A stretch of DNA of 64,000 bases from an uncultured Rhodospirillales bacterium (GTDB lineage: Bacteria; Pseudomonadota; Alphaproteobacteria; Acetobacterales; Acetobacteraceae): contig CAIMSN010000091.1 in assembly GCA_903844135.1 (NCBI GenBank), positions 1-64,000 of the forward strand. Direction: 5' to 3'. Shown piece after piece: positions 1 to 64,000 of this stretch. Made by a program: the position numbers and the translations under genes. Position 1 is the stretch's first letter. Every line of letters starts with the position of its first letter. Under the pieces are notes generated by a model that saw nothing but the letters and a program-made list of their open reading frames with translations, did no database searches and was not told the origin of the DNA.

Positions 1-2985
1 CGCACCGGTCGCGGTCACCAGCGGCAGCAGGCCGAGGATGAAGGCGAACGAGGTCATCATCACCGCGCGGAACCGCATGTGCGCGCCCTGGCGCGCCGCC
101 TCTCGGATGCTCTCGCCGGCCTCCCGCCGCTCCTTGGCGAATTCGACGATCAGGATGCCGTTCTTCGCCGCCAGGGCGATCAGCACCACCAAGCCGATCT
201 GGGCATACAAATCGAGCGACAGCCCGCTGAGACGGATGCCGATGAAGGCCCCGAGCACGCCGACCGCCACCGACATCAGCACCGGGATCGGGATGATCCA
301 GCTCTCGTAGAGCGCCACCAGGAACAGGAACGCGAACAGCAGCGCCATCGCCAGGATGATGCCGGTCTTGCCGCTGGCCTGGACCTCCTGATACGCGGTA
401 CTGGTCCATTCGTAGTCGTAGCCGGACTGCAGCGTCCGTCCCGACACGCCGGCCATCGCCGCCAGCGCGGTGCCGGACGAGATTCCGGGCGCCGGCGTGC
501 CGTTGATGGTGATGGCACGGAGGTTGTTGTAGCGCGTGATCGCCTGTGGCCCGGTCACGATCCGCAGCGTCGCCAGGGCGCGCAGCGGCACGGTCCCGCC
601 GGTATTGTTGCGGATATACAGGCGCCACAGATCGTCGATCTTGGAGCGGTCCTGCGCCTCGCCTTCGACATTCACCTGCCAGACGCGACCGAACAGGTTG
701 AAATCGTTGACGTAGCTCCCGCCCAGCGTGGTCTGCAGGGCGGTGAAGATGTCGTTGACGTTGACGCCCAGCGCCTCCGCCTTGGCGCGGTCGATATCGA
801 GGTACAGCGACGGCGTGCTGGCGGTGAAGGTGGTGAACACCCGCGCCAGCTTGCCGGTCTGGTTCGCGGCCGCCAGCAGTCCCTGCATCTGCGAGGAGAG
901 CTGGGTCGGGGACTGGCCCTCGAGCGCCTCCAGCTCGTATTCGAAGCCGCCGCCCGGCGACAGGCCGATGATCGGCGGCAGGTTGAACGGGAACACGGTC
1001 GCCTGTCGCAATCCCTGGGTCTCGCCGAACAGATGGCCGATCAGCACCATCGCGTTCTCGGACGCCTTGGTCCGGTCCGCGAACGGCTTGAGGCGCACGA
1101 ACACGAACCCGGCGTTCGGCTCCTGCACCGTGTCGAGGAACGAGTAGCCGATCACGCCGAACGTGTGCGCCTCGCCCGGCAATCCCTGCGCGAGCTTCTC
1201 GACCTGCGCCACCACGCCGCTGGTGCGCGAGACCGAGGCCCCGTCCGGCAACTGCACGTTGATGAAGAAGCCGCCCTGGTCCTCCTCCGGCAGGAAGCCG
1301 GCCGGCATCGAGCTCTGCAGCACGCCGATCAGAAGACCGCACGCCACCACCACCAGGACGCCTCCGATGGCGAACCCGAGCAGGCGGGCGACGATACGGG
1401 AATAGCCGTTCCGGACGCGGTCGATCAGCCCCAGGATGCGCTGCAGGAAGCGTCCGACCAGGCCGCGCTTCTCTCCGGTGTGCCGCAGGAACACGCCGCA
1501 CAGAGCGGGCGACAGGGTCAGCGCGTTCAGCGCCGAGATCAGCATGGCGATGCAGATCGTCACCGCGAACTGGCGGAACAGCACGCCGGACAGGCCCGGA
1601 ATGAAGGCGATCGGCACGAACACCGACAGCAGCACCAGGGTGATGGCGATGATCGGACCGGTGATCTGGGTCATCGCCTTCCGGGTCGCGTCGGCCGGCG
1701 ACAGGTCCGGCTCCTCCTCCATCACCCGTTCGACGTTCTCGACCACGACGATGGCGTCGTCGACGACGATGCCGATCGCCAGCACCATCGCCAGCAGCGA
1801 CACGGTGTTGGCGGAAAACCCCAGCGCCGACATGCCGGCGAAGGCGCCGATCAGGCTGACCGGCACGGCGATGGTAGGGATGATGGTTGCGCGCAGGCTG
1901 CCGAGGAACAGGAACACGACCAGGACGACCAGCACGAACGCCTCGAAGATCGTCTTGAGCACCTCGTGCACGGTGTCGTGCACGAAGTCGGTGCTGTCGT
2001 AGGTGATGTTGTAGGTCAGGCCGGCCGGGAAGCGGTGCGACAGATGCGTCACCAACTGCTTGACGGCGGCGGCGGTGTCGAGCGCGTTGGCGCCCGGCGA
2101 CAGATAGATCGCCAGCGCCACCGACGGCTTGCTGTCGAAGCGGGATTCGGAATCCAGCGTCTGCGCACCGAGCTCGACCCTGGCGACGTCGCGCAGCCTG
2201 AGCACCGACCCGTCAGGATTGGCACGGATCACGATAGCGCCGAACTGCTCCGGCGTGACCAGGCGGCCCTGGGTCTGAACGTTGAACTGGTACTGCTGGT
2301 CCGGTCCGACCGGACGCGCGCCGATCCGGCCGACCGCGGCGACGGTGTTCTGCTGCGCCACGGCGCTGGTGATGTCGGTCGGCGACAGATTCAGGTTGGT
2401 CAGCCGCTTGCTGTCGAACCAGATCCGCATCGAGTATTTCTGTCGCGACAGCAGGCTGGCCTGGCCGACGCCGGGCGTGCGCGAGATCCCGTCGATGACG
2501 TTGATCGTCATGTAGTTGGCGATGAACAGCGGCGCGAACTTGGCGTTCGGACTGTAGAAGTTGATGAACATCAGGATCGCCGACGAGCGCTTCTGCACCG
2601 TCAGCCCCTCCGCCTGCACCGTCGCCGGCAGCTCGGCGTTGGCGGTCTGCACCCGGTTCAGCACGTTGACGGTGTTGACGTCCGGATTGGTGCCGAGCTG
2701 GAAGCTGACGGTCAGGTTGTACGACCCGTCATCGCCGCTCACCGACCGCATGTAGATCATCTTGTCGACGCCGACGACCTGCGCCTCGATCGGCTGCGCC
2801 ACGGATTCCTCGACCACCGAGGCCGAGGCGCCGGGATAGGTCGCGGCGACCTGCACCTGCGGCGGGACGATGTCGGGGAACTGCGCGACCGGAATACGGG
2901 TCAGGCCGACCAGGCCGGCCAGGGTGATGACGATCGCAATCACGATCGCCAGCCTGGGCCGGTCGATGAAGACGCCGGAAATCAT
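1..2985 (-). CDS. RND efflux transporter permease (HAE1/AcrB-like), truncated at left edge
   Basis: Read by translating the minus strand; absent from the ORF track. N-term [55 protein letters not shown]; also [18 protein letters not shown] and [12 protein letters not shown] motifs typical of AcrB/MexB. Confidence 0.95.
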
Positions 2986-2995
2986 CGGCCCGCTC

Positions 2996-4306
2996 CTAGT
3001 GCTGGCCGCCGCCGGCGGGCGCGGTCCCGCCCTGCTTGGCGGCGTCGTCTCCGGTGCCGTTGGTGCGCATCGTCTCCGCCTCCGCCGCCTTGGCGCCGGG
3101 GTCCGGAACCACGGCCTGCGGCGCGCCGGGCGAGACCTTGGCGCCGTCATGCAGCTTCTGGATGCCGTCGACGATCACCTGGTCGCCGTCCTTCAGCCCG
3201 GACAGCACGACCGCGTTGGCGCCCACCGTCTCTCCCAGCTTGAGGTCGGCGCGCCTGGCGACGTTGCCGGCGGCGAGCAGGAACACGTAGTCGCCCTCCT
3301 GGTCCGACAGCACCGCGGCGCGCGGAATCACCAGCCGCTCCACCGGATGCGGATCGGCGACCGTCACGGTGACGAACTCCCCGTCCACCAGCTCCCGGGT
3401 GCTGACGCCGTCGTTGGACTGCGCGGTGGTCACGCTGCCGCGCTTCGGGTTGGCCACCGTGGCGCGCAGCGTGATGGTGTCGGTATTCTCCGACACGGTC
3501 GGCGCCACGTAGTCGAGCCTGGCGGGCTGGTCGTAGGACGTGCCGTCGCCAAGCGTGAGCTTGATCGAGACCGCGCTCAGGCCGCCAACGTCCTGGTATT
3601 TCTTCTGCATCGAGAGCACGTCGCGACTGGCCGCGGGGAAGGTGACGTACATCGGGTCCTGGGTGACGATGGTCGCCAGCGTGCCGGTCGACGGACTCAC
3701 CACGTTGCCCTCGTTCACCGCGGTCGCGCTGATCCTGCCGTCGACCGGGGCGCGGATCTCGGTGTAGCCGAGCTGGATCTGCGCGGTCTGCAGGTTGGCC
3801 TGCGCCGAGATCACCGCCGCCGCGCCGCCGCGCGCCGAGGCCAGCGCATTGTCGTACGACTGCTTCTGCCCGGCCGGGGTGCTGAGCAGCGCCTTCTGCC
3901 GGGCGAAATTGATGCCGGCATTGGCGACGGTGGACTGCGCCTGCTCCAGCGCGCCCTGCTGGGCCAGCACGGCGGCCTGGAACGGCGCCTGCTCCAGCAC
4001 ATAGAGCAGATCGCCCTTCTTGACCTCGGCGCCCTCGTCGAACAGGCGCTTGTCGAGGTAGGCGGTGACGCGCGGCACCAGCGCCACCCGGTCGACCGCC
4101 TGGATGCGGCCGATATAGTCGCTGCTCGCGGTCACCGCCTGATGGCCGACCGGCTGGACGCCGACCGCGGGCGGTCCGTTGGGAGCGCCGGGCGGCGCCG
4201 CGAGCGCGGCGGCGCCGGAGAACAACGCTGCCACCGCCACGGAGGAGAACGCCGACATCGGAACGGAGACAGGGCAGAGGCGGGTGCGGACGGTTTCGCG
4301 GGTCAT
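2996..4306 (-). CDS. RND efflux periplasmic adaptor subunit (membrane fusion protein)
   Basis: 436 aa with signal peptide and HlyD/AcrA-like motifs ([21 protein letters not shown]...[14 protein letters not shown]); directly upstream of the RND permease. Confidence 0.93.
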
Positions 4307-4355
4307 CTCTGCTTGTCCTCGGGCTCGAAGGCGCGGCGCCGGTCCCCTGCGAGAC

Positions 4356-4369
4356 TGACCGCACGGTCA
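4356..4369. promoter_or_regulatory. Perfect palindrome TGACCG-CA-CGGTCA, TetR/AcrR-type operator candidate
   Basis: tgaccgcacggtca upstream of the RND adaptor start (4306) and divergent ndh (4454). Confidence 0.5.
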
Positions 4370-4453
4370 ATAGGACCGCCCTCGGCCCAGGGCAACCACC
4401 CGGACCAGTCGCACGTTCGCCAACAACCCAGGCGCAGAGAGACCAGAAACCGG

Positions 4454-5791
4454 ATGCTGCAGAGCAACATAGCGCATGCGGCCGGTCCGTCTGCGGCGGC
4501 AGGAACCGGAAGCGCTCACCATGTCGTGATCGTCGGCGGCGGCTTCGGCGGCTTGAATGCGGCCAAGAGCCTGCGCCGGGCGATGCGGCGCGGCGACTGC
4601 CGGTTGACCCTGATCGACCGCTCCAACCACACGCTGTTTCAGCCGCTGCTCTATCAGGTGGCGACCGCGGCGCTCGACGACACCACCATCGCGGTGCCGA
4701 TCCGCTCGGTGCTGGCCAAGTCGCCGGCGGCCCGCACCCTGATGGAGACGGTGACCGGGATCGACCGCGCGGCCGGGACGGTGCTGATCGCCGGCGGCCC
4801 GCCGGTGCCCTACGACACGCTGATCCTGGCCACCGGCTCGGTCTATTCCTGGTTCGGCCATCCGCATTGGGCGGAACGGGCTCCGGCGCTGAAGAGTGCC
4901 GCGGACGCGCTGGCGCTGCGCGACCGGCTGCTGCGGGCGTTCGAGCGCGCGGAGGCGGAGCCCGATCCTGCGGAACGGGCCAGGCTCCTGACCTTCGTGG
5001 TGATCGGCGCCGGCCCGACCGGGGTCGAGCTCGCCGGCGCCATCGCCGAGCTGGCGCACACCACCCTGGCCAGGGATTTCCGGACCATCGATCCGTCCGG
5101 GTCGCGGATCGTGCTGTGCGATGCCGGCCACAAGGTGCTGGCCAGCTTCCCGGACCGGCTCTCCGCCTATGCCGCGCGTCGCCTCGCCGCACTCGGCATC
5201 GAGCTGCGCCTCGGCGCCGGCGTGAGCGATCTCGATGCGCGCGGCGTGATCCTGGGCGCGCCGGAGGGCGAGCACAGGATCGAGGCGGACTGCGTGTTCT
5301 GGGCCGCCGGCACCGAGGCGACCAAGGTGGCGGACTGGCTGGGGGTGCAGGGCGACCGCCGTGGCCTGGTCGCGGTGCGGCCGGATTGCAGCCTGCCCGG
5401 CCATCCCTCGATCTTCGTCATCGGCGACGCCTCGGCCATGCCGGGCCGGGACGGCAAGCCGTTGCCGGGCCTCGGCGCCGTCGCCAAGCAGCAGGGACAG
5501 TTCGTCGGCGGTCTGATCGCGGCGCGCCTTGCCGGCAGAATCGGGGAGCGGCGATTCCGCTATACCGACTGGGGCCAGTTGGCGATGATCGGCGGATCGT
5601 CGGCGGTGGCCGATTTCGGCTGGATCAGGCTGACCGGCACGCCGGCCTGGCTGGTCTGGAGCGCCGTGCATCTCATGCTGCTGGTCAGCACACGCAATCG
5701 GGTGGTCGTCTACATACAATGGGTGTGGGCGTGGCTGACCTATGCCCGCGGCGCCCGCATCATCGTCGGCCAGCCCGGACCGGACCGGTGA
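4454..5791 (+). CDS. Type II NADH dehydrogenase / FAD-dependent NAD(P)H oxidoreductase
   Basis: HHVVIVGGGFGGLNAAKSLRR dinucleotide fold, VIGAGPTGVELAGAIAEL second fold, IFVIGDAS motif; ORF truncated to the first plausible ATG. Confidence 0.88.
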   Translation: MLQSNIAHAAGPSAAAGTGSAHHVVIVGGGFGGLNAAKSLRRAMRRGDCRLTLIDRSNHTLFQPLLYQVATAALDDTTIAVPIRSVLAKSPAARTLMETVTGIDRAAGTVLIAGGPPVPYDTLILATGSVYSWFGHPHWAERAPALKSAADALALRDRLLRAFERAEAEPDPAERARLLTFVVIGAGPTGVELAGAIAELAHTTLARDFRTIDPSGSRIVLCDAGHKVLASFPDRLSAYAARRLAALGIELRLGAGVSDLDARGVILGAPEGEHRIEADCVFWAAGTEATKVADWLGVQGDRRGLVAVRPDCSLPGHPSIFVIGDASAMPGRDGKPLPGLGAVAKQQGQFVGGLIAARLAGRIGERRFRYTDWGQLAMIGGSSAVADFGWIRLTGTPAWLVWSAVHLMLLVSTRNRVVVYIQWVWAWLTYARGARIIVGQPGPDR

Positions 5792-6873
5792 GCCCGCGCC
5801 TGCCGCCGTCGGATCACTGCGACGGAACGCGGTTTCACAACCCGGTCCTGCCGGGACAGACCGGCCAGGCCGGAGCGAGCGGCCCGCTGGCGATCCTGCG
5901 CTGGCGGCTGAGCGGGAGCCGGGCGCCCTGGCCGCGGCCGATCGCCGATCCGCCGCCGTTCGGCGATCCGCGCCGGGAACCGGACCAGGACAGCGTCGCG
6001 CTGACCTTTCTCGGCCATGCCGGGTTCCTGATCCGCATGGGCGGCCGCAGCATCCTGACCGATCCGGTGTTCTCGCAACGCTGCTCGCCGGTCGCCTGGG
6101 CCGGGCCGCAACGGGCCCGGCCGCCGGGTCGGCCTCTGGACGCGCTGCCGCCGATCGACCTGGTACTGCTGTCGCACAATCATTACGACCATCTCGACCT
6201 GCCGAGCCTGCGCGCGATCGTCGCCCGCGACGACCCGGCGTTCGTGGTGCCGCTCGGGACCGGGCGGACGGTGGCCAAGGCGGTCTCCAAGGCGGTCTCC
6301 AAGGCGGGCAGGCGCCGCATCACCGAGCTCGATTGGTGGCAGACGCACGATTTCGGCGGCCTGTCGATCACCGCGACGCCGGCGCGGCACTTCTCCGCCC
6401 GCACCCCGTTCGACCGCAACCGCGCGCTCTGGTCCGGCTTCCTGCTGTCGGGCGGGCCGATGCCGGTGCTGTTCGCCGGCGATTCCGGCGACGGTCCGCA
6501 CTGGCGTCAGATCCATGACCGGCTCGGAGCGCCGGGCCTCGCGCTGCTGCCGATCGGCGCCTACGCGCCGCGCTTTCTGATGGGCGCGATCCACATGACG
6601 CCGGAGGAAGCGGTGGCGGCGCACCTGGCGCTGCGGGCGGAGCGATCGATCGGCATGCATTTCGGCACCTTCCAACTCACCGACGAACAGATCGACGAGC
6701 CGATACGCAGGCTCGCCGAGGCGGTGCGGCAGGCCGGGCTCGACCCGGGCGCCTTCATCACGCTGGGGTGCGGCGACGTGCACACGGTTCGGCGCGGAAC
6801 TCGGCGGCGCGCACCGGGTTCTCCGGCGGACGTCGCATCCACGCGCGCTCCGACCCACCAGGAATCCAGATGA
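5788..6873 (+). CDS. MBL-fold metallo-hydrolase (UlaG/NAPE-PLD-like)
   Basis: LTFLGHAGFLIRMGGRSILTDPVFS and LLSHNHYDHLD (HxHxDH); GTG start overlaps the ndh stop by 4 nt. Confidence 0.85.
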   Translation: MSPRLPPSDHCDGTRFHNPVLPGQTGQAGASGPLAILRWRLSGSRAPWPRPIADPPPFGDPRREPDQDSVALTFLGHAGFLIRMGGRSILTDPVFSQRCSPVAWAGPQRARPPGRPLDALPPIDLVLLSHNHYDHLDLPSLRAIVARDDPAFVVPLGTGRTVAKAVSKAVSKAGRRRITELDWWQTHDFGGLSITATPARHFSARTPFDRNRALWSGFLLSGGPMPVLFAGDSGDGPHWRQIHDRLGAPGLALLPIGAYAPRFLMGAIHMTPEEAVAAHLALRAERSIGMHFGTFQLTDEQIDEPIRRLAEAVRQAGLDPGAFITLGCGDVHTVRRGTRRRAPGSPADVASTRAPTHQESR

Positions 6874-9004
6874 CCGGCAACGCGACCACCGCGCTCAAGG
6901 AAGGCCTTCCCTACCCGATCGGGGCAACCTGGGATGGCAAGGGCGTCAACTTCGCCCTGTTCTCCGCAAACGCCACCAAGGTCGAGCTCTGCCTGTTCGA
7001 CGCCGACGGCGAGACCGAGCTCGAGCGCATCGTCCTGCCGGAATATACCGACCAGATCTTCCATGGCTGGCTGCCCGATCTCGGCCCGGGCCAGGTCTAT
7101 GGCTACCGCGTGCACGGGCCCTACGAGCCGAAGAACGGGCACCGCTTCAATCCCAACAAGCTGCTGCTCGACCCATACGCGCGCGCCCATGTCGGCGAGG
7201 TGGTGTGGGATCCCGCGATCTTCGGCTACACGCTGGGCCATCCCGACGGCGACCTGAGTTTCGACACGCGCGACAGCGCGCCGTTCGTACCGAAATCCGT
7301 CGTGGTCGATCCGAACTTCGACTGGCACGGTCAGCCGAAGCGGCATCGCATCGCCTGGGACCGGACGGTCTTCTACGAGACCCACGTCAAGGGCTACACC
7401 AAGCTGCATCCGAAAGTCCCCGAGGCGTTGCGCGGCACCTATGGCGGGCTGGCGGTACCCGAGGTCCTCGCGCACATCAAGGCGATCGGCGTCACCTCGA
7501 TCGAGCTGCTGCCGATCCACAGCTTCGTCAACGACAGCCAGTTGCTCGAAAAGGGCCTGACCAACTACTGGGGCTACAACACGATCGGTTTTTTCGCGCC
7601 CGACCCGCGCTATGCGCACGAGCCGGAGCAGTCGCTGCGCGAGTTCAAGGAGATGGTCTCCGGCATCCACGAGGCCGGGCTCGAGGTGATCCTCGACGTG
7701 GTCTACAACCATACCGCCGAGGGCAACGAGCGCGGTCCGACGCTGTCGTTCAAGGGCATCGACAATGCCAGCTACTACCGGCTGCTGCCCGACCAGAAAC
7801 GCTATTACGTGAACGACACCGGCACCGGCAACACGGTGAACCTGTCGCACCCGCGGGTGATCCAGATGGTCACCGACAGCCTGCGCTACTGGGCCGAGGA
7901 AACCCATGTCGACGGGTTCCGTTTCGATCTCGGCACCATCCTGGCACGCGAGCCGAACGGCTTCGACAACAAGTCCGGCTTCCTGAAGGCCTGCTCCCAG
8001 GACCCGACGCTGGGAACGGTCAAGCTGATCGCCGAGCCCTGGGATTGCGGTCCCGGCGGCTACCAGGTCGGCGAATTCCCGCCCGGCTGGGCGGAATGGA
8101 ACGACAAGTTTCGCGACATCACGCGGGATTTCTGGAAGGGCGCCGCTCATGCGGCCGATCTCGCGCCGCGCCTGCTGGCAAGTCCCGGGGAATTCGATCA
8201 TCAGGGCCGCAAGCCCTGGGCCTGCGTCAACTTCGTCACAGCACATGACGGTTTCACCCTGAACGACGCGGTCACCTACGCCGAGAAGCACAACGACGCC
8301 AACGGCGAGGACAACAAGGACGGTTCGTCCGACAACCGGTCCGACAATTACGGCGTCGAAGGTCCGACCGACGACCCGGCGATCCAGGCGGTACGGGCGC
8401 GCCAGGTGCGCAACATGCTCGCCACCCTGCTGCTGAGCCAGGGCACGCCGATGCTGGTCGCCGGCGACGAGTTCGCCCGCACCCAGGGCGGCAACAACAA
8501 CGCCTATTGCCAGGACAGCGAGATTTCCTGGGTGAATTGGCAGATCGAGGAGAAGGGCGAAAGCCTGATCCGCTTCGTGTCGCGTCTGACCGCGCTGCGC
8601 CGGCGCTTTCCGATCCTGCGTCGCGGCCGCTTCCTGACCGAGGCCTATAACGAGACGCTCGACATCAAGGAGCTGAGCTGGATCAATGCCGGCGGCGGCG
8701 AGATGCAGGGCGACGACTGGGACGGCGCGCAATGCTTCGGGCTGATGTTGGACGGCCGCGCGCAGCCGACCGGCATCCGCAAGCGCGGCGAGGATGCTAC
8801 CCTGCTCCTGGTGCTGAATGCCTGGCAGGACATGGTGGAATTCAAGCTGCCGTCGGTGTCCGGTCAGCACTGGAAGCTGCTGATCGATACCAACCTCTCC
8901 GAGGAGGACGAGGAAAAGGAGGACCGGCATTTCGCCCCGAACCACGTGTACGGCGTGACCGGCCGGTCGTTCCTGATGTTCGAGCTCGTCGCGGGCGAGC
9001 AGCC

Positions 9005-9008
<4 letters not shown>
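6870..9008 (+). CDS. glgX: Glycogen debranching enzyme GlgX
   Basis: YPIGATWDGKGVNFALFSANA, GYNTIGFFAPDPRYA, DGFRFDLGTILARE, GDEFARTQGGNNNAYCQD motifs; 712 aa. Confidence 0.95.
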
Positions 9009-10764
<1,756 letters not shown>

Positions 10765-10768
<4 letters not shown>

Positions 10769-13509
10769 CCGTCATTCCACGGGCGACCTACCGTCTGCAG
10801 TTCCACAAGGGGTTCGGTTTCCGCGACGCGACCGCCCTAGCGGGCTATCTCGGCCGGCTCGGGGTCAGCCACGTGTATGCGTCGCCCTATCTGAAGGCGC
10901 GTCCCGGCAGTACGCACGGCTACGACATCACCGACCACCATCTGCTCAACCCGGAGCTCGGCACCGAAGCCGACTTCCAGGCGATGTGCGCCGCGTTCAA
11001 GGCCAACGGGCTGGGGCAGATCCTGGATTTCGTGCCCAACCACATGGGGGTCGGCGGCGCCGACAACCCGCTCTGGCTCGACGTGCTGGAATGGGGACCG
11101 GAATCGGATCATGCCGGCTGGTTCGACATCGACTGGGATCCCGACCGCCGCTATCTGCTCAACAAGCTGCTGGTGCCGTTCCTCGGCGACCAGTACGGCG
11201 TCGAGCTGAAGGCCGGCAACCTGGTCCTGAAATACGACGCCGAGGATGGGGCGCTGTCGGTCTGGGCCTATGACAGCCACAAGCTGCCGATCTGCCCGCT
11301 CTTCTACGATCGGGTGCTGGGCCACGACGATCCAGGCCTCGACAAATACAGCGACCTGTTCTCGGACCTGCCGATGTGGCGTCCCCAGGTCGCGGAGCGA
11401 GCGCGGCTGCTGAAATCCGACCTCGCTCTGCTGACCCGGGACGTTCCGGCCTCTCGCGAGGCGCTGGATCGCCGGGTCGCGGCGCTGAACGCGGACTGGC
11501 AGGCGCTGGACGCGCTGATCCAGGCGCAATATTGGCGGGTGGCGTTCTACGGCGTCGCCGGAGACGACATCAATTACCGCCGTTTCTTCAACATCAACGA
11601 TCTGGCCGGGCTGCGGATGGAGCTGCCGGAAGTGTTCCGCCACGCCCACGCCCGCATCATCCCGATGATCGAGGACGGCACGCTCGACGGCATAAGGCTC
11701 GACCATGTCGACGGACTGCTCGATCCGAAGCGCTATTTCGAGGATCTGCGCGCCGCCACATCGCGGCCATTCTATCTCGTGATCGAGAAGATCCTCGCCG
11801 GGCACGAGCAGCTTCGCGAGGATTGGCCGGTCGAGGGCACCACCGGCTACGATTTCACCAATCTCGTGCTCGGCGCCATGATCGATCCGTCGGCGGAGCA
11901 GAGCTTCACCGAGACCTATCGCGGCTTCACCGGGCTTTCCACGCCGTTCGAGCAGATCGTGCGCGACTGCAAGATCCGCATCATGGAAAACGAGATGGCC
12001 AGCGAGCTGAACGTGCTCGGCCGCGATGCCGGACGGATCGCCCGGCAGAACCCGATGACCGCCGACTTCACGCGCAACATCCTGCAGCGCGCGATCAAGC
12101 TGATCGTCGCGCACTTCCCGGTCTATCGCACCTACATCGACATGGACGGCACCCAGGAGGCGGCCGATCGGCGCGACCTCGACTGGGCGACCGCGCAGGC
12201 CAAGCGCGCCGACAGCTCGATCGATGCGTCGGTGTTCACCTTCCTGCACGGAATCCTCTCCGGGCGCACCGTGGCCGAGCCGCGCAGCGGCTTCAACCGC
12301 ATCGCCGTGCTGCGCTTCGCGATGAAGCTGCAGCAATATTCCGGGCCGGTGATGGCCAAGGGCCTCGAGGACACCACCTTCTACCGCTACAATCGCCACG
12401 TGGCGCTGAACGAGGTCGGCGGCGAACCGCATCGGTTCGGGGTATCGGCCACCGCGTTCCACAAGGCGAACCAGCTTCGGGCCCGGAACTGGCCGAACGC
12501 CATGCTCGGCACCTCGACCCACGACACCAAGCGGGGCGAGGATACCAGGGCCAGGCTGGCGGTGCTGTCCGACCTTCCCGACGAGTGGGCGCGGCAGGTC
12601 ACCACCTGGAGCCGTCTGCTGCGGGCGCGGCAGGGCGACCTGGACGGCAACGCCGCGCCGGACCGCAACGACGAATATCTGCTGTATCAGCTTCTGGTCG
12701 GGTCCTGGCCGGTCGAACTGCTGGAGCAGCCGCAGGAGGCGGGGCTCGAGACCTACGGCGGACGCCTGGCCGGGGCGCTTGAAAAATCCATGCGCGAGGC
12801 GAAGCTGCATTCGAACTGGACCACGCCGGACACCGACTACGAGGCGGCGATGCAGGACTTCGCGCGGACCGCGCTGGACCCGCAGCGCGGCAGCTTCCTG
12901 ACCAGCTTCCTGCCGTTCGCGCAGCGCATCGCCAGGCTGGGCGTGCAGAACAGCCTGATCCAGACGGTGATGAAGCTGACCCTGCCCGGCATGCCGGATC
13001 TCTACCAGGGCAGCGAGATGTGGGACCTCAGCCTGGTCGACCCGGACAACCGCAGGCCGGTGGATTACGCAATCCGCGAGCGCGCCCTGTCGGACCTCCT
13101 CCCGGCGCTGGCGGAGCCGTCGCGGAGAGGCGCTGCGATGACAGAGCTGCTCGCCGGCTGGCAGGATGGCCGGATCAAGCTGGCGGTGACCGCGCTGCTG
13201 CTCGGGCTGCGGCGCGAGTCGCCGTCCTTGTTCGCGGAGGGCGGATACGAACCTATTGCCATCGAGGGCGACAAGGCGGATCGGGCGCTGGGCTATCTGC
13301 GCCGGCTGGGCGAGGATCGGCTGGCGGTGCTGGTGGCGCGCTTTCCCGGCGTGCGCGAGTCCGATCCCGACTGGGCCGGCACCGTCGCCAGTCTGCCGGA
13401 GGGACGCTGGACCGACCTTCTCAGCGGCAGGACCCTCGACGGCGGACCAGTCCCGCTCGACGATGCCTTCGGCATTTTGCCGGCCCTGGTGCTGGTCCCC
13501 GCCGGGTAG
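10765..13509 (+). CDS. treY: Malto-oligosyltrehalose synthase TreY
   Basis: ATYRLQFHKGFGFRDATALAGYLGRLGVSHVYASPYLKARPGSTHGYDI; 914 aa; adjacent to treZ. Confidence 0.95.
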
Positions 13510-13588
13510 GCCTCCCGGCGGCGGCGCAGTGACAGCGGCAATCGAGGCTCATATGATCGTGCGCGTTGGATCCGGCAGGAGTACGATC

Positions 13589-14140
13589 ATGACCGACCCG
13601 GACATCTCTCCCTCGGGACCGCCCGCAGGCGTGACCCAGGAGCCTGCCGGCTTCACCCAGGAGCAGATCGAGGCGCTGTTCTTCAACGCGGCGCGCGAGG
13701 GGCAGGACGACGTCCTGGCGCAGTTCCTCGATGCCGGCGCCGATCCGAACCATGTCGACGCACGCGGCTACACGCCGCTTATCCTGGCCTCCTACAACGG
13801 CCATGTCGGAGCGACGCGCCTGCTGCTGGCACGCGGCGCGCTGCCCGACCAGCCGGACGGCAAGGGCAGCACTGCCTTGTCGGGGGTGGCGTTCAAGGGA
13901 GAACTCGACATCGCCAGGCTGCTGCTCGAGGCCGGCGCCTCGGTGGACCTGCCGAACAATGTCGGGCGCACGCCGCTGATGTTCGCGGTGATGTTCGGCC
14001 GCGACGCGATGGCCAACTTCCTGCTGGATAACGGTGCCGATCCGCTGCTGCGCGACGGAGAGGGCAACAGCGCCCGGACCCTGGCCGAACGGCAGGGCAA
14101 CCTGGCGCTGGCCGAGCGGATCGACGCGCGGAGCGCCTGA
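13589..14140 (+). CDS. Ankyrin-repeat protein
   Basis: AGADPNHVDARGYTPLILASYNGHVGATRLLLARGALPD and further ANK repeats. Upstream ATG at 13553 is an alternative start. Confidence 0.88.
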   Translation: MTDPDISPSGPPAGVTQEPAGFTQEQIEALFFNAAREGQDDVLAQFLDAGADPNHVDARGYTPLILASYNGHVGATRLLLARGALPDQPDGKGSTALSGVAFKGELDIARLLLEAGASVDLPNNVGRTPLMFAVMFGRDAMANFLLDNGADPLLRDGEGNSARTLAERQGNLALAERIDARSA

Positions 14141-14155
14141 CGGCCGGCTTGGTCC

Positions 14156-15169
14156 CTACCGGCCCAGCCGGGTCGCCTCGTCGAGGCGCAGGATGGTGTG
14201 CACGTTGGTGAACGAGGTCGCCAGCGTGTTGATCGCGCCGGTGCGCAGCGCGCCGAGGATCGCCGGGGCCTTGGTGTTCTCCGCGGCGATCGCGATCACG
14301 TCGGGGATCCGCGTCAGATCCTCGCGCGACAGGCCGATCACCCTGCCCTGCATGCTGGTGGTCGCCGGCCGTCCGAGGATGTCGATGAAATCATAGCCCA
14401 TGGTGTCGCCGATGGTGCCGGCCAGGCGCGCCTCGGCGATCTCCTGCGGCGAGAACCAGCCCATCCTGACCATGTTGCTGTCCTCGGACAGATCGCCGAT
14501 GCCGATCAGGGCGATGTCCGCCCGCCGCGCACGATCCAGCGTGAGCTTGACGGTATCGTTGCGATACAGCTCCTCGCGCAGCGCCACGTTGGTCACCAGA
14601 GCCGGCGCATACAGCGTCTCGCTCTCGCCGCCGTAGCGCGCGGCGAGACGGCGGCAGATATGGTCGGGGTTCATGTATTCGCCGGCCCGCAGCGAGCCGC
14701 CGATCGCGCAGACGAAGGTGACGCCGCCGCGTGGCGGCGAGACCAGCGCGTCGGCCACGGCGGCGACGTTCCGGCCCATGCCGACCGCGACGGTCTTGCC
14801 GGGGGAGAGGCTCTTTTCCAGATGCGCCGCGACCAGGCGCGCGACCGCGTTGCGCTGCGCGTCGGCGTCGCGATGATCGACCGAGACCAGCAGGCGATCG
14901 ATGCCGAAGCGATCGATGAAGATCCGCTCCAGCTCGGCGCCGACCGAGTTCGGCTGATGCACGCGGATCTCGACCAGCCCGTCGGCGCGGGCGCGGGCCA
15001 GCAGCCGGCTGACCTTGGCCCGCGACATGGCGAAACGCCGCGCCAGCTCCTCCTGGGTCACGTCCTCGTAGTAGTACAGCGTCGCGATCTCGATCAGGGT
15101 CTCGACCCTGACCTCGCCGCGATCCTGATACCGCGGTGCCGGCCTGTCGGTCTCAGCGTCCACCGGCAC
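14156..15169 (-). CDS. SorC/EryD-type sugar-binding transcriptional regulator
   Basis: LYYYEDVTQEELARRFAMSRAKVSRLLARARADGLVEIRV HTH plus sugar-binding domain; divergent from the DhaK operon. Confidence 0.9.
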   Translation of the reverse strand: MPVDAETDRPAPRYQDRGEVRVETLIEIATLYYYEDVTQEELARRFAMSRAKVSRLLARARADGLVEIRVHQPNSVGAELERIFIDRFGIDRLLVSVDHRDADAQRNAVARLVAAHLEKSLSPGKTVAVGMGRNVAAVADALVSPPRGGVTFVCAIGGSLRAGEYMNPDHICRRLAARYGGESETLYAPALVTNVALREELYRNDTVKLTLDRARRADIALIGIGDLSEDSNMVRMGWFSPQEIAEARLAGTIGDTMGYDFIDILGRPATTSMQGRVIGLSREDLTRIPDVIAIAAENTKAPAILGALRTGAINTLATSFTNVHTILRLDEATRLGR

Positions 15170-15202
15170 CTCGTTTGCTGCATTGCAATATTATGGCGGT
15201 CT

Positions 15203-15237
15203 TGAACATTTTCTCACGGCGTTTCGGCTGATGTTCA
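15203..15237. promoter_or_regulatory. Inverted repeat TGAACAT-N21-ATGTTCA, candidate SorC-family operator
   Basis: Perfect 7-bp half-sites in the 271-bp divergent intergenic region. Confidence 0.45.
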
Positions 15238-15440
15238 CGCAACTTGACGTCGATCGCCAGGCATTTTCAACATTTCTTGCGGGTCGCCAGCGTTCCGTCG
15301 TGCGATCTCGGGATATCGCCTCTGCGCAACTGATCCGAGGTTTGACATTCTTGCAGATGCGGGAGCAGTGTCCGTCCCGAACGCAGCGCGAAGTCCGGCA
15401 GGCGATCGGGCGGCAGACAAGACCGAGCAGAGGAGCGGCC

Positions 15441-16442
15441 ATGAACCGCGTGATCAACGATCCCGACCAGGTCACCGAGGAAAGTCTGCTCGGCGTTCTG
15501 GCCGCGCACCCCGACCTGCTGGCCAGGACCGACCATCCGCGCGTGCTGCGACGGGCCGACAAGGGCGCCACGCCGCGTGTCGGCATCGTCACCGGCGGCG
15601 GCTCCGGCCACGAGCCGGCTTTCCTGGGCTATGTCGGTCCGGGCCTGTGCGACGCCGTGGCGATCGGCGAGGTGTTCGCCTCGCCCACCGCGAAGAGCTT
15701 CCATGCCGCGTTCCAGCAGGCCGACCAGGGCCTCGGCGTGGCCTGCCTCTACGGCAACTATGCCGGGGACAACATGAACGTGAAGATGGCGGTCAAGCTG
15801 GCCGCCAAGGACGGGCTGCGGGTCGAGACCGTGGTCGCCAACGACGACGTAGCCTCCGCCAGCGCCGAGGAGGCGCAGCATCGTCGCGGCGTCGCCGGCG
15901 AGATCCTGATGTGGAAGGCCGGCGGCGCGCGGGCCGCGGAAGGCGCCGACCTGGACGCGGTGATCGGGGCGGCGCGCAAGACCATCGAGAACACGCGCTC
16001 GATCGGCATCGGCCTGTCCGCATGCACCATCCCGGCCAACGGCAAGCCGAACTTCACCATCGAGCCGGGCACGATGGAAGTCGGCATCGGCCATCACGGC
16101 GAGCATGGCATCGCGGTGCTGCCGGTGGCGCCGGCGCGCGAGATGGCCGGCATCATGCTGGAGAAGATCCTGGCCGACCTGGAATATGGCGGCGAGAACG
16201 TCGCCGTGCTGGTCTCGGGACTCGGCGCGACGCCGCTGATGGAGCTGTATCTGCTCTATGGCCATGTCGACGAGATGCTGCGGGCGCGCAACATCACCCC
16301 GACCCACCGCTTCGTCGGCAACTACTTCACCTCCCTGGAGATGATGGGCGTGTCGCTCACCGTCACCCGGCTGGATGGCGAGCTCGACCGGCTGCTGCGC
16401 GCACCGGCGCGCTCGATCGGCCTGACCGTCGCGGGCGAGTGA
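15441..16442 (+). CDS. Dihydroxyacetone/erythrulose-type kinase subunit DhaK
   Basis: MNRVINDPDQVTEESLLGVLAAHPDL, GIVTGGGSGHEPAFLGYVG, NYAGDNMNVKMA. Confidence 0.9.
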   Translation: MNRVINDPDQVTEESLLGVLAAHPDLLARTDHPRVLRRADKGATPRVGIVTGGGSGHEPAFLGYVGPGLCDAVAIGEVFASPTAKSFHAAFQQADQGLGVACLYGNYAGDNMNVKMAVKLAAKDGLRVETVVANDDVASASAEEAQHRRGVAGEILMWKAGGARAAEGADLDAVIGAARKTIENTRSIGIGLSACTIPANGKPNFTIEPGTMEVGIGHHGEHGIAVLPVAPAREMAGIMLEKILADLEYGGENVAVLVSGLGATPLMELYLLYGHVDEMLRARNITPTHRFVGNYFTSLEMMGVSLTVTRLDGELDRLLRAPARSIGLTVAGE

Positions 16443-16452
16443 GGATCCGATC

Positions 16453-17097
16453 ATGGCAGACAGCATCTCCCTCGCGGACGCGGCTCCGGTCGCCCTGGAC
16501 ATCGCCCGCGCGGTAATCGAGGCGCGCGACCATCTCTCTGAGATCGACGGCGCGACCGGCGACGGCGATCACGGCGTCAACATGGCCAAGGGCTTCCGCC
16601 TGGTGATCGCCCGGCTGGAGGGCACCGACTTCGATCTGGCCAAGGGGTTCGCCACCATCGGCGACACCCTCCTGTCCGATATCGGCGGCTCGATGGGGCC
16701 GCTGTACGGCTCGTTCTTCACCGAGATGGCCGATGCGCTCGACGGCAGGGACGCGATCGACCCGGCGGCGCTGCTGGCGATGCTGTCGGCCGGCGAGACG
16801 GCGATCGTCGATCTCGGCGAGGCCGCGGTCGGCGACAAGACCCTGATCGACGTGCTGACCCCGTCGCGCATCGCGGTCGAGCAGGCGGTCGGGTCCGGCG
16901 CGAGCCTCCCGGCGACCCTGACGGCGCTGCGCGACGCCGCCGCCACCGGCCTGGAATCCACCCGCGACCTGGTCGCCCGCCGCGGCCGCGCCGCCCGTCT
17001 CGGCGAGCGTTCGCGCGGCGTGCTGGATGCGGGCGCCGCATCCTGCGAGCTGATCCTGCGGACGCTGGCCGACGGGCTGGCGCGGCATCTCGCCTGA
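16453..17097 (+). CDS. DhaL-type kinase ATP-binding subunit
   Basis: EIDGATGDGDHGVNMAKGF and DIGGSMGPLYGSFF motifs. Confidence 0.9.
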   Translation: MADSISLADAAPVALDIARAVIEARDHLSEIDGATGDGDHGVNMAKGFRLVIARLEGTDFDLAKGFATIGDTLLSDIGGSMGPLYGSFFTEMADALDGRDAIDPAALLAMLSAGETAIVDLGEAAVGDKTLIDVLTPSRIAVEQAVGSGASLPATLTALRDAAATGLESTRDLVARRGRAARLGERSRGVLDAGAASCELILRTLADGLARHLA

Positions 17098-17139
17098 ACC
17101 GCCACTCCCACCCGACCGATCTCTGAGGAAGCGCCGACC

Positions 17140-18231
17140 ATGACCGTGAACCTGCCCGAGAAGATGATGGCCGTGGTCGCCTACGAGCCCGGCGACTACC
17201 GCCTCGAGGAAGTCGACGTGCCGCGCGCCGGGCCGGACGACATCATCATCGAGGTCGAGGCCTGCGGCATCTGCGCCAGCGACATCAAGACCTTCTCCGG
17301 TGCGCCGTCGTTCTGGGGCGACAACAAGGGACAGGCGCGCTACGTCAAGGCGCCGATGATCCCCGGCCACGAATTCATCGGGCGGGCGGTCGAGGTCGGC
17401 GAGAACGTGTCGCGCGACGGCAAATACAAGATCGGCGACCGGCTGATCTCCGAGCAGATCGTGCCGTGCGAGACATGCCGCTACTGCTCGCGCGGCGAGT
17501 ACTGGATGTGCGAGAAGCACGACGTCTATGGCTTCCAGAACAACGTCAATGGCGGCATGGCCAAATACATGCGGTTCCCGAAGGAGAGCCGCACCCATCG
17601 CCTGCCCGACGACGTGCCGATGGAAAAGGCGGTGCTGGTCGAGCCCTATGCGTGCTCGGTGCATGCGGTCAATCGCGGCTTGATTCAGCTCGACGACGTG
17701 GTGGTGCTGTCCGGCGCCGGCCCGCTCGGCCTCGGCATGGTGGGCGCGGCGCGGCTGAAGAACCCGTCCAAGCTGATCGTGCTGGACGGCAAGGACGACC
17801 GGCTCGCTCTGGCCAAGAGCTTCGGTGCCGACATCGTCATGAACCCGTTCAAGGAGGACGTGGTGCAGAAGGTGAAGGACCTCACCGACGGCTATGGCTG
17901 CGACGTCTATATCGAGGCGACCGGCCACGAATCCAGCGTGACGCAGGGCCTGAACATGATCCGCAAGCTCGGCCGGTTCGTCGAGTTCTCGGTGTTCGGG
18001 CACGAGGTCACCGCCGACTGGTCGATCATCAGCGACCGCAAGCAGCTCGATCTGTATGGCGCGCATCTCGGCCCTTACTGCTACCCGCTCACCATCGCCG
18101 CGATCGCCGACGGGCGCCTGCCGACCGAGGGCGTGGTCACCCACAAACTGCCTCTGTCGGAGTTCGCCAAGGGCTTCGAGCTGATGAAGAAGGGCGAGGG
18201 CTCGATCAAGATCGTGCTGATCCCGCAATAG
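17140..18231 (+). CDS. Zn-dependent MDR alcohol dehydrogenase, possible erythritol/L-threitol dehydrogenase
   Basis: EACGICASDIKTFSG, GHEFIGRAVEVGENV, structural Zn cluster PCETCRYCSRGEYWMCEK; substrate inferred from operon context. Confidence 0.82.
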   Translation: MTVNLPEKMMAVVAYEPGDYRLEEVDVPRAGPDDIIIEVEACGICASDIKTFSGAPSFWGDNKGQARYVKAPMIPGHEFIGRAVEVGENVSRDGKYKIGDRLISEQIVPCETCRYCSRGEYWMCEKHDVYGFQNNVNGGMAKYMRFPKESRTHRLPDDVPMEKAVLVEPYACSVHAVNRGLIQLDDVVVLSGAGPLGLGMVGAARLKNPSKLIVLDGKDDRLALAKSFGADIVMNPFKEDVVQKVKDLTDGYGCDVYIEATGHESSVTQGLNMIRKLGRFVEFSVFGHEVTADWSIISDRKQLDLYGAHLGPYCYPLTIAAIADGRLPTEGVVTHKLPLSEFAKGFELMKKGEGSIKIVLIPQ

Positions 18232-18247
18232 GCGGCGCGACAGCACG

Positions 18248-18889
18248 ATGAAGACGCAGCGCATCAAGCCGAACGCCCGGATCGTCCTGGGCGCGGCGGC
18301 GACGGTGGTTCTGGTCGCGGCGATGGCGCTCGATACCAAGGTGGTCAAGGTCGGATCGTCGGCCGACATCCAGGCAGGCGGGTTCTCGGCCGATTCCTAC
18401 GGCCGGAACGAGTTCCCGAAGGTCCGGGATGCGATCGAGAAGAAGGCGGTCGATGCCGTCACGCTGGCGACCGCGATCGCCAAGGACCAGGACGACGCGC
18501 AGAAGCAGTACGGCGTCGCCGCCGATGCCGGGCCGGAGTTCGCGGTGAAGTTCACCGGCAAGATCGGCAAGAAGGACGAGGATTCCGGCGCCGACGCGGT
18601 GGCGATCGACGGCATGCCGGACACGGTGCACGTGATGATCCAGACCGGACCGGCGATCACCGGGACCGATCTGCGCGACGGCACCGGGCTCATCGCGTTC
18701 GGCCAGTTCAGCAACCAGATCGACTACCAGAACGCCGGATCGGCGCTGAACAAGACGATGAAGAGCGAGATCCTGTCGAAGATCGATACCGCGTCGCTGG
18801 AGGGCAAGACGGTGTCGGTGGTGGGCGTGTTCCAGCTCACCGATCCCGGCACCTGGCTGGTGACGCCGGTCAGGATGGACGTGCGGTGA
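18248..18889 (+). CDS. DUF2291-family periplasmic/anchored protein of sugar ABC operon
   Basis: N-terminal hydrophobic anchor; GQFSNQIDYQNAGSALN and VVGVFQLTDPGTWLVTPVRM resemble DUF2291 proteins found with CUT2 ABC transporters. Confidence 0.72.
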   Translation: MKTQRIKPNARIVLGAAATVVLVAAMALDTKVVKVGSSADIQAGGFSADSYGRNEFPKVRDAIEKKAVDAVTLATAIAKDQDDAQKQYGVAADAGPEFAVKFTGKIGKKDEDSGADAVAIDGMPDTVHVMIQTGPAITGTDLRDGTGLIAFGQFSNQIDYQNAGSALNKTMKSEILSKIDTASLEGKTVSVVGVFQLTDPGTWLVTPVRMDVR

Positions 18890-20403
18890 CCGCCGATCCC
18901 GACATCGTTCTGTCCGCGCACGACATCGTCAAGACCTACGGCGCGACGCATGCCCTGAAAGGGGTCAATTTCGAGATCCGCCGCGGCAAGGTCACGACCT
19001 TGTTCGGCGAGAACGGCGCCGGAAAGTCGACGCTGATGAAGATCCTCTCCGGCGTGACGGTCCCGACCTCGGGCGACATCGTCCTGGACGGGGAGAAGGT
19101 GGTGTTCTCCTCCACCGTGGATGCGCGCGATCGCGGCGTTTCGATCATCCATCAGGAACTCAGCCTGGCGCCCAACATGAGCGTGCGGGACAACATCTTT
19201 CTCGGACGCGAGCTGCGCGGCGCCACCGGCGTCGACGATGCCGAGGAGGCCCGCCAGACCGCGGGGCTGATGCGCGAACTGGAAGAGGACATCGATCCGC
19301 TCACCCTGGTCGAGGAGCTGCGCCTCGGCCAGCAGCAGATCGTCGAGATCGCGCGGGCGCTCTCGGTCAACGCCAGGATCCTGATCATGGATGAACCGAC
19401 CTCGGCGCTGAGCGCCAGCGAGGTCGAGGTGCTGTTCAAGGTGATCCGCGACCTGACCAGTCGCGGCGTGTCGATCGTCTATATCTCGCACCATCTCGAA
19501 GAGGCGCTGCAGATCACCGACTATGCGGTGGTGCTGCGCGACGGTGCGATCACCGCCACCGCCGAGGCGCGAGACATCGACCTGCAATGGATCGTGCAGA
19601 ACATGGTCGGCGACCATTACGATCGCGGCTCGCCGCCGACCGGCTATGCCTTCGGCGACGTCGCTTTGTCGGTCCGCGACGTGTGCGTCGAGGACAAGGC
19701 CAAGGGCGCGCTTCTGGTCGATCATCTGTCGCTCGATGTCCGGGCCGGCGAGATCGTCTGCATCTACGGGCTGATGGGCGCGGGGCGGACAGAGCTGTTG
19801 GAAGCGATCGCCGGCCGGGTGCCGCTCGCCTCCGGCGCGGTCAGGCTGCACGGGTCCGACCTGGCCGGGCTGAGCATCGCCGCCAGGATCGCCCGGGGTC
19901 TGGTGCTGGTGCCGGAGGACCGTCAGCGCGACGGCCTGGTGCAGACCATGTCGGTGGGCGAGAATCTGTCCCTGGCCAGCATCTCCAGCTTCGTCAGGGG
20001 CATGCTGACCTCGAGACCGCGCGAGCGGGCCCTGGTCGAGTCCGCGATCCGCAACGTGCACATCAAAACCGCCGGCGGCGGCGCGCCGATCGGCTCGCTG
20101 TCCGGCGGCAACCAGCAGAAGGTGGTGATCGGCAAGATGCTGGCGACCGGCCCGACCGCGATCCTGCTCGACGAGCCCAGCCGCGGCATCGATATCGGCG
20201 CCAAGTCGGAAGTGTTCCGGCTGCTGGGCGAGAAGGCAGCGCAAGGTCTGGCGGTGGTCTATTCGACCTCGGAAGTGCAGGAATGCCTCAGCGTCGCGCA
20301 CCGGATCGTGGTGATGCGCAAGGGCAGGATCTCAGCGACGTTCGGACCGGACGTCTCCAAGGAGGAGATCATGGCGGCATCCGGCGAGGCCGTCACATGC
20401 TGA
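18886..20403 (+). CDS. Sugar ABC transporter ATP-binding protein (RbsA-like, two NBDs)
   Basis: GENGAGKSTLMKILSG, LRLGQQQIVEIARALS, LIMDEPTSAL, second NBD SLSGGNQQKVVIGKML. Confidence 0.95.
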   Translation: MTADPDIVLSAHDIVKTYGATHALKGVNFEIRRGKVTTLFGENGAGKSTLMKILSGVTVPTSGDIVLDGEKVVFSSTVDARDRGVSIIHQELSLAPNMSVRDNIFLGRELRGATGVDDAEEARQTAGLMRELEEDIDPLTLVEELRLGQQQIVEIARALSVNARILIMDEPTSALSASEVEVLFKVIRDLTSRGVSIVYISHHLEEALQITDYAVVLRDGAITATAEARDIDLQWIVQNMVGDHYDRGSPPTGYAFGDVALSVRDVCVEDKAKGALLVDHLSLDVRAGEIVCIYGLMGAGRTELLEAIAGRVPLASGAVRLHGSDLAGLSIAARIARGLVLVPEDRQRDGLVQTMSVGENLSLASISSFVRGMLTSRPRERALVESAIRNVHIKTAGGGAPIGSLSGGNQQKVVIGKMLATGPTAILLDEPSRGIDIGAKSEVFRLLGEKAAQGLAVVYSTSEVQECLSVAHRIVVMRKGRISATFGPDVSKEEIMAASGEAVTC

Positions 20404-20431
20404 GCCAACATATGAAGACAGAGTTGCGACC

Positions 20432-21496
20432 ATGACAGAGACGAGCCTTTCCGCCGGACCGTCCGGGGCGCCTCGCGCACGAAGCACGCTGCACGACATC
20501 GAGATCGGACGGCTGCTGCTGGAAGGGCGTGCCTTCTTCGCGCTGATCGTGATCGTCGCGGTGTTCTCGGCGCTGTCTCCGTACTATTTCTCGCTCGGCA
20601 ACTTCCTGACCATGGCGTCGCACGTGGCGATCTACGGCATCCTGGCGATCGGCATGCTGCTGGTGATCCTCAATGGCGGCATCGACCTGTCGGTCGGCTC
20701 GACACTGGGTCTGTCCGGGGTGATCGCAGGGTTCCTGATGCAGGGGGTCACCATCGGCGGCGTGATCCTGTATCCGCCGGTCTGGGTGGTGGCGGTGCTG
20801 ACCTGCCTGCTCGGCGGGCTGGTCGGGCTGGTCAACGGCGTGCTGGTGGCGCGCTTCAAGGTGCCGGCGTTCGTCGCCACGCTCGGGGTGATGTATGTGG
20901 CGCGCGGCGTGGCGCTGCTGATCACCAACGGGCTGACCTACAACAATCTCGGCGGCCGGGCGGCGCTGGGCAATACCGGCTTCAACTGGCTCGGCTTCAA
21001 CCACCTGTTCGGCGTACCGATCGGCGTGATGGTGCTGGCGGTGGTGGCGCTGGTCGGCAATCTGGCGCTGGCGCGCACCGCGTTCGGACGCTGGCTCTAT
21101 GCGTCGGGCGGCAACGAGCGCGCGGCGGAACTGGCCGGCGTGCCGGTCCGGCGGGTGCAGGTCTCGGTCTATGTGTTGTCGGGCATCTGCGCCGCGGCGG
21201 CCGGGCTGATCCTGTCGTCGCAGCTCACCTCGGCCGGCCCGACCGCCGGTCTGTCCTACGAGCTGACCGCGATCGCCGCGGTGGTGGTCGGCGGCGCCGC
21301 GCTGACCGGCGGCCGCGGCACCATCCGCGGCACGCTGCTGGGCGCGTTCGTGATCGGCTTCCTGTCGGACGGGTTGGTCATCATCGGCATCTCGTCCTAC
21401 TGGCAGACGGTGTTCACCGGCGCGGTGATCGTGCTGGCCGTGCTGCTGAACAAGGTGCAGTACACGCGACGGCCGAAGCGGCCGGCCGCCGCCTGA
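20432..21496 (+). CDS. Sugar ABC transporter permease (RbsC-like)
   Basis: GGIDLSVGSTLGLSGVIAGF, multiple TM segments, GGAALTGGRGTIRGTLLGAF. Confidence 0.94.
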   Translation: MTETSLSAGPSGAPRARSTLHDIEIGRLLLEGRAFFALIVIVAVFSALSPYYFSLGNFLTMASHVAIYGILAIGMLLVILNGGIDLSVGSTLGLSGVIAGFLMQGVTIGGVILYPPVWVVAVLTCLLGGLVGLVNGVLVARFKVPAFVATLGVMYVARGVALLITNGLTYNNLGGRAALGNTGFNWLGFNHLFGVPIGVMVLAVVALVGNLALARTAFGRWLYASGGNERAAELAGVPVRRVQVSVYVLSGICAAAAGLILSSQLTSAGPTAGLSYELTAIAAVVVGGAALTGGRGTIRGTLLGAFVIGFLSDGLVIIGISSYWQTVFTGAVIVLAVLLNKVQYTRRPKRPAAA

Positions 21497-21550
21497 GACG
21501 GGGTTCGCGACCCCACGCGCAACCAAACACGAACAATGAGGAAACGATCC

Positions 21551-22510
21551 ATGCGGAAAAAGACTCTCCTGGCGATGACGGCGCTGACATTGGCCGCCTC
21601 CACCCTGGCGTCCGCCGGCCAGGCGCGCGCGGCCGGCGGCGGGCTGATGACCATCATCGTCAACGACCCGTCCAACCCCTACTGGCTGACCGAAGGCAAG
21701 GTCGCGGCCGCCGAGGCGCAGAAGCTCGGCTACACCGCCAATGTCGGCGCGTCGAAGGGCGATACCAACACCGAGAGCAATCTGATCGACACCGCGATCA
21801 CCAACCATTCGGTGGCGATCATCCTCGATCCCGCCAATGCCAGCGGCTCCGTGGGCGCGGTCAAGAAGGCGATCGCGGCCAACATCCCGGTGTTCCTGGT
21901 CAATGCGGAGATCAACGAGCCCGGCCTGGCCAAGGCACAGCTTGTCTCGAACAACGCGCAGGGCGCGGCGCTGGGCGCGCAGCGCTGGGTGAAGCTGGTC
22001 GGGCAGAAGGGCAATTATGTCGAACTGCTCGGCTCGCCGTCCGACAACAACGCCGCGACCCGCTCGAACGGCTACGAGACGGTGCTGAGCCAGTATTCCG
22101 GATTGAAGAAGGTCGGATCGCAGGTCGCCAACTGGGACCGTACCCAGGGCCACGACAAGATGCAGAACCTGCTGCAGGCGCATCCCGACATCATCGGCGT
22201 GATCAGCGGCAACGACGAGATGGCGCTGGGTGCGATCGCGGCGCTCAAGGAAGCCGGCAAGCTGTCGAGCATCAAGGTCGGCGGGTTCGACGGATCGCCC
22301 GACGCGGTGGCAGCGATCAAGGCGGGCGAGCTGCAATATACCGTGCTGCAGCCAGTGGCGATCTTCTCCGCCAAGGCGGTGGACGAGGCGGATTCGTTCC
22401 TCAAGACCGGCAAGACCGGCGTGGCGAACGAGAAGCAGTTGTTCAACTGCGTCCTGATCACCAAGACCAATGTCGGCAACTACGTCTCGGCCTTTACCCT
22501 GAAGAAGTAG
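21551..22510 (+). CDS. Sugar ABC transporter substrate-binding protein (RbsB-like)
   Basis: Signal peptide; LMTIIVNDPSNPYWLTEGKVAAAEAQKLGYT; GVISGNDEMALGAIAALKEAGK. SD gaggaaac supports this start over 21536. Confidence 0.93.
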   Translation: MRKKTLLAMTALTLAASTLASAGQARAAGGGLMTIIVNDPSNPYWLTEGKVAAAEAQKLGYTANVGASKGDTNTESNLIDTAITNHSVAIILDPANASGSVGAVKKAIAANIPVFLVNAEINEPGLAKAQLVSNNAQGAALGAQRWVKLVGQKGNYVELLGSPSDNNAATRSNGYETVLSQYSGLKKVGSQVANWDRTQGHDKMQNLLQAHPDIIGVISGNDEMALGAIAALKEAGKLSSIKVGGFDGSPDAVAAIKAGELQYTVLQPVAIFSAKAVDEADSFLKTGKTGVANEKQLFNCVLITKTNVGNYVSAFTLKK

Positions 22511-22518
22511 TCTCGCCC

Positions 22519-22542
22519 GGGACGGGGGCATCTCCCCGTCCC
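22519..22542 (+). terminator. 9-bp perfect stem hairpin after the substrate-binding protein gene
   Basis: GGGACGGGG-gcatct-CCCCGTCCC. Confidence 0.6.
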
Positions 22543-22560
22543 GCCTTGGAGTTCGGCACC

Positions 22561-23337
22561 ATGAGCGGCAGCACCGTGCAACAGCGTTTCAGCCTGGAAG
22601 GGCGCCGGGTCCTCGTCACCGGCGCCTCGCGCGGCATCGGCATCGCCCTGTGCGACGTGCTGAGCCAGGCCGGCGCCGATATCGTCGCGGTGGCCCGCGA
22701 TCCGGCCGGGTTGCAGGCGGCGGCGTCGCTGGTCGAGGCCAACGGACGACGCTGCCTGACGATCGGCGCCGACCTGGCGCTCCCCGACGCGCCGGAGCGG
22801 GTCGGACGCGAGGCGCTGGCGGCCTGGGGCACGATCGACGTGCTGGTGAACAATGCCGGCGTCAGCGTGCCGAAGAGCCTGCTGGAGCAGTCGATCGAGG
22901 AATGGGACTTCATCCAGGCGGTCAACCTGCGGGCGCCCTGGCTTTTGGCACGCACCCTGGCGCCGGCGATGATCGCGCAGAAACGCGGCAAGATCGTCAA
23001 TGTGAGTTCCCAGACCAGCGCGGTGGCACTCACCGAGCACGGCGCCTACGCGGCATCGAAGAACGGGCTGAACGCCCTGACCAAGGTGATGACGGTCGAA
23101 TGGGCGCCGTTCAACATCCAGGCCAACGCGATCTGCCCGACCGTGACCTGGACGCCGATGGCGGAGCGTATATGGGGCGACCCGGCCCGGCTGGACCCGA
23201 TGCTGGCCAGGATACCCGCAGGGCGGGTGGCGACGCCGGAAGAGGTATGCGACGTGGTGCTGTTCCTGTCCTGCGCCGCCTCGGACATGGTCAACGGCCA
23301 CGCGCTGCTCGTCGATGGCGGTTACACGGCGCTCTGA
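22561..23337 (+). CDS. SDR-family oxidoreductase, possible D-threitol dehydrogenase-like
   Basis: VLVTGASRGIGIAL, NNAGVS, YAASKNGL; last gene of the ABC/kinase operon. Confidence 0.85.
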   Translation: MSGSTVQQRFSLEGRRVLVTGASRGIGIALCDVLSQAGADIVAVARDPAGLQAAASLVEANGRRCLTIGADLALPDAPERVGREALAAWGTIDVLVNNAGVSVPKSLLEQSIEEWDFIQAVNLRAPWLLARTLAPAMIAQKRGKIVNVSSQTSAVALTEHGAYAASKNGLNALTKVMTVEWAPFNIQANAICPTVTWTPMAERIWGDPARLDPMLARIPAGRVATPEEVCDVVLFLSCAASDMVNGHALLVDGGYTAL

Positions 23338-23506
23338 GCGCGTCTTGCGCATCGCGCCGGCGCCTCATGACACGGGATTCCCGGCACGTAATCGTTAATT
23401 ATCGGTTAATGTTGCATGACGTTACGTTCACTCTTGACGGACATCGAAACGATGCCTGCTATGCATCAGGCGCATGCGCGTCGCAACGAGAACATGAGAG
23501 CTAACG

Positions 23507-25405
23507 ATGCGGATCAGCAGGCAGCGAACACTCCTTTCCGCGACGGCGGCCATGGCGCTATGCGCCGCGGCACCGATTTCGGCAGGCCGGGCGGCCACGG
23601 TCGCCTCCCCCTCCCTGAACGCCCAGGACGTCGCGATCGGCGACCCGGTGGCGCAGACCGTCTACCTGGCGCTCCGCAAGCCCGCGGCCGCGGAGGCCTA
23701 CGCCCGCGAGGTGCAGACGCCCGGCGCGCTGTTCCATAAGTTCCTCTCCCGCGACGAGTTCGTCGCCCAGTTCGCGCCGACCGACGCCGACATCGCCAAG
23801 GTCGAGAGCGCGCTCACGCAACTCGGATACACCATCGGCACGGTGTTCCCGAACCATCTCGGCATCCAGGTGACCAGCTCGGCCGGCTCCGCCGAAGCGG
23901 CGCTGGGCGTCAAGCTCAAGCGCATGACGGTGGCCGGACGCACCGGCATGGTGCCGGTCGGCGCCGTCACCATCCCCGCCTCGATCCGCAGCCTGGTGCG
24001 CGGCGTCGGCGGCCTGAATACGCTGCGTCTGCCGCATCCGATGAAGGCGACCTCGGCGGTCGCAAATCAGGCGACCACCACCCCGTACGTGGCCGGGACC
24101 GCGCTCACCGGCGGCAAGTCCGGCAGCTACCTGCCGGCGGACTTCGCCACCCGCTACGGCGTGAACCCGATCTACGCGAACGGCATCAAGGGCCGCGGCA
24201 CCACGGTCGGCATCGTCACCCTGGCCAACTTCTACCCGGCCGACGCGTACGCCTTCTGGTCGGCGATCGGCCTGACCGTCGCCCAGAATCGCATCACCAC
24301 GGTGAACGTCGATGGCGGCACCGACATCGCGCCGAGCGATGCGCTGGGTGAGGGCGAGACCGACATCGACGTCGAGGAGTCGGGCGGCCTGGCGCCGGAC
24401 GCGTCGCTGCGCGTCTACATCGCGCCGAACAACACCAACGCCAACTTCATCGACGGCTTCGAGGCCGCCGCGTCGGAGAACATCGCCGACACCGTCTCGG
24501 TGAGCTGGGGCCAGCCCGAGCTCGACTTCTTTGCCGAGCCGAGCCAGAACATCGCTGACTCGACCTACTTCCTCGACGCGTTCCACGACGTGTTCCTGGA
24601 GATGGGCATCCAGGGCCAGTCGATGTATGTCGCGACCGGTGATTCCGGCTCGTACGACACGGTGCGCGGCTGCCCGAACTCCGGCACGCCGTCAGCCACC
24701 ACGCCGGTATGCAACGCACCCTACGCGGTCGACTCGCCGGCGAGCGATCCGGCTGTGACCGGCGCCGGCGGCACCACGATCCCGCTGTCGCTCAAGCTGA
24801 CCAGCGGCGCCGTGCTCTCGGTGACGCAGGAGCAGGCCTGGAGCTGGAACTACATCTACACCCAGACCGCCGCGCAGGGTCATCCGATCGCCCTCTCCAG
24901 CCTGTTCTCGGTCGGCGACGGCGGTGGCGTGAGCTCCTACTTCAAGGCGCCCTACTACCAGCAGGGCATCTCCGGCATCACCAAGACCAAGGCCGGCCAG
25001 AGCTTCACCGAGAATACCGGTTCGGGCGCGGTCACGCTGCTCACCCTGCCGGCCAAGTTCGCCGGCCGGAACCTGCCGGACATCTCCACCGACGCCGATC
25101 CTGAGAGCGGCTACCAGTTCATCGAGGAGGGCAAGGTGGTCACCTTCGAGGGCGGCACCAGCTTCGTCGCGCCGCAGCTCAATGGCGTGACCGCCCTCGC
25201 CGTGCAGGGCGTCGGCGGCCGGGTCGGGCTGCTGAACAACGTCGCCTACGGCCTCGGCCTCAGCGGCTCCGACGACGTCACCGCCGGCGACAACTGGGGC
25301 TATAACGGTGCCATCGGCTACGACAACGCCACCGGCATCGGCAAGCTGAACGCGACCAAGCTCGCGAACTCGCTGCTGCAGCTCAAGGCGCTCTACGGAC
25401 GCTGA
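23507..25405 (+). CDS. S53 (sedolisin/kumamolisin) secreted peptidase with activation prodomain
   Basis: Signal peptide; prodomain; ETDID, ATGDSGSYD and GGTSFVAPQLNG catalytic motifs. Confidence 0.9.
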   Translation: MRISRQRTLLSATAAMALCAAAPISAGRAATVASPSLNAQDVAIGDPVAQTVYLALRKPAAAEAYAREVQTPGALFHKFLSRDEFVAQFAPTDADIAKVESALTQLGYTIGTVFPNHLGIQVTSSAGSAEAALGVKLKRMTVAGRTGMVPVGAVTIPASIRSLVRGVGGLNTLRLPHPMKATSAVANQATTTPYVAGTALTGGKSGSYLPADFATRYGVNPIYANGIKGRGTTVGIVTLANFYPADAYAFWSAIGLTVAQNRITTVNVDGGTDIAPSDALGEGETDIDVEESGGLAPDASLRVYIAPNNTNANFIDGFEAAASENIADTVSVSWGQPELDFFAEPSQNIADSTYFLDAFHDVFLEMGIQGQSMYVATGDSGSYDTVRGCPNSGTPSATTPVCNAPYAVDSPASDPAVTGAGGTTIPLSLKLTSGAVLSVTQEQAWSWNYIYTQTAAQGHPIALSSLFSVGDGGGVSSYFKAPYYQQGISGITKTKAGQSFTENTGSGAVTLLTLPAKFAGRNLPDISTDADPESGYQFIEEGKVVTFEGGTSFVAPQLNGVTALAVQGVGGRVGLLNNVAYGLGLSGSDDVTAGDNWGYNGAIGYDNATGIGKLNATKLANSLLQLKALYGR

Positions 25406-25412
25406 GCCGCTC

Positions 25413-25451
25413 CCGCCGCCTGGTCCGGACCCTCTCCGGACCAGGCGGCGG
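25413..25451. terminator. Bidirectional terminator-like hairpin, 17-bp perfect stem
   Basis: CCGCCGCCTGGTCCGGA-CCCTC-TCCGGACCAGGCGGCGG between convergent genes. Confidence 0.8.
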
Positions 25452-25453
25452 CC

Positions 25454-26725
25454 TCATAGCTCGATCGACCGCAAGAAGGCCGCCAAGGCGGCGACGGCGA
25501 GCCCGGCATCCCCGGGCTCGACCGATTCGGCAGGATTGTGGCTCAGGCCGCCGGCGCACCGCACGAACAGCATCGCCATCTTGCAGAGCGCCGCCATCGC
25601 CATCGCATCGTGACCCGCTCCGCTCGGCAGCCGGATCGTCGCCGCCCCCACCTGCGCGCAGGCCAGTTCCAGCGCCGTCATCAGGCCGGGATCGCAGGGC
25701 GCCGCCGCGGCCTCGTGCGTGCGCTCGACCACCGCCTCGACCCGGTGCTCCGCCGCCGCCTGCAGCAGCGCCGCCTCGATCTCGCTCCAGGCGCGCCGGC
25801 GCAGGCCATCCTCAGGCGCGCGCAGGTCGAGCGTGAAACCGGCACGCCCCGCGATGACGTTCACGGCGCCGGGATGCGCCTCGATCCGCCCGACCGTCGC
25901 CGTCACCCCGTCATGCGACAGGGCGATGCGGCGGATCGCCACCATCATCTCGGCCGCGGCGGCCAGCGCGTCGCGCCGTCCCCGCATCGGCACGGTTCCG
26001 GCGTGGCCAGCCTCCCCGGTCAGCGCGATCCGGTAACGCGCCGCGCCATTGATCCCGGCGACCACGCCCAGCGCCAGGCCGGCGCGCTCCAGCACCGGGC
26101 CCTGCTCGATATGCAGTTCGACGAAGCCGAGCGCGCGTCCGCGGAAGCGTGCCGCGGCGAGGCGATCCGGGTCGCCGCCGAAGCGTCGCAGCGCGTCCGC
26201 CAGTACGGTCCCGTCCTGGTCGCGCGCGGCGGCCTGGGCGCCGGCATCGAGCGTGCCGGCGAGCGCGCGCGAGCCGGTCAGGGTGGCGGGGAAGCGCACC
26301 CCTTCCTCGTCGCCGAACGCATACAGCGCGACCGCGAACGGCAGGGCGACGGCGTCCGCCTGCAGCGTCTCGATCGCCGCCAGCCCGCCCAGCACGCCGA
26401 GCGTGCCGTCGTAGCGTCCTGCATCGCGCACCGTGTCGATATGCGAGCCGAGCAGCAGCACCGGCGAGTCCGGCGCCGGGCCCGGCCAGAGCCCGACCAG
26501 GGTCGCCGCGGGATCGAGCGACACCGACAGCCCGGCCTCGCGCATCCAGCCGGCGATCAGGTCGACGGCGTCGCGGTGCGCCGGCGAGAGATAGAGCCTG
26601 GTCAGGCCATCGGCGTCGTCGCTGCAGGCGGCCAGCCGGTCGAGCCGGCGCATCAGCCGGTCGGTGATCTGCATGCGCGTCGCGTCCGCCAACCGCTTCC
26701 CCTCCACGATCCGGTCCGCCACCAT
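25454..26725 (-). CDS. M20-family Zn amidohydrolase (allantoate amidohydrolase/carbamoylase type)
   Basis: [55 protein letters not shown]; divergent from HIUase. Confidence 0.88.
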
Positions 26726-26764
26726 GCTATCCTCGTGCCGCAGCCCGCCAGAGCAGGAGCCGCC

Positions 26765-27133
26765 ATGTCGTCGAGCGCCCAAGATGGCCGCTCCTCCGGG
26801 GGCCGCCTCACCACCCATGTGCTCGACACCGCCAGCGGCCGGCCCGGTGCCGGACTGCGGCTGACCCTGTCGCGGATCGACGGCGACCGCATCGAGCGGC
26901 TGGGCGCGTTCGTGACCAACGCGGACGGGCGGTGCGAGGCGCCGCTGCTGGCGGGGGAGGCGCTGTCAGCGGGCGAGTACGAGCTGCTGTTCCATGTCGC
27001 GGAATGGCGCGACGGCGGTCCCGGCTTCTACGACGTGATCCCGATCCGCTTCAGGGTGGTCGATCCTTCGGCGCACCATCACGTGCCGCTGATCGTGTCG
27101 GCGTTCGGTTACGCCACCTACCGGGGCAGCTAG
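26765..27133 (+). CDS. 5-hydroxyisourate hydrolase (transthyretin-like)
   Basis: [18 protein letters not shown]-term, [20 protein letters not shown]-term hallmark. Confidence 0.95.
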
Positions 27134-27171
27134 AGCACGGTCCGTTCGCCTTGGCTCACGCCCCGTGCTCT
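27132..27171. terminator. Hairpin AGAGCACGG-N22-CCGTGCTCT overlapping the HIUase stop codon
   Basis: 9-bp perfect stem. Confidence 0.5.
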
Positions 27172-27186
27172 GGCCTGTTGTTTCAA

Positions 27187-27235
27187 CGAGCATCTCCATC
27201 CGATCAGACGATTCCGTTCGATCGGATGACGCTCT
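27187..27235. repeat. Structured intergenic repeat, copy B
   Basis: cgagcatctccatccgatcagacgattccgttcgatcggatgacgctct; shares architecture with copy A at 41082-41133. Confidence 0.55.
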
Positions 27236-27872
27236 CGGGCCGCATCAGCTCCGCCAGGACCGCCTGTCGCGGCGCGTCGACGAAGCCGAACAGCAGGGCC
27301 GCGGCCGACGCGAGGGCGCTCGGTCGCAGGTCCGGGTCCTGGATCTCGCCCGCCGTCCAGAAGGACAGCACGCCGCGGAACGCGATCGCCAGTTGATCGG
27401 GCAGAACCAGCCGGCCGAGCGCGCGATGCGCCGGCGACAGGCAGGCGGCGTCGCCCAGGGCCTCGGCCCACAGGGCGCGCGAACGCTCCCGGATCGCCCC
27501 CGGCTCTGGACACGGCTGTGAACCCGGGGCGCCGATCGCGGCCATCACCGCGCGGTTGACCCGCGGCGTCTCGGTCATCACCGCAGCCGCGATCGCGACC
27601 ACGTCGAGGACACGCTGCACGCTGTCGGCCGACGCGGCGGTCGCCGCACGACGATGCATCCGTTCGATCCGCTCGGCCGACAGGGCCCGCATGATCTCCA
27701 GCTTGCTGCCGAACTGGTTGAACGGCGTGGCGAAACTGACGCCGGCCGCTGCGGCGAGGTCGCGCATCGAGAAATCGGCGCTCCCCTCGCCCAGCAGGCG
27801 CTCGGCGGCAGCGAGCACCTTGGCACGGGTGGTCGCCGGCGCGTGGGCAGGACGGGTCTTGCTGCTTGTCAT
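27204..27872 (-). CDS. TetR/AcrR-family transcriptional regulator
   Basis: KVLAAAERLLGEGSADFSMRDLAAAAGVSFATPFNQFGSKLEIMRAL. Confidence 0.9.
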   Translation of the reverse strand: MTSSKTRPAHAPATTRAKVLAAAERLLGEGSADFSMRDLAAAAGVSFATPFNQFGSKLEIMRALSAERIERMHRRAATAASADSVQRVLDVVAIAAAVMTETPRVNRAVMAAIGAPGSQPCPEPGAIRERSRALWAEALGDAACLSPAHRALGRLVLPDQLAIAFRGVLSFWTAGEIQDPDLRPSALASAAALLFGFVDAPRQAVLAELMRPESVIRSNGIV

Positions 27873-27880
27873 CGACGGAC

Positions 27881-27894
27881 TATATCATGATATA
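27881..27894. promoter_or_regulatory. Perfect 14-bp palindrome TATATCATGATATA between TetR and SDR genes
   Basis: Sits in the 50-bp divergent intergenic region and overlaps a TATAAT (27891-27896). Confidence 0.75.
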
Positions 27895-27922
27895 ATGCAC
27901 TCGCAACCGCAGGAGACCGCTC

Positions 27923-28768
27923 GTGAGCGACTCACCACGCAAGATCTTCCTCATCACCGGCGTCAGCTCGGGACTGGGTCGCGCCTTCGCCGCCGCCGCC
28001 CTGGAGGCGGGCCATGGCGTGATCGGCACCGTGCGCCGCCAGGAGGATGCCGATGCGTTCTCGGCCCGGGCGCCGGGTCGAGCCCATCCGCTGCTGCTCG
28101 ACGTGACCGATTACGATGCCGTCCCGGGGGCGGTCGAAGCCGCCGAAGCGATCGCCGGGCCGGTCGATGTGCTGGTCAACAATGCCGGCTACGGTCACGA
28201 GGGGGTGCTGGAGGAATCCTCGATCGACGATCTGCGGCTTCAGTTCGCCGCCAACGTGTTCGGGCCGGTGGCGATGATCAAGGCGGTGCTGCCCGGCATG
28301 CGGGCGCGCCGTCGCGGCCATATCGTCAACGTCACCTCGATGGGCGGCTTCATCACCATGCCGGGCATCGCCTTCTACTGCGGCAGCAAGTTCGCGCTCG
28401 AGGGCATCTCGGAATCGCTCGGCAAGGAGCTGGCGGGATTCGGCATCCACGTCACCGCGCTGGCGCCCGGCCAGTTCCGGACCGACTGGGCCGGCCGCTC
28501 GATGCACCGCACGCCACGCCGTGTCGCCGACTACGATTCGGTGATGGATCCGATCCGCGCGGCACGTCAGGCCAAGAGCGGCCGGCAGCCGGGCGACCCG
28601 GACCGCGCCGCGCGGGCGCTGCTGACCCTTATCCGGTCCGAAAACCCGCCGACGCGGCTGTTTCTCGGCGAGGACGCGCTCGCACTGGTCGGACAGAAGC
28701 TCGACGCGATGCGCTCCGAGCTCGCCGCCTGGGACGCGGTCTCCCGCTCGACCGGGTTCGACGCCTGA
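27923..28768 (+). CDS. SDR-family oxidoreductase
   Basis: FLITGVSSGLGRAFA, VNNAGYGHEG, YCGSKFALEG; GTG start with SD aggag. Confidence 0.9.
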   Translation: MSDSPRKIFLITGVSSGLGRAFAAAALEAGHGVIGTVRRQEDADAFSARAPGRAHPLLLDVTDYDAVPGAVEAAEAIAGPVDVLVNNAGYGHEGVLEESSIDDLRLQFAANVFGPVAMIKAVLPGMRARRRGHIVNVTSMGGFITMPGIAFYCGSKFALEGISESLGKELAGFGIHVTALAPGQFRTDWAGRSMHRTPRRVADYDSVMDPIRAARQAKSGRQPGDPDRAARALLTLIRSENPPTRLFLGEDALALVGQKLDAMRSELAAWDAVSRSTGFDA

Positions 28769-28916
28769 CTCCAGCGCGGCGTGGCCGGGTCCGATTGCGG
28801 CCGCCGGGTCTCGGACGCATGATCCGGCGGGGCGACGCCGCGCAGGGGCAGCGGCGTGAAACTTGCACGAAGCCTGCTCACGGAGTGCCGAACGCAGCGC
28901 TGCGAGGAGACAGACC

Positions 28917-30389
28917 GTGCCCGACCAGCCGATCCTGACCCGAGAAGCGGATCTGGCCGCACTGGAGGCGAGGGTCGAACGCGACCTGGCGCTGATCGAC
29001 TATCCGTCGCGATCCTGGGTGCCGCCGCGAGCGGTGGCGGGCGAGCCGGTGCTGGACGTGGCGATCGTCGGCGGCGGCCAGGGCGGCGTGGCGACCGCGT
29101 TCGGGCTGCTGCGCGAAAAGATCGGCAACATCGCGGTGTTCGACCGCGCCCCGGACGGGCTCGAGGGACCCTGGGTGACGTTCGCGCGCATGCTGACGCT
29201 GCGCACCCCCAAGCACGTCACCGGACCGGATCTCGGGGTGCCGAGCCTGACGCCGCGAAGCTGGTACGAGGCCGCGCACGGCGCCGAGGCCTGGGACCGG
29301 CTCGGCAAGATCGCGCGGCAGGATTGGCAGGCCTATCTCGGCTGGTTCCGGCGCGTGCTCGACCTGCCGGTGCGGAACGACACCGCGGTGACCGACATCG
29401 CGCCGGCCGGCGATCTGCTGCGTCTCACCCTGGAGGGTCCGGACGGCACCCGCTCGCAGCTTGCGCGCAAGGTGGTGCTGGCGACCGGGATCGACGGTAG
29501 CGGCGCCTGGCATATCCCGGCCTTCATCGCGCAGGCGGTGCCCGCGGATCGTCACGCGCACACCTCCGGCCGGATCGATTTCGACGCGCTGCGTGGACGC
29601 AGGATCGGCGTGCTGGGCGCCGGGGCGTCGGCGTTCGACAACGCGGCGACGGCGCTGGAGGCGGGGGCGGCGTCGGTGACGCTGTGCCTGCGCAGGACCG
29701 ACCTGCCGAGGATCAATCCGTATCGCTGGATGGAGAATGGCGGCTTCCTCGGCCATTTCGCCGCGCTGCCGGACCTGGATCGCTGGCGCTTCATGAAGCG
29801 CGTGTTCGATCTCAACCAGCCGCCGCCGCAGGACACCTATTGGCGCTGCCGTCGTCACGCGGGTTTCGCGCTGCGCATGGGCTGTCCATGGACCGGAGCG
29901 CGGATGGACGGCGAGGAGATCGTGATCGACACGCCGGACGGCGCGCTGCGGTTCGACTACCTGATCGTCGGCACCGGTTTCCGGGTGGACCTGACGCTGC
30001 GGCCGGAACTCCGGCATTTCGCGCACGACATCGCGCTCTGGCGCGACCGTTTCGCGCCGCCGGAGGCGGAGGCGGATGCGCTGCTCGGCAGCCATCCCTA
30101 CCTGGGCGACGCCTTCCAGTTCGTCGAACGGGTGCCGGGCGCCAATCCGGCGTTGCGGCATCTGCATAATTTCACCTTCGGCGCCACGCCGAGCATGGGC
30201 CTGTCCGGTGCGTCGATCAGCGGCATGCGCTACGGCGTGGCACGGCTGGTTTCGGGCCTGTCGCGCGCCCTGTTTCTCGACGACGCGCAGGCGCACCTGG
30301 ACAGCCTGCGCGGCTACGATACGCCGGAACTGACCAGCCTGGATCCGCCGCCGCAGGACGAGCGGGAGGCCGCACCGAACGGCGCATGA
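28917..30389 (+). CDS. FAD/NAD(P)-binding oxidoreductase (flavin monooxygenase-like)
   Basis: VAIVGGGQGGVATAFGLL, RIGVLGAGASAFDNAATALEAG; GTG start with SD gaggag. Confidence 0.85.
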   Translation: MPDQPILTREADLAALEARVERDLALIDYPSRSWVPPRAVAGEPVLDVAIVGGGQGGVATAFGLLREKIGNIAVFDRAPDGLEGPWVTFARMLTLRTPKHVTGPDLGVPSLTPRSWYEAAHGAEAWDRLGKIARQDWQAYLGWFRRVLDLPVRNDTAVTDIAPAGDLLRLTLEGPDGTRSQLARKVVLATGIDGSGAWHIPAFIAQAVPADRHAHTSGRIDFDALRGRRIGVLGAGASAFDNAATALEAGAASVTLCLRRTDLPRINPYRWMENGGFLGHFAALPDLDRWRFMKRVFDLNQPPPQDTYWRCRRHAGFALRMGCPWTGARMDGEEIVIDTPDGALRFDYLIVGTGFRVDLTLRPELRHFAHDIALWRDRFAPPEAEADALLGSHPYLGDAFQFVERVPGANPALRHLHNFTFGATPSMGLSGASISGMRYGVARLVSGLSRALFLDDAQAHLDSLRGYDTPELTSLDPPPQDEREAAPNGA

Positions 30390-30398
30390 CGCAGTCCG

Positions 30399-32594
30399 TC
30401 AGAGATCGAATTCCAGGCTGGCCAGGATCGTCCGCGGCGCGGCGAGATAGGCGGTGTTGGCGCCGGGGCTGCCGACGATGTTGCCGTCCGCGATCGACGA
30501 ATAGTAATGCCGGTCGGTCACGTTGACGGCGCCGAGCTTGGCGATCATCGCATGGCGCAGCAGGTGGGTGGCGTAGCGGACGCCAACGTCGAACGTCACG
30601 TATTGCGGCGCGAAGGACGTGTTGGTGTCGGTGACGGCGCGTTCGCTCTCGTAATGCGCGCTGCCGGTGAAGGCGAGCCCGTGCAGGATCGCCGGGTGCC
30701 AGTCCAGCGTCACGTCGCTTTTCCATTGCGGCACGCCGACGATCATCCCGCCCTCGGTCGCCGGGTTGCCCGAATCCAGCAATCGCGCGTCGATATAGGT
30801 GACGCCGCCGAGCACGCTCAGCGCCGGCAGCAGGTCGCCCTGCGCGAAGGTCTCCACCCCCTGGTCGCGCTGCTGGCCGATCACCTGGAAGACATTGTCG
30901 GCCAGCGTGGTGGCGTAGGGCCGAGTCATGCGGAACGCGTCGACCGTCAGCAGCAGGTTGGCGACCGGCGCGTATTTCACCCCGGCCTGCATCATCTCGT
31001 CGTGATACGGCGACAGGAAGGCGTTGGCGTTGATCGCGGTCGCCGGCGCCTGGTCGCTTTCCTCGACGCTGCTCGCATAGGTGAAGTACGCGGTGACGGT
31101 GCCGGTCGGGGTCCAGATCCCGCTCACCGTGGGGCTGAACGCGCCGCTGGCATCGCCGGTGCTGGTCCGCACATCCTTGGCGCTGAAGCTCTCCGAATGC
31201 AGGAAGGACTCGCTGAACACCGCCTGGATCGCCCAGTGCCTGTCGACATGCAGCGTATCGCCCTCGACGATCGATTGCTGGAACAGGTCTCCGGCGAGAT
31301 ATTGCGTGCCGTGCGACGGGATCGGCACGGTCCGGAAGATCGCCGGGTCGGCGAGGTTCGATGCGCCGAGCGTCGACACGATCGAATTGCGGTAATTGTA
31401 CTGGTCGTTGACGAAGCCGTTGGTCCCCAGCGTCAGATCGTTGCGCAGGCCGGCGATCCGCACGTGGCCGGTGAGCGATGCCTCGTTGCTGCCGTCGGTG
31501 AAATGCGGGACGGCGGTGAAGTTCTTGGTCGTGGTGTAGTCGCCGCGATTGTCGGTCAGCGTGTTGGTGATGCCGAACAGGTTGCGCTGCGCGTCCTGGT
31601 AGAGGCCGCCGAGTTCGAGCCGCCAGCCGCCGCCGACATCATGGATGATCTTCACCAGCCCGGTATCGGTGATGAGATCGGTGCCGGCGCCCGGCTGGCC
31701 GAGGCCGCGCCGCGTCGGATCCGGCGCCTCGGGCAGGATCGTGCTCCTGTTGCTCGCACTCGTGCTGGCGCCGTCATAGACGATGCTGCCGGGCAGTCCG
31801 TAGCCGCTATCCTCGTAGTGGCTGCCATCGACCTGGATCACCGTGTCGGCGTCCAGATGGATGTCGAGATCCGCGCTGCCGAGCGTGCGGTCGGCGAAGC
31901 TGCCGTTCGCGTAGCTCTCGCCCTCGCCATGCACGAGGTCGATGCGATAGCCGAGCCAGCCGTTGCCGCCGACGCGGCCGCCGACGTCGCCCTCGGTGGT
32001 GAACAGCCCGTCGCTGGCGTAGCTGCCGACCAGGCGGGCGAGCGGCGTATCGGTCGGGCGCTTCAGGATGTAGTCGAACACCCCGGCCGGCGTCTCCGGC
32101 CCGAACAGTGCGCCGCCGAGCCCGTTCAGCACCTGGATGCTGTCGAGATTCTCGACCGGGATCGCGGTGGTGCCGATGATGTTGAGGCCGTCGAGCCGCG
32201 TGTTCTGGGTGATCGAGCCCTGGAAGCCGAGCGATTGCGGGCGCGACACTTCCAGCCCCTGCTGGTCGCGCACCTCGACCGACGGCAGCGACCGGAGCGC
32301 GTCGTTCAGCGTACGCAATTGCTGGTTGGCCAGGAAATCCTGCGTCAGCACCGTCACCGAAACCGGCGCGGTCAGGATCGGGGTCTGGCCGAGCGGCCCC
32401 AGTTGCGCGGTGGCGGCATGATAGTGCGCGGCCGATGCGTAGGGTGCCTGGCCGCGCACCAGGACGCGCTCGGGTCCGTTCTGGGGCGTCGCCACCTGTG
32501 CCGGTCCGGAGTCGGCGGCCCGCGCGACCAGCGCGCCGTTCGGCAGCCCGGCCGCCAGCAGAACGGCAAGCAGCCGCGTCGATCCCGATGCCAT
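30399..32594 (-). CDS. TonB-dependent outer-membrane receptor
   Basis: Signal peptide; plug domain VSVTVLTQDFLANQQLRTLNDALRSLPSVEV; C-term YSSIADGNIVGSPGANTAYLAAPRTILASLEFDL. Confidence 0.94.
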   Translation of the reverse strand: MASGSTRLLAVLLAAGLPNGALVARAADSGPAQVATPQNGPERVLVRGQAPYASAAHYHAATAQLGPLGQTPILTAPVSVTVLTQDFLANQQLRTLNDALRSLPSVEVRDQQGLEVSRPQSLGFQGSITQNTRLDGLNIIGTTAIPVENLDSIQVLNGLGGALFGPETPAGVFDYILKRPTDTPLARLVGSYASDGLFTTEGDVGGRVGGNGWLGYRIDLVHGEGESYANGSFADRTLGSADLDIHLDADTVIQVDGSHYEDSGYGLPGSIVYDGASTSASNRSTILPEAPDPTRRGLGQPGAGTDLITDTGLVKIIHDVGGGWRLELGGLYQDAQRNLFGITNTLTDNRGDYTTTKNFTAVPHFTDGSNEASLTGHVRIAGLRNDLTLGTNGFVNDQYNYRNSIVSTLGASNLADPAIFRTVPIPSHGTQYLAGDLFQQSIVEGDTLHVDRHWAIQAVFSESFLHSESFSAKDVRTSTGDASGAFSPTVSGIWTPTGTVTAYFTYASSVEESDQAPATAINANAFLSPYHDEMMQAGVKYAPVANLLLTVDAFRMTRPYATTLADNVFQVIGQQRDQGVETFAQGDLLPALSVLGGVTYIDARLLDSGNPATEGGMIVGVPQWKSDVTLDWHPAILHGLAFTGSAHYESERAVTDTNTSFAPQYVTFDVGVRYATHLLRHAMIAKLGAVNVTDRHYYSSIADGNIVGSPGANTAYLAAPRTILASLEFDL

Positions 32595-32617
32595 GTCCTA
32601 CCCCGCAAAACCGGGTG

Positions 32618-32641
32618 CGTTATATCCGACCGGACATAGCG
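32618..32641. promoter_or_regulatory. ModE-box-like operator CGTTATAT-N8-ACATAGCG
   Basis: Inverted half-sites; matches the remembered E. coli modA operator core (CGTTATAT-N8-ACATAACG) at 15 of 16 half-site positions; overlaps TATAAC of the TonB-receptor promoter region. Confidence 0.7.
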
Positions 32642-32651
32642 CTACGACCCG

Positions 32652-33014
32652 CTATCGGGCGATCAGGGCGGCAAGACGGGCGAGTGTGACATTTGTGGCA
32701 GCCTGCGCATCGCTCTCCAGCCGGCGATAGCAGTCGACCAGCGCGCTTCCCGCCTCGGTCAGCGACGCGCCGCCGCCGCCGGCGCCGCCCGGCCGCGCCG
32801 TCACCACCGGCCGGCCCAGGCTTTCGCCGATCGCCTCGACCAGCGACCAGGCGCGCCGGTACGACATGCCCATGGTCCGCCCCGCGGCCGCGATCGAGCC
32901 GTGCGCCGCGATCGCCTCGAGCAGCCGGACCTTGCCGGGCCCGAGCCAGCGGCCGTTCTCGGTATCGATGCGCAGCGTGAGCCGCAGAACAGGAACGCCA
33001 GCGTGTCGGGTCAT
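32652..33014 (-). CDS. ModE-like winged-helix regulator, no MOP/molbindin domain
   Basis: KVRLLEAIAAHGSIAAAGRTMGMSYRRAWSLVEAIGESLGRPVVTARPGGAGGGGASLTEAGSALVDCYRRLE; 120 aa. Confidence 0.88.
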   Translation of the reverse strand: MTRHAGVPVLRLTLRIDTENGRWLGPGKVRLLEAIAAHGSIAAAGRTMGMSYRRAWSLVEAIGESLGRPVVTARPGGAGGGGASLTEAGSALVDCYRRLESDAQAATNVTLARLAALIAR

Positions 33015-33095
33015 CGTTCGGTGCCACGGACTATGGAGCGCCGAGCCTAGCAGAGCTGGCCTCGCGACGGCGGACCCGCGGCGACCGAGGCCGGT

Positions 33096-33677
33096 TCAGC
33101 GTCGCTCGTAGGTTCCGGTCAGGGTGCCGCTGGCGAGGACGTGGCCGGCGATGGCGGCGACCAGGGCGCCGCGGCCGCCGACCGTGCCGGGCGGTATCGT
33201 GCGATCCAGCGCGAACACCTGGAACACGTAGCGATGCGGGCCGTGCGCGGGCGGCGGATCGGGCGGCAGCCAGGCCCGCTTCAGGAACGAGTTCCGGCCG
33301 AAGCTGGCCGGCGGCGCGAGCCCGCCGGCGTGCCCTCCCGAGAGCGCGCCGGCAACCAGACCGCCATCGGCGGCGGGGAGGCCGATGACGATGGCGTGCA
33401 CCAGCGGGCGCGGCGTCGGGCTGTCCGCGTCCTCCACCAGCAACGCCAGGCTGACGGCCTCCGGCGGCACGCCGATCCACTCCACCGGCGGCGACATTCC
33501 GTCTCCGTCGTCGGTGTAGAGCGAGGGGATCGGGCCGTCAGACACGAAGGCGGACGAGGCGAGCTGGATCACGTCCGGCACCGCGGCGAAGGCCGGATCG
33601 GCATGGACGAGGCGGTCCGGAGACGCCCTGAATCGTCGCAGCGCCTGGCCGATCGCGGCCGGAAGGGTGCGCAACAT
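33096..33677 (-). CDS. YbhB/YbcL (Raf kinase inhibitor-like, PEBP) protein
   Basis: SFGRNSFLKRAWLPPDPPPAHGPHRYVFQVFALD and SPPVEWIGVPPEAVSLALLVEDADSP. Confidence 0.9.
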   Translation of the reverse strand: MLRTLPAAIGQALRRFRASPDRLVHADPAFAAVPDVIQLASSAFVSDGPIPSLYTDDGDGMSPPVEWIGVPPEAVSLALLVEDADSPTPRPLVHAIVIGLPAADGGLVAGALSGGHAGGLAPPASFGRNSFLKRAWLPPDPPPAHGPHRYVFQVFALDRTIPPGTVGGRGALVAAIAGHVLASGTLTGTYERR

Positions 33678-33784
33678 GGTTGGGTCTCCTGCAAGGACGA
33701 TCCTGCGACGCTGCCGGGCCGGACGCGTTCCCGGGGCCGGTCGAGAAAACACCGTCTCTGGAACTGGACCGGTTCGTGTGCAAC

Positions 33785-37101
<3,317 letters not shown>

Positions 37102-37105
<4 letters not shown>

Positions 37106-38169
37106 GCCACCTCTGGAGTGCCGCGACCCACGGTCTGGTCCCCTACGTCCCGGGCGAGCAGCCGAGGCAGCCCGGCCTGGTCAAGCTGAACACCAACGAA
37201 TCGCCGTACGGGCCGAGCCCGAAGGCGCTGGCCGCGATCGCGGCGGCGACCGGAGACGGGCTGCGCCTGTATCCGGACCCGGACAGCACCGCGCTGCGCG
37301 CGGCGATCGCCCGGCATCACCGCATCGACGCCGACCAGGTGTTCGTCGGCAACGGGTCCGACGAGGTGCTCGCGCATGCGTTCCAGGGACTGCTCAAGCA
37401 CGAGCTGCCGCTGCTGTTCCCGGACATCACCTACAGCTTCTATCCGGTCTATTGCGGGCTGTATGGGATCGAATACCAGCTCGTGCCGCTGGACGAATCG
37501 CTGTCGGTCCGGATCGAGGATTACCGGCGGCCATGCGGCGCGATCATCCTGGCCAATCCGAACGCGCCGACCGGGATCGCGCTGCCGCTTTCCGAGATCG
37601 AGGCGCTGGTCGCGGACCATCCCGATCAGCCGGTGGTGGTCGACGAGGCTTACGTCGATTTCGGCGCGCAATCGGCAGTGTCGCTGGTGTCGCGCCATCC
37701 GAACCTGCTGGTGGTCCACACCTTGTCGAAATCGCGGGCGCTGGCCGGGCTGCGGGTCGGGTATGCGGTCGGCGATGCGGCGCTGATCGAGGCGCTGGTC
37801 CGGGTCAAGAACAGCTTCAACTCCTATCCGCTCGACCGGCTGGCGGAAGCCGGCGCCGCCGCGTCGATCGCCGACGAGGACTGGTTCGAGAGCACGCGAG
37901 CCAGGATCGTGCGAAGCCGCGACCGGCTGACCGCGGGGCTTGAGCGGCTGGGATTTTCCGTGCTGCCCTCCTCGGCGAATTTCGTGCTGGCGCGACATCC
38001 GCATCGCGACGGCGCCGCGCTGCAGGCGGCGCTGCGCGCGGCCGGCGTGCTGGTGCGGCACTTCAAGGCGGCGCGGATCGCGGACTATCTGCGCATCACG
38101 GTCGGCACCGACGAGGAGTGCGGGCTGCTGCTGGAGCGGCTGGAGACGATCCTGGCAGCGAACGGCTGA
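37102..38169 (+). CDS. hisC: Histidinol-phosphate aminotransferase
   Basis: [66 protein letters not shown]. Confidence 0.9.
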
Positions 38170-38188
38170 GGCGACGGCGCGGACGAAG

Positions 38189-39100
38189 GTGCGCGACGGG
38201 ATCGAGACCGCCACCGCCGCGACCCGGGTGCCGGGGAGCGCGGCCAGCCTGTGGCCGCCGCTGGCGCCGCTGGTCGATGCCGAACGCAGGCTCGGTGACC
38301 GGGCGCTGGCGGCCGGTCCGGTCGCGCGTTTCGGCTATGAGTTCCTGCGCTTCGGACTCAAGCAGGGCTGGGCATGCCTGTTCGGCGGCTTGCTGCTCGG
38401 GCTGCTGGTCGCCACCAGGCTGTGGTATCCGCGCGATGCGCCGGTGACGCGCTATGATGCGCTGGTGGTCGCGGCCGTGCTGCTGCAGATCCTGCTGTTA
38501 TGGTTGCGCATGGAGAGCCTGCAGGAGGCCCGGGTGATCCTGCTGTTCCATGGGCTCGGCACGCTGATGGAATTGTTCAAGACGCATGTCGGGTCCTGGC
38601 ACTATCCCGAAGCGAACCTCCTGCGGATCGGCGGGGTGCCGCTTTTTTCCGGTTTTCTGTACGGGTCGGTGGGCAGCTATCTGGCGCGTGTCTGGCGCCT
38701 GTTCGATTTCCGCTTCACCCGACACCCGCGGCTCGTCTGGCTGGTGCTGCTGTCGGGGGCGATCTACCTCAATTTCTTCAGCGACCATTACGGTGTCGAC
38801 ATCAGGATTCCGCTCCTGGCCGCCTCGGCGATCCTGTTCGGTCGGACCACGATCTCGTTCAAGGTCTGGCGGGTGCATCGGCGCATGCCCCTGCTGCTCG
38901 GCTTCCTCCTGGTGACCACGTTCATCTGGCTGGCGGAGAACATCGCCACCGGAACGGGGGCCTGGCTGTATCCGAACCAGCGCCTGGGATGGGCGATGGT
39001 GCCGCTGGCCAAGCTCGGATCCTGGTATCTGCTGATGCTGATCTCCTACACGCTGGTCGCGGCCAGCCTTCCGCGCGCGGCGATCGAGACCAGGCGATGA
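38189..39100 (+). CDS. DUF817-family integral membrane protein
   Basis: FLRFGLKQGWACLFGGLLLGLL, FKTHVGSWHYPEANLLRIGGVPLFSGFLYGSVGSYLARVWRLFDFRF. Confidence 0.82.
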   Translation: MRDGIETATAATRVPGSAASLWPPLAPLVDAERRLGDRALAAGPVARFGYEFLRFGLKQGWACLFGGLLLGLLVATRLWYPRDAPVTRYDALVVAAVLLQILLLWLRMESLQEARVILLFHGLGTLMELFKTHVGSWHYPEANLLRIGGVPLFSGFLYGSVGSYLARVWRLFDFRFTRHPRLVWLVLLSGAIYLNFFSDHYGVDIRIPLLAASAILFGRTTISFKVWRVHRRMPLLLGFLLVTTFIWLAENIATGTGAWLYPNQRLGWAMVPLAKLGSWYLLMLISYTLVAASLPRAAIETRR

Positions 39101-40026
39101 AAATCATTATCGATACCGATCCCGGGCAGGACGACGCGGTGGCGATTCTGGTGGCGCTGGCGTCGCCCGAGATCGAGCTGCTGGGTATCACCACGGTGGG
39201 CGGCAACGTCTCCGTCGCGCACACCACCGCCAATGCGCTCAAGACGCTCGAGCTTGCCGGACGCACCGACATTCCGGTGCATGCCGGCGCCGCCCGGCCG
39301 CTGCGCCGCGCGCCGGTCGATGCGGCGCACGTGCATGGCGCGACCGGGTTCGAGGGGGTCGATCTTCCACCGCCGAGACTGCGGGCGCAGGCGGAACCGG
39401 CGGCGGAGTTCCTGGTGCGGACGCTGGCATCGCATCCGCCCGGCAGCGTCACGCTCTGCACCATCGGGCCGATGACCAATATCGCGCTGGCGCTGCGGCA
39501 CGCACCGGCCATCGCCTCGCGGATCGGCCGCATCGTGGCGATGATCGGCGCCTGGTCGGAAGTCGGGAACATCACCGCGGCGGCGGAATTCAACGCTTAC
39601 GCCGACCCGGACGCCGCGGCGGCGGTGTTCGCGTCGGGAATCCCGATCGTGATGGTGCCGCTGGACGTGACCCATCGGCTGCAGATCAGTGCGGCGCGCC
39701 TGTCGCGGCTGCGCGCGCTCGGCAACCGGATCGGGCCGGTGGTGGCGGACTGGTTCGCGTTCGAGAAGCGCTTCGAGGCGGAGAAATACGGCACCGATGG
39801 CGGACCGCTGCACGATCCGAACACGATCCTGTTGCTGCTGCGGCCGGAACTCTACGAGGGGCGATCGGTCAACGTGCGGTTCGAGACCGAAAGTCCGCTC
39901 ACGCGTGGGATGTCGGTGGTGGATTGGTGGGGGGTGAGCGGGCTCCCCGCCAATGCGCTGGTGCTCAGGACGGTCGATGCCGACGGGGTGTTCGCGCTGC
40001 TGAACGAGCGGCTGGGGCGGCTCTGA
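39097..40026 (+). CDS. Inosine/uridine-preferring nucleoside hydrolase
   Basis: MKIIIDTDPGQDDAVAILVALASPEIELLGITTVGGNVSVAHTTANALK. Confidence 0.94.
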   Translation: MKIIIDTDPGQDDAVAILVALASPEIELLGITTVGGNVSVAHTTANALKTLELAGRTDIPVHAGAARPLRRAPVDAAHVHGATGFEGVDLPPPRLRAQAEPAAEFLVRTLASHPPGSVTLCTIGPMTNIALALRHAPAIASRIGRIVAMIGAWSEVGNITAAAEFNAYADPDAAAAVFASGIPIVMVPLDVTHRLQISAARLSRLRALGNRIGPVVADWFAFEKRFEAEKYGTDGGPLHDPNTILLLLRPELYEGRSVNVRFETESPLTRGMSVVDWWGVSGLPANALVLRTVDADGVFALLNERLGRL

Positions 40027-40622
40027 CCGCTCGGGCGGCGACGTTTCGCCAGCCCGAGCCCGAGCAGGGTCAGCGCCGCCACCGGGGTGATCGCCGCCGC
40101 GGAGAACAGCACCCAGGGCGCATGGCCGGCCCAGATCGCCAGCGGCACCAGCAGCATCGCATCGTCGGGGTCGAACGGGCGGGCGATGTCGGGATCCCGG
40201 GCCTGCTGCGGCCGGTTGAGCTGGAGGAAGGTGGCGGCGACCGATACCGACGCGACCAGGCCGAGCGCCAGCCCGTCGGCGATGCTGATCCCGCCCGGCC
40301 GCGCGCCGATGCCGACGCCCAGCCCGATGAACAGCGCCATGGTGGAGACGCAGTCCGCGACCAGGTCGAACAGCGGCCCGATCCGGCTGTAACGGCCGGT
40401 GCTGCGGGCCAGGGCGCCGTCGGCACGGTCCAGAAGCATCGAGACGAGAAAAACCGTGGCGCCGGCCGCCATCGCCGGCCCTCGCCCGACCGCGAGACAG
40501 CCGGCGGCGGCGAGGCCGCTGCCGAGGCGGAGCGTGGTCAGCACATCCGGCGTCATGCTGGTCCGGGACAGGCCGGCCACCAGCGGGTGGATGGCGCGAT
40601 GCAGCAGCGTATGGTGACTCAC
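39852..40622 (-). CDS. CDP-alcohol phosphatidyltransferase-family protein
   Basis: DGALARSTGRYSRIGPLFDLVAD fits DGxxAR(x8)GxxxDxxxD. C-terminal part antisense to the nucleoside hydrolase. Confidence 0.82.
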   Translation of the reverse strand: MSHHTLLHRAIHPLVAGLSRTSMTPDVLTTLRLGSGLAAAGCLAVGRGPAMAAGATVFLVSMLLDRADGALARSTGRYSRIGPLFDLVADCVSTMALFIGLGVGIGARPGGISIADGLALGLVASVSVAATFLQLNRPQQARDPDIARPFDPDDAMLLVPLAIWAGHAPWVLFSAAAITPVAALTLLGLGLAKRRRPSGQSRPSRSFSSANTPSASTVLSTSALAGSPLTPHQSTTDIPRVSGLSVSNRTLTDRPS

Positions 40623-40638
40623 CCGTCTGGTCGCCCGT

Positions 40639-40644
40639 TATAAT
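40639..40644 (+). promoter_or_regulatory. Putative -10 box TATAAT upstream of structured leader
   Basis: TATAAT in an otherwise GC-rich context; a partial -35 (gTGACt) lies at 40614-40619 with a long 19-nt spacer. Confidence 0.4.
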
Positions 40645-40668
40645 TACAGGGTCCCAATCTTGGCCGAG

Positions 40669-40803
40669 TGCGAGCGGTTCGCAAGAGGCGTCCCCGCTTG
40701 GCCGACCTGCGTCGCCTGTCATACAACCGTCGCACGGGTGCGCTCTGCGCCCGTCCACGACAAAAGCGGGCTGAACGCCTGCGGGATGACAGGGAGAAGA
40801 TCG
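40669..40803 (+). ncRNA. Candidate structured cis-regulatory RNA leader with three-way junction and SD-occluding pseudoknot
   Basis: Helices read by eye: TGCGA/TCGCA (40669-73/79-83); P1 AGGCGT(40686-91)/ACGCCT(40775-80) + CCCGCTT(40693-99)/AAGCGGG(40764-70); P2 CGAC/GTCG (40703-06/11-14); P3 GTCG(40729-32)/CGAC(40758-61) + ACGGGTGCG(40734-42)/TGCGCCCGT(40746-54); pseudoknot CCTGTCAT(40715-22)/ATGACAGG(40786-93). Confidence 0.55.
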
Positions 40804-41025
40804 GTGCGCGCCTTCCAGGGACAGTTTTCCGACAACCAGCCGATCCGGCGCAACCTGGCCGAGAAGCAGAAGCAGTTGCGCGACCTCAAGGAGACCCTGG
40901 CCGCGATGAAGGCGCACACCGCCGAATCCCTGCGCGACAGCGTGCGCAAGCGGATCCGCGAACTCGAGGTCGAGCTGCGCGGCACCAGCCCTGCGACCCC
41001 CGCCCCCACCCGCCCCTCCCGCTAG
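40804..41025 (+). CDS. Small coiled-coil hypothetical protein
   Basis: GTG start with SD gggagaag 4-8 nt upstream; (V)RAFQGQFSDNQPIRRNLAEKQKQLRDLKETLAAMKAHTAESLRDSVRKRIRELEVELRG. In-frame ATG at 40786 is an alternative. Confidence 0.6.
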   Translation: MRAFQGQFSDNQPIRRNLAEKQKQLRDLKETLAAMKAHTAESLRDSVRKRIRELEVELRGTSPATPAPTRPSR

Positions 41026-41035
41026 CATCGGGTGT

Positions 41036-41057
41036 GCAGAGGGCGACCGCCCTCTGC
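41036..41057. terminator. 9-bp hairpin GCAGAGGGC-GACC-GCCCTCTGC after the small ORF
   Basis: Perfect stem 11 nt downstream of the stop; followed by another hairpin CCGGGC-AGA-GCCCGG (41063-41077). Confidence 0.55.
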
Positions 41058-41081
41058 CGGGTCCGGGCAGAGCCCGGGTCT

Positions 41082-41133
41082 CTCGCGAGCATCTCCACCC
41101 GGTCGAATGAGCCGTTCGACCGGGATCTGCTCT
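41082..41133. repeat. Structured intergenic repeat, copy A
   Basis: gcgagcatctccacccggtcgaatgagccgttcgaccgggatctgctct; same GAGC-ATCTCCA-stem-loop-stem-GCTCT plan as copy B. Confidence 0.55.
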
Positions 41134-41776
41134 AATCGAACTCCGTCGCCAACCCCGGATCATCCCGGTGCGCGAACAGCCTGGCGATCTGATGCGGCAG
41201 CACCCGGCCGGTCGACAGATCCTCCGGTATCTCGCCGGCCGCGAAGAAGCGCGCATCGGTCGTCTCGATGTTCGGCCCCGTCTCGACCGGATCCGGCGCC
41301 AGCAGCGCGCAGACGAAGAACAGCTTGCAGATCGAGAACGGGCCGAGCGGATGGTGGCCCTGCCTGGCGCGGTCGTGCACCAGCGCCAGCTTCTCCGCCT
41401 TGACGCGATAGCCGCTCTCCTCCAGCACCTCGCGCACCGCGCACTCCGACGCGGTCTGGTTCACGTCGGCCCAGCCGCCCGGCAGGGTCCAGCGTCCGCC
41501 ATCGGCCAGTTCGCGCACCAGCAGCAGCCGGCCCTGGTGATCGAACACCGCGCCGCGCACGTCGAGCTTCGGGGTGGCGTAGCCACGCTCCGCCTCGAAG
41601 GCCGCCTGCAGGGCCTGCGGGTCGGCCCCGGCCGGTCCGGCCATCATCCTGGCGGCGAGCGCGGTCAGCGCCTGGTAGCGTTCCCTGTCGTAGGGATCGC
41701 GGGTGAAGGCCAGGCCGCTCTGCGCCAGCGCCTGGACCTGCCGGCTCCAGCTCAGCCAGTCCGGTTCCTCAGTCAT
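41132..41776 (-). CDS. NUDIX hydrolase with N-terminal accessory domain
   Basis: GGWADVNQTASECAVREVLEESGY Nudix box. Confidence 0.92.
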   Translation of the reverse strand: MTEEPDWLSWSRQVQALAQSGLAFTRDPYDRERYQALTALAARMMAGPAGADPQALQAAFEAERGYATPKLDVRGAVFDHQGRLLLVRELADGGRWTLPGGWADVNQTASECAVREVLEESGYRVKAEKLALVHDRARQGHHPLGPFSICKLFFVCALLAPDPVETGPNIETTDARFFAAGEIPEDLSTGRVLPHQIARLFAHRDDPGLATEFD

Positions 41777-42869
41777 CCGCCTGCTCTCCTGCCAGCGCCA
41801 CCGACTTGACCAGCGCCACCACCGCCACGCCGGGCCGCAGGCCGAGCCTCGCGACCGAATCGTCGGTCATCCTGGCCAGGATGGCCTGGCCGCCGCCCTC
41901 CGCCGGCTCGAGCACCGCGACCGAGACCGACGGCCCGGCGCGGCGCACCGCACGGACCCTGGCCGGCAGCACGGTCTGCGCGCTGCTGACCGGCGGCGCA
42001 CCGTCGGCACGAAGCACCACCACGTCGCGGGCCGGCACCGCGACCCTGATCCGGGCGCCGACGGGATCAGCGAGCAGCGGCAGCACCAGAGCGAAGCCGC
42101 CGGCCTCGACCCGGCTCAGCCCGCGCTCCGGCACATGCGCGCTCACCACCCCGTCGAGCAGCGCCACCGCATCCGCGCGCTCGCCGAGTTCGCCGCCGGC
42201 CAGCATCTCGGCGACCGGGCCGCTGCCGGCGATCCTGCCGTCCCGGACCAGCACCAGCGTGTCGCACAGCAGCCCGGCCTCGCGCCTGGAATGGGTGACG
42301 TAGAGGATCGGCAGGCCGGCCTGGCCGCGCAGACGCGCCAGATAGGGCAGGATCTCGTCCTTGCGGGCGGCATCGAGCCCAGAGAGCGGCTCGTCCATCG
42401 CCAGCAGGTCGGGCCGCGACAGCAGCGCGCGGCCGATCGCCACCCTCTGCCGTTCGCCGCCGGACAGGCCGGGCACCGGCCGGCGGAGCAGCGCGGCCAG
42501 GCCCAGCAGGCTCACCACCTCGTCGAAGCCGGGGCCGGACCGCCCGGGCGAGGCGCGGCGCAGCCCGTAGCGCAGGTTCGCGTCGACCGAGAGATGCGGA
42601 AACAGCCGTCCGTCCTGGAACACCACGCCGATCCGGCGACGCTCCGGTCGCAGCCAGAGTCCCGGGCCGGACAGCGTCCGTCCGCCGAGCTCGATCGCGC
42701 TCCGGTCCGGACGGAACAGGCCGGACAGGGCGGCGAGCAGGCTGCTCTTGCCGGCACCGGAGGGTCCGAACAGGCCGATCACGCCGGGAATCGGCGCGGT
42801 GAAGGCGAGATCGAGCGTCCGGCCACCGGGAAAGCGGTGCGACAGCGACACCGACAGCGTGCCGCTCAT
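41769..42869 (-). CDS. modC: Molybdate ABC transporter ATP-binding protein ModC
   Basis: LFGPSGAGKSSLLAALSG, LSGGERQRVAIGRALLSRPDLLAMDEPLSGLD, C-term TOBE/MOP-like region; follows modA, modB. Confidence 0.93.
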   Translation of the reverse strand: MSGTLSVSLSHRFPGGRTLDLAFTAPIPGVIGLFGPSGAGKSSLLAALSGLFRPDRSAIELGGRTLSGPGLWLRPERRRIGVVFQDGRLFPHLSVDANLRYGLRRASPGRSGPGFDEVVSLLGLAALLRRPVPGLSGGERQRVAIGRALLSRPDLLAMDEPLSGLDAARKDEILPYLARLRGQAGLPILYVTHSRREAGLLCDTLVLVRDGRIAGSGPVAEMLAGGELGERADAVALLDGVVSAHVPERGLSRVEAGGFALVLPLLADPVGARIRVAVPARDVVVLRADGAPPVSSAQTVLPARVRAVRRAGPSVSVAVLEPAEGGGQAILARMTDDSVARLGLRPGVAVVALVKSVALAGEQADD

Positions 42870-43573
42870 CGGGCGACGCCGTTGCCGGCCGCCCGTCTCC
42901 GGCCCGGCAGACGGCGCAGCAGCAGCTCCGAGACCGCCAGCCCGGCCAGCGCCAGGGTCAGCGACACCAGCGCCAGCCTGGCGGCGACCGCCTCCCCGCC
43001 CGGGAGCTGCAGCGCCTGGTAGATCGCCAGCGGCAGGGTCTGCGTCCGGCCGGGGATGTCGCCGGCGAACACGATCACCGCGCCGAACTCGCCGAGGCTG
43101 GCGGCATAGCCGACCGAAGCCGCGGCCAGCACGCCGGGCGCGGCCAGCGGCAGGGTGACGGTGAGGAAGCGGTCGAGGCGGCCGGCGCCGAGGCTGGCGG
43201 CGGCCTGCTCGAGGCCAGGATCGACCGCATCGAACGCCAGCCGGATGGTGCGGACCATCAGCGGCAGCGTCATCACCCCGGTGGCCAGGGCGGCGCCCGC
43301 GGTGGTGAACACCAGCCTGGCGCCGAAGCCGCGCCAGAGCAGCCCGCCGACCGGGCCCTGCAGCCCGAACAGCAGCAGCAGCAGCCAGCCGGTGACCACC
43401 GGCGGCAGCACCATCGGCAGATGCACCAGCATGTCGAGCAGCGGCCGGCCGGCCCAGCGTCCGCGCGACAGCACCCAGCCGAGCAGCAGCGCCACCGGCA
43501 GTGCGCCGGCCAGCGCCAGCAGCGCCACATACAGCGACAGCCGCACCGCGACCCATTGCTCCGGCGCGAGCAC
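42866..43573 (-). CDS. modB: Molybdate ABC transporter permease ModB
   Basis: QWVAVRLSLYVALLALAGALPVALLLGWVLSR, DMLVHLPMVLPPVVTGWLLLLLFG; GTG start assigned. Confidence 0.92.
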   Translation of the reverse strand: MLAPEQWVAVRLSLYVALLALAGALPVALLLGWVLSRGRWAGRPLLDMLVHLPMVLPPVVTGWLLLLLFGLQGPVGGLLWRGFGARLVFTTAGAALATGVMTLPLMVRTIRLAFDAVDPGLEQAAASLGAGRLDRFLTVTLPLAAPGVLAAASVGYAASLGEFGAVIVFAGDIPGRTQTLPLAIYQALQLPGGEAVAARLALVSLTLALAGLAVSELLLRRLPGRRRAAGNGVAR

Positions 43574-43575
43574 GC

Positions 43576-44388
43576 TCAGGCCGGGACGCGGAAGCCGGGG
43601 ACGCGGAAGCCGTGGGCGCGGAACACGGCCAGGGCGGGCCCGGTGCGCAGGAAGGCCAGGAAGGCGGCCGCCTCCGGCGCGTCGCTCAGCACCGCGGCGG
43701 GATAGAGGATCGGCGGATGGCTGCTCTCCGGAAAGGTGCCGGCGACGGCGATGCCCGGCGCTGCCTTCACGTCGGTGGCGTAGACGATACCGGCCGGCGC
43801 CTCGCCGCGTTCCACCAGGAGCAGTGCCGCGCGGACGTTCTCCGCCGGCGCCAGACGGGTGGACACGGACGGCCACAAGCCGAGCGTGGTGAGAGCCTGC
43901 CTGGCATAGATCCCCGCCGGCACCGAGGCCGGGTCACCCATCGCGAGCCGGCCGCCGGCGCCGAGCAGGGCCGGCAGATCGAGGGTCCGGTCGATCGTCA
44001 CCGGCTTCACCGCGGCGGCCGGCTCGACCAGCACCAGCGCGTTTCCGAGCAGGTCGACGCGACTGTCCGGCTTCAGACGGCCGGCCTTGGCGAGACGATC
44101 CATCCAGATCTCGTCGGCGGACAGGAACAGGTCGGCATCTGCGCCCTGCTCGATCTGGCGGGCCAGCACCGCGCTGGAGGCGAAGGAGAGCTTCGGCGCG
44201 GCATGGCCACGCGCCGCCCAGAGGCCGGCGATGGCAGTCATCGCCTCGGTCAGGCTGGCGGCGGCGAACACCAACAACGGCCGTCCTGGCGCGGCGGCGG
44301 GCTCGGCCTGCGCGACCTCGGTTCCGGCCGCTCCGAGTGCCGCCGCCGCAGCCACGGTCCGGAGAAAAACGCGCCTTCCGGTGGTCAT
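43576..44388 (-). CDS. modA: Molybdate ABC transporter substrate-binding protein ModA
   Basis: Signal sequence, PLLVFAAASLTEAMTAIAGLW, SSAVLARQIEQGADADLFLSADEIWMD. Confidence 0.93.
   Translation of the reverse strand: MTTGRRVFLRTVAAAAALGAAGTEVAQAEPAAAPGRPLLVFAAASLTEAMTAIAGLWAARGHAAPKLSFASSAVLARQIEQGADADLFLSADEIWMDRLAKAGRLKPDSRVDLLGNALVLVEPAAAVKPVTIDRTLDLPALLGAGGRLAMGDPASVPAGIYARQALTTLGLWPSVSTRLAPAENVRAALLLVERGEAPAGIVYATDVKAAPGIAVAGTFPESSHPPILYPAAVLSDAPEAAAFLAFLRTGPALAVFRAHGFRVPGFRVPA
43583..43627. repeat. 15-bp tandem repeat (two perfect copies plus one degenerate) at the modA 3' end
   Basis: GGGACGCGGAAGCCG x2 then TGGGCGCGGAACACG; encodes FRAHG-FRVPG-FRVPA. Confidence 0.85.
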
Positions 44389-44456
44389 CGATGCCGATCC
44401 TCGTCTATGCCGCGACAAGAAACCATATCCAGCGGCGGAACGACCAGGAGCGGACC

Positions 44457-45332
44457 ATGCCGATGCCAGATTCGCCGCCTTGGTCCGGCGACGCCGTCGC
44501 CGCAACGCTGGAGCGGCTGCGCGCACGAACGCCGCTGGTGCATTCGATCACCAACCTGGTCGTCACCAACAGCACCGCCAATGCGCTGCTGGCGATCGGC
44601 GCCTCGCCGGCAATGGTCGAGGCGGAAGAGGAGAGCGCGGCGTTCGCCGCGATCGCCGATGCGCTGGTGATCAATCTCGGCACCATGACGCCGCAGCGCG
44701 CCCGCGGCATGGAGGCCGCCGCCGCGGCCGCGCGGCAGGCCGCGACGCCCTGGGTGCTGGATCCGGTGGCGGTGGGCGCGCTCGGCTATCGCTCTCGGGT
44801 GGCGGTCGGCCTGCTGGCGCACCGGCCGCAGGCGATCCGCGGCAACGCCTCGGAAATCCTGGCGCTGGAGGCGCTGAGCGATCCGGACCGGCCCGGAGCG
44901 GGGCGCGAGGCTGGGAACGAGGGGGGCCGCGGTGTCGACAGCGCGCATGCGCCGGAGGCGGCGTTGCGGTCCGCCCGGGCCCTGTCGCTGCGCACCGGGG
45001 CCGCGGTGACGGTCAGCGGCGCGGTCGATCTCTGCACCGACGGCGCGCGTCTGTTCCGTGTCGGCAACGGCCATCCGATGATGACGCGCGTCACCGGGCT
45101 CGGCTGCACCGCCACCGCGCTGATCGGCGCCTGTCTCGCGGTCGAACCGGACCCGCTGCTCGCCTCTGCGCATGCGATGGTACTGGTCGGCCTGGCGGGA
45201 GAGCTGGCCGCCGAACGCGCCCGCGGCCCGGGCTCGCTGCAGATGGAACTGCTCGACGCACTGTATCTGCTCGACGGCGCGACGGTGATCGCCAGGGCGT
45301 CGTTGACGGCGGACGAGCTCCGCGCCGTTTGA
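44457..45332 (+). CDS. thiM: Hydroxyethylthiazole kinase
   Basis: RARTPLVHSITNLVVTNSTANALLAIGASPAMVEAEEE, WVLDPVAVGALGYR, IRGNASEI, VTGLGCTATALIGA. Confidence 0.94.
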   Translation: MPMPDSPPWSGDAVAATLERLRARTPLVHSITNLVVTNSTANALLAIGASPAMVEAEEESAAFAAIADALVINLGTMTPQRARGMEAAAAAARQAATPWVLDPVAVGALGYRSRVAVGLLAHRPQAIRGNASEILALEALSDPDRPGAGREAGNEGGRGVDSAHAPEAALRSARALSLRTGAAVTVSGAVDLCTDGARLFRVGNGHPMMTRVTGLGCTATALIGACLAVEPDPLLASAHAMVLVGLAGELAAERARGPGSLQMELLDALYLLDGATVIARASLTADELRAV

Positions 45333-45422
45333 CACGACGCCATGTGCGTGTTCGGTGCGCCGGCCTTCCCGGCCGCTCCATGCGGGCGCGCCAGGGGATC
45401 GCCGAACGGAGAGACAGACCGG

Positions 45423-48095
45423 ATGACGCTGCAGACAGCCAGGACACCTCGTTTTCGCGCGAGCGGAGCGCGCCGCGTCGCCGCGCTCCTGGTGCTGGCG
45501 ACGGGTCTGTGGCTGCCTGGACCGACCCCCGCCTCGGCGCAGTCCCCCGCCTCGGCGCCGGACGTAGCCGGCCAGTTGCTGACCGGTCAAATCCCGTCGG
45601 TGACGCAGGATTCCGCGCAGGAGCCGGCGACGAACCGCGATCCGCTGCAGGATCTGACGCCTGCGGAACGCGCCAGGCTGCGCGCCCTGCTGGCGGAACC
45701 GTCGCACCCGTCGCCGCAGCAGGCCAAGGCGCCGGCCGTTGCGGCGCCGGGGCGGTCTCTCGCCGCCGCCCCTGCGGCCGCCCCTGCGGCCAAGGCCGCG
45801 ACCCAAACGGCGAAGCCGGGGCCGGTGAGCCTGGCGCCGGACAGCCTGGCCGGCGAGGTGCTCGGCGAGGCGGCCCTGCTGCGCGGCGTGCTGGCAACCC
45901 AGACCGCGACCTTCGGACATCTGTTCGCCGACATGGCGCTGACCGGCACCTGGCTGCATCGCGAGATGGTCAATCCGGACAGCCGGGCGATCCTGCTCGA
46001 CACCGGCTGGCGCAGCGCGGCTCTGCTCGGCGCGGCGCTGGCGGTCGAATATCTGCTGATGCTGGCGCTCGGACGGCCGCTGCGGATGCTCGGACGGGAA
46101 GCGCGACTGGCCGAGGAGAGCCAGGAGGGGCCGGGCGAACCGCAGGACAACGCGATTCCGGGTCTGGTGCAGGCCGGGCCGCCCCGTCCCGACGCGGACG
46201 ATCAGGCCGGCCAGCTCAGGCTGAGCCCGGTCCCGCTGCCGGGAGCGGCGCTTCCCGGCAGCCCGATCCTGCCGACCACGCCGCTGCCGAGCGCGCTCGA
46301 CGAGGCGGAGCGGGCGGAGCTGATCGCCCGCAGCGAAGAGCGCGCCGAGGCACGGTCGCGCGACGCCGCGCATCGCCGGCGGACGCTGCGCCTGTTCCGC
46401 AGGCTGCCGTTCGCCCTGCTGCGCCTGGTGCTGAAACTGGTGCCGCTGGCTGCGTTCCTGGCGATCGGCAACCTGGCCGCGACCAGCGTGGCGCCGGCGC
46501 CGGTGACGCAGCTCGTGATCATCACCATCGCCAACATCTACGGCATCGGCCGGACCATCTGGCTGGTCGCCGACATGCTGCTCGCGCCCAAGGCGCCCGG
46601 CGTCAGGCTGATCCAGGTCGCAGACGACACCGCGCGGTTCCTGATCCGCTGGTGGAGCTGGCTGCTCTCGATCGTCATCGTGGCGATCTGCATCACCGAC
46701 GTCGGCCGCGTGCTGGACCTGCCGGCGCGCGCCGCGACGGCGATCGTGCGGGCGGTGATCCTGGTCGAGCATATCCTGCTGGCGGTGCTGATCTGGCGCA
46801 CCCGGCATACGGTGGCGGCCAGCCTGCGTCCGCCGCGCCGGGTGCGAGACCGCAGCCTGGGACGGCTGCTGGTCAGGCTGGCGGACCTGTGGTGGATCGC
46901 GGCGTTGTTCTTCGACGCGGCGCTGTGGATCGTCTGGGCGGCGCAGATACGCGGCGGCTACGCCAAGATGTGGCGGCTGTTCCTGACCACCGTGATCATC
47001 GTCCTGGTATGCCGGTTCGTCAGCGTCCTGCTGCTGGGCGCATTGGACCGGATGTTCCGGGTCGAGGGCGACGATCCGCTGGCGCTGCCGGGCTTCGAGC
47101 GTCGCGCGGTCCGGTATTATCCGGCGCTGCGCCGGCTGGTGACCTGGGCGCTGTCGGTGGTGTGCGTGATCGCGCTGGCGCAGGGCTGGGGCCTGCCGAT
47201 GGTGACCTTCTTCACCCACGGCACGCTGGGCACCAGGCTGCTCTCGGCCAGCATCAGCATCCTGGTGGCGCTGGCGATCGGCGTGGTGATCTGGGAGCTG
47301 GTCAACGGCGCGCTGGATCGGCAGATCGGCCGCTTCACCGACAGCGGCCAGCTCGCCCGCGCGGTGCGGTTGCAGACGCTGCAGCCGATCCTGCGCACGC
47401 TGCTGTTCGTGGTGCTGGGCGCGATCCTGGTGCTGACGGTGCTGAGCCAGATCGGCGTGAACATCGCGCCGCTGCTGGCCGGCGCCGGGATCATCGGCGT
47501 GGCGGTGGGCTTCGGCTCGCAGAAGCTGGTGCAGGATTTCATCACCGGCATCTTCCTGCTGGTGGAGAATGCGATGCAGGTGGGCGACACGGTGACCGCG
47601 GCCGGCGTCACCGGGGTGGTCGAGCATCTGTCGATCCGCACCCTGCGGCTGCGCGGCGGCGACGGCTCGATCCAGATCATTCCGTTCTCGTCGGTCACCA
47701 CCGTCGCCAACATGAGCCGCGACTACGCGGTGGCGAGCATCGCGGTGCAGGTCGCGTTCTCGGAGGATACCGACCGGGTCTGCGACCTGCTGACCGGCAT
47801 CGGCGCCGAGCTGCGCGAGGATCCTGCCTTCGCCGACAAGATCCTGGCGGATTTCGGACTCAACGGGGTCGACAGCCTCGGCGAGTACGCGGTGGCGATC
47901 AGCGGCACGATCCGCTGCACCATCTCCGGACGCTGGCCGGTGCAGCGCGAGTTCAACCGCAGGCTCAGGGCGCGGATCGAGGCGCTGGGGATCGCGCTGC
48001 CGCAGGCGACGCGCGCGGTGGCGATGCCGGGTCTCGGGCCTATGCTGGCGGCGGCGTCGGACGACAGGCGGCCGGCGACGGAGACGAAGCCATGA
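45423..48095 (+). CDS. MscS-family mechanosensitive ion channel, large multi-TM form
   Basis: LLAGAGIIGVAVGFGSQKLVQDFITGIFLLVENAMQVGDTVTAAGVTGVVEHLSIRTLRLRGGDGSIQIIPFSSV. Confidence 0.93.
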   Translation: MTLQTARTPRFRASGARRVAALLVLATGLWLPGPTPASAQSPASAPDVAGQLLTGQIPSVTQDSAQEPATNRDPLQDLTPAERARLRALLAEPSHPSPQQAKAPAVAAPGRSLAAAPAAAPAAKAATQTAKPGPVSLAPDSLAGEVLGEAALLRGVLATQTATFGHLFADMALTGTWLHREMVNPDSRAILLDTGWRSAALLGAALAVEYLLMLALGRPLRMLGREARLAEESQEGPGEPQDNAIPGLVQAGPPRPDADDQAGQLRLSPVPLPGAALPGSPILPTTPLPSALDEAERAELIARSEERAEARSRDAAHRRRTLRLFRRLPFALLRLVLKLVPLAAFLAIGNLAATSVAPAPVTQLVIITIANIYGIGRTIWLVADMLLAPKAPGVRLIQVADDTARFLIRWWSWLLSIVIVAICITDVGRVLDLPARAATAIVRAVILVEHILLAVLIWRTRHTVAASLRPPRRVRDRSLGRLLVRLADLWWIAALFFDAALWIVWAAQIRGGYAKMWRLFLTTVIIVLVCRFVSVLLLGALDRMFRVEGDDPLALPGFERRAVRYYPALRRLVTWALSVVCVIALAQGWGLPMVTFFTHGTLGTRLLSASISILVALAIGVVIWELVNGALDRQIGRFTDSGQLARAVRLQTLQPILRTLLFVVLGAILVLTVLSQIGVNIAPLLAGAGIIGVAVGFGSQKLVQDFITGIFLLVENAMQVGDTVTAAGVTGVVEHLSIRTLRLRGGDGSIQIIPFSSVTTVANMSRDYAVASIAVQVAFSEDTDRVCDLLTGIGAELREDPAFADKILADFGLNGVDSLGEYAVAISGTIRCTISGRWPVQREFNRRLRARIEALGIALPQATRAVAMPGLGPMLAAASDDRRPATETKP

Positions 48096-48820
48096 CCAGC
48101 GACGATCCCGCGAGCGCTCTCCCAGGACTGCTGAGCCACCAGGGCTACGCGTTCCTGCCGGCGACGGCGATGCGGTCGATGCTCGACCCTGGCGCGCTGG
48201 CGCGCTGGGACCAGTTCGCCGCGAGCTGGGATCATCTCGGGCTCGATCGCTACATGGCCGATGGCGGGCGGTATCGCCGCCGCCGGCATGCCGTGTTCTC
48301 GATCGGCAGGGCCGGGATCGAGCGCAAGCCGCACCAGCCGCACTATCAGAGCCGGGACTACAACGCGCTCAATGGCGGCATCGAGCGCTGGTTCACCCCG
48401 GTCGAGGACCAGATCGCCGATCATCCGGTGCTGCTGTCGATCCTGTCGGTCTGCCACCGGCTGTTCGACGCGCTGACCCCGCCGGGCGGCCGGCCGGAGG
48501 CATGGCATGTCGAGATCCATCAGTTCCGGATCGAGCCGGACCCCGGGCAGGACGGGCAGCCGACCCCGGAGGGGCTGCATCGCGACGGGGTGGACTGGGT
48601 CCTGGTGCTGCTGGTGTCGCGCGAGAACATCGGCAGCGGCGTGACCAGCATCCACGATCTGCAGCGTCGCGAACTCGGCAGCTTCACGCTGGAACGTCCT
48701 CTGGACGCGGCGTTCGTCGACGACGGCCGGGTCTATCACGGCGTGACCGCGATCCGGGCGATCGACCCGGCCCGGCCGGCGCATCGCGACGTGCTGGTGG
48801 TGACGTTCCGGCGGCAGTAG
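48092..48820 (+). CDS. 2OG-Fe dioxygenase-family protein
   Basis: EIHQFRIEPDPGQDGQPTPEGLHRDGVDWVLVLLVSRENIGSGVTSI; overlaps MscS stop by 4 nt. Confidence 0.82.
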   Translation: MTSDDPASALPGLLSHQGYAFLPATAMRSMLDPGALARWDQFAASWDHLGLDRYMADGGRYRRRRHAVFSIGRAGIERKPHQPHYQSRDYNALNGGIERWFTPVEDQIADHPVLLSILSVCHRLFDALTPPGGRPEAWHVEIHQFRIEPDPGQDGQPTPEGLHRDGVDWVLVLLVSRENIGSGVTSIHDLQRRELGSFTLERPLDAAFVDDGRVYHGVTAIRAIDPARPAHRDVLVVTFRRQ

Positions 48821-48836
48821 CGGTCAGGCCTCGATC

Positions 48837-50015
48837 TCAGGCGCGAAGCGTCCGCCGTAGCGCCAGCACGAGCGGGATGGTGGCCAGCGCGGTCGCGGCC
48901 GCGGCGAGCACGCCCGGCACCTGGCCGGCATGGTCGCCGATCAGGCCGTACAGGATCGGCGCCGCAGCCCCCGAACCGATCACCGCGGTGTAGAAGATCG
49001 CGAAGGCGCGGCCGGCATCGCCGCGTGGCGCCAGCTCCGGCACCGTGCCGTAGAGCACCGACGAGGTGCCGTTCAGCACCACGCCCAGCAGCGGCAGCAC
49101 CGCCATGGCGGGTACGAGCGGCAGCGCGACCACCGCGACGATCAGGACGGTGGTGGCCAGTTCGGTGGAGACCACGCACGCGACGATGCCGAGCCGCGCG
49201 CCGAGCCAGCCGCAGGCCGCCTTGCCGAACGCGCCGCCGCCGAACAGAGCGGCGAAACCGAAACCGATCGCCGGGCCGGCGCCGCCCTTGCCGTGCAGCA
49301 GGAACGGCAGGAACAGCAGGAAGCCCATGCGGGTGGCGGTATCGAGCGCGCCGATCGCCAGCAGCAGGGAAAAGCCGGCGCGTCCGCCGGCGGCAGCGGT
49401 TTCGCTCCGCGCCGCGGGCGCCATGACCGGCCGGCGCGGCAGCAGCACCGGCAGGAAAGCGGCGACCCCGAGACCAACCGCCGCCATGATCAGCAGGGCA
49501 CCGCGCCATGGCATCATCACCAGCAGCAGCGAGACCAGCGGCGGGAACAGCGACTTGCCGAGATCGCCGGCGAAATTGTACAGCCCGAGCGGATGGCGGG
49601 CGGCGGCGCCATACGCCTGCGAGACCAGCAGCGAGGCCTTCGGATGCTGCACGCTCGCGCCGAGCCCGGCCAGCGTCAGCCCGGCGCACAGCACCGCCAG
49701 CCCGGCCGGAAAGCCCATCAGCAGGAACCCGCCGGCCGCGATCACCGTGCCCCAGGTCAGGGTGCGCCGGCCGCCGAGGCCCAGCGTCAGCCGGTTGGCG
49801 GGGATCTGCAGCCCGCCCATGGTGCCGGAGTACAGGCAGCGGATCAGCGCCAGCCCGGCATAGGAAAGGCCGAATTCGCGCTGCCAGAGCGGCAGCACGA
49901 CGTAGAGCAGGTCGGTGTAGCCGTCATGCAGCGCATGCGCGAGGCAGGCGCCCAGCAGGCTGCGCCGCTGCCCGGAGACGGCACGGAAAAGCGATCGGGA
50001 GACCGGGAGGTTCAT
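48837..50015 (-). CDS. MFS transporter
   Basis: ACLAHALHDGYTDLLYVVLPLWQREFGLSYAGLALIRCLYSGTMGGLQIP; 12-TM-like hydrophobicity. Confidence 0.88.
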   Translation of the reverse strand: MNLPVSRSLFRAVSGQRRSLLGACLAHALHDGYTDLLYVVLPLWQREFGLSYAGLALIRCLYSGTMGGLQIPANRLTLGLGGRRTLTWGTVIAAGGFLLMGFPAGLAVLCAGLTLAGLGASVQHPKASLLVSQAYGAAARHPLGLYNFAGDLGKSLFPPLVSLLLVMMPWRGALLIMAAVGLGVAAFLPVLLPRRPVMAPAARSETAAAGGRAGFSLLLAIGALDTATRMGFLLFLPFLLHGKGGAGPAIGFGFAALFGGGAFGKAACGWLGARLGIVACVVSTELATTVLIVAVVALPLVPAMAVLPLLGVVLNGTSSVLYGTVPELAPRGDAGRAFAIFYTAVIGSGAAAPILYGLIGDHAGQVPGVLAAAATALATIPLVLALRRTLRA

Positions 50016-50095
50016 GACGAGCCTGCCTATACCGGTGACGCGCAGGTGTTTAGCCTCGTGTTCGTCACGGGTCGGGTCAGGTTTCCTCACAGGTC

Positions 50096-51052
50096 ATGCG
50101 CAAACTCCCGCCGCTCTCCGCGCTGCGCGTGTTCGAGGTCGCCGCGCGCACCGACAGCTATGTCGCGGCGGGGCGGGAGCTCGGCCTGACCCATGGCGCG
50201 GTCAGCCGGCAGATCGCCGCGCTGGAGCGGTGGCTCGGCCGGCGCCTGTTCGTCCGGGTCGGCCGGCGCATGACGGCGACCCAGGCGGCGCGCGCCTTCG
50301 CCGTGGAGACCGGGCTGGCGTTCGACCGCATCGACCGGGCCGCGGAGGCCTGCGCCGGTCCGGCCGCGCGTCGCGTGCTGCGGGTCAGCGCGCCGACCAG
50401 CTTCGCGATGCGCTGGCTGATCCCGCGCCTGGACCGGTTCCACGCCCTGCGTCCGGAGGTCGCGGTCAGCGTCGCGACGGTGACCACGCTGCACGAGGAG
50501 CTGCGCGGCGGGTTCGACGTGGCGATCCGGCGCGGGGTCGGCGCGGCCGGGATGCAGGCCGGGGACCGGATCTGGCCGGATCACCGCGCGGTCGGTTTCC
50601 TGGCCGAGCGCGACACGCTGATCGCCAGCCCCGCCCTGCTGCGCGCCTGCCGGCTCGACCATCCGGCGCAGATCGCCGGCCATCGCCTGCTCTCGACCGA
50701 GACGCGACCGCGCGACTGGACGGACTGGCTGGCGCAGGCCGGGCTGCCGCATCCGGCCGGACCGCGGCAGGTGTTCGACCATTTCTTCGTCACGCTGCAG
50801 GCGGTGCTCGACGGGCTGGGCCTGGGGATCGGCCCGCTGCCGATGCTGCAGGGCGAGCTGCAGGCCGGGCGCCTGGTGGCGCCGTTCCCATCGATCGGCG
50901 TGACCCGGCCTGGGACGGTGGCGCTGGTGCCGGCCGACGCCGACAGGACGGCGTCGCTGCTGGCGTTTCTCGACTGGCTGGTCGAGGAGGGCGCCCGCCC
51001 GGCTTCTTCTATTGCGGCTTGGCCGCCGAGCGAACCACCACGAAGCGGCTGA
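50096..51052 (+). CDS. LysR-family transcriptional regulator (GcvA-like)
   Basis: LPPLSALRVFEVAARTDSYVAAGRELGLTHGAVSRQIAALERWLGRRLFVR. Confidence 0.92.
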   Translation: MRKLPPLSALRVFEVAARTDSYVAAGRELGLTHGAVSRQIAALERWLGRRLFVRVGRRMTATQAARAFAVETGLAFDRIDRAAEACAGPAARRVLRVSAPTSFAMRWLIPRLDRFHALRPEVAVSVATVTTLHEELRGGFDVAIRRGVGAAGMQAGDRIWPDHRAVGFLAERDTLIASPALLRACRLDHPAQIAGHRLLSTETRPRDWTDWLAQAGLPHPAGPRQVFDHFFVTLQAVLDGLGLGIGPLPMLQGELQAGRLVAPFPSIGVTRPGTVALVPADADRTASLLAFLDWLVEEGARPASSIAAWPPSEPPRSG

Positions 51053-52019
51053 GCAGGTCGAACCAGAACGGCGCGCCGAGCATGACGGCGAACGCGGTGA
51101 CCAGCCAGCCGAGCAGCAATTGCGCCAGCGCGCCCGGCCCGTCGATCCGGCGCGGCAGAGGGCGTCCCCAGCCGGTGGGAAAGCGGATCTGGCCGAGTTC
51201 GCCCTGCAGCGCCGCGAAGGCCCGCGCGGCGCGCTGGGCGATCTGGTCGTCGCTCCGGTCCGGCGACGGGGGGACCGGCAGGACCAGCGCGGTGGCCTGC
51301 GCCACCACGCCGCTGCGCAGCGCCTCGTCCTCGAACAGCGCCCGGCCGACGCTGAACGCATCGACGTTCATCACCCCGGCGACGACCAGGCCGATCACGA
51401 GCAACATCATCTGGGTGCGGCGCTTGTACCAGCCGGAGACACGGTCCATGCAGCTATCGAACCACCGCGCCACCGCATGTTCCACCTTGTGCAGGCTGTC
51501 GCCGCCCTGGTCGAGCGCGGCCAGCAGGGCGCGTCGCGGCCGGCCGTCCGGCATCGCCTGCGCCTTCTCGGCCAGGGCGGCGACGGTCAGCGCCGGCGCC
51601 GGATGGCCGCCGGTGCCCACCGGGCCGCGCACCTGCAGATCGAGATAGGCGCGCGCGAAGCTGCGCGACGGGATGTAGGCCGGCAGGCTGGCGCGGCCGC
51701 GCAGGCTCATGCGCAGGTTCATGCGCAGGCTCACATGTGGTCCGGCGTGCGTACCGGGCAGGCTGCGCTGCGGGCGGAGCTGATCCGGCCGGTAGTCGCC
51801 GCGATACAGCGGATAGATCAGCGGATGGGCGTAGAGCGCGCTGGTGGCGCCCTGGCCGGTGGGGTCGTCGAGCATCTCGCGTATGCCGCGCTCCAGGTCG
51901 GCGGACCGGGCGTTGAGCACGGTCTCGATCGCCTCGCGGATCGCCGAGCAGATCAGGCTGACGAACAGGAACAGCAGCGTCAGCCCGATCGCCACGTCCA
52001 GCACCACCGATCCGAACAT
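51009..52019 (-). CDS. Hypothetical membrane protein
   Basis: MFGSVVLDVAIGLTLLFLFVSLICSAIREAIETVLNARSADLERGIREMLDDP; TM segments; convergent 44-nt overlap with LysR gene. Confidence 0.75.
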   Translation of the reverse strand: MFGSVVLDVAIGLTLLFLFVSLICSAIREAIETVLNARSADLERGIREMLDDPTGQGATSALYAHPLIYPLYRGDYRPDQLRPQRSLPGTHAGPHVSLRMNLRMSLRGRASLPAYIPSRSFARAYLDLQVRGPVGTGGHPAPALTVAALAEKAQAMPDGRPRRALLAALDQGGDSLHKVEHAVARWFDSCMDRVSGWYKRRTQMMLLVIGLVVAGVMNVDAFSVGRALFEDEALRSGVVAQATALVLPVPPSPDRSDDQIAQRAARAFAALQGELGQIRFPTGWGRPLPRRIDGPGALAQLLLGWLVTAFAVMLGAPFWFDLLSRFVVVRSAAKPQ

Positions 52020-52141
52020 CGCCGCCCCCTCGCCCGCCCGCGTCCCGGAGCGGCGGCCGATCCTGACCGACCCGACGCGGCGGGACAACGCGATTGCCTG
52101 CGCGCCGCCCCGGGACTAACCCGTCGGGCGGAGGAGCTGCC

Positions 52142-52660
52142 ATGACCGAGACCGAGTTCAACCCAGACCGTGCCGACATCCGTGCCGACATGCGTGCCGG
52201 CATCCGCGCCGGGGCGATCGGCGGCCTGGTCGCAGGGGCGCTGGTGAGCCTGGCCTATCTGGGGCTGGAGCGGGCCAGCGGAAAACCGTCCGAGCTGATC
52301 AAGCTCGGACGCAGCACCGCGATCGCGTTCGGCTCGCCGTACCGGCACCAGGACAGCCTGCCGGCACCGGACGAGCAGGTGCGGTATCAGGGCGCGCACC
52401 TGGCGCTGTCGACGCTGATGGGGGCGGCCTATCCGCTGGCGCGGCAGCTTCGCTTCTATCGCGGCGCGCTCGGCGGGGCTCTGTATGGGGCCAGTTTCTA
52501 CGCGCTGTTCTGGGGGCTGGCCGGGCCGCGTCTCGGGCTGACGCCGACGCCGCGCGCCGACGGCGCCGCGCTGGCGGGGCAGAAGCTGGCGCTGCTGTCC
52601 GGCTTCGGGCTGGTGACGGCGTCGATCGCCGATGCGCTGTCGCCGAGGACCGGCGCATGA
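52142..52660 (+). CDS. Hypothetical small membrane protein with N-terminal tetrapeptide repeats
   Basis: RADIRADMRAGIRAGAIGGLVAGALVSLAYLG; good SD ggaggagc. Confidence 0.75.
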   Translation: MTETEFNPDRADIRADMRAGIRAGAIGGLVAGALVSLAYLGLERASGKPSELIKLGRSTAIAFGSPYRHQDSLPAPDEQVRYQGAHLALSTLMGAAYPLARQLRFYRGALGGALYGASFYALFWGLAGPRLGLTPTPRADGAALAGQKLALLSGFGLVTASIADALSPRTGA

Positions 52661-53040
52661 GCCGCCCTGGTCCGATGCCGCGCGTGCCCTGCTACGTCTG
52701 CGGCGATCCGGCGACCCTGGCCGATGAGCAGAAGGGCTGGTTCGACGTCGATTGCGACCGCTGCGGACGCCTGCGCGTCACCGGGCGCGCCTTCGTGGTG
52801 TTTCCGCCGCCGGCGATCCGCGCGTTCGACCGGCCCTGGCTGTCGGACAAGGTGCGCGCGATCGCACCGACGCCGCAGGACGGATATCGCCGCCGCATCG
52901 ACGAGCTCTGGCTGCATCACTGGCGGCTGGTGCATCTGATGAAGACGGAACACGGGCTGAGCGAGGCGGCGGCGCTGGCGCATCTGTCGGCGCATCCCGA
53001 TGCGGATCTGCGCGACGGGAGCGTGCTGGCGCTGCTGTGA
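52657..53040 (+). CDS. Hypothetical zinc-ribbon-like protein
   Basis: CYVCGDPATLADEQKGWFDVDCDRCGRLRVTGRAF (two CxxC); ATGA overlap with upstream gene. Confidence 0.72.
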   Translation: MSRPGPMPRVPCYVCGDPATLADEQKGWFDVDCDRCGRLRVTGRAFVVFPPPAIRAFDRPWLSDKVRAIAPTPQDGYRRRIDELWLHHWRLVHLMKTEHGLSEAAALAHLSAHPDADLRDGSVLALL

Positions 53041-53456
53041 CCGCGCCGACGATTCGAATCGCGGCCGCACTGATCATGCGCGCCGATGGAAGAATGCTCC
53101 TCGTCAGGAAGCGCGGCACTCATGCGTTCATGCAGCCGGGCGGCAAGATCGAGCACGGGGAGGAACCGGCGCATGCCCTTTGCCGGGAGTTGGCCGAGGA
53201 ACTGGGTCTGGCGGTCGAACACACGCACCCTCGGCTGCTTGGAGAGTTTCGTGCCCCGGCGGCGAACGAACCAGGACATGTCGTCCTAGCCACGCTCTAT
53301 TTTCTACGGATCAACGTCGATCCTCTGCCTGGTTCGGAGATTGCCGAGACCGCTTGGATCGATCCCGACGAGTCTGGCGCCGTGCTCCTGGCTCCGCTGA
53401 CGCGCGACCACGTCCTGCCGCTCTGCCGCGCGGCGGCCACAGCTCGGTCATCATAG
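53037..53456 (+). CDS. NUDIX hydrolase
   Basis: GGKIEHGEEPAHALCRELAEELGL Nudix box; GTGA overlap with upstream gene. Confidence 0.93.
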   Translation: MTAPTIRIAAALIMRADGRMLLVRKRGTHAFMQPGGKIEHGEEPAHALCRELAEELGLAVEHTHPRLLGEFRAPAANEPGHVVLATLYFLRINVDPLPGSEIAETAWIDPDESGAVLLAPLTRDHVLPLCRAAATARSS

Positions 53457-53517
53457 TCTGCCGGGAGGCGAATGTGCTGATCGGATCGCCATGTTTCGTG
53501 GGCGGCCAGAGCGTTCC

Positions 53518-53787
53518 TCAGTAGCGATAGCGACACTGGATGATTTCCAGGCGCTGGTCCTCGCCTCCCCGGCCCTGCACGCGATAGACGAGACGATGTT
53601 CGGCGGTGAGTCGTCGGGACCACCAGCCGGACAGGTCGCCTTTCAGGGCTTCCGGCTTGCCGATTCCGGTGAAGGGGTGGCGGGCGGCGTCCTCGATCAG
53701 CGCGTTCAGGCGGCGATGGACCGTCGCATCCGCCTCGGCGCAATGAACATAGTCGGCCCAGCCGTCGGCACTGAAATGAACCCTCAC
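53518..53787 (-). CDS. YoeB/Txe-family toxin
   Basis: VHFSADGWADYVHCAEADATVHRRLNALIEDAARHPFTGIGKPEALKGDLSGWWSRRLTAEHRLVYRV...IIQCRYRY. Confidence 0.92.
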   Translation of the reverse strand: MRVHFSADGWADYVHCAEADATVHRRLNALIEDAARHPFTGIGKPEALKGDLSGWWSRRLTAEHRLVYRVQGRGGEDQRLEIIQCRYRY

Positions 53788-54047
53788 GCCCGGGTCGGCA
53801 CCAGCCCGTGTTCGACCCCCTGCCCAGCCTCGAACTCCTGCACGCCGCGCAGCAGCCGCTCGGCGTTGCGCGGGCTGCTGAGCAGATGCACCGTCTCCTG
53901 CCAGCCGGCGAATTCCGCCTCCGCCATCATCACTACGTTGCCCTTGCCGCCCTGGCGGGTCACCACCAGCGGCGCTCGGGTCTCGACGGCCTCGTCCAGG
54001 AAGCGCGACAGGTTCTGTCTCAGATCGGTATAGGACACATGGGTCAC
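53784..54047 (-). CDS. YefM/Phd-family antitoxin
   Basis: VTHVSYTDLRQNLSRFLDEAVETRAPLVVTRQGGKGNVVMMAEAEFAGWQETVHLLSSPRNAERLL; GTG start with SD ggagg; overlaps toxin start by 4 nt. Confidence 0.92.
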   Translation of the reverse strand: MTHVSYTDLRQNLSRFLDEAVETRAPLVVTRQGGKGNVVMMAEAEFAGWQETVHLLSSPRNAERLLRGVQEFEAGQGVEHGLVPTRA

Positions 54048-54099
54048 GGGCACCTCCAGCAGCCACGCTAGCACATGGTCGTACAGAAGTCCGTACTTT

Positions 54100-54699
54100 T
54101 CACACCCGCGCCAGCAGGAACAGCGCCTGTTCGCCGAACAGGTTGGCGAGCTGTATGGAGCGGCGCCAGGGGGCGCGGTTGCCCAGCTCGTTGATCGCCA
54201 TCCAATCCTGCACCCGGTAGCCCTCCTCGGCGCACAAGGCGAAGAAGTCGCGGATCGTGCAGGGATGGATGTTGGGGGTCTCGTACCAGGGCCGGCCCCA
54301 GGCGTCGGTCATCGGCATGCGGCCGCGCAGCAGCAGTTGGGCGCGCAATTCCCAGTGACCGAAATTGGGGAACGAGACGATCGCGCGGGCGCCGATGCGC
54401 AGCATCTGCCGCAGCACCTCGCGCGGCCGCTCAACCGCCTGCAGCGTGCGCGACAGCACGACATAATCGAACGCGCCGTCCGGATAATGGGCGAGATCGC
54501 TGTCGGCGTCGCCATGCATCACCGGCAATCCGTGCGACACCGAGCGGGTCACCTCGCCCATGTCGAGCTCGATGCCGCGCGCGTCGCAGTTGCGGGTGCG
54601 GAACAGATGGTCGATCAGCGAGCCGTCGCCGCTGCCGATATCGAGCACCCTCGTTCCGGGCTCGATCATCTCGGCGATCAGCTTCTGGTCGAGACGCAC
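54100..54699 (-). CDS. metW: Methionine biosynthesis protein MetW
   Basis: RVLDIGSGDGSLIDHLFRTRNCDARGIELDMGEV; PMTDAWGRPWYETPNIHPCTIRDFFALC; follows metX. Confidence 0.93.
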   Translation of the reverse strand: MRLDQKLIAEMIEPGTRVLDIGSGDGSLIDHLFRTRNCDARGIELDMGEVTRSVSHGLPVMHGDADSDLAHYPDGAFDYVVLSRTLQAVERPREVLRQMLRIGARAIVSFPNFGHWELRAQLLLRGRMPMTDAWGRPWYETPNIHPCTIRDFFALCAEEGYRVQDWMAINELGNRAPWRRSIQLANLFGEQALFLLARV

Positions 54700-54702
54700 G
54701 GC

Positions 54703-55872
54703 CTAGGCGAGCCCGGCATGCTCGGCGCACCCCGAGAGGAATCCGCGCACGGTGCGGTCGAAATCCGGTTCGTCGAGCAGGAACGCGTCGTGGCCCTTGT
54801 CGGTGTCGATCTCGACGAAGCTGACGTTGGCGGCCGCCATGTTCAGCGCGCGGGCCAGGATGCGGCTCTGCGCGGTGGGGAACAGCCAGTCGGACGAGAA
54901 GCTGATGACGCAGAAGCGGGTCCTGGTGCCGGCGAAGGCGGCGGCGAGATCGCCGTCATGGTCGGCGGCGACGTCGAAATAATCCATCGCCCTGGTGATG
55001 GTCAGGTAGGCGTTGGCGTCGAAGCGCTGCACGAAGCTCGATCCCTGGTGGCGCAGGTAGCTCTCGACCTCGAACATCTCGCCGAACAGGCCGGCCCCGG
55101 GTGACACGCCTGGCGCGACGGGCCCCATGGCCGGGTCGCGCCGCACCTTGCGCCCGAACTTGCGGGTCAGCGCCTCCTCCGACAGGTAGGTGATGTGCGC
55201 CATCATGCGCGCCACCGCCAGGCCGCGCGCCGGGATCCGGCCATCCTGCCAGTAGCGGCCGCCCTGCCAGTCCGGATCGGCGAAGATCGCCTGCCGGCTG
55301 ACCTCGTTGAAGGCGATGTTCTGCGCCGAATGGAACGGCGCGGTGGCGATCGGCAGGGCGGCGAACACCCGCTCGGGGAAGGTCGCGGCCCAGGACAGCA
55401 CCTGCATGCCGCCCATCGAGCCGCCCACCACGGCGAACAGCCGGTCGATGCCGAGCCTGGAGACCAGCAGCGCCTGGGCCCGGACCATGTCGCGGATGGT
55501 GACCGGCGGGAAATCGGTACCCCAGGGGCCGGACCGGTCCTGGCGCTCGGAGCGCGGGCCGGTGGAGCCCATGCAGCCGCCCAGCACGTTGACGCAGATC
55601 ACGAAGAAGCGGCCGGTATCGATCGGCAGGCCCGGCCCGACCAGACGGCTCCACCAGCCGGGCTTGCCGGTGAGCGGATGGGTCTCGGCGACATACTGGT
55701 CGCCGGTCAGGGCGTGACAGACCAGGACGGCATTGTCGGCGCGCGGGCTCAGCGTGCCGTAGGTGCGGTAGGCGACGGTGAGCGGCGCCAGACGCACGCC
55801 GCACTCCAGCTCGAGCCCATCGGTGAACAGGGCGGCCTGATGCTGCGGCGAAACGTGAGGGCTCTGGTCCAT
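54703..55872 (-). CDS. metX: Homoserine O-acetyltransferase MetX
   Basis: [68 protein letters not shown]. Alternative start 55926. Confidence 0.94.
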
Positions 55873-56029
55873 AACCGGATCGAAAGTTCGCACCTGATGG
55901 CCCGCGGCGGGCGGGAGCGGCACCATGCCGCACGGCGCGGCCCGCGTCACCCTCCGGCGACACCGACAAAACAACCGGCAGCGCAACAAACCGCTTGCCA
56001 GACGCGCGAGGCCTCCCCTACATCAAAAA

Positions 56030-56044
56030 CTAACATTTTGTTAG
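56030..56044. promoter_or_regulatory. Inverted repeat CTAACA-TTT-TGTTAG over the SD region of the downstream glycosyltransferase
   Basis: Perfect 6-bp arms, 9 nt before the ATG at 56053. Confidence 0.4.
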
Positions 56045-56052
56045 GAATTGCG

Positions 56053-59000
56053 ATGAGCGCCGCCACGCAAGCGCCCTCGGCTACCGGGCAGGCCCAGAGT
56101 CCGCAGCGAGGCGAGCCGGGCGAGACGCACTATCTGCCGGCCGGCGCGCTGCACCTGATCCAGCACTCCGGACTGTTCGACCTCGACTACTACCTGGCCT
56201 GCAATCCGGACATGGCGCCGCTGCGACAGGAGGCGCTGGCGCACTACCATCAATATGGCTGGAGCGAGGGCCGCAAGCCCAACCTGTATTTCGATCCCGC
56301 CTGGTATCTGGAGCAGAACGAGGACGTCGCGGCGCAGGGGATCGATCCGTTGCTGCACTACATCCTGCGCGGCGAGGCGGAGGGGTGCCGCCCGGGGATG
56401 TGGTTCGATCCGACCTGGTATCGCGCCAACCACGAGGTGCCGGACGGCATGCACGCGCTACGCCATTACCTGCTGAACCGCGCCGGCGGCACGGTGAGCG
56501 CGATGGCCGAGTTCGACACGCCGTTCTATCTGCGCACCTATCCCGACGTCGCCGAGGCGGGCATCGATCCGCTCGAGCACTACATGGTGCAGGGGTTCCG
56601 CGAGGCCAGACGCCCGTTCGCCGGGTTCGATCCGGCCTTCTACCGGCAGCGCTACCTGGACGGCTCGACCGACGCCAATCCGCTGCTGCACTACCTGGCG
56701 CATCGCGAGCGGGCCGACGTGCATCCGAGCCTGCCGGCCGGCGAGACCACGCTGCCGCGCGAGATGCGCCGCAACACCAGGCCGGGCCCGTTCTTCGAGA
56801 CCGTGCGGGCGCTGCCCGGCACGGCGATCCGGCGGGCGCGGGTGCTGGCGTACTACCTGCCGCAATTCCATGCGATGAAACGCAACGACGACTGGTGGGG
56901 CGAGGGCTTCACCGAATGGACCAACGTGGCGCGCGGCCTGCCGCGTTTCGCCGGCCACTACCAGCCGCGCATCCCGCGCGATCTCGGCCATTACCGCCTG
57001 GAGGGCACCGCGGTGCTGCGACGCCAGGCGGAGATGGCGCGCGCGGCCGGGATCGAAGGGTTCGTGTTCTATTTCTACTGGTTCAATCGCGAACGCCTGC
57101 TCGACGGTCCGCTGGAGGCGCTGCTCGCCGACCGCTCGGTGGCTCTGCCGTTCTGCCTGATGTGGGCCAACGAGAACTGGACCAGGAGCTGGGACGGCTC
57201 GAACAAGGACGTGCTGATCAGCCAGGACTTCCTGCCCGAGGACGAGCTGCCGCTGATCGACTGCTTCGCGCGCCACTTCGCCGATCCGCGCTACATCCGC
57301 GTCGGCGGCCGGCCGCTGCTGATGCTGTACCGGATCGGCGTGATCCCGGAACCGGCCGAGACCATCGCCCGCTGGCGCGGCCTGTTCCGGGATCGCGCCG
57401 GCGAGGACCCGCTGTTCGTGATGTCGCAGAGCTTCGGCGACGAGGATCCGCGCGCCTACGGTCTCGACGGGGCGATCGAGTTTCCGCCGCACAAGCTGGT
57501 CGGCGGACTGCAGACCATCAATGCCGGCCTGACCATGCTGGACACCGACTTCGACGGCCAGGTCTACGATTACGAGCAGGTGGCGCAGGGCGCGCTGACC
57601 GCGCCGGCGCCGCCGTTCCCGCTGATCCGTACCGCTGCGCCGTCCTGGGACAACGATGCGCGCCGCCAGGGCAGCGGGCTGGTGCTGCATGGCTCGACGC
57701 CGGCCCGCTACGAGGCGTGGCTGGAGGGGCTGGTGCGGCGCGCCAACGCGGAGCCGTTCCATGGCGAGCCGATCGTGTGCGTGAACGCCTGGAACGAATG
57801 GGCCGAGGGCGCCTACCTGGAGCCGGACCTGCATCACGGCGCCGCCTATCTGAACGCCACCGGACGCGCCGTCACCGGCTTCGGCCGGCCGTCGCTGCAG
57901 GGCCGTATGCTGCTGGTCGGGCACGACGCGTTCCAGGCCGGCGCGCAGGCGCTGCTGCTCAACATCGGACGCCAGCTCAAGCGCCAGCATGGGGTGGAGA
58001 TCGAATTCCTGCTGCTGGGATCTGGCAAGCTGCTCGACGGCTACGAGGCGGTCGGCCGCACGACGGTGGTGGACGCGACCGATCCGTCGCTGCCCGAGCG
58101 CCTGGCGCGGCTGCGGTCGCAGGGCTTCGGCGCCGCGATCGTCAACAGCGCGGCATCGTCGCCGATCGCGCGGGCGCTGTCGGATGCCGGGATCGATTTC
58201 GTACTGCTGGTCCACGAGCTGCCGGCGCTGCTCGGCGAGAAGCATCTCCTGCCCGGCCTGCGCGACGCGTCGCTGCTGGCCGCGAGGACGGTGTTTCCGG
58301 CCGAGGCGGTCAGGGATGCGGTGCGTCCGCTGCTGCCGGTCGGCGATGAGCGCACCGTGCTGCTGCCGCAGGGCCTGTATGCCGAGGTCGGTTTCTCCGG
58401 CCGGCATCGCGCTACGATCAGGGCGCGGCTGGGCGTGGAAGCCGGCGACATCCTGCTGGTGGGAGTCGGCTACGGCGACATGCGCAAGGGGTTCGACCTG
58501 TTCCTGCAGATGTGGCGGCTGCTGTCGGCGCGCCGGCAGGGCGGGCGCCGGCGCCACGCGCGCATCCATGCGCTGTGGCTGGGCAACCTCGATCCCGGCC
58601 TGCGCACCTATCTCGCGGCCGAGCTGGAGGCGGCGGTCGCCAGCGGGACGTTCCATCTGCCGGGCCACGTGCACGATGCGCCGGACCATCTGAGTGCGGC
58701 GGACGGTTTCGTGCTCACCTCGCGCGAGGATCCGCTGCCGAGCGTGGTGATGGAGGCGCTGGCCAGCGGCCTGCCGGTGGCGGCGTTCGAGGAGAGCGGC
58801 GGCATTCCCGGGCTGCTGCGCCGTTTCGAGACCGGCGCGCTGGCGCCGCTCGGCGACGTGGCGACGCTGGCGCGGCATGCGCTCGCCCTGGCGCAGGAGG
58901 GTCACGACCAGCCGGCGCCGCGGCGCGCCAGGATCGGCCGGGGCTTCGCGCGCCGGCTCTGCTTCGCGCGCTATGTCGGCGAGCTGCTGGCGCTGGCGCA

Positions 59001-59868
59001 GCCCGGGCTGCGCCGCATCTCGGTGGTGGTGCCGAGCTACAACTACGCGCGCTACATGCATCAGCGCCTGGCGTCGATCTTCGCGCAGGGCCATCCGGTG
59101 GCGGAGGTGATCGTGCTGGACGACGCCTCGTCGGACGACAGCGTCGCGCAGGCGCGGGCCTGCGCGCTGGAATGGGGCCGGCAGGTGCGGATCGTGGCGC
59201 GCAAGACCAATTCCGGCTCGGTGTTCCGGCAATGGCAGCGCGCGGTGGCGGAGGCCAGCGGCGACTGGGTCTGGATCGCCGAGGCCGACGATTCCGCCGA
59301 TCCTCGCCTGCTGGAGACGCTGACGCAGGCGCTGGATGCGGCGCCCGACGCGGTGCTGGCGTTCTGCGACAGCCGGTCGGTGGACGCCGACGGCAATCCG
59401 GTCTCGGACAGCTACAAGTCGTACTACGCGACCACGGTCGGCACGGCGCTCGATACCGACGGTCTGCATGACGGGCCGGACTTCGTCCGCACCATCCTGG
59501 GCGAGCGCAACCTGATCCTGAACGCCAGCGGGGTGCTGTTCCAGAAGAAGGCGCTCCGGTCGGCGCTGGCGCGGCTGGGCGACGATCTGCTCAGCTTCCG
59601 GGTCGCCGGCGACTGGCGGCTCTATATCGAGCTGCTGAGCCAGCCCGGCGCCCAGGTGGCCTATGTCGCCGATCCGCTGAACGTGCATCGGCGGCACGGC
59701 GACAGCACCACGCACCGGCTGGCGGCACAGAAGCATCTGGGCGAGATCGCGCGCATCCATCGTCTGATCGGCCAGCAGCCGGCGGTGCTGGACGAGGACC
59801 GGATGAAGCAGCGCGCCTACCGGACGCAGCTCGCCGAGCAGTTCGGGCTGAAGCTGGCGGGGGAGTGA
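56053..59868 (+). CDS. Multidomain polysaccharide-biosynthesis protein: five N-terminal ~38-aa repeats, WbsX/GH99-like domain, GT4-like and GT2 domains
   Basis: Repeats FDxxYY/WYLxxNPDVA..DPLxHYxxxG; WbsX YYLPQFHAMKRNDDWWGEGFTEWTNV; GT4 VLTSREDPLPSVVMEALASGLPVAAF; GT2 ISVVVPSYNYARYMHQRLASIFAQ. Confidence 0.88.
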   Translation: MSAATQAPSATGQAQSPQRGEPGETHYLPAGALHLIQHSGLFDLDYYLACNPDMAPLRQEALAHYHQYGWSEGRKPNLYFDPAWYLEQNEDVAAQGIDPLLHYILRGEAEGCRPGMWFDPTWYRANHEVPDGMHALRHYLLNRAGGTVSAMAEFDTPFYLRTYPDVAEAGIDPLEHYMVQGFREARRPFAGFDPAFYRQRYLDGSTDANPLLHYLAHRERADVHPSLPAGETTLPREMRRNTRPGPFFETVRALPGTAIRRARVLAYYLPQFHAMKRNDDWWGEGFTEWTNVARGLPRFAGHYQPRIPRDLGHYRLEGTAVLRRQAEMARAAGIEGFVFYFYWFNRERLLDGPLEALLADRSVALPFCLMWANENWTRSWDGSNKDVLISQDFLPEDELPLIDCFARHFADPRYIRVGGRPLLMLYRIGVIPEPAETIARWRGLFRDRAGEDPLFVMSQSFGDEDPRAYGLDGAIEFPPHKLVGGLQTINAGLTMLDTDFDGQVYDYEQVAQGALTAPAPPFPLIRTAAPSWDNDARRQGSGLVLHGSTPARYEAWLEGLVRRANAEPFHGEPIVCVNAWNEWAEGAYLEPDLHHGAAYLNATGRAVTGFGRPSLQGRMLLVGHDAFQAGAQALLLNIGRQLKRQHGVEIEFLLLGSGKLLDGYEAVGRTTVVDATDPSLPERLARLRSQGFGAAIVNSAASSPIARALSDAGIDFVLLVHELPALLGEKHLLPGLRDASLLAARTVFPAEAVRDAVRPLLPVGDERTVLLPQGLYAEVGFSGRHRATIRARLGVEAGDILLVGVGYGDMRKGFDLFLQMWRLLSARRQGGRRRHARIHALWLGNLDPGLRTYLAAELEAAVASGTFHLPGHVHDAPDHLSAADGFVLTSREDPLPSVVMEALASGLPVAAFEESGGIPGLLRRFETGALAPLGDVATLARHALALAQEGHDQPAPRRARIGRGFARRLCFARYVGELLALAQPGLRRISVVVPSYNYARYMHQRLASIFAQGHPVAEVIVLDDASSDDSVAQARACALEWGRQVRIVARKTNSGSVFRQWQRAVAEASGDWVWIAEADDSADPRLLETLTQALDAAPDAVLAFCDSRSVDADGNPVSDSYKSYYATTVGTALDTDGLHDGPDFVRTILGERNLILNASGVLFQKKALRSALARLGDDLLSFRVAGDWRLYIELLSQPGAQVAYVADPLNVHRRHGDSTTHRLAAQKHLGEIARIHRLIGQQPAVLDEDRMKQRAYRTQLAEQFGLKLAGE

Positions 59869-59890
59869 CGGGTGCCTGGCCGGCTCTCTC

Positions 59891-59928
59891 GGGTCATCGC
59901 CGGCGCCGATAGACGCGGGCGATGACCC
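59891..59928. repeat. 11-bp perfect inverted repeat GGGTCATCGCC-N16-GGCGATGACCC upstream of katG
   Basis: Direct reading; no T-tract follows. Confidence 0.7.
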
Positions 59929-59984
59929 CTATAGGCGCGGTCGATTATCGCCGGCGCTCCCGCCGGGCTAACGTCTGCCCATAG

Positions 59985-62228
<2,244 letters not shown>

Positions 62229-62255
62229 TCGTTCCAGCCCGGGTCCGGTCTGGTG

Positions 62256-62284
62256 GGGCGGCGCTTCCGAACGGGGCGCCGCCC
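62256..62284. terminator. Hairpin GGGCGGCGC-N11-GCGCCGCCC between katG and cupin gene
   Basis: 9-bp perfect stem followed by TT. Confidence 0.65.
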
Positions 62285-62299
62285 TTGCCTTGTCCGGGC

Positions 62300-62758
62300 T
62301 CAACCCGCGGTCGGGTATGGCGTCCCGTCGCGATGACGCTGTCCGCCTTGCGGCGTCCAGACCAGGTCCACGTCGGAGTATGTCACCGTCGACCGCTCCG
62401 GAGGGCTCACCGCCAGCAGCACCAGGTTGGTGTCGGCGTGATTGACGATCGTGTGGCCGTTGCCGTCGTTCTTCGGGAACACGGCGATGTCGCCCGCCAC
62501 CATGATGGTCGCGCCGGACTCGTCGATCAGCGTGCCGGTCCCGGACAGCACCACGACGAGCTCGTCCTCGCCCTCGTGCCAGTGACGCTGCGACGACCAG
62601 CAGCCCGGCGGCAGGACGACATGGTTGGCGTTGAAATCGACCGCGCCGCCGGCCCGGCCGACGGCGCGGGACTCGCGCCCGGCGAGCGGCAGGCTGAACG
62701 GATGCGGATAGTCGCCGCCCCGCTTCGGCGCGATCGCGGCGAGGTCGATCTTCGGCAT
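62300..62758 (-). CDS. Cupin-domain protein
   Basis: QRHWHEGEDELVVVLSGTGTLIDESGATIMVAGDIAVFPKNDGNGHTIVN. Confidence 0.9.
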   Translation of the reverse strand: MPKIDLAAIAPKRGGDYPHPFSLPLAGRESRAVGRAGGAVDFNANHVVLPPGCWSSQRHWHEGEDELVVVLSGTGTLIDESGATIMVAGDIAVFPKNDGNGHTIVNHADTNLVLLAVSPPERSTVTYSDVDLVWTPQGGQRHRDGTPYPTAG

Positions 62759-62851
62759 GCGCTCACTCCACCGGCTGCAGGACAGACGGCAGGATAGCCC
62801 GATCGCCCGGACGCGGCGATTCGGCTCCTCGACCGACGCCCGACATGCAAG

Positions 62852-62881
62852 GGCGGCGTCCCGTCTCCGGAACGCCGCCCC
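62852..62881 (-). terminator. Hairpin GGGCGGCGT-N12-ACGCCGCCC downstream of the S53 gene
   Basis: 9-bp perfect stem. Confidence 0.6.
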
Positions 62882-62905
62882 TCGGAGCTGGCCGGACGGC
62901 GCGGC

Positions 62906-64000
62906 TCAGTTCAGCGCGGCCCTCGACTGGGCGGTCACCAGCTTGGCGCCGGCGGCCCAGCCATTGACCAGGTTGGTGGCGTTGACCGAGCCCAGGCCGG
63001 TGGCGAAGTCCCAGCCTGTGGTGGTGCCGTAGGCGGGGGCATAGGCGGTGGTGCTGGTGGAGAGCACGCCGTTGGTGCCGCTCGGGCGGTAGCAGTTGTG
63101 CGTGCCGGTGCAGTTCACGTCCATGTCGCCCTTGGTGACGTCATAGAACACGCAGGAGCTGGCGGCGGCGTTGCCGCTGCTGGAGTTGCACGACGCGCTG
63201 CCGGAGCTGCCGTATTCCGACTTGGCGATCGCGTAATAGACCGGGTTCGGATTGCCCTGCGCGGCGCCCTGCTTCTGGTTCACCAGCGCCTGGATGCCGG
63301 CCAGGATCGGCGAGGCGAACGAGGTGCCGCCGGCGCCGGACCAGCCGCTGGGCGCGCCGGTGCAGGCCGCGCCCTGGTCGGCCGTGTCGGAGTCGCAATA
63401 GACGTAGTAATGGCCCCAGGCGCCGTTGGCGGCGAACAGCGACACGTCGGGGATGTCACGCACGCCGTCGGACGGGTTGCCGACGATCGACTGCCAGGAC
63501 GGCTTGGCGGTGCCCTTGCAGGAGCCGCTGACGACGCCGCTGGTGGACGGGCTGCCGGTGGCGCAGCCGCTCGGGCCGCCGCTGCCGCTGGCGGTGGTCA
63601 GGTAGTCTGCCTTGCCGGTCGAGGAGTTGCAGAAGCCGCTGGTGCCGTAGGTGGTGCTGTAGCCGGCGGCGGCCGCGAGCAGAGAACTGGCGCAGGAATC
63701 GTTCCAGGGGATTTCCGGGATGTAGCTCTTGGCCGAGCCGTAGGTGGAGCCGTTGCTGCTGTTCCAGTAGGTGCTGGTGGTGCCGGCCGCGGTGTCGCCG
63801 AAATCCGTGCCGCCGACGGCGACATTGTAGGGGGTGGAGGCGAAGCCGCTGACGGCGATGCCGTGGGTGGCCTTGGTCAGGTCGGCGTCGCAGCTCGCCG
63901 CGCCCTCGTCGCCGGACGAGACGAACACCGAGACGCCCATCGCCACCGCCTGCTGGTAGGTGCTGCTGTAGGCGGCATTGGCGGTGGCGCCGTTCTCCGC
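62906..64000 (-). CDS. S53-family peptidase, truncated at right edge
   Basis: VFVSSGDEGAASCDADL, VAVGGTDF, GGTSFASPILAGIQALVNQ; frame stays open to 64000. Confidence 0.9.
   Translation of the reverse strand, partial: AENGATANAAYSSTYQQAVAMGVSVFVSSGDEGAASCDADLTKATHGIAVSGFASTPYNVAVGGTDFGDTAAGTTSTYWNSSNGSTYGSAKSYIPEIPWNDSCASSLLAAAAGYSTTYGTSGFCNSSTGKADYLTTASGSGGPSGCATGSPSTSGVVSGSCKGTAKPSWQSIVGNPSDGVRDIPDVSLFAANGAWGHYYVYCDSDTADQGAACTGAPSGWSGAGGTSFASPILAGIQALVNQKQGAAQGNPNPVYYAIAKSEYGSSGSASCNSSSGNAAASSCVFYDVTKGDMDVNCTGTHNCYRPSGTNGVLSTSTTAYAPAYGTTTGWDFATGLGSVNATNLVNGWAAGAKLVTAQSRAALN

Follow-up and report, generated by a model that had tools for sequence, protein, structure and literature searches.

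The locus lies on the minus strand of a 64-kb stretch of DNA from a relative of the acetic acid bacteria (the window, by which we mean the whole stretch that was analysed). In minus-strand order it comprises modE (33014..32652), a 24-bp inverted repeat (32618..32641) and a gene for a TonB-dependent receptor of 731 aa (30399..32594), whose ATG is at 32594 and whose 3' end is faced by a convergent FAD oxidoreductase gene. The gap between modE and the receptor gene is 57 nt. As an earlier, sequence-only reading of this DNA had described, the 120-aa ModE-type ORF, the box and the receptor share one orientation, both genes being on the minus strand, and modABC lies about 9.1 kb from the receptor locus (the earlier figure was about 9 kb). 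The modABC genes, assigned by family matches to modA, modB and modC and predicted to encode an inner-membrane molybdate importer, occupy 41769..44526 on the minus strand; these are the coordinates of the listed ORFs, within which the true starts fall. A plasmid search with the locus as query gave no match.

The receptor has the organisation of its class, a Plug domain (Pfam, 2.5e-14) followed by an outer-membrane barrel, and no N-terminal signalling domain was found in it. Its alignment to TIGR01783, the TonB-dependent siderophore receptor family, spans residues 77-729 and reaches 187.7 bits against a curated threshold of 223.5; the protein is thus related to this family but falls outside it by the family's own threshold. 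The nearest PDB relatives by sequence are FemA, BauA and FhuA, all siderophore receptors, and the AlphaFold model has a mean pLDDT of 50, with strands predicted at low confidence only.

The regulator (32652..33014, minus strand) is the single ModE-family gene of the genome. It matches TIGR00637, the ModE repressor domain, over residues 25-110 (1.2e-25; 89.4 bits), slightly missing the curated cut-off of 98.5, which is reached by no copy in the family genomes searched. In agreement with the earlier claim that the regulator lacks molybdate-binding MOP domains, a domain search of the 120-aa protein found HTH_1 alone and no TOBE/MOP domain, and it is therefore not a full-length ModE of the E. coli type, with C-terminal MOP/TOBE molybdate-binding domains. 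Its description as truncated has to be given up: the closest solved structure is 2ijl, a protein of 135 aa from Agrobacterium tumefaciens annotated as a molybdenum-binding transcriptional repressor, so the window regulator is an ordinary short ModE of Alphaproteobacteria and no decayed gene. The A. tumefaciens short ModE is reportedly a repressor of modABC that tracks the status of the molybdenum cofactor (Moco) and not molybdate directly.

Directly after modE and before the receptor, the box reads CGTTATAT-N8-ACATAGCG at 32618-32641, and CGCTATGT-CCGGTCGG-ATATAACG on the receptor coding strand. These are exactly the letters that the sequence-only reading gave; its placement of the box just upstream of the receptor ATG also stands, but the distance is 23 nt by our count and not 24 nt. 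The TATAAC hexamer that it saw overlapping the box indeed lies inside it (plus-strand positions 32619-32624) and is a weak -10-like element of the minus strand with no matching -35; no full sigma-70 consensus match was found. The box has the inverted CGNTATRT half-sites, 8 nt apart and in the regulatory region of a putative molybdenum gene, that define a Mo-box, and the consensus for E. coli ModE is quoted as ATCGCTATATANNNNNNTATATAACGAT in PMC2700814. It is the sole match in the window at up to 3 mismatches, where shuffles expect 0.03, and across the genome (3.78 Mb) no other site lies within 1 mismatch of CGNTATNT-N8-ANATANCG. With a scoring matrix trained solely on sites that do not precede TonB receptors, the window box scores 34.4, the runner-up within the window 5.9, and the best other genomic site 15.3 among the near-matches of the mismatch search, which were the sites scored. 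The genome-wide scan that had been proposed earlier thus leaves the box, by mismatch search and scoring, as the genome's only strong site. That it is a genuine ModE box, and a putative operator, is borne out by where the motif occurs in the family.

Across 150 genomes of the family, the strict motif occurs at 31 sites in 27 genomes, compared with 1 for the reversed control. These sites often precede modA or modABC, modE, small subunits of CO dehydrogenase/XDH and aldehyde dehydrogenases (the last two identified by eye from N-terminal sequence), and class-wide the motif is also found before moaA-like genes and additional modABC operons. By the genes it precedes, the motif is a molybdenum-regulon motif. 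moaA is present in 18/18 genomes checked.

The same searches brought up other genes and a variant of the motif. ModE boxes stand before DUF2325 genes (L074:4689-6038, minus strand; L188:1931-3232, plus strand; Pfam match in both tested), and similar N-termini were recognised by eye in L077, L078 and L083; this uncharacterised family may be a member of the molybdenum regulon. A secreted protein family also follows ModE boxes in several genomes (L082:5091-5975 and L088:5162-6049, both minus strand); Pfam gave no match for the one case tested, L082, and the family is possibly a molybdenum-related envelope protein. Finally, the ModE-positive genomes of one group (G042, G123, G060, G135, G073 and G142) each have 2-6 copies of a variant box, TCTATAT-N8-ATATAGA (for example G123:C19:37044 and G042:C17:9151), with 0 control matches and with some sites upstream of homologues of the window receptor. 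It apparently reflects a shift of ModE specificity in that group.

The box is conserved together with the receptor. Close orthologues are 74-87% identical overall (79-87% for the four that bear a box), and the box is kept before the receptor in 3/3 modE-bearing relatives (upstream matrix scores of 25.6 in G132, 21.0 in G071 and 18.2 in Lichenicoccus roseus, G086) and in 0/2 modE-less ones (-5.0 in KSS8, G056, and -4.3 in Endobacter medicaginis, G001, with orthologues about 74% identical). The sequence flanking the box has diverged among orthologues while the box stayed, and it persists where modE has been displaced to another contig (G132) or lies 50 kb off (G071). Standing outside this count, the same-genus genome G537 scores 25.0 upstream of its receptor orthologue. 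At that place (L248:6451-6563), modE itself is missing, and a 114-nt remnant resembling the modE 3' end precedes the receptor along with the intact box.

Among more distant orthologues (56-60% identical) from ModE-positive genomes, an Acetobacteraceae MAG scores 27.8, two Sphingomonas genomes 21.9 and 21.6, and a Sphingomonadaceae MAG 12.5; the majority of the Sphingomonas orthologues keep the box. Beijerinckia (8.5) and one Sphingomonas (4.9) carry ModE without a clear box, which counts against a molybdenum reading. In a set of 36 homologues, those from genomes with modE (n=21) score higher than those from genomes without it (n=15; Mann-Whitney p = 3e-6), a statistic weakened by common ancestry since the genomes are related and not independent, with about four changes of ModE status on the tree. 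Shuffled sequence is beaten (p < 0.02) by 12/21 homologues with modE and 1/15 without. Conservation of the motif before orthologous receptors, on which the sequence-only reading had staked its proposal beforehand, is thus what we find, with exceptions only among distant orthologues. An operator kept before orthologues where the regulator is present is the mark of a regulon and, together with the Lichenicoccus operon described below, strongly supports the predicted membership of the receptor in the ModE (molybdenum) regulon.

A single site in a single genome could in principle arise randomly, and the box might then be a palindrome without function. We consider this vanishingly improbable: against it stand the shuffle expectation given above for the window and the conservation before the same gene across genera despite diverged flanks. 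A chance motif is rejected by this conservation and by the controls (31 vs 1).

Gene neighbourhoods in relatives are informative about the receptor's partners. In L. roseus (L138/L178), a box, a WtpA-like protein, a fused WtpB/WtpC-like transporter, a second box, the receptor and modE follow one another in one direction, an arrangement in which the WtpABC-like set is apparently a molybdenum/tungsten importer in an operon with the receptor and modE. In G037, a 41%-identical receptor lies between a perfect box and modE, and in the Sphingomonadaceae MAG a ModA-like (SBP_bac_11) protein and modE are divergent from the receptor. On a fragment of a Burkholderiaceae MAG, modE and a gene for a Mop-like TOBE protein occur together with a box, a ModA-like protein and a piece of receptor, at a junction that looks damaged. 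The proximity of modABC in the window, which the sequence-only reading had pointed out, does not speak for co-regulation: no ModE box was found upstream, the best score being -5.9, and co-regulation through such a box is rejected. In G132, G071 and G001, too, matrix scoring gave no ModE box at those modA loci that were looked at. It follows that the detectable ModE target of this lineage is the receptor and not modABC.

Strict ModE boxes were also seen before TonB receptors unrelated to that of the window (L228:2952-5015 and L238:2830-4947, both minus strand), and in L238 a gene for a Peripla_BP_2 binding protein lies divergent to the receptor. TonB receptors may therefore be recurrent targets of ModE.

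An alternative is that the cargo is iron, as a ferric siderophore, and that ModE control is secondary, for instance through competition between molybdate and iron for catecholate siderophores or through the iron requirement of molybdoenzymes. The family placement and the nearest structures speak for it, and other observations count against the molybdenum reading: the structurally solved sequence relatives are ferric-siderophore receptors, orthologues survive in the two modE-less genomes, and many homologues of 34-42% identity occur in genomes without modE or canonical modA. However, rough consensus scans for Fur, Irr and Zur sites upstream of the window receptor gave nothing convincing (weak Fur-like and Zur-like matches appear in the modE-negative G056), the Lichenicoccus operon joins the receptor with a WtpABC-like importer and modE, and a ModA-like protein is divergent from the receptor in the Sphingomonadaceae MAG. 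We regard iron as an unlikely cargo.

The reading we favour, and hold to be likely, is that ModE represses the receptor when molybdenum or Moco is sufficient and that a molybdenum or tungsten species is imported when scarce. What the genomes themselves show is the box, that it is conserved together with the receptor and not found where modE is missing, and the Lichenicoccus operon; from these we infer that ModE represses, that it responds to Moco status and what the receptor carries. Sitting on the box, the short ModE would mask the -10-like TATAAC and hold the receptor promoter repressed while Moco is plentiful. Once molybdenum becomes scarce, ModE would leave the box, and the TonB-dependent receptor would be produced and import the scarce molybdenum (or tungsten) species, perhaps as an organic chelate, into the periplasm, from where ModABC in the window genome or the WtpABC-like transporter in Lichenicoccus would complete uptake. 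The substrate may be molybdate, tungstate or a chelate; because the receptor barrel is siderophore-receptor-like, an organic chelate is a reasonable guess.

Regulation could also run in the opposite sense, with ModE activating the receptor, or the box could serve another gene or a read-through transcript of modE and the receptor. E. coli ModE is able to activate some promoters too, and modE and the receptor, 57 nt apart, could share a transcript. We nevertheless find these possibilities improbable, well behind that of an iron cargo: the box runs across the -10-like hexamer and, in three orthologues, is 22-34 nt away from the ATG, where a repressor would be expected, and repression is the known mode for uptake genes (PMC9542535, PMC6925177).

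Parts of this arrangement recall known systems. E. coli ModE operators have the same inverted half-sites, the same spacing and the same overlap with the promoter -10 as the window box; however, the E. coli protein has molybdate-binding domains and modABC as its target, whereas the window combines a regulator that is a winged helix (wHTH) only, a boxless modABC and an outer-membrane receptor as target. The A. tumefaciens short ModE (2ijl) shares the domain architecture of the window regulator, but its known target is modABC and not a TonB receptor. In Rhodobacter capsulatus, likewise an alphaproteobacterium, MopA/MopB act at a Mo-box to repress an additional molybdenum uptake system, morABC (PMC6925177); in contrast, MopA/B carry molybdenum-binding domains, and MorABC is ModABC-like, with no outer-membrane component described there. 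Similarly, Azotobacter vinelandii ties TonB siderophore receptors to the supply of nitrogenase metals, in operons with ABC components, but these receptors are controlled by VnfA1 and are not shown as ModE targets (PMC9542535). Pseudomonas aeruginosa IcmP provides a dedicated outer-membrane step for molybdate, as we propose here; that route uses T6SS-secreted ModA together with IcmP, with no ModE-controlled TonB receptor described (PMC11734730).

Our literature search, with most subscription journals outside its coverage, turned up no paper linking TonB to ModE, the Mo-box or molybdate, and a 2024 review of TonB-dependent uptake does not mention molybdenum or tungsten. It is possible that a regulon database already predicts the same link. 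Operator and regulator are of known kinds; in the literature searched we found no description of a TonB receptor as their conserved target.

Molybdate is usually assumed to pass the outer membrane passively via porins. The box conserved before the receptor where ModE is kept points to a little-known active route across this membrane for molybdenum (or tungsten). If a ModE-repressed TonB receptor proves true, the crossing would become an energised, specific step, and molybdenum and tungsten would join the metals with dedicated TonB transport; L. roseus is a named species in which the idea is genetically testable. It is tempting to speculate further, on what we see as evenly balanced chances, that the receptor defines a family of TonB-dependent transporters specialised in molybdenum or tungsten, probably in the form of organic chelates, which Acetobacteraceae share with Sphingomonadaceae and possibly Burkholderiaceae, and that the detectable ModE regulon of the window lineage has shrunk to the receptor. 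In that case, the unrelated receptors of L228 and L238 would imply that active outer-membrane uptake of molybdenum arose more than once.
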